Of a stretch of 34,726 nt of DNA, positions 1 to 34,726 are shown piece after piece; position 1 is the first letter of the stretch, and the number at the start of each line of letters is the position of its first letter. A program made the translations under genes and the position numbers. The stretch is from positions 1 through 34,726 of the forward strand of contig JAQXDK010000027.1 in NCBI GenBank assembly GCA_029251405.1, read 5' to 3'. The notes beneath the pieces were generated by a model. It saw nothing but the letters and a program-made list of their open reading frames with translations. It was not told the origin of the DNA and ran no database searches. Origin of the DNA: Flavobacteriales bacterium (GTDB lineage: Bacteria; Bacteroidota; Bacteroidia; Flavobacteriales_D; Parvicellaceae).

Positions 1-321
1 GACATCTCTACCATAAGCTGTTACAGCGGTTTACAAGAAGCTGTAGTCTTTGTGGATAATTGTGCCAACATTGATGAAAATAACAACATTGAATTTAGTA
101 TTTCTCCAAACCCTAATAATGGTGCCTTTGAAGTCGTATTACCAAATATTACTAATAATACAACTCTTGAAGTCCTAGACCTAAGCGGTAAAATTATTTT
201 CAGTGAAAAATTAACTCAAAGAAAACAAAGATTAAACATAAACAATATCAGCAGAGGTGTTTACCTCATAAACATCAACCAAAATGGTAGTTTTAAAACA
301 GAAAAATTAATTATTAAGTAA
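1..321 (+). CDS. C-terminal end of a T9SS-secreted protein (type A sorting domain), 5' truncated
   Basis: The frame is open from base 1, so this is the tail of a longer gene whose start lies outside the window; the GTG at 52 is internal. From about codon 31 the protein reads as a type A T9SS C-terminal sorting domain: a SISPNPNNGAF block, a central VLDLSGKII strand, then ISRGVYLI and a final EKLIIK just before TAA at 319-321. In Bacteroidetes this domain directs a protein through the type IX secretion pore, after which it is cleaved and the protein is attached to the cell surface or released. The visible upstream residues (with two Cys) are too few to say what the secreted part does. The assignment of the sorting domain is firm; the function of the whole protein is unknown. 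Confidence 0.88.
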   Translation, partial: DISTISCYSGLQEAVVFVDNCANIDENNNIEFSISPNPNNGAFEVVLPNITNNTTLEVLDLSGKIIFSEKLTQRKQRLNINNISRGVYLININQNGSFKTEKLIIK

Positions 322-326
322 TGGGG

Positions 327-968
327 TTAAAGGAGAAAAGAATTGGTTCTTTTCTCCTTTCCAATTGTTGTTTCGTTACCATGCCCAGTGTAAACAATTG
401 TTTGGTCGGGTAAAACAAATAAATTTTCTTTTATAGATTTTAATAATTGGTCGTGATTTCCACCAGGCAAATCGGTCCTACCAATGCTGTTTTCAAATAA
501 GCAATCACCATTTATAACGAAATTATTTTCTTTATTATAAAAAGCTACATGACCTGGTGAATGGCCGGGAACATTTAAAATTTGAAATTCAATATCGTTA
601 ATATTAATACGATTGTCAGCATTGAAAAATAACGGAGATTTTTGTGGAAATTGAATATTAGGAATACCATATACATCACAAACTTTCTCAAAAGATTCGT
701 AAGTGATTTCATCATTTTTATGTATCCATAGATTTACATTATAATTTTCTATAATATAGGCGGTACCAAACATATGATCCAAGTGACTGTGAGTATGAAG
801 AACTGCATGAATTTTTAAACTATTTTGAGAAACATAATCATCAATTACTTTTTGTTCCTCCTTGTAATAACAACCAGGATCTATAATAATTGCATCATTT
901 AATTTATTGGATATAATAAAGGTATTTTCAGAAAAAGGATTGAACGTGAATTTTTTTACTTCTAACAT
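327..968 (-). CDS. MBL-fold metallohydrolase (GloB-like)
   Basis: This is a 213-aa metallo-beta-lactamase-fold hydrolase of the hydroxyacylglutathione hydrolase-like group, predicted cytoplasmic. The zinc motif HxHxDH is H60, H62, D64 and H65 (THSHLDH), followed by the second-half metal ligands in PGHSPGH and NGDCLF, and a late TGHG motif. Single-domain members of this length in Bacteroidetes act on thioesters or related substrates, but the substrate cannot be read from the sequence. I start at ATG 968 (MLEVKKF) because a longer frame to 998 only adds ten residues unlike the family. Its 3' end carries the hairpin of the converging gene, and only 5 bp separate the two stops. Confidence 0.85.
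   Translation of the reverse strand: MLEVKKFTFNPFSENTFIISNKLNDAIIIDPGCYYKEEQKVIDDYVSQNSLKIHAVLHTHSHLDHMFGTAYIIENYNVNLWIHKNDEITYESFEKVCDVYGIPNIQFPQKSPLFFNADNRININDIEFQILNVPGHSPGHVAFYNKENNFVINGDCLFENSIGRTDLPGGNHDQLLKSIKENLFVLPDQTIVYTGHGNETTIGKEKRTNSFLL
329..360. terminator. 13-bp hairpin between converging genes, inside the end of the hydrolase frame
   Basis: Positions 329-341 and 348-360 are perfect reverse complements (arm AAAGGAGAAAAGA) with a 6-nt loop. The hairpin starts 8 nt after the stop of the + gene and lies within the last codons of the - strand hydrolase gene. It has no long T-run on the + strand beyond the TTT at the arm end, so intrinsic termination is likely but not certain. Confidence 0.5.
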
Positions 969-972
969 TTTA

Positions 973-980
973 TAAATTTG
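973..980 (+). promoter_or_regulatory. Candidate -7 box (TAAATTTG) for the propeller/barrel gene
   Basis: TAAATTTG fits the Bacteroidetes -7 consensus TAnnTTTG. It lies about 45 nt upstream of the TTG start chosen at 1026 and overlaps an alternative TTG at 978, which argues against the longer start. No convincing -33 TTG is seen at 17-23 nt, so the call is tentative. Confidence 0.35.
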
Positions 981-1025
981 GAAATTAAAGAATGGCACGA
1001 AATTAGCTATATTTATATATATAAT

Positions 1026-4000
1026 TTGAGACTTTTTTTATTCATAATATATTTATCCTGTTTTAATACTGTAATCAGTCAGTATTACACCGGTTCCAAC
1101 ATACCATTTGGTCAAAATAGAGTACAGTACAACTCTTTTTATTGGCAATCATTTGATTTTCAAAAAACTAAAATATATTTTACAAAAGGTGGTGAAGAAA
1201 ATGCAAAATTTGCTTCTAAAATAGCGTATGATTATCAAATCAAGTTAGAAAAATTTTTAGATTTTTCTAACGAAAAAAAAATTCAATTAATAGTTTTTAA
1301 TTCTCAGTCTAAGTTTAGACAAAGTAATATTGGATTAACTAATGAAATAACATCCAACATTGGTGGAGCATCGAATATAGACGGTGAAAAGATTTTTGTC
1401 TATTTTAACGGAGACCATTTAGATTTCACCAATCAAATCAAAAAAGGAATTGCTGAAGTACTTGTTAATAAAATACTTTATGGTACGGATTGGAAACAAA
1501 CTGTAAAAAACACAACATTTATAAATCTTCCGGTTTGGTTTAAAAATGGTCTTATAAATTACTTAGCATTTGAATGGGATACTAAGATTGATTCAAAGCT
1601 TAAAGATTTAATTCTAAGTGGAAAGCCTAATCGATTTCACTCTCTTACAAAAAATGAAACTGTTTTATACGGCCATGGACTTTGGAGATATGTTGATGAA
1701 GTATTTGGTAAAAATATGATTCCAAACTTAATGTATATGATGAAAGTAAGTAAAAGCATTGAAAGTGGATTTATCTATGTTTTAGGAATTTCTTCTGAAA
1801 TGATTCAAAAGGACTTTATGGATCATTACAAGCTTCAATACTCTAATGACATTACCAATGCAATTCCTTTACACGAATCAAAAATAAATTTTAAAAATAA
1901 AAAAAACCGAACTTACAGAAATTTAAAATTAAGCCCAGACGGTAAAAAAATTGCTTTTGTAGAGCACTATTTGGGTCAATATAAAGTGAAAATATTCAGT
2001 ATTGAAGATCACAAAACAAAAACTGTCTTAAAGGGGAATTATAAGCTAAATAGAACTCCTGATCTTACACAACCGGTGATAGATTGGCATCCAAAAGGAA
2101 AAATACTTGCGATTTTTGAAGAAAAAAAAGGCACAGTATGGTTGAATTTATATGATTCTGAAAAACATAAAAATAACTATAAAGAGTTGTTTGGTTTTGA
2201 AAAGATTCTAAGTTCTTCTTACAACGAAAAGGGAAATAGAATGATCTTATCAGGAGTTAAAGATAGCTATTCTGATATTTTTGAATATACTGTTTTAGGT
2301 AACAGTCACAAACAATTGACCAACGATATATACGATGATCTAGAACCCCAATATTTCCCTAATACTAAAGAGATAATTTTCACTTCTAACAGAAAAAATA
2401 TAAAATCAAATGATGAAGAAATTGATACAGATTTTGATTTGTTTAAAATCAATAAGATTAAAAAAAAATTAATTCAACTTACCAACTCTAATTTAATAAA
2501 CGAAAGACAGCCTCAGCCAACAAAAAATAAAGATTATCATTTTATATGTGATGAAAATGGAATTTACAATCATTACCAAACTATAATCGACAGTACAATA
2601 AGCCACATTGACACCGTAATTCACTACCGTTACACTTCCAACAATCAACAACTTTCTAATTTAAATAGAAATATTTTAGAATTAAATTTAAGTGACAATC
2701 AAGAGGAATATTGTTTATTGTACAGAGCAAATAATGAATATTGTTTTTTACTAGGAGCTAAAAATAAAACCGTAATTTTTGAAGATAATTACACAAAAAC
2801 ATATTTTAAAAGCTTATACACCAATAAAAATAACTCCAAGTCTAAAAACAACTCACAGCTAAATAAAATTGACATCTACAACTATAAATTTGAAGATGAA
2901 AAAAAATTATTTACAACGAGTGCCCATCAAAAAAAAGTAAAAAAGGTAAAATCTAAAATAAACTTTCCTACCCAAAAAATTTACGATATTAACTTTACCA
3001 TAGGGGAATTTATAGTGCAATTAAATCCAACATTTAATAATCAAGCATATCAGCGATACAGTAGTTCTGGGTTTAAAAATGCTGGATTTGATGGTTTTAC
3101 TTTAATTCAAGCAAAGGATGTTTTTGAAGACTATAAAATAAGTGGAGGACTTAAGGGCCCCATACAACTTAATAACATTGGTTTAATTGCTATCTATGAA
3201 AATCTTAAAAATAGATTAGACAGTAAATTTCAGTTGTCAAGACAATCATTTGAAGACGTCTTTAGTGATGATGTTATTACTAAAACTATTGTTAACGACT
3301 TTAAACATCAATTCTCTTTCCCATTTAGTGAAGTAAGCAGCTTACGATTTACATCTAATGTAAGGTATGATAAGAAAATAACATTAAGCAACTCTCCTAC
3401 CTCATTAGGTAAACCAAATGAGGACTTAGTACTTTTTGGAGGGCTACTTGAATTTGTTCACGACCTTTCAAGACCAATTGCATTAAATATTAATAATGGA
3501 TTTAAATTTAAAACATGGGTAGAGGGATATAACGAATTCTCAAAATCTAAAACTGATTTTTTTGTGCTCGGCCTTGATTTAAGAAACTATCAAAAAATCC
3601 ATAGAAATATTGTTTTCGCTTCTAAAATAGCCGCCAGCACCTCTTTGGGGTCTCAAAGGTTACTTTACTATTTAGGTGGGGTTGATGGATATCTGTGGGC
3701 GCAATTTGACCCCACTATTTTACCCGATCCTAATTTAAATTTTCAATTCCAAACCATATCAACTCCCATAAGAGGGTTTTATCAAAACGCCAGAAACGGA
3801 AACTCATTTGTTTCCATCAGTAATGAGTTAAGAATTCCTCTCTTTAGCTATTTTTCAAAAAAACCAATTAGTTCTGATTTTTTAGAGAATTTCATGATCA
3901 TTGGATTTAATGATATTGGAGCTGCTTGGACTGGAAAAACACCTTATTCTACTGAAAATTCATTTAATAGTTCTGTAATAGCAGGTCATAACTATACCAT

Positions 4001-4160
4001 TAATTTAAAAAGCCAAAAAGAGCCTATTATTTACAGTTATGGATTTGGAATAAGGTCTCGAATATTTGGATATTATGTTAGATTAGATTGGGGATACGGA
4101 ATCGACGATAGAATTTTAATGCCTTCAATTAAACAATTATCTTTATCATTAGATTTTTAA
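1026..4160 (+). CDS. Outer-membrane protein: degenerate peptidase domain + TolB-like propeller + C-terminal beta-barrel
   Basis: The frame runs back to TTG 978, but the TTG at 1026 gives a clean signal peptide (RLFLFIIYLSCFNTVISQ, then YYTG), so I use it (1044 aa). About residues 30-280 resemble the gluzincin (MA-type) domain that begins a flavobacterial family usually labelled 'translocation protein TolB'. The place where HExxH would fall reads KGIAEVLVNK, without His, so a peptidase activity is doubtful. The middle (about 290-620) carries TolB/PD40-type propeller repeats, for example LSPDGKKIAFVE, DWHPKGKILAIF and FPNTKEIIFTSNR. The last 350 residues are a surface-antigen/BamA-like barrel with FNDIGAAWTG and a final aromatic-ended LSLSLDF. 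It probably sits in the outer membrane; its job is unknown. It leads an operon with the TauE-like and M20 genes (3-nt gap to the next). Confidence 0.78.
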   Translation: MRLFLFIIYLSCFNTVISQYYTGSNIPFGQNRVQYNSFYWQSFDFQKTKIYFTKGGEENAKFASKIAYDYQIKLEKFLDFSNEKKIQLIVFNSQSKFRQSNIGLTNEITSNIGGASNIDGEKIFVYFNGDHLDFTNQIKKGIAEVLVNKILYGTDWKQTVKNTTFINLPVWFKNGLINYLAFEWDTKIDSKLKDLILSGKPNRFHSLTKNETVLYGHGLWRYVDEVFGKNMIPNLMYMMKVSKSIESGFIYVLGISSEMIQKDFMDHYKLQYSNDITNAIPLHESKINFKNKKNRTYRNLKLSPDGKKIAFVEHYLGQYKVKIFSIEDHKTKTVLKGNYKLNRTPDLTQPVIDWHPKGKILAIFEEKKGTVWLNLYDSEKHKNNYKELFGFEKILSSSYNEKGNRMILSGVKDSYSDIFEYTVLGNSHKQLTNDIYDDLEPQYFPNTKEIIFTSNRKNIKSNDEEIDTDFDLFKINKIKKKLIQLTNSNLINERQPQPTKNKDYHFICDENGIYNHYQTIIDSTISHIDTVIHYRYTSNNQQLSNLNRNILELNLSDNQEEYCLLYRANNEYCFLLGAKNKTVIFEDNYTKTYFKSLYTNKNNSKSKNNSQLNKIDIYNYKFEDEKKLFTTSAHQKKVKKVKSKINFPTQKIYDINFTIGEFIVQLNPTFNNQAYQRYSSSGFKNAGFDGFTLIQAKDVFEDYKISGGLKGPIQLNNIGLIAIYENLKNRLDSKFQLSRQSFEDVFSDDVITKTIVNDFKHQFSFPFSEVSSLRFTSNVRYDKKITLSNSPTSLGKPNEDLVLFGGLLEFVHDLSRPIALNINNGFKFKTWVEGYNEFSKSKTDFFVLGLDLRNYQKIHRNIVFASKIAASTSLGSQRLLYYLGGVDGYLWAQFDPTILPDPNLNFQFQTISTPIRGFYQNARNGNSFVSISNELRIPLFSYFSKKPISSDFLENFMIIGFNDIGAAWTGKTPYSTENSFNSSVIAGHNYTINLKSQKEPIIYSYGFGIRSRIFGYYVRLDWGYGIDDRILMPSIKQLSLSLDF

Positions 4161-4163
4161 ATA

Positions 4164-4592
4164 ATGAATATGGATATTTCTACTTTAATAATTCTTTCTT
4201 TGATTGGTGTAACTGCAGGAATTGCAAGCGGCTATATTGGTATAGGTGGAGGAGTAATTATAATTCCAGCACTAATATATTTTTTAAAACTGGATCAATA
4301 TCAAGCTCAAGGGGTATCGCTAGCATTAATGCTTCCTCCCATTGGAATTCTTGCTTTTTACAGTTATTATCAAAACGGTACTTTTAATTTAATTGTTGAA
4401 GGGACAAGTCAAAAAAATCTTCTCATTTATTATGCTTTAATTATGGCTGTTTTTTTTGTTGTAGGCGGATGGTTAGGTGCCAAACTTAGTTTTAAAACAC
4501 CCATTCATATAGTCCAATTAATATTTGGAGGGGTAATGTTCTATGCCTCTATAAAAATGATTATAAACGGTCTTCAATATTATTTTAAATGA
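4164..4592 (+). CDS. Half-size TauE/SafE (TSUP) family permease
   Basis: A 142-aa integral membrane protein with about four hydrophobic segments. The first repeat shows the TSUP signature GIASGYIGIGGGVIIIPAL followed by a polar-flanked helix QAQGVSLALMLPPIG; the last segment is GGVMFYASIKMIING. Full-size TauE/SafE exporters have about 250 residues in two homologous halves, so this is one half and would need to form a dimer. Short forms like this are seen in Flavobacteria, so I do not read it as a broken gene. TSUP members export sulfite, sulfonates or other organic anions; the substrate here is unknown. It starts 3 nt after the barrel gene and ends in an ATGA overlap with the amidohydrolase, so the three genes are co-transcribed. 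Confidence 0.75.
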   Translation: MNMDISTLIILSLIGVTAGIASGYIGIGGGVIIIPALIYFLKLDQYQAQGVSLALMLPPIGILAFYSYYQNGTFNLIVEGTSQKNLLIYYALIMAVFFVVGGWLGAKLSFKTPIHIVQLIFGGVMFYASIKMIINGLQYYFK

Positions 4593-5764
4593 TTGATCAA
4601 ATAAAAAAAATTGCTTCAAAACATTTAGCTGAAACTATAAAATCTAGAAGATTTTTACATCAGAATCCAGAGCTATCGTTTAAAGAATATAATACATCTG
4701 AATATATTCAATCCATACTGACAAAAAATAAAATCCCTTTTACTAACGGGCATGTTGAAACTGGAATTATTGCAACTATTGAAGGAGAAAATCCAATGGA
4801 TCATGAAGTTTTACTTCGTGCAGATATGGATGCCCTTCCTATATTAGAAGAAAATAAAGTTGACTATTGTTCGATTAACAAAGGTAAAATGCACGCCTGC
4901 GGTCACGATGTTCATAGTGCTTCTCTAATTGGAACAGCTTTAATCTTAAATGAATTAAAAAGCAATTTCAACGGGACTATAAAACTGGTCTTTCAACCAG
5001 GGGAAGAAAAAATTCCTGGTGGGGCTAAGTTAATGATTAAAGAAGGGTTGCTTCAAAATAATCCTCAAGCTTGTATAGCTCAGCATGTGTATCCTGATTT
5101 ACCAACAGGAAAAGTTGGATTTAGATCGGGAACCTACATGGCTTCTGCAGATGAAATTTACGTAACTATTAAAGGAAAGGGAGGCCATGCTGCTCTTCCT
5201 CATTTATTAAATGATCCCATTTTAATGGCTTCACAAATTGTAACAAATCTTCAACAAATTGTAAGCAGGTATAACAAACCTGACAACCCTTCAGTATTAT
5301 CATTTGGATATGTGAAAGCAGATGGAGAAACAAATATAATACCAGATATTGTAACATTAAAAGGAACATTTAGAACTTTTGATGAAACTTGGAGGTTTAA
5401 AGCACATAATAAAATGAAAGAAATAGCTAACTCTATTTGTGAAGCTGCCGGAGGGTCTTGTGATTTTGATATTAAAGTCGGTTATCCATTTTTAGTAAAT
5501 GATGAAAATATTACCAAGCTTTCTAAGGATGCTGCACAAAAATTTCTAGGTGTAGAAAATGTTGTGGATTTAGATTTAAGGATGACTTCAGAAGACTTTG
5601 CCTTCATTAGTCAGAAAAGTCCATCTTGTTTTTACAGGCTAGGAACTGGAGACGGAAAATCAATAAGAAGACTACATACATCTACCTTTGACATAGACGA
5701 AAAATGTCTCTCCATTTCTTCTGGACTAATGGCTTATATTGCGTTAAAACAAATTGTTAAATAA
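4589..5764 (+). CDS. M20 family amidohydrolase (N-acyl amino acid hydrolase type)
   Basis: A 391-aa zinc-dependent hydrolase of the M20D/IAA-amidohydrolase group (hippurate hydrolase, AbgB, IAA-Ala hydrolase relatives). Visible motifs are LRADMDALP, the metal-binding MHACGHDVHSA (H102, C104, H106, D107), the catalytic pair E139-E140 in QPGEEKIPGGAK, AQHVYPDLPTG, and the dimerisation-domain strand GKGGHAALPH. MTSEDFAF near the C-terminus supplies the last metal ligand. The length matches the family. No signal peptide, so it is likely cytoplasmic and cleaves N-acyl or N-aryl amino acids. It overlaps the preceding permease gene by 4 bp (ATGA), which suggests, without proof, linked uptake or export and cleavage. 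Confidence 0.88.
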   Translation: MIDQIKKIASKHLAETIKSRRFLHQNPELSFKEYNTSEYIQSILTKNKIPFTNGHVETGIIATIEGENPMDHEVLLRADMDALPILEENKVDYCSINKGKMHACGHDVHSASLIGTALILNELKSNFNGTIKLVFQPGEEKIPGGAKLMIKEGLLQNNPQACIAQHVYPDLPTGKVGFRSGTYMASADEIYVTIKGKGGHAALPHLLNDPILMASQIVTNLQQIVSRYNKPDNPSVLSFGYVKADGETNIIPDIVTLKGTFRTFDETWRFKAHNKMKEIANSICEAAGGSCDFDIKVGYPFLVNDENITKLSKDAAQKFLGVENVVDLDLRMTSEDFAFISQKSPSCFYRLGTGDGKSIRRLHTSTFDIDEKCLSISSGLMAYIALKQIVK

Positions 5765-5826
5765 TAATAATTTGTAGTATTAATTAGCTTTTAATTGATT
5801 ATATTTCATTTAAATTTTTTGTGTAA

Positions 5827-8025
5827 ATGAACGCCGTTAAAACTGATTTAAAAGCAGCTCTTCTTGAATATTTTGGCTTTGATTCTTTTAAAGGAGAACA
5901 AGAAAAAGTTATTGCAAACCTTCTTTCTAATAAAAATACATTTGTTATTATGCCAACGGGAGGCGGGAAGTCACTTTGTTACCAACTTCCTGCATTAATA
6001 TGTGAAGGTACTGCTATAGTTGTTTCTCCTCTGATAGCACTAATGAAAAATCAGGTTGATGCAATTCGTCAGGTAAGTAACAACGACGGTATTGCACACT
6101 TTCTAAATTCCTCTTTAAATAAAGGTGAAATCACCAAGGTCAAAAATGATGTAACTAGTGGTTTGACGAAGTTACTTTATGTAGCTCCTGAATCACTGAC
6201 TAAACAGGAAAATATTTCTTTTTTAACTAATATCACTATCTCATTTTTTGCAATTGATGAAGCGCATTGTATTTCTGAGTGGGGACACGATTTTCGTCCA
6301 GAATACCGGAGATTGAAACCTATTATAAATGCAATTGATGACGTTCCAATTATTGCTCTAACTGCAACTGCAACTCCTAAGGTTCAGAATGATATACAGA
6401 AAAATCTTGGAATGACCGATGCTACTGTTTACAAAGCATCTTTTAATAGAAGTAATTTATTTTATGAGGTAAAGCCCAAGAAAAATGTTCAGAAAGAGAT
6501 AATTAGATTTATTAAGTCAAGAATTGGAAAATCAGGTATTATATATTGTTTAAGTAGAAAAAAGGTGGAAGAGGTTGCACAACTTCTTCAAGTTAACGGT
6601 ATATCTTCTCTTCCCTATCATGCTGGATTAGATCCTAACACTAGAGCTAAACATCAGGATATGTTTTTAATGGAAGAAGCTGACGTGATAGTTGCAACCA
6701 TTGCATTTGGAATGGGAATTGATAAACCGGACGTGAGGTTTGTTATTCATCACGATATTCCTAAATCTCTTGAAAGTTATTATCAAGAAACTGGAAGAGC
6801 TGGAAGAGATGGAGGAGAAGGACATTGTTTAGCTTTTTACAGTTATAAGGATATTGAAAAATTAGAAAATTTTTTACATGGTAAACCACTTGCAGAACAA
6901 GAAATCGGCCAGCAATTATTACAAGAAGTAGTTGCATTTTCAGAAACCAGTATTAATAGAAGAAAATTTTTACTGCATTATTTTGGAGAAGAGTTTGACG
7001 AAATAAATGGACCAGGTGCAAGTATGTGTGATAATTCACAAAATCCAAAAGAAAAAATTGAAGGAAAGGACTACGTGAAACTAGCACTAGAATGCGTTAA
7101 ATCTGTAAGTGGAAAACACAAAGTAAAATATTTTGCACATCTCTTAACAGGAAAACAGACTGCAGAAATTAAAACTTATAAGGGTCCAGAATCACCATAT
7201 TTTAATAAGGGTGGAGAAGAAGATGAACATTTTTGGCATGCAGTATACAGACAAATCGTAGTCCAAGGATTTGTAAAAAAAGAAATTGAATCCTATGGTA
7301 CCCTAATAGTAACTAAAAAAGGTGAAGAATTTATTGCTGCACCACAAAGCTTTACGTTAATTAAAGAGCATGATTTTAGTGACACAGACGATAAAGATAT
7401 AATTCTGAATCCAAAAGGTGGTGGTGGTGCCTTGGATGAGAAATTATTTAAGATGTTAAAAGAACTAAGGAAAAGCATTGCTGTCAAAAAAAACATACCT
7501 CCATTTGTTATTTTCCAAGATCCATCCATTGAAGAAATGACGATGCAATACCCAATAACAACCGAAGAACTTCAGAATATAAGTGGCGTTGGAACAGGAA
7601 AAGCCCAAAGATATGGATTGCCATTCATAGAATTAATCAAAAAATACGTTGAAGAAAACAATATAGAGAGAATACAAGACTTTGTTATGAAGAGTGTGGT
7701 CAATAAAAGTGGGCAAAAAGTTAATATCATAACCAATATTGACAGAAAGTTACCACTTGAAGATATTGCAAAGAGTCAGAACAAAAAAATTGAAGATTTA
7801 ATCAACGAAATTGAAAATATTGTAGCTTCTGGAACTAAAATAAATATTGATTATCATTTAAATACCGTTTTAGATGAAGAAGCTCAAAAAGAAATCTATG
7901 ACTATTTCTTGGAAGATGCTGAAACAGACAATGTTCAAGAAGCATTTGATGAATTTGAGGGAGACTACAGCGAAGAAGAGTTAAGGCTGATGAAGATTAA
8001 GTTTATGAGTGAAATGGCTAATTAA
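5827..8025 (+). CDS. recQ: ATP-dependent DNA helicase RecQ
   Basis: A 732-aa RecQ with Walker A PTGGGKS (residues 43-49), DEAH box (144-147) in AIDEAHCISEWGHDFRPEY, motif III ALTATAT, the arginine-finger segment QETGRAGRDG, a winged-helix RQC region (about 410-530) and an HRDC domain (about 535-612), then an acidic C-terminal tail. RecQ unwinds DNA 3'-5' in recombination and fork repair. The zinc-binding segment after RRKFLLHYFGE normally holds four Cys; here it reads GPGASMCDNS with one Cys (C401). As far as I recall, this loss is usual in the Bacteroidetes RecQ form, so I treat it as a lineage feature. A weak TATATTTC box lies at 5800-5807. Its 3' end overlaps the next, opposite gene by 8 bp. 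Confidence 0.95.
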   Translation: MNAVKTDLKAALLEYFGFDSFKGEQEKVIANLLSNKNTFVIMPTGGGKSLCYQLPALICEGTAIVVSPLIALMKNQVDAIRQVSNNDGIAHFLNSSLNKGEITKVKNDVTSGLTKLLYVAPESLTKQENISFLTNITISFFAIDEAHCISEWGHDFRPEYRRLKPIINAIDDVPIIALTATATPKVQNDIQKNLGMTDATVYKASFNRSNLFYEVKPKKNVQKEIIRFIKSRIGKSGIIYCLSRKKVEEVAQLLQVNGISSLPYHAGLDPNTRAKHQDMFLMEEADVIVATIAFGMGIDKPDVRFVIHHDIPKSLESYYQETGRAGRDGGEGHCLAFYSYKDIEKLENFLHGKPLAEQEIGQQLLQEVVAFSETSINRRKFLLHYFGEEFDEINGPGASMCDNSQNPKEKIEGKDYVKLALECVKSVSGKHKVKYFAHLLTGKQTAEIKTYKGPESPYFNKGGEEDEHFWHAVYRQIVVQGFVKKEIESYGTLIVTKKGEEFIAAPQSFTLIKEHDFSDTDDKDIILNPKGGGGALDEKLFKMLKELRKSIAVKKNIPPFVIFQDPSIEEMTMQYPITTEELQNISGVGTGKAQRYGLPFIELIKKYVEENNIERIQDFVMKSVVNKSGQKVNIITNIDRKLPLEDIAKSQNKKIEDLINEIENIVASGTKINIDYHLNTVLDEEAQKEIYDYFLEDAETDNVQEAFDEFEGDYSEEELRLMKIKFMSEMAN

Positions 8026-8926
8026 ATATTTTCAAATTATACCTTTTCTCAAAACCTTTAATTCCAGAAATCCCTCCCGAATGTAATGCCACAATTGTCT
8101 TATTTTGAAACAACTTATTTGTTTTTAATTGATCTACTAGGCTGTAAAACAATTTTCCAGAATAAATCGGGTCAGTTTTAATGCCTGTATTCTTATAAAA
8201 TTGTCTCATGAATTTTATTAAACTACTGTTGTTTTTTGCATAACCCCCAAAATGATAGTCATGAGACATAATAAATTGACTGGGTAAAGGGTGTTCTGTT
8301 AGGCTCTTATAGGTTTCTGAAATTTCTTCTTGTATATTTCTCGCTCCTTTTAAAACTACTGTCCCAAAACAGTTTTGACTTTGTTTTAATGAAGATACTA
8401 TTCCAGAAAACGTAGCACCAGTTCCTACTTCACAAAATATATAATCAAATGGAATTTTAATTTCAGGAGTAATTTTTTGACATCCATAAATCCCATAATA
8501 ATTGGCACCACCCTCAGGAATAAAGAAATATTCACTAAAGCTATTGGAAACCAATTTAGCAATCCAAGAATGGGTTTTATAATTTTCTCTATTTACGTAC
8601 TTAATTCTAGCGTTGTAAGACAGGCATTTTTGTAAAATATCGTTAAGTGGATTTGTTTCTTCTCCTCTGACTAGTAGTATGCACGGTATTTTATATTCAT
8701 TACACAGGAAAGAAAGCGCTAAAATGTGAGAAGAATAAGCTCCTCCCATGCTAATAATGCCTTTTTTATTAATGGAATAATAATGCTTTAAATTATATTT
8801 TAGTTTTCTCCATTTATTACCAGAAATTATATCGTGAATAAGATCATCTCTTTTTATATAAACTTTATTTTCGATACCATAAGAGCTAAGATCTAACTCT
8901 TGTAATGGAGAAAAATTAATATCCAT
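8018..8926 (-). CDS. PLP enzyme, ACC deaminase / D-cysteine desulfhydrase family
   Basis: A 302-aa fold-type II pyridoxal-phosphate enzyme. The family signature YIKRDDL is at residues 23-29 and the PLP-binding lysine is K38 in SGNKWRKLKYNL; GGAYSSH, EGGAN and a late ALHSGG supply phosphate- and substrate-site loops. Members cleave 1-aminocyclopropane-1-carboxylate to 2-oxobutyrate and ammonia, or D-cysteine to pyruvate, sulfide and ammonia; the two cannot be told apart here. The protein is about 30 residues shorter than the best-known ACC deaminases, as is common in the Bacteroidetes branch. It is the last gene of the serS operon, starting 2 nt after DUF4286, and its stop overlaps the end of recQ by 8 bp. 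Confidence 0.85.
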   Translation of the reverse strand: MDINFSPLQELDLSSYGIENKVYIKRDDLIHDIISGNKWRKLKYNLKHYYSINKKGIISMGGAYSSHILALSFLCNEYKIPCILLVRGEETNPLNDILQKCLSYNARIKYVNRENYKTHSWIAKLVSNSFSEYFFIPEGGANYYGIYGCQKITPEIKIPFDYIFCEVGTGATFSGIVSSLKQSQNCFGTVVLKGARNIQEEISETYKSLTEHPLPSQFIMSHDYHFGGYAKNNSSLIKFMRQFYKNTGIKTDPIYSGKLFYSLVDQLKTNKLFQNKTIVALHSGGISGIKGFEKRYNLKIFN

Positions 8927-8928
8927 GG

Positions 8929-9243
8929 TTATGGGATTGCAACATGAATTATCTCTAAAACTGTTCTAAAAGCAACACTCTTATTGGCATATTTCAACTG
9001 ATATTCCTTTTGGAGTTCAGCAGAAAAATTATCAATATAATGGTGATAGTCTTCCCAAGATTTTAATAAATATTGTATACTATAAGATATTCCTCCATCT
9101 TCTTCAGCATGAATTTTTGCTATTTTATTTTCTATAAATAAACCGGTTGACAAGACATTAGGAATATGGGTTTCTTTCATCCATTTTAACCAGCTCTCGT
9201 TTACATCGTAATCGATACTGACGGTAACATTATATAGAATCAT
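8929..9243 (-). CDS. DUF4286 family protein
   Basis: A 104-aa cytoplasmic protein matching DUF4286: it opens with ILYNVTVSIDYDV, followed by WLKWMKETHIPNVLSTGLF and the middle SYSIQYLLKSWEDYHHYI, and ends with an R-T-V-L-E-I strand. The fold looks like a dimeric alpha-beta barrel (ferredoxin-like), similar to antibiotic-biosynthesis monooxygenase-type domains, but no enzyme activity is established. Its ATG overlaps the stop of the upstream TPR gene (TAATG), so translation is probably coupled. In many flavobacteria I recall this gene beside a TPR gene and rsmA; here the following gene is the PLP enzyme instead. Confidence 0.82.
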   Translation of the reverse strand: MILYNVTVSIDYDVNESWLKWMKETHIPNVLSTGLFIENKIAKIHAEEDGGISYSIQYLLKSWEDYHHYIDNFSAELQKEYQLKYANKSVAFRTVLEIIHVAIP

Positions 9244-11138
9244 TAAGAGTTTTTTAAAATTTTTTCATTGGTTTGACCGGCCAGTTTTCTAAATCTTTTT
9301 CGTGCTTCAGAAATGTACAAGCTTCCCGGATGTTCAAAAAGAAGAGTTTTAAAATACTTTTTAGCTTGATCTGTATCTTTAATATTTTCTTGATAAACAC
9401 AGCCAATTAAGAATAATGAATTATCTAACAGTATAGAAGTTGGATAATCATTTACTAAAATTTTCAAATTGGTTATGGCTTCCTGATACAGATGCTGCTT
9501 TAAACCAATTTTTGCCTTTCTAAAGATAATCTCATCATTTAGAGAATGATTTTTGAAATTATTTAAAATAGAATCGTACAATTCTAAAGCGGAAGGATAC
9601 TGTTGTTGTGCAGAAAGCATATCGGCTAAGGAAAATATTTTCATGGCGGTTTCTGAAGTATCCATATTGTAATTATCTGAAATTAAAACAGAAAGTTCTA
9701 AAGCGTCGTTGGCAATTAGTTTAGATGTGGATGCCTTTAGAACATCTAGCTGTGCTTGGCACCAATCATATTCTCCAGAAAAATAATAAACTTGGGCATT
9801 TTTAAACTTGGCAAGATGGCCTATAGCATCGCTTTTAAACTCTTTTTCTATTTGTTTATACATCAACGAAGCTTCCCAAATATTATCTTCTAAAACTAAG
9901 ATATCTGCTAATTTTAATTTGGCCTGTGCTTTTAGTTTTGCTTTTAATCCTGATAAATTCATTGCTTGATTTAGATGTTCTTTAGCAGATTTAATATCTT
10001 TTAAAAAATATGCCTCTATTTCAGATAAGTCGTTCAATAAATTATATTTTCTAACAATATTATTGTAAACATTTTTAGTAGCACTCAATTGACTTAGCGC
10101 TGTCAAATAATTAGATTTTAATTCTTCTAATTCGTTTATAAGTATTTCTGATCCAATTAGGAGTTTTGTTTTTAGCGTTAAAAGTCTCTTATTTTTTGCT
10201 TCTAATTTATTTTCTATTGATGAGGTATGTTCAATAACATAATTAAACGATTTTAAAGCAACCTCAAAGTTATTGGCTTTTAAAGCAATAGCTCCTAAAT
10301 CTAAAACCTTTGCACTATTTAAATTTAATTTCTTGTCGATAGATTTAATTTGTGTGAAGGCATTTTCATAATCATTATTAGTCATATAAAACCAAGCTAA
10401 TAGCTCAACAAAAACAATTTTTTTAGGGTATTGCTGAATATTCTTAATTATAGATTTTCTTAATATTTCCTTCTCTTTAATTTGAGACTCAAAATCAATG
10501 CTATTTACAAGACCATTTTTAACTGTATTTATGAAACGTTCATTAACCTGCAACATTTCAAAGAAGGTTGCTATCATTTTTACAATTTCACCTTGTCTAT
10601 TATAGAGTAGTGCTGTTTTAGAATGAAATGCCAACTGATTTCTGGTGGAAGTTGATTCATATTTTAAATAGGCTTCTAGAGCTCGATCGACCTCTCCAAT
10701 TTTTTCAAAAGCAATTGCTAAGTCAGAAACTATCTGATAAGTAGTATTGCTTTGAATTAGATTAATTGCTTTATCAAAAATCTGGTCTTTCTTTGTCCCT
10801 TTCTGATTGAGGTCATATAGACTCGCTAAATCTACTAAAAGAGAAAGTTGTTGTGGATATAATTTAATTTGATTTTTACAAAGTTTTTCCGCTTCTTTTA
10901 ATAGCTCTAGTTCTATTAAAGTAGCTTTATAACTTTTAAATATTTTTGGTAAATACTCCGATTCTTGAGCAATTTTATTGTAATATAAATTTGCTTTTTC
11001 ATAGTCACGATCTATAAAATATTTTTGAGCTAATTGTAAATCTACAGCTGTTACTTGACTAAAAGAAATACTGTTAATCAACAAAGATGTTATCAATAAA
11101 AAATTAGATTTCTTTTTTAGAACAAAGTGTTTCAGCAT
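9243..11138 (-). CDS. Exported tetratricopeptide-repeat protein
   Basis: A 631-aa protein with an N-terminal basic stretch and hydrophobic signal sequence (about residues 11-27, ending SISFSQ), then helical TPR units nearly throughout. Clear repeats include DLQLAQKYFIDRDYEKANLY, GEVDRALEAYLKYE, NNFEVALKSFNYVIEH, KIGLKQHLYQEAITNLKIL and the last DQAKKYFKTLLFEHPGSLY. This architecture is a periplasmic scaffold for protein-protein contacts; no catalytic domain is visible. The start at 11138 overlaps the upstream lipoprotein gene by 35 bp, and its end overlaps DUF4286 by 1 bp. A later start would cut into the signal peptide, so I keep this one. The partner is unknown; the neighbouring lipoprotein is a natural candidate. 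Confidence 0.82.
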   Translation of the reverse strand: MLKHFVLKKKSNFLLITSLLINSISFSQVTAVDLQLAQKYFIDRDYEKANLYYNKIAQESEYLPKIFKSYKATLIELELLKEAEKLCKNQIKLYPQQLSLLVDLASLYDLNQKGTKKDQIFDKAINLIQSNTTYQIVSDLAIAFEKIGEVDRALEAYLKYESTSTRNQLAFHSKTALLYNRQGEIVKMIATFFEMLQVNERFINTVKNGLVNSIDFESQIKEKEILRKSIIKNIQQYPKKIVFVELLAWFYMTNNDYENAFTQIKSIDKKLNLNSAKVLDLGAIALKANNFEVALKSFNYVIEHTSSIENKLEAKNKRLLTLKTKLLIGSEILINELEELKSNYLTALSQLSATKNVYNNIVRKYNLLNDLSEIEAYFLKDIKSAKEHLNQAMNLSGLKAKLKAQAKLKLADILVLEDNIWEASLMYKQIEKEFKSDAIGHLAKFKNAQVYYFSGEYDWCQAQLDVLKASTSKLIANDALELSVLISDNYNMDTSETAMKIFSLADMLSAQQQYPSALELYDSILNNFKNHSLNDEIIFRKAKIGLKQHLYQEAITNLKILVNDYPTSILLDNSLFLIGCVYQENIKDTDQAKKYFKTLLFEHPGSLYISEARKRFRKLAGQTNEKILKNS

Positions 11139-11631
11139 AAATTTTTATAGGTTCATATAAACTATCGTTAACGGAATTAATAAAGTCGTATAATTCCATT
11201 AATTCTAATACATTATCAGAAATTTTTTGGGTATTTTCCTCTTCTAAATCTAAATAGATATTTAAAGAATCTAATGGTATTAAATCATTATCAATATCTT
11301 TTTTTAAACTTTGAATTTGAAGGATTTGACTTTCTAGATTTTTCTTAGTCAAAGTAAATATATTTAAGAATTTAGGGCAGGTTTTTTTAAGGCCTTTATA
11401 AATATTCATTCTTACAGCAAACGAACTTTCCAAAGTATCTACGCAAGACCTTACCAATTCTATATTTTCTTTATATCCTCTGAATGCAATACCTACCTTA
11501 TCTGAATTTAAATTAGAAAAACTCTCATCTAAATTAGCCAGCTTAATTTGTATATTTTTTATTTTATTTTGATTGGTACTATTGCAACTAAACAAGACAG
11601 AAAAAATTGTTAGGTAAAAAAGGTTTTTCAT
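11104..11631 (-). CDS. Small predicted lipoprotein with coiled-coil character, function unknown
   Basis: A 175-aa protein with a lipoprotein signal peptide: MKNLFYLTIFSVLFSC, lipid-acceptor Cys at residue 16, followed by NSTNQ. The mature part is helical and rich in Lys, Leu, Asp and Ser with heptad-like stretches (NLESQILQIQSLKKDIDND and LEEENTQKISDNVLELMEL). I recognise no domain family. It lies 7 nt downstream of serS and overlaps the TPR gene by 35 bp, so the two cell-envelope proteins are made from one message and may act together at the outer membrane. This is inference from gene order only. Confidence 0.75.
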   Translation of the reverse strand: MKNLFYLTIFSVLFSCNSTNQNKIKNIQIKLANLDESFSNLNSDKVGIAFRGYKENIELVRSCVDTLESSFAVRMNIYKGLKKTCPKFLNIFTLTKKNLESQILQIQSLKKDIDNDLIPLDSLNIYLDLEEENTQKISDNVLELMELYDFINSVNDSLYEPIKIYAETLCSKKEI

Positions 11632-11638
11632 AAATTAT

Positions 11639-12910
11639 TTAAATTTTGTCAAATCCAGTATAAGATTGTAGCACCTTAGGGATACGTATCCCATCATTAT
11701 CTTGATTTAGTTCCAATAAGGATGCCATGATTCTTGGCAATGCCAATGCGCTACCGTTTAAGGTATGTGCTAAATTTATCTCTCTATTTTTATTTCTATA
11801 TCTTAATTTTAATCTATTAGACTGAAACGTTTCAAAATTTGAAATAGAACTTACCTCCAACCATTTATCTTGACCTACAGAGTAAGTCTCAAAATCATAA
11901 GTTAAAGCTGATGTAAATCCAAGATCGCCACCGCACAACTTTAATTTCCTGTAGGGTAATTCTAATTTTTGGATAAGTGTTTCTACGTATGAAACCATGT
12001 TTTCTAAAGTTTGATAACTTTCAGAAGGCCTGGTTATCTGAACAATTTCGACCTTGTCAAATTGGTGTAGCCTGTTGAGACCTCTAACCTCTTTACCATA
12101 AGACCCTGCTTCTCTTCTGAAACATGGTGTGTACCCAACGTGCTTAATTGGTAATCGATCTTCTTCAATTATTTCGTCTCTATAGATGTTTGTAATAGGA
12201 ACTTCAGCGGTTGGTATTAAATATAAATCATCATTAGTAGCATGATACATCTGCCCTTCTTTATCAGGTAATTGACCGGTTCCATACCCAGATTTTTCGT
12301 TTACTAAGTGTGGAACTAGAAGCTCTTGAAAACCTTGTTTATTGGCTTCATTTAAAAAGAATTGTATTAACGCCCTTTGTAAAATAGCACCTTTACCTAT
12401 ATAAACAGGGAACCCCGCTCCAGTAATTTTTACACCTAATTCAAAATCAATTAAATTATACTTGTTACATAAATCCCAGTGAGGTAATAAACTTTGATTT
12501 TTATGCTCATCTATGTTTGTGGAATAAACGATTTCATTATCAGATTCAGATTTTCCAGAAGGTACAGATTCGTGGGGTAAATTCGGTATTTGGTATAGCA
12601 GTTCTTTAATAGAATTTTCAGAATCAATAAACGAAGATTTTAAATCTTTAATTTTTTCTTTGAGTTCAGAAGTTTCACTTTTTAAAATGTTAGCCTTTTC
12701 AATGTCTCCATTTTTATAAAGAAGCCCTATTTTAGACGATAATGTATTCATCCTTGAGGACAACTCGTCTAATATTGTTTGAGTTTCTCTTTTTTTTAAG
12801 TCAAGGTTATATACTTCGTTTATCTGACTAGAAACATCTTGTTTTCTGATCTCAAAAATCTTTTGAATAATTAAATCCTTATCAGCTCTAATTTTTTGAA
12901 TTGGTAACAT
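11639..12910 (-). CDS. serS: Seryl-tRNA synthetase
   Basis: A 423-aa class II synthetase that charges tRNA-Ser. The N-terminal 110 residues form the long antiparallel coiled coil that grips the tRNA (KKRETQTILDELSSRMNTL onward). The catalytic core shows PTAEVPITN, motif 2 in FRREAGSYGKEVRGLNRLHQ, and motif 3 near the end in TLNGSALALPR. Length matches the family. It leads an operon of five - strand genes with spacing of 7, -35, -1 and +2 nt. It lies downstream of the rplU-rpmA terminator, so it needs its own promoter; I do not see a clean TAnnTTTG box in 12911-12965. Confidence 0.97.
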   Translation of the reverse strand: MLPIQKIRADKDLIIQKIFEIRKQDVSSQINEVYNLDLKKRETQTILDELSSRMNTLSSKIGLLYKNGDIEKANILKSETSELKEKIKDLKSSFIDSENSIKELLYQIPNLPHESVPSGKSESDNEIVYSTNIDEHKNQSLLPHWDLCNKYNLIDFELGVKITGAGFPVYIGKGAILQRALIQFFLNEANKQGFQELLVPHLVNEKSGYGTGQLPDKEGQMYHATNDDLYLIPTAEVPITNIYRDEIIEEDRLPIKHVGYTPCFRREAGSYGKEVRGLNRLHQFDKVEIVQITRPSESYQTLENMVSYVETLIQKLELPYRKLKLCGGDLGFTSALTYDFETYSVGQDKWLEVSSISNFETFQSNRLKLRYRNKNREINLAHTLNGSALALPRIMASLLELNQDNDGIRIPKVLQSYTGFDKI

Positions 12911-12965
12911 TACAGTTTGATATTTAATGTAAAAATATTAAAATAGATATTATTATAATAATAGG

Positions 12966-12994
12966 TATAAAAAAAGCGCTTTAAAAGCGCTTTA
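12966..12994 (-). terminator. Intrinsic terminator after rpmA
   Basis: Arms AAAGCGCT (12973-12980) and AGCGCTTT (12986-12993) form an 8-bp stem with a 5-nt loop. Read on the - strand it is followed by a T-rich run (complement of the A-run at 12969-12975). It lies 26 nt after the rpmA stop and separates the ribosomal-protein transcript from serS. Confidence 0.85.
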
Positions 12995-13019
12995 AATAAT
13001 TTTTTGAAATAAAAATATT

Positions 13020-13280
13020 CTAATTCTCTAAAGGAGTAACAGATACGAAAGATCTGTTGTTAGCTTTTTTTCTAAATTCAACAACACCATTAGTGAGAGC
13101 AAATAATGTATGGTCTTTTCCCATACCTACATTCACACCTGGATTATGTTTTGTACCTCGTTGTCTAACGATAATGTTTCCAGCTATTGCTAACTGTCCA
13201 CCAAATATTTTTACACCTAATCGTTTTGACTCTGATTCTCTTCCGTTATTGGAGCTACCGGCTCCTTTTTTATGTGCCAT
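13020..13280 (-). CDS. rpmA: 50S ribosomal protein L27
   Basis: An 86-aa L27 with the standard N-terminus [24 protein letters not shown] and the core [22 protein letters not shown]27 reaches into the peptidyl-transferase centre of the large subunit. The N-terminus begins directly with AHKKG, so there is no Firmicutes-type cleaved leader. It follows rplU by 17 nt and ends at an intrinsic terminator, giving the usual two-gene rplU-rpmA operon. Confidence 0.98.
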
Positions 13281-13297
13281 GGTTTAAGTTTTAAAAA

Positions 13298-13750
13298 TTA
13301 ACTTTCTTTTTTTGCTTTTACAGCTTTTTTTGGAGCTGCTTTAGTTGGCGCCTTTTTTACTGCTACTTTTTTTGGAGCTGATTTGGTCGCTTCTACTTTA
13401 GTTTCTTCTTTTTTTGGAGCTGCTTTTTTTGCAGCAACTTTCTTACCTATTTCCTGAACAGTTATCTCAGTAAGTCTTTGTCTATGGCCGTTTTTTACAG
13501 CATATCCTTTTCTACGCTTCTTTTTGAAAACAAGAACCTTATCTCCTAAAAGATGTTGTTCAATTTTTGCAGTAACTTGAACTCCACTAACAGATGGTGA
13601 GCCTACAGTAACTTTTCCTTTATCATCTAATAAAAGTACGTTGTCAAAAGTTACTTTTGAACCTGGTTTAGCATCTAATTGATGAACAAAATATTTTTGA
13701 TCTTTTTCAACTTTAAATTGCTGCCCTGCTATATCTACAATCGCATACAT
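13298..13750 (-). CDS. rplU: 50S ribosomal protein L21 with a long Lys/Ala-rich tail
   Basis: Residues 1-103 are normal L21: MYAIVDIAGQQFKVEKDQK at the start and VFKKKRRKGYAVKNGHRQ, the 23S rRNA-binding segment, near 75-91. Residues 104-150 are a low-complexity tail with about 17 lysines plus Ala and Pro in KK-AAP-type repeats. Typical L21 has about 103 residues, so the tail adds nearly half again; similar tails occur in other flavobacterial L21 proteins. It is likely disordered and positively charged and may bind rRNA. First gene of the rplU-rpmA operon, preceded by a well-matched promoter at 13789-13821. Confidence 0.97.
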   Translation of the reverse strand: MYAIVDIAGQQFKVEKDQKYFVHQLDAKPGSKVTFDNVLLLDDKGKVTVGSPSVSGVQVTAKIEQHLLGDKVLVFKKKRRKGYAVKNGHRQRLTEITVQEIGKKVAAKKAAPKKEETKVEATKSAPKKVAVKKAPTKAAPKKAVKAKKES

Positions 13751-13788
13751 TTCTTAAAAATTTTAATAGTTAACTTATTTAAGGGTGG

Positions 13789-13821
13789 CAAATGTAACTA
13801 CTTTTATTCACTTCTCACAAT
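13789..13821 (-). promoter_or_regulatory. rplU promoter, Bacteroidetes type
   Basis: On the - strand, TTG (complement of 13818-13820) is followed after a spacer of about 21 nt by TACATTTG (complement of 13789-13796), a full match to TAnnTTTG. This leaves a leader of about 30-35 nt before the rplU ATG. It is one of the cleanest promoters in the window. Confidence 0.7.
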
Positions 13822-13929
13822 TTGACCTTAATAAATACTATAGAAGTAACATTCAAATAGATTTAAGTTTGGTAAATTAACCTTAAAAATTAGTTCTAGT
13901 ACAAAAATAGTATTTAAATTTTCCTTTGG

Positions 13930-15177
13930 ATGGATAAAGAATTACCTCAAAAGTATTATGAAAAATTAGAATTAAATGAGTTTAAACTTAATTCTCTTTT
14001 AGAAATTACAAAAGCCATTAACAACAACTTATCGATCGATAGTATTTTAAAAATATTTGAATACATCTTAAGAGAACAATTGGGGATTAGTAAACTAATT
14101 TTATATGCAAATGACAGCAACCAATGGAATTGTATTTTACATTTCGGATCTAGAGGGCTAAACAAAAAAATTAATGTTCAAAAAGAACTTACCCATATTA
14201 AAGACATCACCGTTATTGAATCATCATCGATTGAAACTCTCAATTCATTTGATATTGTAATTCCCATATTTCATAAAAAAACTGCACTAGCCTATTTATT
14301 AATTGGTGATTTAGATGAGGAACTTATTGCCATAAGCCCTGGTATAAAACACATGCCATTTATTCAAACTTTAGCCAGTATAATTGTAGTTGCCATAGAA
14401 AATAAGCGATTTTCTCTTGAGCTTATTGAACAAGAACTTGATAAAAAAGAAATGGAAATGGCTGCTGAGATGCAAAAATTACTTTTTCCAACAAACCTTC
14501 CAAATGATGAAAATATTGATGTTGCTGCAAGATATGAATCGAAACATTTAGTTGGTGGGGATTATTACGACTTTTTATCCTTGAATGACAATGAATATTT
14601 TTTTTGTATCGCAGATGTTTCTGGGAAAGGAACCTCAGCAGCTCTTCTAATGAGCAACTTTCAAGCAAAATTAAGAGCTAATATAAAATACAACTATAAA
14701 AACATTAGCTTAAAAGAACTAGTTGAAAACTTAAATGAAGATGTAAATAATGCTGCCAAAGGAGAAAAGTTTATTACTTTTTTTGCAGGACATTATGATA
14801 AAGAGAACAAAACCCTTCAATATGTAAATGCGGGACACAACTACCCAATTTTAATAAACTCTAAAGAAAAAATATTTCTTAATAAAGGTTGCATTGGTTT
14901 GGGTATGCTCGAAGAAATTCCAAAGATCGAAATAAGTAAGATTCAATTAAAAGAAGATGCCATTCTAGTGTGTTATACTGATGGGCTAGTGGAATTAGAA
15001 AATTCTAGTGGAGTCGCATTTGAAACTGACAATCTTATTAAAGTGGTTGAGAGAAATTTTGAAAAAACCATGAATGAACTGGACCAAAAAATATTTGCAA
15101 GACTCGAAGAATTTAAGGGAAGCCAAGATCTTATGGATGATACAGCTGTACTTAGTTGTAAGTTCATAGTTAAGTGA
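13930..15177 (+). CDS. PP2C/SpoIIE-type phosphatase with N-terminal GAF-like domain (RsbU-like)
   Basis: A 415-aa cytoplasmic protein. About residues 20-160 form a GAF-like sensor (LLEITKAINNNLSIDSIL to LASIIVVAIENKRF), followed by a signalling helix with the EMEMAAEMQKLLFP motif that precedes RsbU-type phosphatase domains. The SpoIIE/PP2C domain has metal-binding residues in GGDYYDF (G209-G210-D211), ADVSGKGTSAALLM (D229), NAGHNYP, YTDGLVE and DDTAVL (D403-D404). Such proteins dephosphorylate anti-anti-sigma factors or other STAS partners; none is encoded nearby, so the pathway is unknown. A TAAGTTTG box at 13864-13871 could be its -7 element. It converges on sufS with an 8-bp overlap. Confidence 0.88.
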   Translation: MDKELPQKYYEKLELNEFKLNSLLEITKAINNNLSIDSILKIFEYILREQLGISKLILYANDSNQWNCILHFGSRGLNKKINVQKELTHIKDITVIESSSIETLNSFDIVIPIFHKKTALAYLLIGDLDEELIAISPGIKHMPFIQTLASIIVVAIENKRFSLELIEQELDKKEMEMAAEMQKLLFPTNLPNDENIDVAARYESKHLVGGDYYDFLSLNDNEYFFCIADVSGKGTSAALLMSNFQAKLRANIKYNYKNISLKELVENLNEDVNNAAKGEKFITFFAGHYDKENKTLQYVNAGHNYPILINSKEKIFLNKGCIGLGMLEEIPKIEISKIQLKEDAILVCYTDGLVELENSSGVAFETDNLIKVVERNFEKTMNELDQKIFARLEEFKGSQDLMDDTAVLSCKFIVK

Positions 15178-16375
15178 GCATTTGGATTGCCTTCATTAGA
15201 TATTCTATAAAAATATCTATTTCTTTTTTAGTATTGTAAAATGCAAAACTTACTCTAGCAGTACCTGGAATATTATAAAAATTCATTAAAGGTTGCGTAC
15301 AATGGTGTCCTGTTCTAATGGCAATACCAGACTGGTCAAGTAATGTACCAACATCAAAAGGATGTATACCGTCCACATTAAAAGAAATAACACTAGCTTT
15401 GTTATCTGCAGTTCCAAAGATTTTTATACTTTTCAATTCAGCAATTTTTTCTGTTGCATAATGAAGAAGTTCGTCTTCTATGCTAGATATTTTATCGATT
15501 CCTATCGATTCAACGTAACTAATTGCGGCACTTAAACCTATTACTCCAGCAATATTTGGAGTGCCTGCTTCAAATTTATAAGGTGGTTTATTGTAAGTTG
15601 TTTTTTCAAAAGACACTTCTTTTATCATGTCACCTCCACCTTGATAAGGCTTCATTTCTTGATATCTTTCGTTCTTAACATAAAGTACCCCTACACCAGT
15701 AGGAGCAAAAATTTTATGTCCGCTAAACACGAGAAAGTCGCAATCTAATTTAGATACATGGATACCAAAATGTGGGACTGATTGGGCGGCATCGACTAAA
15801 ATTTTACAATTATTTTCCTTAGCTAATTGAATAATTTCCTTAATAGGATTTATAGTTCCTAAAGTATTAGAAACATGTGAGATGGAAATTAGTTTGGTTT
15901 TTGGTGTTATTAGGGTTTCAAATTCTTCCAAAATTAATTCTCCTTTTTCATTAATTGGAGCAACAACTAATACAGCACCTATTTTTTCACATAATATTTG
16001 CCAAGGAACAATATTACTGTGATGTTCCATGGTGGAGATTATGATCTCATCCCCTTTACTTAACTGATTTTCTGCCCAAGATGAGGCTACTATATTGATA
16101 CCATCTGTAGTTCCTTTAGTGAAAATAATTTCTTCTAAATGGTTGGCGCCAATAAACTGTTGAACTTTAGCTCTTGCTGCTTCATATTGACTGGTCGCCT
16201 TTTGACTTAACTCGTGAACGCCTCTGTGAACATTGGAGTTGTAGGTCTCGTAATATTTATTTATTTGATCAATTACAACTTTAGGTTTTTGAGAAGTAGC
16301 TGCGTTATCAAAATAAATTAATGGACGACCATTAACTTTAGTATTTAGAATCGGAAAATCTTTTTGGAAATCCAT
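15170..16375 (-). CDS. sufS: Cysteine desulfurase, SufS type
   Basis: A 401-aa PLP-dependent group II cysteine desulfurase that takes sulfur from L-cysteine for Fe-S cluster assembly. Signatures: YFDNAATSQKP at 21-31, RGVHELSQKAT, EHHSNIVPW, DAAQSVPH, PLP lysine K221 in FSGHKIFAPTG, and the active-site Cys C359 in RTGHHCTQPLM, the short SufS-type loop. No other suf genes are adjacent; the upstream neighbour is an exported protein of unknown function. A full TATATTTG -7 box lies 16 nt before the start. The 3' end overlaps the phosphatase gene by 8 bp. Confidence 0.95.
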   Translation of the reverse strand: MDFQKDFPILNTKVNGRPLIYFDNAATSQKPKVVIDQINKYYETYNSNVHRGVHELSQKATSQYEAARAKVQQFIGANHLEEIIFTKGTTDGINIVASSWAENQLSKGDEIIISTMEHHSNIVPWQILCEKIGAVLVVAPINEKGELILEEFETLITPKTKLISISHVSNTLGTINPIKEIIQLAKENNCKILVDAAQSVPHFGIHVSKLDCDFLVFSGHKIFAPTGVGVLYVKNERYQEMKPYQGGGDMIKEVSFEKTTYNKPPYKFEAGTPNIAGVIGLSAAISYVESIGIDKISSIEDELLHYATEKIAELKSIKIFGTADNKASVISFNVDGIHPFDVGTLLDQSGIAIRTGHHCTQPLMNFYNIPGTARVSFAFYNTKKEIDIFIEYLMKAIQMLT

Positions 16376-16390
16376 AAAGTTTAATTAATT

Positions 16391-16398
16391 CAAATATA
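16391..16398 (-). promoter_or_regulatory. -7 box of sufS
   Basis: The complement reads TATATTTG, an exact match to TAnnTTTG, 16 nt before the ATG. No TTG is visible at 17-23 nt upstream, so the -33 element is weak or absent. Confidence 0.5.
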
Positions 16399-16427
16399 AG
16401 CCAGTAAATGGAATGAAATGATTTTGA

Positions 16428-18905
16428 TTAATTTAATGATGGTATTTGATAACAAACTATAACATTATTATTAATTATAGTAATTAATTCTTTAGAGTTA
16501 TCGTTATTAATATCGTCTATACAAGTCATTTCAGATGCTCTAAATAAGGTGGGGTTAATATTGTATTTACTGTCAATTAGCTGCACTTCCTTTGTGTTTT
16601 TATTCATTACTAATAGATATTTTCCCAGTTTATTATCATTAATTACTTGGTAATCATAATTGAAATTAAATTCAAAAAATTCTTTGTTTTGGTCTCTAAT
16701 CTTTAGTTTTCTCTCTCCTTTAAGACCGTAGTTTACTTTATTAAGCTGATTCATGGAGTAAATCTCCCAATTAGCGAAATTATTATTAGTAGAATCTTTT
16801 TCTTGACGGTAAATTTTGGAAATAGCCCCTCCTAATGTGATTTTGGAAACTCCATTTAAACTATCCTCAAAAACTAAAGCAGTAGAATCAATACTGTAGG
16901 ATTTTAGAATCTGTATCTTTGCAAGATCTGATACTTTAATTTTAGAATTTATTTTATACCTCTCTCCTCCCCTTCTGTTAAATAATTTAATTATACCACT
17001 ACTTTCCAACGATAGAATATAATCTAATCCGTTAATCGAAAAATGTGAAAAAGATCTATTCACAATAGAGCTAGTGACTGGGTTGGTCCATCCAGAAACT
17101 GATTTACCTTCCATGTTGTAATTATAAATTTTTAGATTATTACCAGCAACTAAAAATCTGTAATCTTTCAAATTATCGTAATCTAAAATTGAAACTGGAT
17201 TAGTTGCAACATAATCAAAACTAATAGGGAATTTTTCAATTTCATTTCCTAAAATATCAATTATATGAAGTTTGGAAGATGTGTTAAATATCATTTGAAA
17301 TTTACTGTTTTTATACACATCAATTTGATGTACTCCACCTAAAATTTTACTCTCTAAATTTTTAGACCATTTCACTTTTCCACCAGCACTTATTAAATAA
17401 ATAGTATTTTCTGCATCCTGTACGATTATATCCTTTGTATTTGTTCTATGATTCATAAGTCCATAAGGACCCCAAATTACATTTGGAATAGATAATTTCC
17501 AAAGAATTTTTTTATCCACTTTTTTAGGGAAAAATTTCTTGATTTTAATTCCGTGATGTTCTCTGTTATTATAATTATTAACCGTCCAACTTACTCCACC
17601 AATAGATTTTATAACATCAAGCATGATACTATCTGCTTTTTCTGTTGAGGAATGGAAATTGTTTAGTAATTCATTACTTGAGTGATAAGAAAACTGGGAA
17701 TGAGCCTGATCAAATTCTTCATTTTCTTTTTTTCTAAAAATATAATTATCTAAACTCTGTTCATTTTTTTGTGAAATACTAATATCAAATTCCTTTTTAG
17801 ACTCAGGAGTTGAAATGATGAGATAATTATCTTTTATAAAAGCTGATTTATTTTTAAAATCAAAATCTGGAAATAATACTGTTAGCTTAGAGGTGTCTAG
17901 TTTAGAATTTAATTTATTCAAAATAAATTCAGAGCTAGAATCCTTAAAAAACAATTTTTCAATAGTGTTAAAGTCTAAGTCATTCATTGGACATTCTAAA
18001 ACTATTAATTCATGTTTATTTTCAAGTATGTCGTCGTTAAACTTTAGTTTTAAAGTTTTGATATCTACTTTTTTCTTTGACGAATCTATTGGCAATTCAA
18101 AAATATTTTTTTCTAAAAATTCTATATTCTCTGGAATCCAATCATTAAAAGAATAAAAAACAGGTTCATGTAAAACCATCGAAGAGTCAAAATTGGTTAT
18201 TCCCACTATTTTTATTGAATTTGGTGCGTAATCAATATCGAATTGCAACCATTTTTTTGAATTTATTTTTTTAGAAAAACTTAAATTATTATTAAATAAA
18301 TTATCTAAAATATTGGTAAATAAATCTACATCTACAAGACAAGAAAGATTGGACATTTGGCTGGAAAAGCGCATTTTATCGCTGATGTTATTATAAATTA
18401 TCTTTTTGTCAAGATTTTTATAATTGTCAGTAAAAGTATCTATTAAGTTTTTCGAGTTAGAAATAACTAAAAAAGGATAATTAACCTTGAAAAATTGATT
18501 ATTGAATAGCGTAGAATCGATATATAAATTTTTCTTGTAAATATTTTTAGCAATTATCCAAGACAAATCATTTTCATCATTATAAAATGCAATATTGGTA
18601 GTTCCGTGATTAAAAATCTCATTATAAGTAGAATCAGACAAAACATTTCTGATGTTTTCTAAAGAACTTTGGTTGTTATTTTTTGAAATTTCCTCAAATT
18701 TTGACCAAATCATGTTGGTTTCAAAAAAATTATGTAAAGTTTTCGAAAAATCTTCTACCTCAATAAATAAAGCTGGATTGGAGGGGAAATAATCGAATGG
18801 TTGCTGATAAACTTTACTTTGCTCTCCTAGTCTTTGAAAAATACTAAAGAGCATAATACTTATTATTGAAGAGAGAAATAAAAAGAAAATTAATCTTTTA
18901 ATCAT
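16428..18905 (-). CDS. Exported 825-aa protein with propeller-like C-terminal half, function unknown
   Basis: The N-terminus has one hydrophobic segment (LIFFLFLSSIISIMLFSIF), a signal anchor or signal peptide. Residues 30-440 are Asn/Ser/Phe-rich with no family I can name with certainty; the pattern of PSNPALFIEVEDFSKTL followed by repeated sheet-like stretches is reminiscent of DUF3352-type proteins. From about residue 470 there are WD40/PQQ-like blades: AENTIYLISAGGKVKWSKNL, TSSKLHIIDILGNEIEKF, NLKIYNYNMEGKSVSGW, SSGIIKLFNRRGGERYKI and a final ITIINNNVIVCYQI. This suggests a periplasmic or surface-facing propeller for binding. It lies 52 bp upstream of sufS but is separated from it by a promoter box, so they are not clearly one operon. 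Confidence 0.72.
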   Translation of the reverse strand: MIKRLIFFLFLSSIISIMLFSIFQRLGEQSKVYQQPFDYFPSNPALFIEVEDFSKTLHNFFETNMIWSKFEEISKNNNQSSLENIRNVLSDSTYNEIFNHGTTNIAFYNDENDLSWIIAKNIYKKNLYIDSTLFNNQFFKVNYPFLVISNSKNLIDTFTDNYKNLDKKIIYNNISDKMRFSSQMSNLSCLVDVDLFTNILDNLFNNNLSFSKKINSKKWLQFDIDYAPNSIKIVGITNFDSSMVLHEPVFYSFNDWIPENIEFLEKNIFELPIDSSKKKVDIKTLKLKFNDDILENKHELIVLECPMNDLDFNTIEKLFFKDSSSEFILNKLNSKLDTSKLTVLFPDFDFKNKSAFIKDNYLIISTPESKKEFDISISQKNEQSLDNYIFRKKENEEFDQAHSQFSYHSSNELLNNFHSSTEKADSIMLDVIKSIGGVSWTVNNYNNREHHGIKIKKFFPKKVDKKILWKLSIPNVIWGPYGLMNHRTNTKDIIVQDAENTIYLISAGGKVKWSKNLESKILGGVHQIDVYKNSKFQMIFNTSSKLHIIDILGNEIEKFPISFDYVATNPVSILDYDNLKDYRFLVAGNNLKIYNYNMEGKSVSGWTNPVTSSIVNRSFSHFSINGLDYILSLESSGIIKLFNRRGGERYKINSKIKVSDLAKIQILKSYSIDSTALVFEDSLNGVSKITLGGAISKIYRQEKDSTNNNFANWEIYSMNQLNKVNYGLKGERKLKIRDQNKEFFEFNFNYDYQVINDNKLGKYLLVMNKNTKEVQLIDSKYNINPTLFRASEMTCIDDINNDNSKELITIINNNVIVCYQIPSLN

Positions 18906-18982
18906 GAATCAAAAGTATAACTTTCAACTCCTACGAATAAAAATTCAATAAATAAATTTAAACAATTAAATGTCAGCTAAAT

Positions 18983-19507
18983 TTAGCTTTTTTCAGAAAC
19001 AGTGGAGATCTTTTTGGATAGTTGAGTAATGGTTTCGAAACCTCCAAACAATATCGTTGAAAAAATAACAGAGCTTAGCAGAGTATACTTGAAGAAAGGC
19101 AGTCCCATAGTTAAGCATAGCATCAATCCCGATAAATCTTTTGTGTAATAACTACCCACTGCCCAAACTGCACAATTAGTAACAAGAAAAAATAACACAG
19201 ATGAAAAAATCGAGTTAAAAAGAACACTTGTTGTCTTGGAGTTTTTCATGTAAAAACCCATTACAACGATTAATGAAAAAGAAAGATAAACGGACCACAT
19301 TAAGTTATGGAATCCAAGAAAATAATCAGAAATCAACATACATGCTACTGGAATAAGTAATGCGATTTTTTTATTCGAAAAATAAAACCCTGAGAACAAT
19401 GCTACTGAAGCTATTGGAGAAAAATTAGGAATGTTTGATAAAAACATATTAGAAAAAGCAGTTACCACTATAAGAATAGTTAGTAAAATAAGTTGATTAG
19501 ATTTCAC
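18983..19507 (-). CDS. DUF6580-type integral membrane protein
   Basis: A 174-aa protein with five to six transmembrane segments. The block NIPNFSPIASVALFSGFYF followed by LLIPVACMLISDYFLGFHN is typical of the DUF6580 'putative transport protein' family in Bacteroidetes, which resembles the S components of ECF vitamin transporters. No ATPase or T component is nearby and the substrate is unknown. The start is GTG at 19505-19507. A TAAATTTG box (complement of 19518-19525) lies only 10 nt upstream, so if it is the real -7 element the transcript would have almost no leader. Confidence 0.75.
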   Translation of the reverse strand: MKSNQLILLTILIVVTAFSNMFLSNIPNFSPIASVALFSGFYFSNKKIALLIPVACMLISDYFLGFHNLMWSVYLSFSLIVVMGFYMKNSKTTSVLFNSIFSSVLFFLVTNCAVWAVGSYYTKDLSGLMLCLTMGLPFFKYTLLSSVIFSTILFGGFETITQLSKKISTVSEKS

Positions 19508-19693
19508 GTTTTTTTTTCAAATTTAATTAAATATTAAACACTTTTAATATTGTTTGACATTGATTTCAATTGAAAAATAAGAATGTCATTTTAGTTTTTT
19601 AGAGAAGTAATTCATAATTCAATGTGGATAGAATAAAATTTACATGTTCAAGACTTGAGTTTTTAAATTGAAATTTACTTAAAATTTAAATTA

Positions 19694-20293
19694 ATGAATA
19701 ATAACAATTTAGATTACGGAATGTTTCCATTAAGAATATTTTTATTCCCTGGAGAACAAACTACTCTTCATATTTTTGAACCAAGATATTTACAACTTGT
19801 AACTGAATGTCTAGAAAATAACGAATACTTTGGAATACCTTATCAAGGTAAAACTACCCTTAGTGAATTAGGCTCTTTGGTGAAAGTTAATCAAATTTTA
19901 AAAAAATACGAAAGTGGAGAATTGGATGTTTTAATAGAATGTCAGTCTAACTTTAAAATTCATCATTTTCAAAATAAAAACGAGAATAAATTATACCCTT
20001 TGGGGTCACTATCAAAGATCCAAAAAACAACATTTGAACCTTCTCCAGAACTTATTAAGCATGCTAAAAACTATCTTAGTCATTTGCTAGACGACTCGAA
20101 AGAAACAAAAAGTGAGGAACTTATTTCCCTCAACAATTTAACTAATTTAGTTAATCTCTCAGATGATGAAAAAATAAAATTTATTGGACTTAATGAAAAT
20201 AAGAAAAATGAGTTTTTAGTAAACAAATTTAAATTCAATCTTATATTACTAACGCAAGAAAAGATGGTAGATCAAAATTTTTACCTAAACTAA
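19694..20293 (+). CDS. Lon N-terminal (substrate-binding) domain protein
   Basis: A 199-aa cytoplasmic protein consisting of only the Lon N-terminal (LON_substr_bdg) domain: MFPLRIFLFPGEQTTLHIFEPRYLQLV at 10-36 is the diagnostic segment, followed by GSLVKVNQILKKYESGELDVL. It lacks the AAA+ and serine-lysine protease parts of Lon. Stand-alone members are common in bacteria and are thought to bind proteins, but no clear role is known. The upstream 186-bp gap holds no obvious TAnnTTTG box on the + strand. Its stop overlaps the opposite glycosyltransferase gene by 4 bp. Confidence 0.86.
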   Translation: MNNNNLDYGMFPLRIFLFPGEQTTLHIFEPRYLQLVTECLENNEYFGIPYQGKTTLSELGSLVKVNQILKKYESGELDVLIECQSNFKIHHFQNKNENKLYPLGSLSKIQKTTFEPSPELIKHAKNYLSHLLDDSKETKSEELISLNNLTNLVNLSDDEKIKFIGLNENKKNEFLVNKFKFNLILLTQEKMVDQNFYLN

Positions 20294-21375
20294 GTATACT
20301 TTAAAAGTATTTTACTGACTTCTTTGGCAGATTGGTCCCAAGAAAAACGGGTGGCTTGTTCTAATCCCAGCTTTCTATACTTCGAATAACTAGAAATTGC
20401 TTCAAGCATTCCGTTTTTTATGCTTTCTTTATTAAATGGGTCTACATAAATAACAGCATTTCCTCCGACTTCTGGTAAACTGGTAAGATTTCCAGAAATT
20501 ACAGGAACTCCAGCCATCATCCCTTCTAGAACTGGCAACCCAAAGCCTTCAAAATAAGAAACATATACTAAAGCAGTACTTGAAGCCATCCATGCTGCTA
20601 ACTCTGAACCTGATTTTCTGCCTAAAAACTTTACATTTTTTAATAGCCCATCTAATTTCAGTTGCCCCTTCCACATGTCTTTTCCAATAATTATAAAATC
20701 CCAAATACTATCTTTATTAAATAACTGAAATGATTGCAACATTCTTTCAATATTTTTTCTTTTATGAAGAGAGCCTATATATAAAAAGTATGGTTTTTGA
20801 TTTTTCTCTTTTAAAAACTTATTCACTTTGTCTTTAGAAAAAGGCTTGAAAATATTATTTCCTCCGTTATAAATGACTTGAATTTTTTTTGCGTTTACAT
20901 TGTATTTTGCAACAATATCATTCTTAGAAAAATTAGAAACAGTAATTATTTCATGCCCTTTATTTGTAAATAAGGGCATATATTTTTTATAAAATTTCAA
21001 AATATATTCCGGTAAATCTTCTGGGTAATGCTCAAAGTTTAAATCATGAATTACTCCTATTTGGATAGTTTTTGTTTTCAACGAAACAAATCCGTCTGGG
21101 GAAAAAAACAAATCAATTTTGTGTTTATTAAAGGCCTTGGGAAGAATATAATTAAACCAGAGTTTAAATAATATGGGATGTCTAGCTGGAGGAGAAAGAA
21201 CAATATTCCTTACATTATTTTGTTTAATTAAAAATGGAGTTTTTCTATCATAGAAAAAAATAAATTCTTGATTAGGCATTAAATTTACCAGTCTTTGCAA
21301 AACTTCATAACTGTACCATCCAATTCCTTCTAATCTTTCATGTATTAAATGTCTTGCGTTAATACCTATTATCAT
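20290..21375 (-). CDS. Glycosyltransferase family 4 (GT-B)
   Basis: A 361-aa GT-B enzyme. The N-terminal Rossmann half begins with IGINARHLIHERLEGIGWYS and contains GVIHDLNFEHYPE. The C-terminal donor-binding half shows YFLYIGSLHKRKNIERML and the retaining-GT signature EGFGLPVLEGMMAGVPVIS followed by SLPEVGGNAVIYVDP. It transfers a sugar from an activated donor to a surface glycan or lipid; the sugar and acceptor cannot be told. It is not in a polysaccharide cluster. It is transcribed divergently from the DUF3089 gene with about 55 bp between starts. Confidence 0.9.
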   Translation of the reverse strand: MIIGINARHLIHERLEGIGWYSYEVLQRLVNLMPNQEFIFFYDRKTPFLIKQNNVRNIVLSPPARHPILFKLWFNYILPKAFNKHKIDLFFSPDGFVSLKTKTIQIGVIHDLNFEHYPEDLPEYILKFYKKYMPLFTNKGHEIITVSNFSKNDIVAKYNVNAKKIQVIYNGGNNIFKPFSKDKVNKFLKEKNQKPYFLYIGSLHKRKNIERMLQSFQLFNKDSIWDFIIIGKDMWKGQLKLDGLLKNVKFLGRKSGSELAAWMASSTALVYVSYFEGFGLPVLEGMMAGVPVISGNLTSLPEVGGNAVIYVDPFNKESIKNGMLEAISSYSKYRKLGLEQATRFSWDQSAKEVSKILLKYT

Positions 21376-21430
21376 AAATATTCAAAATTTATTTGAATTG
21401 TTAAAGTATAAAAATAATACCTTCGTAAGT

Positions 21431-22456
21431 GTGAAAAATTTATTTCAATTTCTAGTTTTATTTTTATCTCTCTATTCTTGCACCTCTAGGTTGCCACTAC
21501 ATAGTTTTGAAGAAGAAATACCAACAGCTGCTCCAGATTACACTAATATAAATCATTGGATGGCACATCCTGATAAACTTGACCAATCCAATTGGATGCC
21601 AGAAAATGTAGTGAATGATACTTTCTACTTGGACTCGATTGATGTATTTTTTGTTTATCCTACAATATATTTTAAAGGATCTGAATGGAATGCAGAAATT
21701 GAAGATGAAAAATTAAATAAAAGAATTTCAAATTTAGTTTTAAAAAATCAGGCGAATGTATTTTCCAAAATGGCAAATATATATTCTCCTATATATCGTC
21801 AAATGCATCTTCATGGATACAAAGATAATATTAACGGGATCAAGGCTTTTGACGTTGCATATGAAGATATTGAAAACGCTTTTAAATATTATCTAAAAAA
21901 TCTAAATAAAGGAAATAGAATTGTTTTGGCTGGACACAGTCAAGGGACTCATTTATTACAAAAATTGTGCAACGACTTTATTTTTGAAGACGATACGCTA
22001 CTTAAAAGAATAGAGCTTGCATATCTAATTGGAGATCTCTCTATAAGAACTTTTTCTAATCCAAAGTTTTCAGTGTGTGAAGAACCTGATGATTTGAATT
22101 GTTATTTATCTTGGAATTCTTTTCCTGCAGGAAGTTCCGTCTCTGCTTTTAAAAATCAAAATATTCCTGTTTCTAACCCCATAACTTTTAGAGACAATGG
22201 GCATGCAAGTTTGTATAATATGCATAAGGGGATTCTATTTAGTAGTTTTAAGTTTCTTTATAGAAAAAGTAAAATATTAAACTCTAAAAGTTTAAGTGCA
22301 ATATCAAAAGATGGATTACTTTTAGTTGAAATTGAAAATTTCCCTCTTTGGAAAGTCTATAAGAAATTACTTGGTAATAACTACCATTTTTTAGACTACA
22401 ACTTGTTTTGGATGAACATTAGAGAGAATTTTTACCACAGAATGCAAACTAGATAA
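21431..22456 (+). CDS. DUF3089 lipoprotein, alpha/beta-hydrolase-like
   Basis: The frame extends back to TTG 21398, but GTG 21431 gives a textbook lipoprotein signal (MKNLFQFLVLFLSLYSC, acceptor Cys at residue 17), so I use it (341 aa). The mature part matches DUF3089: APDYTNINHWMAHPDKLDQSNW, VFFVYPTIYF, and the nucleophile elbow GHSQGTHLLQKL, with later DDLNCYLSWNSF and a His in DNGHASLYN. The family has an alpha/beta-hydrolase fold and is probably an esterase or thioesterase, but the substrate is unknown. It is followed after 3 nt by the CrtO-like gene, with which it is very likely co-transcribed. Confidence 0.85.
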   Translation: MKNLFQFLVLFLSLYSCTSRLPLHSFEEEIPTAAPDYTNINHWMAHPDKLDQSNWMPENVVNDTFYLDSIDVFFVYPTIYFKGSEWNAEIEDEKLNKRISNLVLKNQANVFSKMANIYSPIYRQMHLHGYKDNINGIKAFDVAYEDIENAFKYYLKNLNKGNRIVLAGHSQGTHLLQKLCNDFIFEDDTLLKRIELAYLIGDLSIRTFSNPKFSVCEEPDDLNCYLSWNSFPAGSSVSAFKNQNIPVSNPITFRDNGHASLYNMHKGILFSSFKFLYRKSKILNSKSLSAISKDGLLLVEIENFPLWKVYKKLLGNNYHFLDYNLFWMNIRENFYHRMQTR

Positions 22457-22459
22457 AGG

Positions 22460-23035
22460 GTGTTATATAAATTTAATTTTAGTCAAAAAATAATTTTACT
22501 AATCATACTGTATGCTATTATTTTCTGTATTTCATTTAAACTATTTACCTACTCCTTTGACTTAAAAAGTACCTTACTAATTGCACTTATTAATTTTATT
22601 CAGACTTGGAACTTAATGTTAGTTGGGTTTTTATTTTTTCAAGCATTTAAATATGTTCGAATGCCTGCAAAATTTTATACACAAAGAAAATATGAAACAG
22701 AAAAATATTTCAAATTCATAGGAGTAAATATTTTTAGACTCCTACTTATCAATTCAATTTTTCGGCATTTAAATAAAAGAGTTTATTTAAAAGGAAGACC
22801 AAAGGAATACATACATACTTATTTAGAAGAAACTAAACAGTCGGAAACTTCTCATATTATTTCCGGAATATTCCCACTATCATTACAACTTTTATATTTA
22901 AAATACGGGTTTATTGAACACTTTATGTGGCTCACCATTTTTAATGTGTTACTTAATCTATATCCTTTTTTACTGCAAAGAATGAACCGTTTCACCCTTA
23001 TTAAAAAGAATCCAATTCTATCAAAAGAGAGTTAA
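22460..23035 (+). CDS. CrtO-like membrane protein (glycosyl-diaponeurosporenoate acyltransferase family)
   Basis: A 191-aa protein, GTG start, with hydrophobic segments near residues 10-30, 38-60 and 140-170. By eye it shares the order of motifs of Staphylococcus CrtO, the last enzyme of staphyloxanthin synthesis: MPAKFY followed by Y-E-T-E-K-Y-F-K-F, ETKQSETSH (CrtO has an ETK...E..H block), and an end with NLYPFLLQRMNR (CrtO ends with NVP...VQRYNR). CrtO acylates the sugar of a glycosylated carotenoid. Here no carotenoid genes are adjacent, so the acceptor may be another glycolipid. It lies downstream of a lipoprotein hydrolase and abuts, with no gap, the opposite DUF983 gene. Family assignment from memory, moderate confidence. 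Confidence 0.6.
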   Translation: MLYKFNFSQKIILLIILYAIIFCISFKLFTYSFDLKSTLLIALINFIQTWNLMLVGFLFFQAFKYVRMPAKFYTQRKYETEKYFKFIGVNIFRLLLINSIFRHLNKRVYLKGRPKEYIHTYLEETKQSETSHIISGIFPLSLQLLYLKYGFIEHFMWLTIFNVLLNLYPFLLQRMNRFTLIKKNPILSKES

Positions 23036-23404
23036 TTATTGCTTTTTCTTTGGATCAAAACTTACAAATAAATAGAGCCAAATAGTTCTTGAAAGCACTA
23101 CAATGTAAGGGGTTAGTAAAACTATAGATCCAAAAATATAATAAACTATTTGCTGCCAATATATATCTAAAAGCCAATATAAAATATTAAAAATTATTAA
23201 CGAATTTAAAACTTGAAGAGCATAACTGACATAAGCAGCACCTTGATAAAACCCAGGTTCAATACTAAATTTTAAATTGCAAACATGACAGTTGTCATAC
23301 ATTTTGTTAAGTTGTCTTAGCCGATACGGGTTATTGTTTATGAATAGTTTTCCTTTTCTGCACTGAGGACAACGAAACTTGAAAATTGATTTTATTAAAT
23401 TCAC
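23036..23404 (-). CDS. DUF983 zinc-ribbon membrane protein
   Basis: A 122-aa protein with an N-terminal zinc-ribbon made of CPQC (C12, C15) and CHVC (C39, C42), the segment EPGFYQGAAYVSYALQV, then two transmembrane helices (about 57-80 and 84-108). This is the DUF983 layout. The family is common in Bacteroidetes and alphaproteobacteria, where members sit near cytochrome oxidase genes, but no function is settled. It follows the SOUL heme-binding gene by 6 nt, so both are one transcript; a link to heme or respiratory membranes is an inference from that pairing. Confidence 0.85.
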   Translation of the reverse strand: MNLIKSIFKFRCPQCRKGKLFINNNPYRLRQLNKMYDNCHVCNLKFSIEPGFYQGAAYVSYALQVLNSLIIFNILYWLLDIYWQQIVYYIFGSIVLLTPYIVVLSRTIWLYLFVSFDPKKKQ

Positions 23405-23410
23405 TATTCT

Positions 23411-24022
23411 TTAAATGTCCAACTTTTTTTGGACTTGATCTTTATTTACTTCAATCCAAATTTCATTTTTACGATTTAGTAACTGATAAGGAGAATTGTA
23501 TATCGCAATAATATAGTTTTCATTAAAAGAAATATTATTTAAAACTAGCAACTCTTTTAACTCATCGTATATTTTTTGACATTTTTCATCATTTGCAAAT
23601 CCACCAAATTTAATTGTTGCTACACATTGATTGTATTCCGTTTTAAAAAAAATTTCTGTGTTTTTAGGAATTGGTAGATTTTCTCGATCAAAATTTGAGG
23701 GCATAATAAAAGAAAAAGTAGGACTATTATTGATGTTGTATAACACAGGAGAAGTCATCGATATTTTAGTACTGTTGGTATTACCTCCAAAAATATAATT
23801 AGCAAGAACAGAGAATTTCCCGTAGGCATTGGTCATATTTTTACCGCTCATATTTACAGATGCTTTTGTATACTGATTGTAAATTTTAAAACGAGCTTTA
23901 CCTAACTTTCCTAAGAATTTAGTGTCTAAATTTTCATATTTTTTGTTAGTAACAGCACCATATATTTGCCAGATTAGGAAAATCGAAAATAATATAGCTA
24001 ATATATAACCCAAAGTTTTCAT
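23411..24022 (-). CDS. SOUL-family heme-binding protein
   Basis: A 203-aa protein with an N-terminal transmembrane anchor (TLGYILAILFSIFLIWQIYG) followed by a SOUL/HBP domain: YENLDTKFLGKLGKARFKIY, the core FSVLANYIFGGN, ISMTSPVLY, FSFIMPSNF and a C-terminal IAIYNSPYQ. SOUL proteins bind heme or other tetrapyrroles. It is probably anchored in the inner membrane facing the periplasm. It heads a two-gene unit with DUF983 and shares a 66-bp intergenic region with the divergent DUF429-photolyase operon, so heme binding and photorepair could share regulation. Confidence 0.88.
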   Translation of the reverse strand: MKTLGYILAILFSIFLIWQIYGAVTNKKYENLDTKFLGKLGKARFKIYNQYTKASVNMSGKNMTNAYGKFSVLANYIFGGNTNSTKISMTSPVLYNINNSPTFSFIMPSNFDRENLPIPKNTEIFFKTEYNQCVATIKFGGFANDEKCQKIYDELKELLVLNNISFNENYIIAIYNSPYQLLNRKNEIWIEVNKDQVQKKLDI

Positions 24023-24033
24023 AATTAATTAAA

Positions 24034-24041
24034 CAAATATA
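24034..24041 (-). promoter_or_regulatory. -7 box of the SOUL-DUF983 operon
   Basis: The complement reads TATATTTG, exact for TAnnTTTG, 12 nt before the SOUL ATG. There is no TTG at the usual -33 distance. The sequence CTTATATTTGTT at this box is identical to that at the proteorhodopsin -7 box. A TAAACAA half-site (24030-24036) overlaps its downstream edge. Confidence 0.5.
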
Positions 24042-24055
24042 AGAAATTAAATCTT

Positions 24056-24087
24056 TTGTTTAGATTTACACTGTAAAAGTTAAACAA
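24056..24087. promoter_or_regulatory. Candidate operator TTGTTTA-N18-TAAACAA ahead of the DUF429-photolyase operon
   Basis: TTGTTTA at 24056-24062 and its reverse complement TAAACAA at 24081-24087 are separated by exactly 18 nt and end one base before the DUF429 ATG. Counting the bases outside, the arms match for 9 bp (24054-24062 and 24081-24089). The same geometry occurs twice upstream of proteorhodopsin. It may bind a dimeric repressor; the regulator is not in the window. Confidence 0.5.
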
Positions 24088-24088
24088 A

Positions 24089-24787
24089 ATGTTTGTTGGA
24101 ATTGATGGCTTCTTAAATAATTGGTGTATTTGTAAAATAATAAATGAAAAAATTGTAGTTACTGTAGAGCCAAATATAATTAATGCAACAAAATCAGTAT
24201 CTAAAAGTAAACTTACCTTAATAGATATTCCAATAGGATTATCATCAAAAAACATTAATAGAAGTATTGATTTTAAACTAAGAAAATTATTACCAAAAGG
24301 GAAAAAAAGCAGTGTTTTTACCCCACCTTGTAGAAAAGCAGTTTATGCACCAAATTATTTGGCTGCTAAGGAAATAAACATAACAGAAACTTTAAAAAGC
24401 ATATCTATTCAATCTTGGAATATTAGTAATAAAATCAAAGAAGTTGATGAATTTTTAATTATCAATAACGATTACAACCTACATGAAGCACATCCAGAAT
24501 TTTGCTTTTTAAATTTAAATAATAATATCCCCTTGTCTGACGGTAAAAAAACAAAGGAGGGCATTAAAAAAAGAATACAAATATTGAATAATCATATTAA
24601 AAATTGTGAAGACGTCTTAGAAGATAGTTATCAAAAATATTGCCATAAAAAAATTAAAAAAGACGATATTTTAGATGCCATGTCTTTAGCAGTTTCTGCC
24701 ATGTATTGGAAAAAAAATAACAAAAGAAAAATAACACAAATTCCTAAAAAAGATGAAAAAGGAATAGCACTTGAAATTTACTACTAA
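24089..24787 (+). CDS. DUF429 domain protein
   Basis: A 232-aa cytoplasmic protein matching DUF429: FVGIDGFLNNWCICKI at the start (an RNase H-like GxDgxxxGW strand), DIPIGL around 50, SSVFTPPCRKAVYAPNY, and HEAHPEFCFLNLN followed by KTKEGIKKRIQIL and a final DDILDAMSLAVSAMYW. The fold is RNase H-like with acidic residues at D-G-F, D-I-P, E-A-H-P and D-D-I-L-D-A, so nuclease activity is possible but untested. It opens the photolyase operon: its TAA overlaps the ATG of the photolyase gene by 1 bp. DNA repair or nucleic-acid processing linked to light damage is a reasonable guess. Confidence 0.83.
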   Translation: MFVGIDGFLNNWCICKIINEKIVVTVEPNIINATKSVSKSKLTLIDIPIGLSSKNINRSIDFKLRKLLPKGKKSSVFTPPCRKAVYAPNYLAAKEINITETLKSISIQSWNISNKIKEVDEFLIINNDYNLHEAHPEFCFLNLNNNIPLSDGKKTKEGIKKRIQILNNHIKNCEDVLEDSYQKYCHKKIKKDDILDAMSLAVSAMYWKKNNKRKITQIPKKDEKGIALEIYY

Positions 24788-26265
24788 TGAAGACTATAAA
24801 TTTAATATTTCCCCATCAACTATTTGAAAAATCTGAACTTCTTAAGTCTGAATATGTCCATTTTTTGATTGAAGAACATCTATTTTTTAATCAATATAAA
24901 TTTCATAAACAGAAAATATATTTTCACAGGTGCTCTATGAAAAATTACTATGATTTTTTAGAAAAAAAACAACTCGATATTAATTACATAAACTCCTATG
25001 AAAAGACTGCTGACATAAGACATTTTATTTCCAATATTGATAATCAGAAACATAAAGTAATTAGGTGTTTAAATCCAGAAGACAACTATTTAGAGAGAAG
25101 ATTAATTGAAAGTTGTAAAGATAACGGTCTAGAAATCCAATTTCACAACAATCCAGGGTTTATCAACTCAAGAGAAGATTTATCAACTTTTTTTAGAAAA
25201 GACAAGAAAAAATTATTTCAAACTTCATTCTATAAATCAGAAAGGCTAAGACTCAACATACTTTTAGATAATGACAAAAAACCTGAAGGAGGAAAGTGGA
25301 CTTACGATGATCTTAATAGAGAGAAATACCCTAAAAACAAAAAAACACCTGAAATAACTATTCCAAAAAAAACAGCAAATCATAAAGAAGCAATAGAGTA
25401 TGTAGAAAAATACTTTCAAAACAACTTAGGATCTTTGAATAATAATTTCATTTACCCTACGGATTTTAATAGCTCTAAAGCTTGGTATTTCCAGTTTTTG
25501 AAGGAAAGATTTGATGAATTCGGACCTTATGAAGATGCTCTTTTAAAGGAAAAATCAATCATTAATCATAGCATTTTGTCTCCTATTATTAATGCAGGTT
25601 TACTTTCTCCGAGATATATAATAGAGAGCACTATTGAATTTTATGAAAAAAACAATATTAGATTGAATTCTTGCGAGGGTTTTTTAAGACAAATCATGGG
25701 TTGGAGAGAATTCATAAGAGGCGTGTACTTATGTAAAGGTGTTGAGGAAAGAACTAGAAATTTTTGGGGATTCAACAGAACCATTCCAAAATCATTCTAT
25801 GAAGGTACTACAGGTATTGAACCTGTAGATGACACCATAAAAAAAATTAATAAAAGCGGCTATGCAAATCATATAGAAAGATTAATGATTATGGGGAACT
25901 TCATGCTTTTATGTGAATTTGATCCTGATGAAGTATACCGATGGTTTATGGAGCTTTTTATCGATGCTTACGATTGGGTAATGGTACCCAATGTCTATGG
26001 AATGAGTCAATTTGCAGATGGGGGATTAATGTCCACAAAGCCATATATCAGCAGCAGTAATTACATACTAAAAATGAGTGATTATAAGAAAGGTGACTGG
26101 TGTAAAGTATGGGACGCTCTCTTTTGGAATTTCATGGATAAACAACGATCATTTTTTATTAAGAATCCAAGAATGAGAATGCTTATCAGTAGTTTTGATA
26201 AAATGGAAGTCACTAAAAAAGAAAATCATTTAATTACTGCAGATAAATTTTTAAAACAACTTTAA
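24787..26265 (+). CDS. Photolyase of the PhrB-like/DPRP family, without the Fe-S CxxC pair
   Basis: A 492-aa flavoprotein of the prokaryotic photolyase family that includes Agrobacterium PhrB, a (6-4) photolyase. Family motifs: INLIFPHQLFE at the N-terminus, EGFLRQIMGWREFIRGVY (298-314), NFWGFNRTIPKSFY, IMGNFMLLCEFDPDEVYRWFMELF and DAYDWVMVPNVYGMSQFADGG (from 393), then KPYISSSNYI. PhrB binds [4Fe-4S] through four Cys, including a CxxC pair just after the MSDY motif. Here KMSDY (429-433) is followed directly by KKGDWCKVWDALFW with one Cys (C439); C376 may match another ligand. So the cluster is probably absent. I recall other family members with this short loop. The gene overlaps DUF429 by 1 bp and precedes the 138-aa gene by 4 nt. 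Confidence 0.85.
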   Translation: MKTINLIFPHQLFEKSELLKSEYVHFLIEEHLFFNQYKFHKQKIYFHRCSMKNYYDFLEKKQLDINYINSYEKTADIRHFISNIDNQKHKVIRCLNPEDNYLERRLIESCKDNGLEIQFHNNPGFINSREDLSTFFRKDKKKLFQTSFYKSERLRLNILLDNDKKPEGGKWTYDDLNREKYPKNKKTPEITIPKKTANHKEAIEYVEKYFQNNLGSLNNNFIYPTDFNSSKAWYFQFLKERFDEFGPYEDALLKEKSIINHSILSPIINAGLLSPRYIIESTIEFYEKNNIRLNSCEGFLRQIMGWREFIRGVYLCKGVEERTRNFWGFNRTIPKSFYEGTTGIEPVDDTIKKINKSGYANHIERLMIMGNFMLLCEFDPDEVYRWFMELFIDAYDWVMVPNVYGMSQFADGGLMSTKPYISSSNYILKMSDYKKGDWCKVWDALFWNFMDKQRSFFIKNPRMRMLISSFDKMEVTKKENHLITADKFLKQL

Positions 26266-26269
26266 GATT

Positions 26270-26686
26270 ATGGCGATTTACAATATTTCTTATACAGATA
26301 GAGAAACTGAAAGATTAATAAATACTGAATTGGGAAATCCCTACTCTTTATTACATAAAATTAAACTTAATGGAATTGGGTCTAGGAGAATGATAATTGA
26401 AAACTTTAGTACAAATATGAAGCATTTAGTTTTAAAAGTAAGTGGTATTCAATATGCCAATATAGAACTTAGACCAAAAGGTATAATTATACACATCAAT
26501 CAAGGAGTCTACACATACGCTTGGACAGTTCCTTTTTTTAGACTCAGTGTTTATAATGGAGATTTTTTTACCATTCACGGAAATGGAAATTTTATTCAAT
26601 TCAATAAAGAAAAAAGTTGGAAAGAAAATCGTACTTTTCTTCAGAAAATAATTCGGATGAAATCTTCATACAATCCTACAAAATAA
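26270..26686 (+). CDS. 138-aa protein of unknown function in the photolyase operon
   Basis: No family recognised. The protein has no signal peptide or transmembrane segment and looks like a small alpha-beta or PH-like fold: a short N-terminal Asn/Thr-rich helix (TDRETERLINTELGNPYSLL), then alternating strands (LVLKVSGIQYANIELRPKG, IIIHINQGVYTYAWTVPFF, NGDFFTIHGNGNFIQF) and a basic C-terminal helix. It lies 4 nt after the photolyase gene and overlaps the thioesterase start by one base (TAATG), so it is co-translated with both. A role linked to the photolyase is suggested only by gene order. Confidence 0.75.
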   Translation: MAIYNISYTDRETERLINTELGNPYSLLHKIKLNGIGSRRMIIENFSTNMKHLVLKVSGIQYANIELRPKGIIIHINQGVYTYAWTVPFFRLSVYNGDFFTIHGNGNFIQFNKEKSWKENRTFLQKIIRMKSSYNPTK

Positions 26687-27207
26687 TGTACCCAATTTTT
26701 AGATTACTTAGAGTTATTGCAAAAAGTAAGCTGCAAAAAAAAATCGCATTTGATAGTGCACATAATGAGTCTATTAATCTGAGAGTTCTTCCTCAAGACA
26801 TTGATCTTTTTATGGAACTCAACAATGGGAGATATGTTACACTTTTAGATTTAGGGAGATTTAGTTATGGTGCTAAAGTAAATATGGGTAATTTTTTAAA
26901 AAAAAATAACTGGTCACTAACCATAGTTGGAACCTACAATGAATATAGGTACAGACTGAGAATTTTTCAAAGATTTGAACTTCAAACTCAAATCTTGGGG
27001 TACGATAAAAAATGGTTTTATTTCTTTCAGAAAATTGTAAAAGATGGTAAGACTCATATGGCGTCCGTAGTAAAGTTTTCATATACTAGTAAAAAAGGCT
27101 TGGTATCACCAAAAGAAGTTACTGAAGCTATGGGCATTAAATATGAACCCGATCAATTACCTGATTGGATTCAAGACCTAACAAAGCACCTATTATTTAA
27201 AAAATAG
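26686..27207 (+). CDS. Hot-dog fold acyl-CoA thioesterase (THEM6/4HBT_2-like)
   Basis: The frame extends back to 26617, but the ATG at 26686, overlapping the previous stop as TAATG, gives the family-like start MYPIFRLLRVIAKSK (173 aa). DIDLFMELNNGRYVTLLDLGRFSYG is the 4HBT_2 signature, where the Asn-Asn-Gly-Arg-Tyr block forms the active-site helix; YRYRLRIFQRFELQTQILGYD and KWFYFFQKIVKDG are the following strands. These enzymes hydrolyse acyl-CoA or related thioesters. The natural substrate is unknown. It is the last gene of the DUF429-photolyase operon and converges on proteorhodopsin, with a terminator between. Confidence 0.85.
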   Translation: MYPIFRLLRVIAKSKLQKKIAFDSAHNESINLRVLPQDIDLFMELNNGRYVTLLDLGRFSYGAKVNMGNFLKKNNWSLTIVGTYNEYRYRLRIFQRFELQTQILGYDKKWFYFFQKIVKDGKTHMASVVKFSYTSKKGLVSPKEVTEAMGIKYEPDQLPDWIQDLTKHLLFKK

Positions 27208-27209
27208 CC

Positions 27210-27238
27210 AAAAAAAAAGGAGGGTAAAACCCTCCTTT
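27210..27238 (-). terminator. Terminator of proteorhodopsin, possibly bidirectional
   Basis: Arms AAAGGAGGG (27216-27224) and CCCTCCTTT (27230-27238) form a perfect 9-bp GC-rich stem with a 5-nt loop. On the - strand it is followed by a run of T (complement of A 27210-27218), a strong intrinsic terminator 19 nt after the proteorhodopsin stop. It can also form in the + transcript from the thioesterase, but with a poorer T-run. Confidence 0.9.
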
Positions 27239-27256
27239 AATTGATTAAAAAAATTC

Positions 27257-27991
27257 TTACTTAGAAGAACTAACGGCTAAATTGTAAACAACTAAACCAA
27301 ATCCTATTTTATTGATAGCATCACCAATGTTGTAAATTACATCCATTTGTAAATTCATCCCAAAGAAATCTCCTTCGGCGCCATACCAACCTGCAGTACC
27401 TACCATATATCCTATAGGATAGATAGCCCAACCGATTAATACAAATTTACATAAGATATTGTGAGCTTTTAATACTTCTCCACCAGCTGAAGTAGCCAAT
27501 GCTTTTGCTTCTCCAAACATGATTAAATATACAATGTAGAAATAAGCTAATCCTGAAGCTAATCCCCATAACCATGCATTATCTCTATCTACACCCTCTC
27601 CCCAGTAACCAGTTACTAACATTACTGTAGAAGCTCCTATTAAAGTCCACATTAATTTTTTTGTTGCTCCAGCTGCTCTTAGAATTAAATAAAATTCTAC
27701 ACACATTAATGGAACAGTCAAAATCCAATCTACGTAACGAAAAAATACCGGCGATCCATTTCCTGATGCCCAGTAGTCACGCATGTAATAATAGTGTACT
27801 GCTGCTATAAAAGTAATAAGTCCTGACACTAAAATGGATGTTTTCCATTTATTGTCAAAAGAACTCATTGATAAAAAGAAGAAGGCCGAAGCCGCCATCA
27901 TGGCCATACATCCTACAAAAAATGTAAAACCGACATAATCGTCAGTAGCCATTTTAGGTACTGCGAGTAACATATTGTTTAAAGTTTCCAT
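27257..27991 (-). CDS. Proteorhodopsin, green-tuned proton pump
   Basis: A 244-aa seven-helix retinal protein. Retinal attaches to K228 (DAINKIGF). The proton-pump triad is D88 (acceptor, FRYVDW), T92 and E99 (donor, CVEF), equivalent to GPR D97, T101 and E108; H66 (AAVHYYY) is the partner of the acceptor. The spectral-tuning position, GPR L105, is Met here (M96), the residue known from green-absorbing flavobacterial forms; a blue type would have Gln. It is not an NDQ sodium pump. It makes a light-driven proton gradient in the inner membrane. It is monocistronic with its own promoter and terminator; no blh or carotenoid gene is adjacent. Confidence 0.98.
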   Translation of the reverse strand: METLNNMLLAVPKMATDDYVGFTFFVGCMAMMAASAFFFLSMSSFDNKWKTSILVSGLITFIAAVHYYYMRDYWASGNGSPVFFRYVDWILTVPLMCVEFYLILRAAGATKKLMWTLIGASTVMLVTGYWGEGVDRDNAWLWGLASGLAYFYIVYLIMFGEAKALATSAGGEVLKAHNILCKFVLIGWAIYPIGYMVGTAGWYGAEGDFFGMNLQMDVIYNIGDAINKIGFGLVVYNLAVSSSK

Positions 27992-28011
27992 ATTATATTA
28001 AAATTTAACGT

Positions 28012-28043
28012 TTGTTTAACAAATATAAGCTCATAATAAACAG
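28012..28043. promoter_or_regulatory. Candidate operator A overlapping the proteorhodopsin promoter
   Basis: TTGTTTA (28012-28018), then 18 nt, then TAAACAG (28037-28043), one mismatch from the perfect inverted repeat. It covers the -7 box and the expected start of transcription, so binding here would repress. Confidence 0.45.
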
Positions 28044-28052
28044 AAAACCAAA
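28020..28052 (-). promoter_or_regulatory. Proteorhodopsin promoter, Bacteroidetes type
   Basis: The complement reads TTTG (28049-28052), a 21-nt spacer, then TATATTTG (28020-28027), exact for both elements of the Bacteroidetes promoter. Expected start of transcription about 28013, with a leader of about 20-25 nt. Two inverted repeats of the same design lie over and just upstream of it. Confidence 0.75.
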
Positions 28053-28055
28053 TTA

Positions 28056-28087
28056 TTGTTTACTTTTTTTTAAAAAATGTTAAACAA
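28056..28087. promoter_or_regulatory. Candidate operator B upstream of the proteorhodopsin promoter
   Basis: TTGTTTA (28056-28062), 18 nt, then TAAACAA (28081-28087), perfect arms (8 bp with the flanking A/T). It lies just upstream of the -33 box. Centre-to-centre distance between operators A and B is 44 bp. Confidence 0.5.
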
Positions 28088-28152
28088 TATGAGGTAGAAA
28101 GGGTAATTTATGTCAAAAAAACATTTACATTTTTTCGAAAAAATCCAACTTT

Positions 28153-28614
28153 TCATAAGATTTTTGTGATTTTATAATCTATGTTTCTAAAATTAAAAGT
28201 TTGATATTCCAATTTATGTCTCATCAACATTCCAATAGGTGAAGCGAGAGAGATTGCAAAAACATTTTCTTCATTTACAGTCAACTTTCCCAAACCAATA
28301 GCAATAAAAAAAATTCCCTTATCAGTATACACTATTGAACCATGATCCACCCTCCTACTTGTTTTAACTAAGTCGATAGATTTTAGCAAATTTAATTGAG
28401 AAGTCAGATTTAATTTTTGTTTCGTATAGTTGTCAATATCCGTTTGGACTTTTGCTCTTGAAGTTTCATGTTTATCTCCAGCGGAACTTTTAGTGTCATC
28501 GTTCCTAGAGTCTACTGCGGAGCTTATTAAAAAGTTTATATTTATTAACTTTATACTTACTCTTTGAATAAGTTCTTCACGAATATTTTTTTTTAACAAA
28601 CTAGCTTGTTTCAA
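28153..28614 (-). CDS. GreA/GreB C-terminal-like protein (Bacteroidetes '3-oxoacyl-ACP synthase' misnomer family)
   Basis: A 153-aa protein of a Bacteroidetes family that databases often call '3-oxoacyl-ACP synthase', although no such motif is present. It has a helical N-terminal half with the family's DTKSSAGDKHETSRA segment (40-55), then a C-terminal domain similar to that of the transcript-cleavage factors GreA/GreB: GSIVYTDKGIFFIAIG, SLASPIGMLM and YQTFNFRNIDYKI. It may bind RNA polymerase or be a remnant of that fold; the acidic GreA coiled-coil tip is not evident. It follows the M13 peptidase gene after 22 nt, probably in one transcript. Proteorhodopsin downstream has its own promoter. 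Confidence 0.78.
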   Translation of the reverse strand: MKQASLLKKNIREELIQRVSIKLININFLISSAVDSRNDDTKSSAGDKHETSRAKVQTDIDNYTKQKLNLTSQLNLLKSIDLVKTSRRVDHGSIVYTDKGIFFIAIGLGKLTVNEENVFAISLASPIGMLMRHKLEYQTFNFRNIDYKITKIL

Positions 28615-28636
28615 AGAAATAAAATTTCTAAAAATT

Positions 28637-30691
28637 TTACCAAATTCTAACTCTATTTTTGGGGCTTACATACATTGAATCTCCCTCTACGATATTAAAA
28701 GCTTCATAAAAAGCGTCTACATTTTTCAATGGTTCAGTTGCTCTCCATCTACCTGGAGTATGTGGATCTGTTTTTACTTGATTTCTCAAATACTCATCTC
28801 TTTGTTTGGTTCTCCAAACAGTTGCCCAGCTCATGAAAAAACGTTGCTCTGCAGTGAATCCGTCTATTAAAGATGGTTTTGGGTGATCTTTAAAAAATAA
28901 TTCTAGTCCATCAAAACCCGCTAAAACCCCACCTAAATCTCCGATATTTTCTCCAAGAGTAAATTCTCCATTTACAAAAACACTATCTAGAACTTCTATG
29001 GCACTATACTGGTCTATTAAAGCTTTTCCTCTTTCTGTAAATTGGTTTAGATCATCTTCAGTCCACCAATTTACTAAGTTACCATTGGCGTCGAATCGAG
29101 AACCAGCATCATCAAAAGCATGTGAAATTTCGTGACCAATAACAGCTCCAATTCCTCCGTAGTTTACTGCTTCGTCAGCTTTATAGTCGTAAAAAGGGGG
29201 TTGTAATATCGCTGCTGGAAATACTATTTCGTTGTTAAAAGGATTAAAGTATGCATTTACTGTCTGCGGTGACATTCCCCATTTAGATTTATCGACTGGT
29301 TCGTTAATCTCTGAAAGATTTTTCTTAAAGGACCATTCTGAAACTGCTAGCATATTTTCGTAATAACCCTTCTTGGAATTTACTTCCATGTTAGAATAAT
29401 CTTCCCATTTATCAGGATAACCAATTTTAACAGTAAAATTATCGAGCTTTTCTATGGCTTTGTCTTGTGTTTCAGAACTCATCCAATCTAATTTTTTAAT
29501 ACGATTTTTATAGGCTTTTATAATGTTTTGAATCATCTTTTCAGCTTTCGACTTAGCTTCTGGAGGGAACATTTCTTCAACATATAATTTACCTAGAGCC
29601 TCGCCCACTGTTCCGTTTACAGTCGCTAAAGCTCGTTCTTCAGCAGGCCTTTGCTTTTTTGCACCTCTTAAAGTCTTGTTATAAAAGTCCCAATTAGCTT
29701 TTTCTATTTCCAAACTAAGTTGACCTGCTGCACTATTTAATGTTGACCATCTAAGAATTGTTTTCCAAGACGAAATATCTTGTAAACTAAATAGGTCTTG
29801 AAGAGATTTCATATATTTTGGTTGCATTACAATTAAAGTATCTAATTTTTTAGCTACACCAAGGTCTTTAAATGCCAAATTCCAATTAATAGATGGAACC
29901 AATTCTTGTAATTGACTAACAGACATTGGATTATTTAATTTTCTGAAATCTCTACTTTCTACTTTTGTTAATCTAGGTACTGCCAATGAAGTTTCAAATT
30001 CTAAAATAATTTTTGAGTTTAAGAGAGCTTCTTCTTCTTCTTCCCCTAAAAACTGTAACATTCTGGTAATATGTTTTAAATATTGGTCTCTAATTTCAAT
30101 AGATTTTGCATCAGTATTAGTGTAAAAATCTCTATCTGGGAGTCCCAAACCTCCGGCAGTAATATAAGCCGAATTCATTGCACTGTTAGATGGGTTGGAA
30201 AAAGCTGCAAGGCCAAAAAAAGGTTGAGATACTAAAGTTGCTTTTGAGGTTATTATTTTTTGGAAATCTGCTAACGAATTTATACTTGAAATTGCATCTA
30301 AAGCTGGTTTCAATGGAGAGATACCTAATTTATTTCTTGAATTTGTATCCAACTTAGAATTAAAGATAGCCAAAGCTTTTGATTGGTCAGTACCTTCCAA
30401 ATATTTACCACTTTTAGCTGCTTTATCTAAAATATTTAGTACATCTTTATCTGTGCTTTTTCTCAAAACACCAAATCCTCCCCACCTTACCTGATCTTCA
30501 GGAATCTCTGTTTTCAACATCCAATTTCCATTAACGTAATTATAAAAATCGTTTTTAGGACTAACAGTGGTGTCCATGTTTTCTAGAATAATTCCGTATT
30601 GGGGGGTAGTATTCTGCTCTGTAGTATTGTTGTTACAGGAATTCATAATTAATAGTATAGTAGTGAGTGAAAAATAGATTTGCTTCATCAT
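28637..30691 (-). CDS. M13 family metallopeptidase, lipoprotein (neprilysin/PepO-like)
   Basis: A 684-aa zinc endopeptidase. It begins with a lipoprotein signal ending ILLIMNSC (acceptor Cys 19), so it is anchored in the envelope. The N-terminal M13 domain starts at DTTVSPKNDFYNYVNGNWM. The catalytic domain shows NAYFNPFNNEIVFPAAILQ, the zinc site VIGHEISHAFDD (H520, E521, H524), the third ligand Glu in GENIGDLGG, and the usual end RVRIW preceded by VEGDSMYVSP. Full length for the family. These enzymes cleave small peptides on the outer surface or in the periplasm, likely for nutrition in a marine heterotroph. Followed after 22 nt by the GreA-like gene. The - strand upstream has no exact TAnnTTTG box. 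Confidence 0.95.
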   Translation of the reverse strand: MMKQIYFSLTTILLIMNSCNNNTTEQNTTPQYGIILENMDTTVSPKNDFYNYVNGNWMLKTEIPEDQVRWGGFGVLRKSTDKDVLNILDKAAKSGKYLEGTDQSKALAIFNSKLDTNSRNKLGISPLKPALDAISSINSLADFQKIITSKATLVSQPFFGLAAFSNPSNSAMNSAYITAGGLGLPDRDFYTNTDAKSIEIRDQYLKHITRMLQFLGEEEEEALLNSKIILEFETSLAVPRLTKVESRDFRKLNNPMSVSQLQELVPSINWNLAFKDLGVAKKLDTLIVMQPKYMKSLQDLFSLQDISSWKTILRWSTLNSAAGQLSLEIEKANWDFYNKTLRGAKKQRPAEERALATVNGTVGEALGKLYVEEMFPPEAKSKAEKMIQNIIKAYKNRIKKLDWMSSETQDKAIEKLDNFTVKIGYPDKWEDYSNMEVNSKKGYYENMLAVSEWSFKKNLSEINEPVDKSKWGMSPQTVNAYFNPFNNEIVFPAAILQPPFYDYKADEAVNYGGIGAVIGHEISHAFDDAGSRFDANGNLVNWWTEDDLNQFTERGKALIDQYSAIEVLDSVFVNGEFTLGENIGDLGGVLAGFDGLELFFKDHPKPSLIDGFTAEQRFFMSWATVWRTKQRDEYLRNQVKTDPHTPGRWRATEPLKNVDAFYEAFNIVEGDSMYVSPKNRVRIW

Positions 30692-30810
30692 TTGAAAAAT
30701 TTATTTCAAATAAAATACTATTATGTGATAAAGACAAAAAAACCAATGTTTAAAAATGGTCACACAGATTATTAAATACGATACCCTTAGGAAAAATTAA
30801 AAAACCTCAT

Positions 30811-30841
30811 AAAAAAAGCCTCCAAATATATTGGAGGCTTT
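30811..30841 (-). terminator. Terminator of tRNA-Asn
   Basis: Arms 30815-30825 and 30831-30841 (AAAGCCTCCAA and its complement) make an 11-bp stem with a 5-nt loop, followed on the - strand by a run of seven T (complement of 30811-30817). It starts 5 nt after the tRNA 3' end. Confidence 0.9.
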
Positions 30842-30845
30842 AAGC

Positions 30846-30918
30846 GCTTCTTCTTGGGCTCGAACCAAGGACCCTCTGATTAACAGTCAGATGCTCTAAC
30901 CAACTGAGCTAAAGAAGC
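30846..30918 (-). tRNA. tRNA-Asn (GTT)
   Basis: The - strand folds into a full 73-nt cloverleaf: acceptor stem GCTTCTT/AAGAAGC, D arm GCTC...GAGC, anticodon stem TCTGA/TCAGA with loop CTGTTAA (anticodon GTT, Asn), and T arm CTTGG-TTCGAGC-CCAAG. No CCA is encoded after the acceptor stem, so it is added after transcription. It has its own promoter and terminator. Confidence 0.97.
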
Positions 30919-30931
30919 AAATTTGAGTTTG

Positions 30932-30962
30932 CAATATTACATCAAAGTTTGAATTTATGCAA
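30932..30962 (-). promoter_or_regulatory. tRNA-Asn promoter
   Basis: The complement reads TTG (30960-30962), a 20-nt spacer, then TAATATTG (30932-30939), one base off TAnnTTTG. Transcription would begin about 7 nt before the mature tRNA. Confidence 0.5.
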
Positions 30963-30989
30963 CATGATTTTTTTTTTTATTGATTCAAA

Positions 30990-31012
30990 GACCAAAAATT
31001 TATTTTTTGGTC
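30990..31012. promoter_or_regulatory. Inverted repeat at the PfkB promoter
   Basis: GACCAAAAA (30990-30998) and TTTTTGGTC (31004-31012) form a perfect 9-bp inverted repeat with a 5-nt centre, flanked on both sides by ATTCAAA (30983-30989 and 31014-31020, by eye). It covers the presumed -33 region of the kinase promoter and could be an operator. Confidence 0.35.
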
Positions 31013-31032
31013 TAATTCAAATGCTATATTTG
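31006..31032 (+). promoter_or_regulatory. Promoter of the PfkB-Ste24 operon
   Basis: TATATTTG at 31025-31032 matches the -7 consensus exactly, 17 nt before the ATG. A TTTG at 31006-31009 is 15 nt upstream, slightly closer than usual. Confidence 0.5.
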
Positions 31033-31049
31033 CTCAAAAAATAATCAAT

Positions 31050-31961
31050 ATGAAAATTGTAAGCGTTGGAACCGTTGCATTTGATGCAATTGAAACCCCT
31101 TTTGGAAAAACAGATAAAATTGTTGGAGGAGCTTGTACATATATAAGCTTATCAGCCTCATATTTTAACAGTTCAGCTAATTTAATTTCAGTTGTTGGAG
31201 AAGATTTTCCAGAAAAAACAATTGAGCTTTTTAAAAGTAGAGGAATTAATACTGAAGGTCTAGAAATAAAGAAGGGTGAAAAAACTTTTTTTTGGTCGGG
31301 GAAATACCATCAGGATATGAATACCAGAGATACTTTAGATACCCAGCTAAACGTACTTGAAAATTTCGATCCAATTGTTCCAGAAAACTACCAAGACTGT
31401 GATATCCTAATGCTTGGAAATTTAACGCCTTCTGTACAAGACAATGTTATTGGTCAAATTAAAAAAAGACCTAAATTAATTGTTTTAGACACCATGAATT
31501 TTTGGATGGAAATTGCTATGGACGATTTAAAAAAAGTTATTAAAAAAATTGATGTCCTTACAATTAATGATGAAGAAGCAAGACTTCTATCTGGAGAAAA
31601 CTCCTTGAAGAAAGCTGCAAAATTAATTTTAAAAATGGGTCCTAAATATTTAATTATTAAAAAAGGAGAACATGGAGCTTTGTTATTTGATAACGAAAAC
31701 ACTTTTTTTGCTCCAGCTCTGCCACTTGAAGAAGTATTTGATCCTACGGGAGCTGGTGACACTTTTGCTGGGGGATTTGTAGGTTACTTATCTAAATGCG
31801 AAGCTATTAACTGGAATAACATGAAGAAAGCTGTTATTGTTGGGTCGGCAATGGCCTCTTTCACAGTTGAAAAATTCGGAATAGAAAGACTCATTGAACT
31901 TGACGAAAAAGAAATCAATTCTCGAATAAATGAATTTAAACAATTAGTTAGTTTTAATTAA
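31050..31961 (+). CDS. PfkB family carbohydrate/nucleoside kinase
   Basis: A 303-aa ribokinase-fold kinase. It starts ATG at 31050 with VSVGTVAFDAIETPFG and a substrate lid GGACTYISLSASYF, contains VVGEDFPE, TINDEEARLL and IIKKGEHGALLF, and ends with the signature DPTGAGDTFAGGFVGYL, where D237 is the catalytic base and GAG forms the anion hole. PfkB members phosphorylate sugars or nucleosides with ATP; the Bacteroidetes group of this type is commonly labelled simply 'sugar kinase', and the substrate is not known. Cytoplasmic. The Ste24-type protease gene follows after 7 nt. Confidence 0.9.
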   Translation: MKIVSVGTVAFDAIETPFGKTDKIVGGACTYISLSASYFNSSANLISVVGEDFPEKTIELFKSRGINTEGLEIKKGEKTFFWSGKYHQDMNTRDTLDTQLNVLENFDPIVPENYQDCDILMLGNLTPSVQDNVIGQIKKRPKLIVLDTMNFWMEIAMDDLKKVIKKIDVLTINDEEARLLSGENSLKKAAKLILKMGPKYLIIKKGEHGALLFDNENTFFAPALPLEEVFDPTGAGDTFAGGFVGYLSKCEAINWNNMKKAVIVGSAMASFTVEKFGIERLIELDEKEINSRINEFKQLVSFN

Positions 31962-31968
31962 TATTTTA

Positions 31969-33201
31969 ATGACATCTGAAACCTGGCTATATTTAATAAT
32001 TGGACTAGTTGTTTTTAATTACTTATTTTCAACGGTTTTAGACTTTATTAATGCTAAAAATTGGAGAACTGAAATTCCTCCAATTATGAAAGACTATTAC
32101 AACAAGGAAAACTATGTAAAAGCTAAAAACTATTCAAAAGAAAAAGGCAGAGTCAGTCTTATATCAAGTACAATAAGTAGTTCTATTACAATATTATTTT
32201 TAGCATCTGGAGGATATGGTTGGCTAAATAATACTATTTCTAATTACTATGAAATTCCTTTTTTAAAATCAGGATTTTTTTTTCTAACACTTTTTATTCT
32301 GAGTGATGTAATTAGTATTCCATTTAGCTGTTTCAACACATTTGTTATTGAAGAAAAGTATGGGTTTAACAAAATGACTGTAAAGACTTTTGTAATGGAT
32401 AAGATAAAAGGGTATTTCCTTACAATCATAGTTGGTGGTCTTCTTTTATTTGGAGCAATCTATCTTGTTTCTACAGTAGAAAAAGGATTTTGGCTTTGGC
32501 TTTGGATATCTCTTTCCGTTCTAATGCTTTTTGTAAACATGTTTTATGCAGATTTAATAGTCCCTATTTTTAATAAGTTAACCCCTTTAGAAACTGGAAG
32601 CTTAAGAGATAAAATTGAGTCTTACACTAAAAAAATAGGATACTCACTAAAAAACATCTACATAATAGATGGTTCTAAACGGTCTTCAAAAGCCAATGCT
32701 TTTTTTAGTGGTCTAGGACCTAGAAAAACTATTGCTCTTTATGACACTTTGGTAAACAACCATACAGAGGAAGAACTAGTAGCTGTTTTAGCTCACGAAG
32801 TTGGTCATTATAAAAAAAAACATGTACTTACTTCTTTATTTCTGTCTATTTTCCAGTTAGGGCTGATGTGTTTTTTGTTAGAAATTTGCTTGAAAGTTGG
32901 AGAGATATCGCAGGCTTTGGGGGGTGAAGATATAGAATTTCATCTTGGTTTGATCGCATTTGGAATTCTTTACAGTCCTCTGGGGACCATGTTAGGTATA
33001 GTTATGAATCTTAATAGTAGAAAAAATGAATTTGAAGCAGATGCATATGCAAAAGAGACCTACGATGGAGTAGCATTAGCTACTGCACTTAAAAAACTAT
33101 CTGTAGATAGTTTATCAAATCTCTATCCTCATCCGTTTTACACCTTTATACATTACTCCCATCCTCCATTACTTAAAAGATTAAAGGCGCTTAATGAATA
33201 A
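31969..33201 (+). CDS. M48 family metalloprotease, CAAX prenyl protease (Ste24) type
   Basis: A 410-aa integral membrane zinc protease. About seven hydrophobic segments surround the catalytic site HEVGHYKKKH (H276, E277, H280) and the third-ligand motif EFEADAYA (E354, D358). The N-terminal part, with FVIEEKYGFNKMTVKTFVMDKIKG, and DGSKRSSKANAFFSGLG before the zinc site are characteristic of Ste24/CAAX protease 1 homologues rather than HtpX, which is shorter. Bacteria lack CAAX prenylation, so it likely takes part in membrane-protein quality control. Second gene of the operon with the PfkB kinase. Overlaps the opposite EEP gene by 11 bp. Confidence 0.93.
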   Translation: MTSETWLYLIIGLVVFNYLFSTVLDFINAKNWRTEIPPIMKDYYNKENYVKAKNYSKEKGRVSLISSTISSSITILFLASGGYGWLNNTISNYYEIPFLKSGFFFLTLFILSDVISIPFSCFNTFVIEEKYGFNKMTVKTFVMDKIKGYFLTIIVGGLLLFGAIYLVSTVEKGFWLWLWISLSVLMLFVNMFYADLIVPIFNKLTPLETGSLRDKIESYTKKIGYSLKNIYIIDGSKRSSKANAFFSGLGPRKTIALYDTLVNNHTEEELVAVLAHEVGHYKKKHVLTSLFLSIFQLGLMCFLLEICLKVGEISQALGGEDIEFHLGLIAFGILYSPLGTMLGIVMNLNSRKNEFEADAYAKETYDGVALATALKKLSVDSLSNLYPHPFYTFIHYSHPPLLKRLKALNE

Positions 33202-34057
33202 CTAATTTTAAAACCAATTGGTAATGATCCGCCAAATCCATCTTCGCTTTTTTAAATTTCATAACCGGTCTTAAAATATATTGATCTAAAATTTCTATTT
33301 TTTTATTTTCATGATAAAAAACAAAGTCAATCCAGGATTTATATCCTTTTTTGTTCCAAGTATTGAATTCATCAAAGGTGTAAGGTCTGTCGTCATTTAA
33401 TTCGTGATTTTTAAGCTTTAAATACGTCATCATATTATCATAATCTGGTGAATTAAAATTCGTATTAAAATCTCCCACTATAAATAAAGGAATAGAATCA
33501 TTTGAATAAGGTTTTATAATTTTTTCACTAGTAATTTGATACTGTAAATTTCTTGAATCAGGACTTTTTGAATCCAGATGTGTACCCGCAACATAAATAA
33601 TCTTCTCATTAATATTAATTTCAACAAGACTACATCCTTTTTGAGCTGCCTTATCAATTTTTTGAGAAACATTAAATATTACATGCTCTTTTAATTGAAT
33701 TGGATACTTAGATAAAATCATAACTCCTGAAGAAAGTTTAAGACTAAACCCTTCTTTTTGTGGAGTTAAAGAATAAGGGTATTTTATTTTTAAATCATTT
33801 TGAAGTTTTTTAGATATCGCCTTGTCAAATACTTCTTGTAATACCAGAATATCAAAATTAGTTGAATTTAAATATTGGATAATTTTTGGAATTCTTACTT
33901 TTTGTTTTTTTCTAGCATGCTTTGTAAAAGGAGCGAAAACTCTTGGTGTCATTTGTATATTCCAAGTAGTTATTTTCAAGGTATCACTAAATGAAAGTCC
34001 TTCAAAAAAAAATAATATAAAGCAAAAAAGAATAAAAGTTTGTTTTAATCTATGCAT
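33191..34057 (-). CDS. Secreted endonuclease/exonuclease/phosphatase-family enzyme
   Basis: A 288-aa protein with a signal peptide (basic MHRLKQ, then a hydrophobic stretch ending GLSFS) and one EEP domain. Motifs in order: KITTWNIQ, FDILVLQEVFD (metal-binding Glu), VAGTHLDS, FIVGDFNTNF (catalytic Asp-x-Asn) and a final LADHYQLVLKLV (catalytic Asp-His). EEP members include sphingomyelinases, nucleases and inositol phosphatases; length and the THLDS block fit the sphingomyelinase/exonuclease-like secreted group. Its likely role is extracellular or periplasmic scavenging of phosphate from lipids or DNA; the substrate is not certain. Its 3' end overlaps the Ste24 gene by 11 bp. Confidence 0.9.
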   Translation of the reverse strand: MHRLKQTFILFCFILFFFEGLSFSDTLKITTWNIQMTPRVFAPFTKHARKKQKVRIPKIIQYLNSTNFDILVLQEVFDKAISKKLQNDLKIKYPYSLTPQKEGFSLKLSSGVMILSKYPIQLKEHVIFNVSQKIDKAAQKGCSLVEININEKIIYVAGTHLDSKSPDSRNLQYQITSEKIIKPYSNDSIPLFIVGDFNTNFNSPDYDNMMTYLKLKNHELNDDRPYTFDEFNTWNKKGYKSWIDFVFYHENKKIEILDQYILRPVMKFKKAKMDLADHYQLVLKLVIH

Positions 34058-34164
34058 TAATAATACAGTTTAATTTTTAAAGATTTTAATAATAAGTTTT
34101 GATTTTAAATTGAAACTTTTATATATTAACATTGTAATGTTTCTAGTAAAAAAAAATCTTAGTA

Positions 34165-34213
34165 TTTAACGTAGCAACTTCATACTTTAACGACAAAGAT
34201 TTAAATTTTAACG
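34165..34213 (+). repeat. Three TTTAACG direct repeats, exactly 21 bp apart
   Basis: TTTAACG occurs at 34165-34171, 34186-34192 and 34207-34213, giving identical 21-bp steps (two DNA turns). The array ends 34 nt before the ATG of the secreted adhesin gene. No TAnnTTTG box is seen in this leader, so the repeats may bind an activator. The complement, ACGTTAAA in two of the copies, loosely resembles LytTR-type half-sites, which also occur as direct repeats at about 21 bp; this match is only partial. Confidence 0.6.
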
Positions 34214-34247
34214 TAAATATACTCCGTAAATAACAACAAATTAACCT

Positions 34248-34726
34248 ATGAATAAAATCAAAAAAATAATACTTAGTTTAATAGTCTCACTTTCCTTTAC
34301 GAGTAATAGTGCTCAACAAAACGCATGTCAACATACATTTAATATGTATGACAGTTATGGTGATGGATGGAATGGCGGAGCAGTAGATGTACTTGTTAAT
34401 GGAACAGCTGTAGTAACAGGTGCTACATGTTCAGGATCATTTACAGCTGCTACTTTTAGTGCTGGTTCTGGAGACGTAATTGAATTAGCGAACTGGAATC
34501 CTGGAAGTTATCCTGGTGAAATTACTTGGGATGTTACTGACGGTTTTGGAAATATTATAGGTTCTGGAAATACAACAATAACTGCTGTAGGTTCTGGAAA
34601 TTGTCCATCATGTTTTACACCGACTGCTTTAGCGGTTAGTAATGCAACAACAACTGGAGCTGATTTCGGTTGGACTGCAGGTGGTTCAGAAACAGCATGG
34701 AATGTAGAGTACGGTCCAGCAGGATT
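34248..34726 (+). CDS. Start of a secreted adhesin-like protein with fibronectin III-type domain (3' truncated)
   Basis: The frame is open from ATG 34248 to the end of the window (159 codons). A signal peptide (NKIKKIILSLIVSLSFTSNSAQQ) is followed by a Cys-flanked beta domain with NMYDSYGDGWNGGAVDVLVNG and a Gly-Asn-rich segment TDGFGNIIGSGNT, a module common in large flavobacterial T9SS cargo proteins. The next segment, CFTPTALAVSNATTTGADF followed by GWTAGGSETAWNVEYGP, begins a fibronectin type III-like repeat. A long repetitive surface protein ending in a T9SS sorting domain is expected but lies outside the window. Ligand unknown. Confidence 0.85.
   Translation, partial: MNKIKKIILSLIVSLSFTSNSAQQNACQHTFNMYDSYGDGWNGGAVDVLVNGTAVVTGATCSGSFTAATFSAGSGDVIELANWNPGSYPGEITWDVTDGFGNIIGSGNTTITAVGSGNCPSCFTPTALAVSNATTTGADFGWTAGGSETAWNVEYGPAG

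Follow-up and report, generated by a model that had tools for sequence, protein, structure and literature searches.

The question raised by this locus is whether the identical inverted repeats that stand in front of a photolyase operon and of proteorhodopsin are operators of a single regulator. We addressed it in the window, by which we mean the whole 34,726-nt stretch of DNA analyzed, then in the complete genome and in relatives of the organism.

Inverted repeats at two light-linked promoters

The three inverted repeats described in the first-pass annotation are indeed present. Operator 1 (24056..24087) and operator 2 (28056..28087) are exact copies of TTGTTTA-N18-TAAACAA, and operator 3 (28012..28043) carries one mismatch; none of the three is assigned a strand. 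Operator 1 lies between a divergent gene for a SOUL haem-binding protein (23411..24022, minus strand; Pfam PF04832) and the DUF429-photolyase operon, and its right arm stops 1 nt short of the ATG of that operon (24089). The operon consists of plus-strand genes for a DUF429 protein (24089..24787; PF04250), a deoxyribodipyrimidine photolyase-related protein with DPRP and FAD-binding domains (24787..26265; PF04244 and PF03441), an unknown protein that is an open reading frame without a Pfam match (26270..26686), and, as the final gene, a thioesterase-like protein (4HBT_2; 26617..27207; PF13279). The other two repeats belong to proteorhodopsin (27257..27991, minus strand; PF01036), with operator 2 as the upstream site and operator 3 on the promoter itself.

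Operator 3 overlies the sigma-A −7 box of proteorhodopsin, TATATTTG (28020..28027, minus strand), which follows the consensus TAnnTTTG taken from the accessible text of PMC9723704. The SOUL gene has the same box, TATATTTG (24034..24041, minus strand), directly downstream of operator 1. Taken by itself, the window makes a weak case against chance: when up to 2 mismatches are allowed it holds 5 matches, where 1.72 are expected, and 5 of 100 shuffled sequences reach 5.

The operator in the genome and in relatives

In the genome of the organism (2.23 Mb), TTGTTTA-N18-TAAACAA occurs 13 times without mismatch, and a reversed-pattern control does not occur at all. When the spacer was varied from 3 to 33, 14 exact arm pairs were found, and 13 of them had a spacer of 18 (Poisson P of about 7e-21 against a control that gives 5 across 31 spacers). 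Chance in AT-rich DNA is therefore rejected by the reversed control, the spacer scan and the shuffles, and the earlier argument that the repeated exact spacing is hard to explain by chance holds genome-wide. Allowing as many as 2 mismatches removes any excess in this genome (118 matches versus 129 for the control); weak matches are thus not evidence and were not taken as targets. Some of the 18 one-mismatch sites are intragenic, such as one at position 24868 of contig C7 within a 1223-aa frame, and these probably reflect chance.

The operator consists of two inverted, outward-pointing half-sites (TTTTGTTTAAYTTTT) in an 11+10+11-bp arrangement, the central 10 bp being the gap, and the half-sites agree with the CarH repeat nAnnTnnACAn. 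When the upstream and downstream halves of 86 oriented sites were read separately, with divergent sites entered in both directions, both gave the same extended consensus. Among 92 site-gene orientations, the −7 box is found on the site at offsets −5 (23 cases), +5 (12) and +16 (5), and at every other offset where it is present it occurs once or twice. These three registers differ by about one turn of the helix, which points to a repressor. The right arm can stop within 6 nt of a start codon.

In relatives, the motif recurs in the orthologous promoters of LitR (a MerR-type regulator described below), proteorhodopsin and the DUF429-photolyase operon. An N18 site with at most one mismatch is present upstream of LitR in 20 of 30 loci, our own included, and, in a further collection of named loci, in 29 of 67 usable ones versus about 0.05 expected from mononucleotide shuffles (13 of the 80 had been dropped, 12 without a recognized start and 1 with a short upstream region). 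Two cultured flavobacteria, Gillisia mitskevichiae and G. marina (L187 and L189), have exact N18 sites 5′ of litR. The DUF429-photolyase operator is found at the same stringency in 11 of 12 loci, a count that includes our own and one site read directly from the sequence. For proteorhodopsin the figure is 12 of 21 versus 0.15 expected from dinucleotide shuffles, with 21 of 22 loci used and L107, which comes without upstream sequence, omitted. Five same-genus proteorhodopsin promoters (L103 to L106 and L108) have 1 to 3 mismatches, with 2 or 3 in L103, L104, L106 and L108, and three other loci (L118 to L120) have no site within 2 mismatches.

In a set of 150 genomes that includes ours, 258 exact sites fall to the 126 genomes where LitR is matched in full and 10 to the remaining 24, which links the site to LitR on presence (Fisher P of 6e-7, with genomes counted as independent and relatedness not corrected). 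The reversed control gave 16 sites in the same genomes versus 268 for the real pattern. Thirty-one of the 126 LitR-bearing genomes lack an exact site. The same-genus genome G008 (83% complete), which has 5 sites, was counted as LitR-negative: its match (E of 2.4e-4) is a short MerR frame only and not a full LitR match.

A LitR/CarH homolog, its probable targets and rival explanations

The first-pass annotation had named a MerR-type LitR/CarH protein as one candidate regulator, and such a homolog is encoded on contig C47 (32802-33680; 292 aa), with a MerR head and a B12-binding region. Two PF00376 frames were found in the genome, and of these LitR alone has a B12-binding domain. Its N-terminal winged helix is recognized by PF13411 (E of 2e-14), with PF00376 also above its cut-off, and its helical bundle matches B12-binding_2 (PF02607); the Pfam B12-binding match lies below its cut-off. 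The NCBIfam CarH model (NF052513) is the best match, although at 69.1 bits against a cut-off of 400 LitR falls outside that equivalog. The Wx9EH residues W139, E149 and H150 are kept in all 108 loci that span them, and E185 and the lower axial His, H187, are present in every one of the 110 loci; these counts cover all 110 loci without preselection for Wx9EH, and the loci are not all independent, since L072-L101 and L124-L203 overlap in part (the same MAGs in two collections). The cobalamin motif ExHx2G...SxV/T...GG is not matched in our protein, which has ExHxxA and AG instead; the third position of ExHxx is G in 56 of the 110 loci, A in 39, S in 13 and T in 2. In Thermus CarH, photolysis leaves the cobalamin with a new upper ligand, the His adjacent to the Trp. 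LitR has Ser at this position, and His is found there in 1 of 108 loci. The LitR of a Bacteroidetes MED-G20 MAG is 96% identical to ours. A structure model of the 96%-identical homolog L124 (pLDDT of 87) has full-length CarH chains as its 12 best PDB matches; behind its bundle, helices and strands alternate in a part that can be aligned to the cobalamin domain of CarH, so that the modeled protein has the overall CarH fold. The genome also carries a cob(I)alamin adenosyltransferase gene.

LitR heads a carotenoid operon in the order LitR, an amine-oxidase-family flavoprotein that is presumably CrtI-like, phytoene synthase and a lycopene cyclase domain, with one exact and one one-mismatch site directly 5′ of the LitR start. 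Another operator heads an operon with GTP cyclohydrolase, photolyase and SDR genes, and glutathione peroxidase and redox proteins are also among the predicted targets. A survey of targets in the genus covered 54 of the 63 exact sites in ten other genomes plus our own 13; 8 LitR sites were omitted on purpose and 1 further site was unlisted. No operator within 2 mismatches was found at blh in the 6 kb examined, and 7 of our 13 sites precede genes with no obvious light role, namely those for T9SS surface proteins, a TonB receptor, an ABC transporter, cytochrome c and a small protein. Together with the degenerate same-genus proteorhodopsin operators, these observations count against a regulon dedicated purely to light. 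The shared operator suggests that one sensor switches on the use of sunlight and protection from it together.

Could the repeat, in such AT-rich DNA, be a promoter element, either the sigma-A −33/−7 pair or that of an alternative sigma factor? Its TTG resembles a −33 element and its arms overlap TAnnTTTG boxes. The right arm, TAAACAA, however, differs from TAnnTTTG, and the repeat does not follow the Bacteroidota sigma-A layout of TTG, spacer and TAnnTTTG; the −7 box instead sits on it in three other registers. The identical extended consensus of the two halves, the ability of the right arm to end so close to a start codon and the reversed control over the 150 genomes argue the same way, and we reject this explanation as exceedingly improbable. 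A binder other than LitR, with LitR merely among its targets, is also rejected as very unlikely. The candidate would be the second MerR protein (contig C20; 114 aa from the first ATG), which has no effector domain and is perhaps like MliR, a likeness drawn without sequence comparison; MliR is described, in the accessible part of PMC9478572, as a MerR-type regulator of iron genes in Bacteroidota without an effector domain. LitR and this protein account for both PF00376 frames found, the SOUL haem gene and TonB receptors adjoin sites, and G008 combines its sites with a short MerR match. Yet site number tracks LitR over the 150 genomes even with G008 scored negative, no site within 2 mismatches lies in the 3.1 kb around the C20 gene, and it is the LitR promoter that has two sites, kept across relatives.

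If LitR is the protein that binds, its trigger might be something other than light acting on cobalamin, such as a B12-independent or a redox/singlet-oxygen response. The partly degenerate B12 motif with its replaced post-Trp His, and the presence of glutathione peroxidase and redox proteins in the target set, would fit such a trigger. There are also precedents in class II LitR, which has a LOV partner, and in CarA, which works without B12, a property said to be accounted for by its missing Wx9EH. We consider this rather unlikely for LitR here, given the invariant Wx9EH and lower axial His and the CarH folds that are its best structural matches.

Proposed mechanism and comparison with known systems

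We think it likely that a repressor of the LitR/CarH type governs photorepair and carotenoid genes as well as proteorhodopsin and antioxidant genes; it probably relies on cobalamin and lets go of DNA in the light. The 32-bp inverted repeat would be the operator of this LitR. In the dark, adenosylcobalamin would sit between the LitR helical bundle and the Rossmann domain, and LitR would occupy the paired outward half-sites at or beside the −7 box, excluding RNA polymerase. In the light, the Co-C bond would be broken and LitR released, whereupon its own carotenoid operon, the two photolyase operons, proteorhodopsin, glutathione peroxidase and further genes would be turned on together. Of this, the computation gives the operator, its fixed spacing, its link to litR, its conservation and its position over the −7 box, whereas binding by LitR, repression, cobalamin as chromophore and light as signal are inferences. 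The earlier proposal of one LitR/CarH-type regulator for photorepair and light harvesting is supported, as a prediction from sequence, by the genome-wide enrichment of the motif, by its recurrence in orthologous promoters, by its position before a LitR/CarH homolog at the head of a carotenoid operon and by site numbers that track the presence of litR. About evenly balanced, in our judgment, is a broader reading in which a flavobacterial cobalamin-dependent photoreceptor repressor with its own class of operator directly gates proteorhodopsin, photorepair and the supply of carotenoids and isoprenoids (HMG-CoA reductase), with light and the supply of vitamin B12 jointly deciding when a marine bacterium turns phototrophic.

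Light regulons of LitR/CarH are already known; the inverted operator and the reach to proteorhodopsin appear new within the literature searched, which, as far as our search shows, names no regulator of flavobacterial proteorhodopsin production. A predicted regulator, an exact operator, a target list and single-base predictions are now on offer for its control. Were cobalamin the chromophore, rhodopsin phototrophy would be affected by the marine B12 supply. Studies of how CarH-type tetramers bind DNA would gain an inverted geometry as a second case, and the operator is a possible optogenetic part for Bacteroidota.

A photolyase gene cluster is reported to be enriched in marine Flavobacteriia that bear proteorhodopsin, with photolyase-related genes as well as photolyase accompanying the rhodopsin (PMC5932025); in its accessible text, that study covers gene content, and the words MerR and promoter are absent there. 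For class II LitR of Pseudomonas (PplR1 and PmlR2), the accessible parts of the published descriptions give photolyase, GTP cyclohydrolase I and adjacent SDR genes as regulated, a light regulon to which the GTP cyclohydrolase-photolyase-SDR operon here is comparable, with a site overlapping a −35 region. According to the same partial sources, the Pseudomonas site is T(G/A)TACA-N12-TGTA(C/T)A rather than TTGTTTA-N18-TAAACAA, and the Pseudomonas protein keeps only the 4-helix bundle and receives its signal from a LOV protein, whereas the L124 model keeps the post-bundle domain. On both counts, the domain in that model and the operator, LitR here falls outside class II.

The closer likeness is to CarH of Thermus thermophilus, Bacillus megaterium and Myxococcus xanthus, the class I LitR that acts as an adenosylcobalamin photoreceptor repressor. 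Both proteins combine a MerR head, a helical bundle and a Rossmann fold, have Wx9EH and the lower axial His, and head carotenoid genes, and the CarH operator and the one proposed for LitR both lie at the promoter, with half-sites that fit nAnnTnnACAn. CarH has ExHxxG, GG and a His after the Trp where LitR here has ExHxxA, AG and Ser, and the CarH operator is built of tandem 11-bp direct repeats, in contrast to the two inverted outward half-sites found here. Unlike that of CarH, the predicted LitR regulon extends to proteorhodopsin.

Conservation of the inverted repeat

The first-pass annotation had described three TTGTTTA-N18-TAAACAA inverted repeats, and all three are present: an exact one at 24056-24087, between the SOUL-haem gene and the DUF429-photolyase operon, and two upstream of proteorhodopsin, at 28056-28087 (exact) and 28012-28043 (one mismatch). 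The excess of the motif within the window alone is modest, with five matches at up to two mismatches against 1.72 expected and 5 of 100 shuffles reaching five. The window corresponds to contig C33 of the 2.23-Mb genome G000, in which the exact pattern occurs 13 times and the reversed control pattern never. When the spacer was left free between 3 and 33 nt, 14 exact pairs were found in G000, 13 with a spacer of 18 and one with 15; relaxing the match to as many as two mismatches removes the excess (118 matches versus 129 for the reversed pattern). Across 150 genomes, G000 included, we counted 268 exact sites versus 16 of the reversed pattern. That the repeat is a real, conserved operator, as predicted, is nearly certain.

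Conservation in orthologous promoters is borne out for the DUF429-photolyase operon, where 11 of 12 loci, our own included, carry an exact or one-mismatch site at protein identities down to 46%. The site ends 1 nt before the ATG in ten loci, eight of them exact; that of L314 was read directly from the sequence, since the automatic start choice lay farther upstream. At L315, where no start was recognised, no site was shown upstream. For proteorhodopsin, the expectation holds in part: 12 of 21 upstream regions (own included) have a site at up to one mismatch and 16 at up to two, versus 0.15 and 0.85 expected from dinucleotide shuffles, and L121 and L122, from another family of the same order, have exact sites, but several same-genus sites are degenerate (three mismatches in L103 and L108, two in L104 and L106). 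Proteorhodopsin thus appears to come and go as a regulon member.

The LitR/CarH homolog as candidate regulator

G000 encodes two MerR-type (PF00376) frames, one of which, LitR (P0001, C47:32802-33680, 292 aa), combines MerR PF00376 with a B12-binding_2 and a weak B12-binding domain. Its start lies immediately after two sites, C47:32709-32740 (exact) and C47:32770-32801 (one mismatch), so the motif does adjoin a gene for the kind of regulator that had been proposed. LitR is followed by an amine-oxidase-family flavoprotein, which is probably a CrtI-like desaturase given its position and family, and by phytoene synthase and a lycopene cyclase domain.

A phmmer search of LitR against solved structures returned CarH of Thermus as the top match, and Foldseek ranked CarH structures first for the model of a 96% identical MED-G20 MAG homolog (L124; mean pLDDT, 87.3). 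The classical cobalamin motifs used for comparison come from PMC8156234. All 108 LitR loci that span Wx9EH retain its Trp, Glu, and His, and the lower axial His is present in 110 of 110. Elsewhere the classical motif has diverged in LitR (ExHxxA; AG replaces GG). In Thermus CarH, the His after the Trp becomes the upper ligand upon photolysis, whereas our LitR has Ser there. The genome contains a cob(I)alamin adenosyltransferase gene, suggesting that the cell can convert imported or salvaged B12 into adenosylcobalamin.

Sites with up to one mismatch precede LitR homologs at 20 of 30 loci, our own included, and homologs as low as 56-57% identity keep two sites with different spacer letters. Of the 67 loci of the named collection that could be used, 29 have such a site upstream of LitR, and the count rises to 37 when two mismatches are allowed; loci with a site include those of Gillisia, Christiangramia, and Flavobacterium celericrescens. 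Mononucleotide shuffles predict 0 exact and 0.05 one-mismatch loci for spacer 18, and the runner-up spacer, 10, gives 7 loci at one mismatch. Among the 150 genomes, 258 exact sites fall in the 126 that have a full LitR match (at least one in 95 genomes) and 10 in the 24 that lack one (at least one in 5), counts uncorrected for kinship. The eight LitR-less genomes of our own family have 5, 0, 2, 0, 0, 0, 0, and 0 exact sites, the nonzero values belonging to G008 (83% complete) and G025 (62% complete). G008, of the same genus, shows just a short MerR frame; given its incompleteness, its LitR may fall in an assembly gap. We consider it very likely that the repeat is the operator of the LitR homolog.

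In G059 (C10) and G065 (C60) of family f13, 7 of the 13 exact pairs listed per genome have a 19-nt spacer, and such sites flank LitR on either side within ~0.8 kb. This is a natural spacer change, possibly accompanied by regulator co-evolution.

Predicted targets

The 13 exact sites of G000 and 54 sites of same-genus genomes were surveyed for targets. All but one of the 67 are intergenic, the exception (L288) arising because the DUF429 frame has a further in-frame start upstream. Most frequent is an operon of PTPS, GTP cyclohydrolase I, an unknown protein, SDR, and photolyase (10 sites at 8 loci), followed by glutathione peroxidase (8 sites) and an ABC transporter operon (7 sites). Five sites each precede DUF429-photolyase (with SOUL), a GEVED/PKD T9SS protein, a PNGase-F-like protein, and HMG-CoA reductase, which shares its operator with a divergent MFS transporter (L268, L270, L275, L279, and L292; one mismatch in our own L029) and would link isoprenoid supply to the predicted regulon. 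A TonB receptor and a conserved 79-aa cysteine-rich small protein (L253, L269, L274, and L287) have four sites each; cytochrome c, LitR (within the set surveyed), proteorhodopsin, and an ABA4-like membrane protein have two each, the last both exact (G000 C24:88629, L021:6630-6661; G002 C18, L251). A carotenoid- or retinal-related role is possible for this bacterial ABA4-like protein.

The proposed concentration at light-linked genes stands for proteorhodopsin, photolyase, and carotenoid genes, but not for blh or for 7 of the 13 own targets, which are not tied to light, pigments, or photo-oxidation. The other six sites belong to LitR-crt, proteorhodopsin, two photolyase operons, glutathione peroxidase, and the ABA4-like gene, the last counted on family name alone. 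In G000, blh, which is required for retinal, has no operator site upstream. The blh (beta-carotene dioxygenase) domain (C27:12980-13690, L299) lies within a 690-aa frame whose N-terminal part, by eye, resembles lycopene cyclase. A CrtO-like glycosyl-diaponeurosporenoate acyltransferase family protein (PF18927; window 22460-23035), ~1 kb from 24056-24087, has no site listed of its own.

Operator geometry and comparison with CarH systems

Pooling 131 distinct sites in both directions gave the half-site consensus TTTTGTTTAAYTTTT, and gene-distal and gene-proximal halves, analysed apart in 86 oriented sites, show the identical extension. The mirror of the half-site, AAGTTAAACAA, matches the 11-bp CarH repeat nAnnTnnACAn; four of its five fixed letters lie within the arm itself, and the fifth is satisfied in 142 of 270 half-sites. 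The operator therefore reads, on sequence, as two putative CarH-type half-sites facing outward across a 10-bp gap, with centres 21 bp (about two helical turns) apart.

The Bacteroidota -7 box, TAnnTTTG according to PMC9723704, occurs among 92 site-gene orientations, with orthologs treated as separate, at offset -5 in 23 (sharing letters with the arm, which raises the chance level to roughly 4/92), +5 in 12, and +16 in 5, and 0 to 2 times at any other offset. These three registers, spaced about one helical turn, and the proteorhodopsin -7 box at 28020-28027, inside the 28012-28043 site, fit a promoter-covering repressor. LitR would sit over the promoter as a repressor and, by analogy with CarH, would be released from the operator by light; we regard light-released repression through cobalamin as fairly probable.

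Searches of the open PMC literature, outside which most subscription papers lie, found no description of the N18 operator, no LitR/CarH regulon in Bacteroidota, and no regulator of flavobacterial proteorhodopsin. A study listed among the references of PMC3587595 is, by its title, on constitutive proteorhodopsin expression in a flavobacterium, a caution that light control need not be general. Control by LitR/CarH of carotenoid genes, and also of photolyase and folE, is already known from earlier work.
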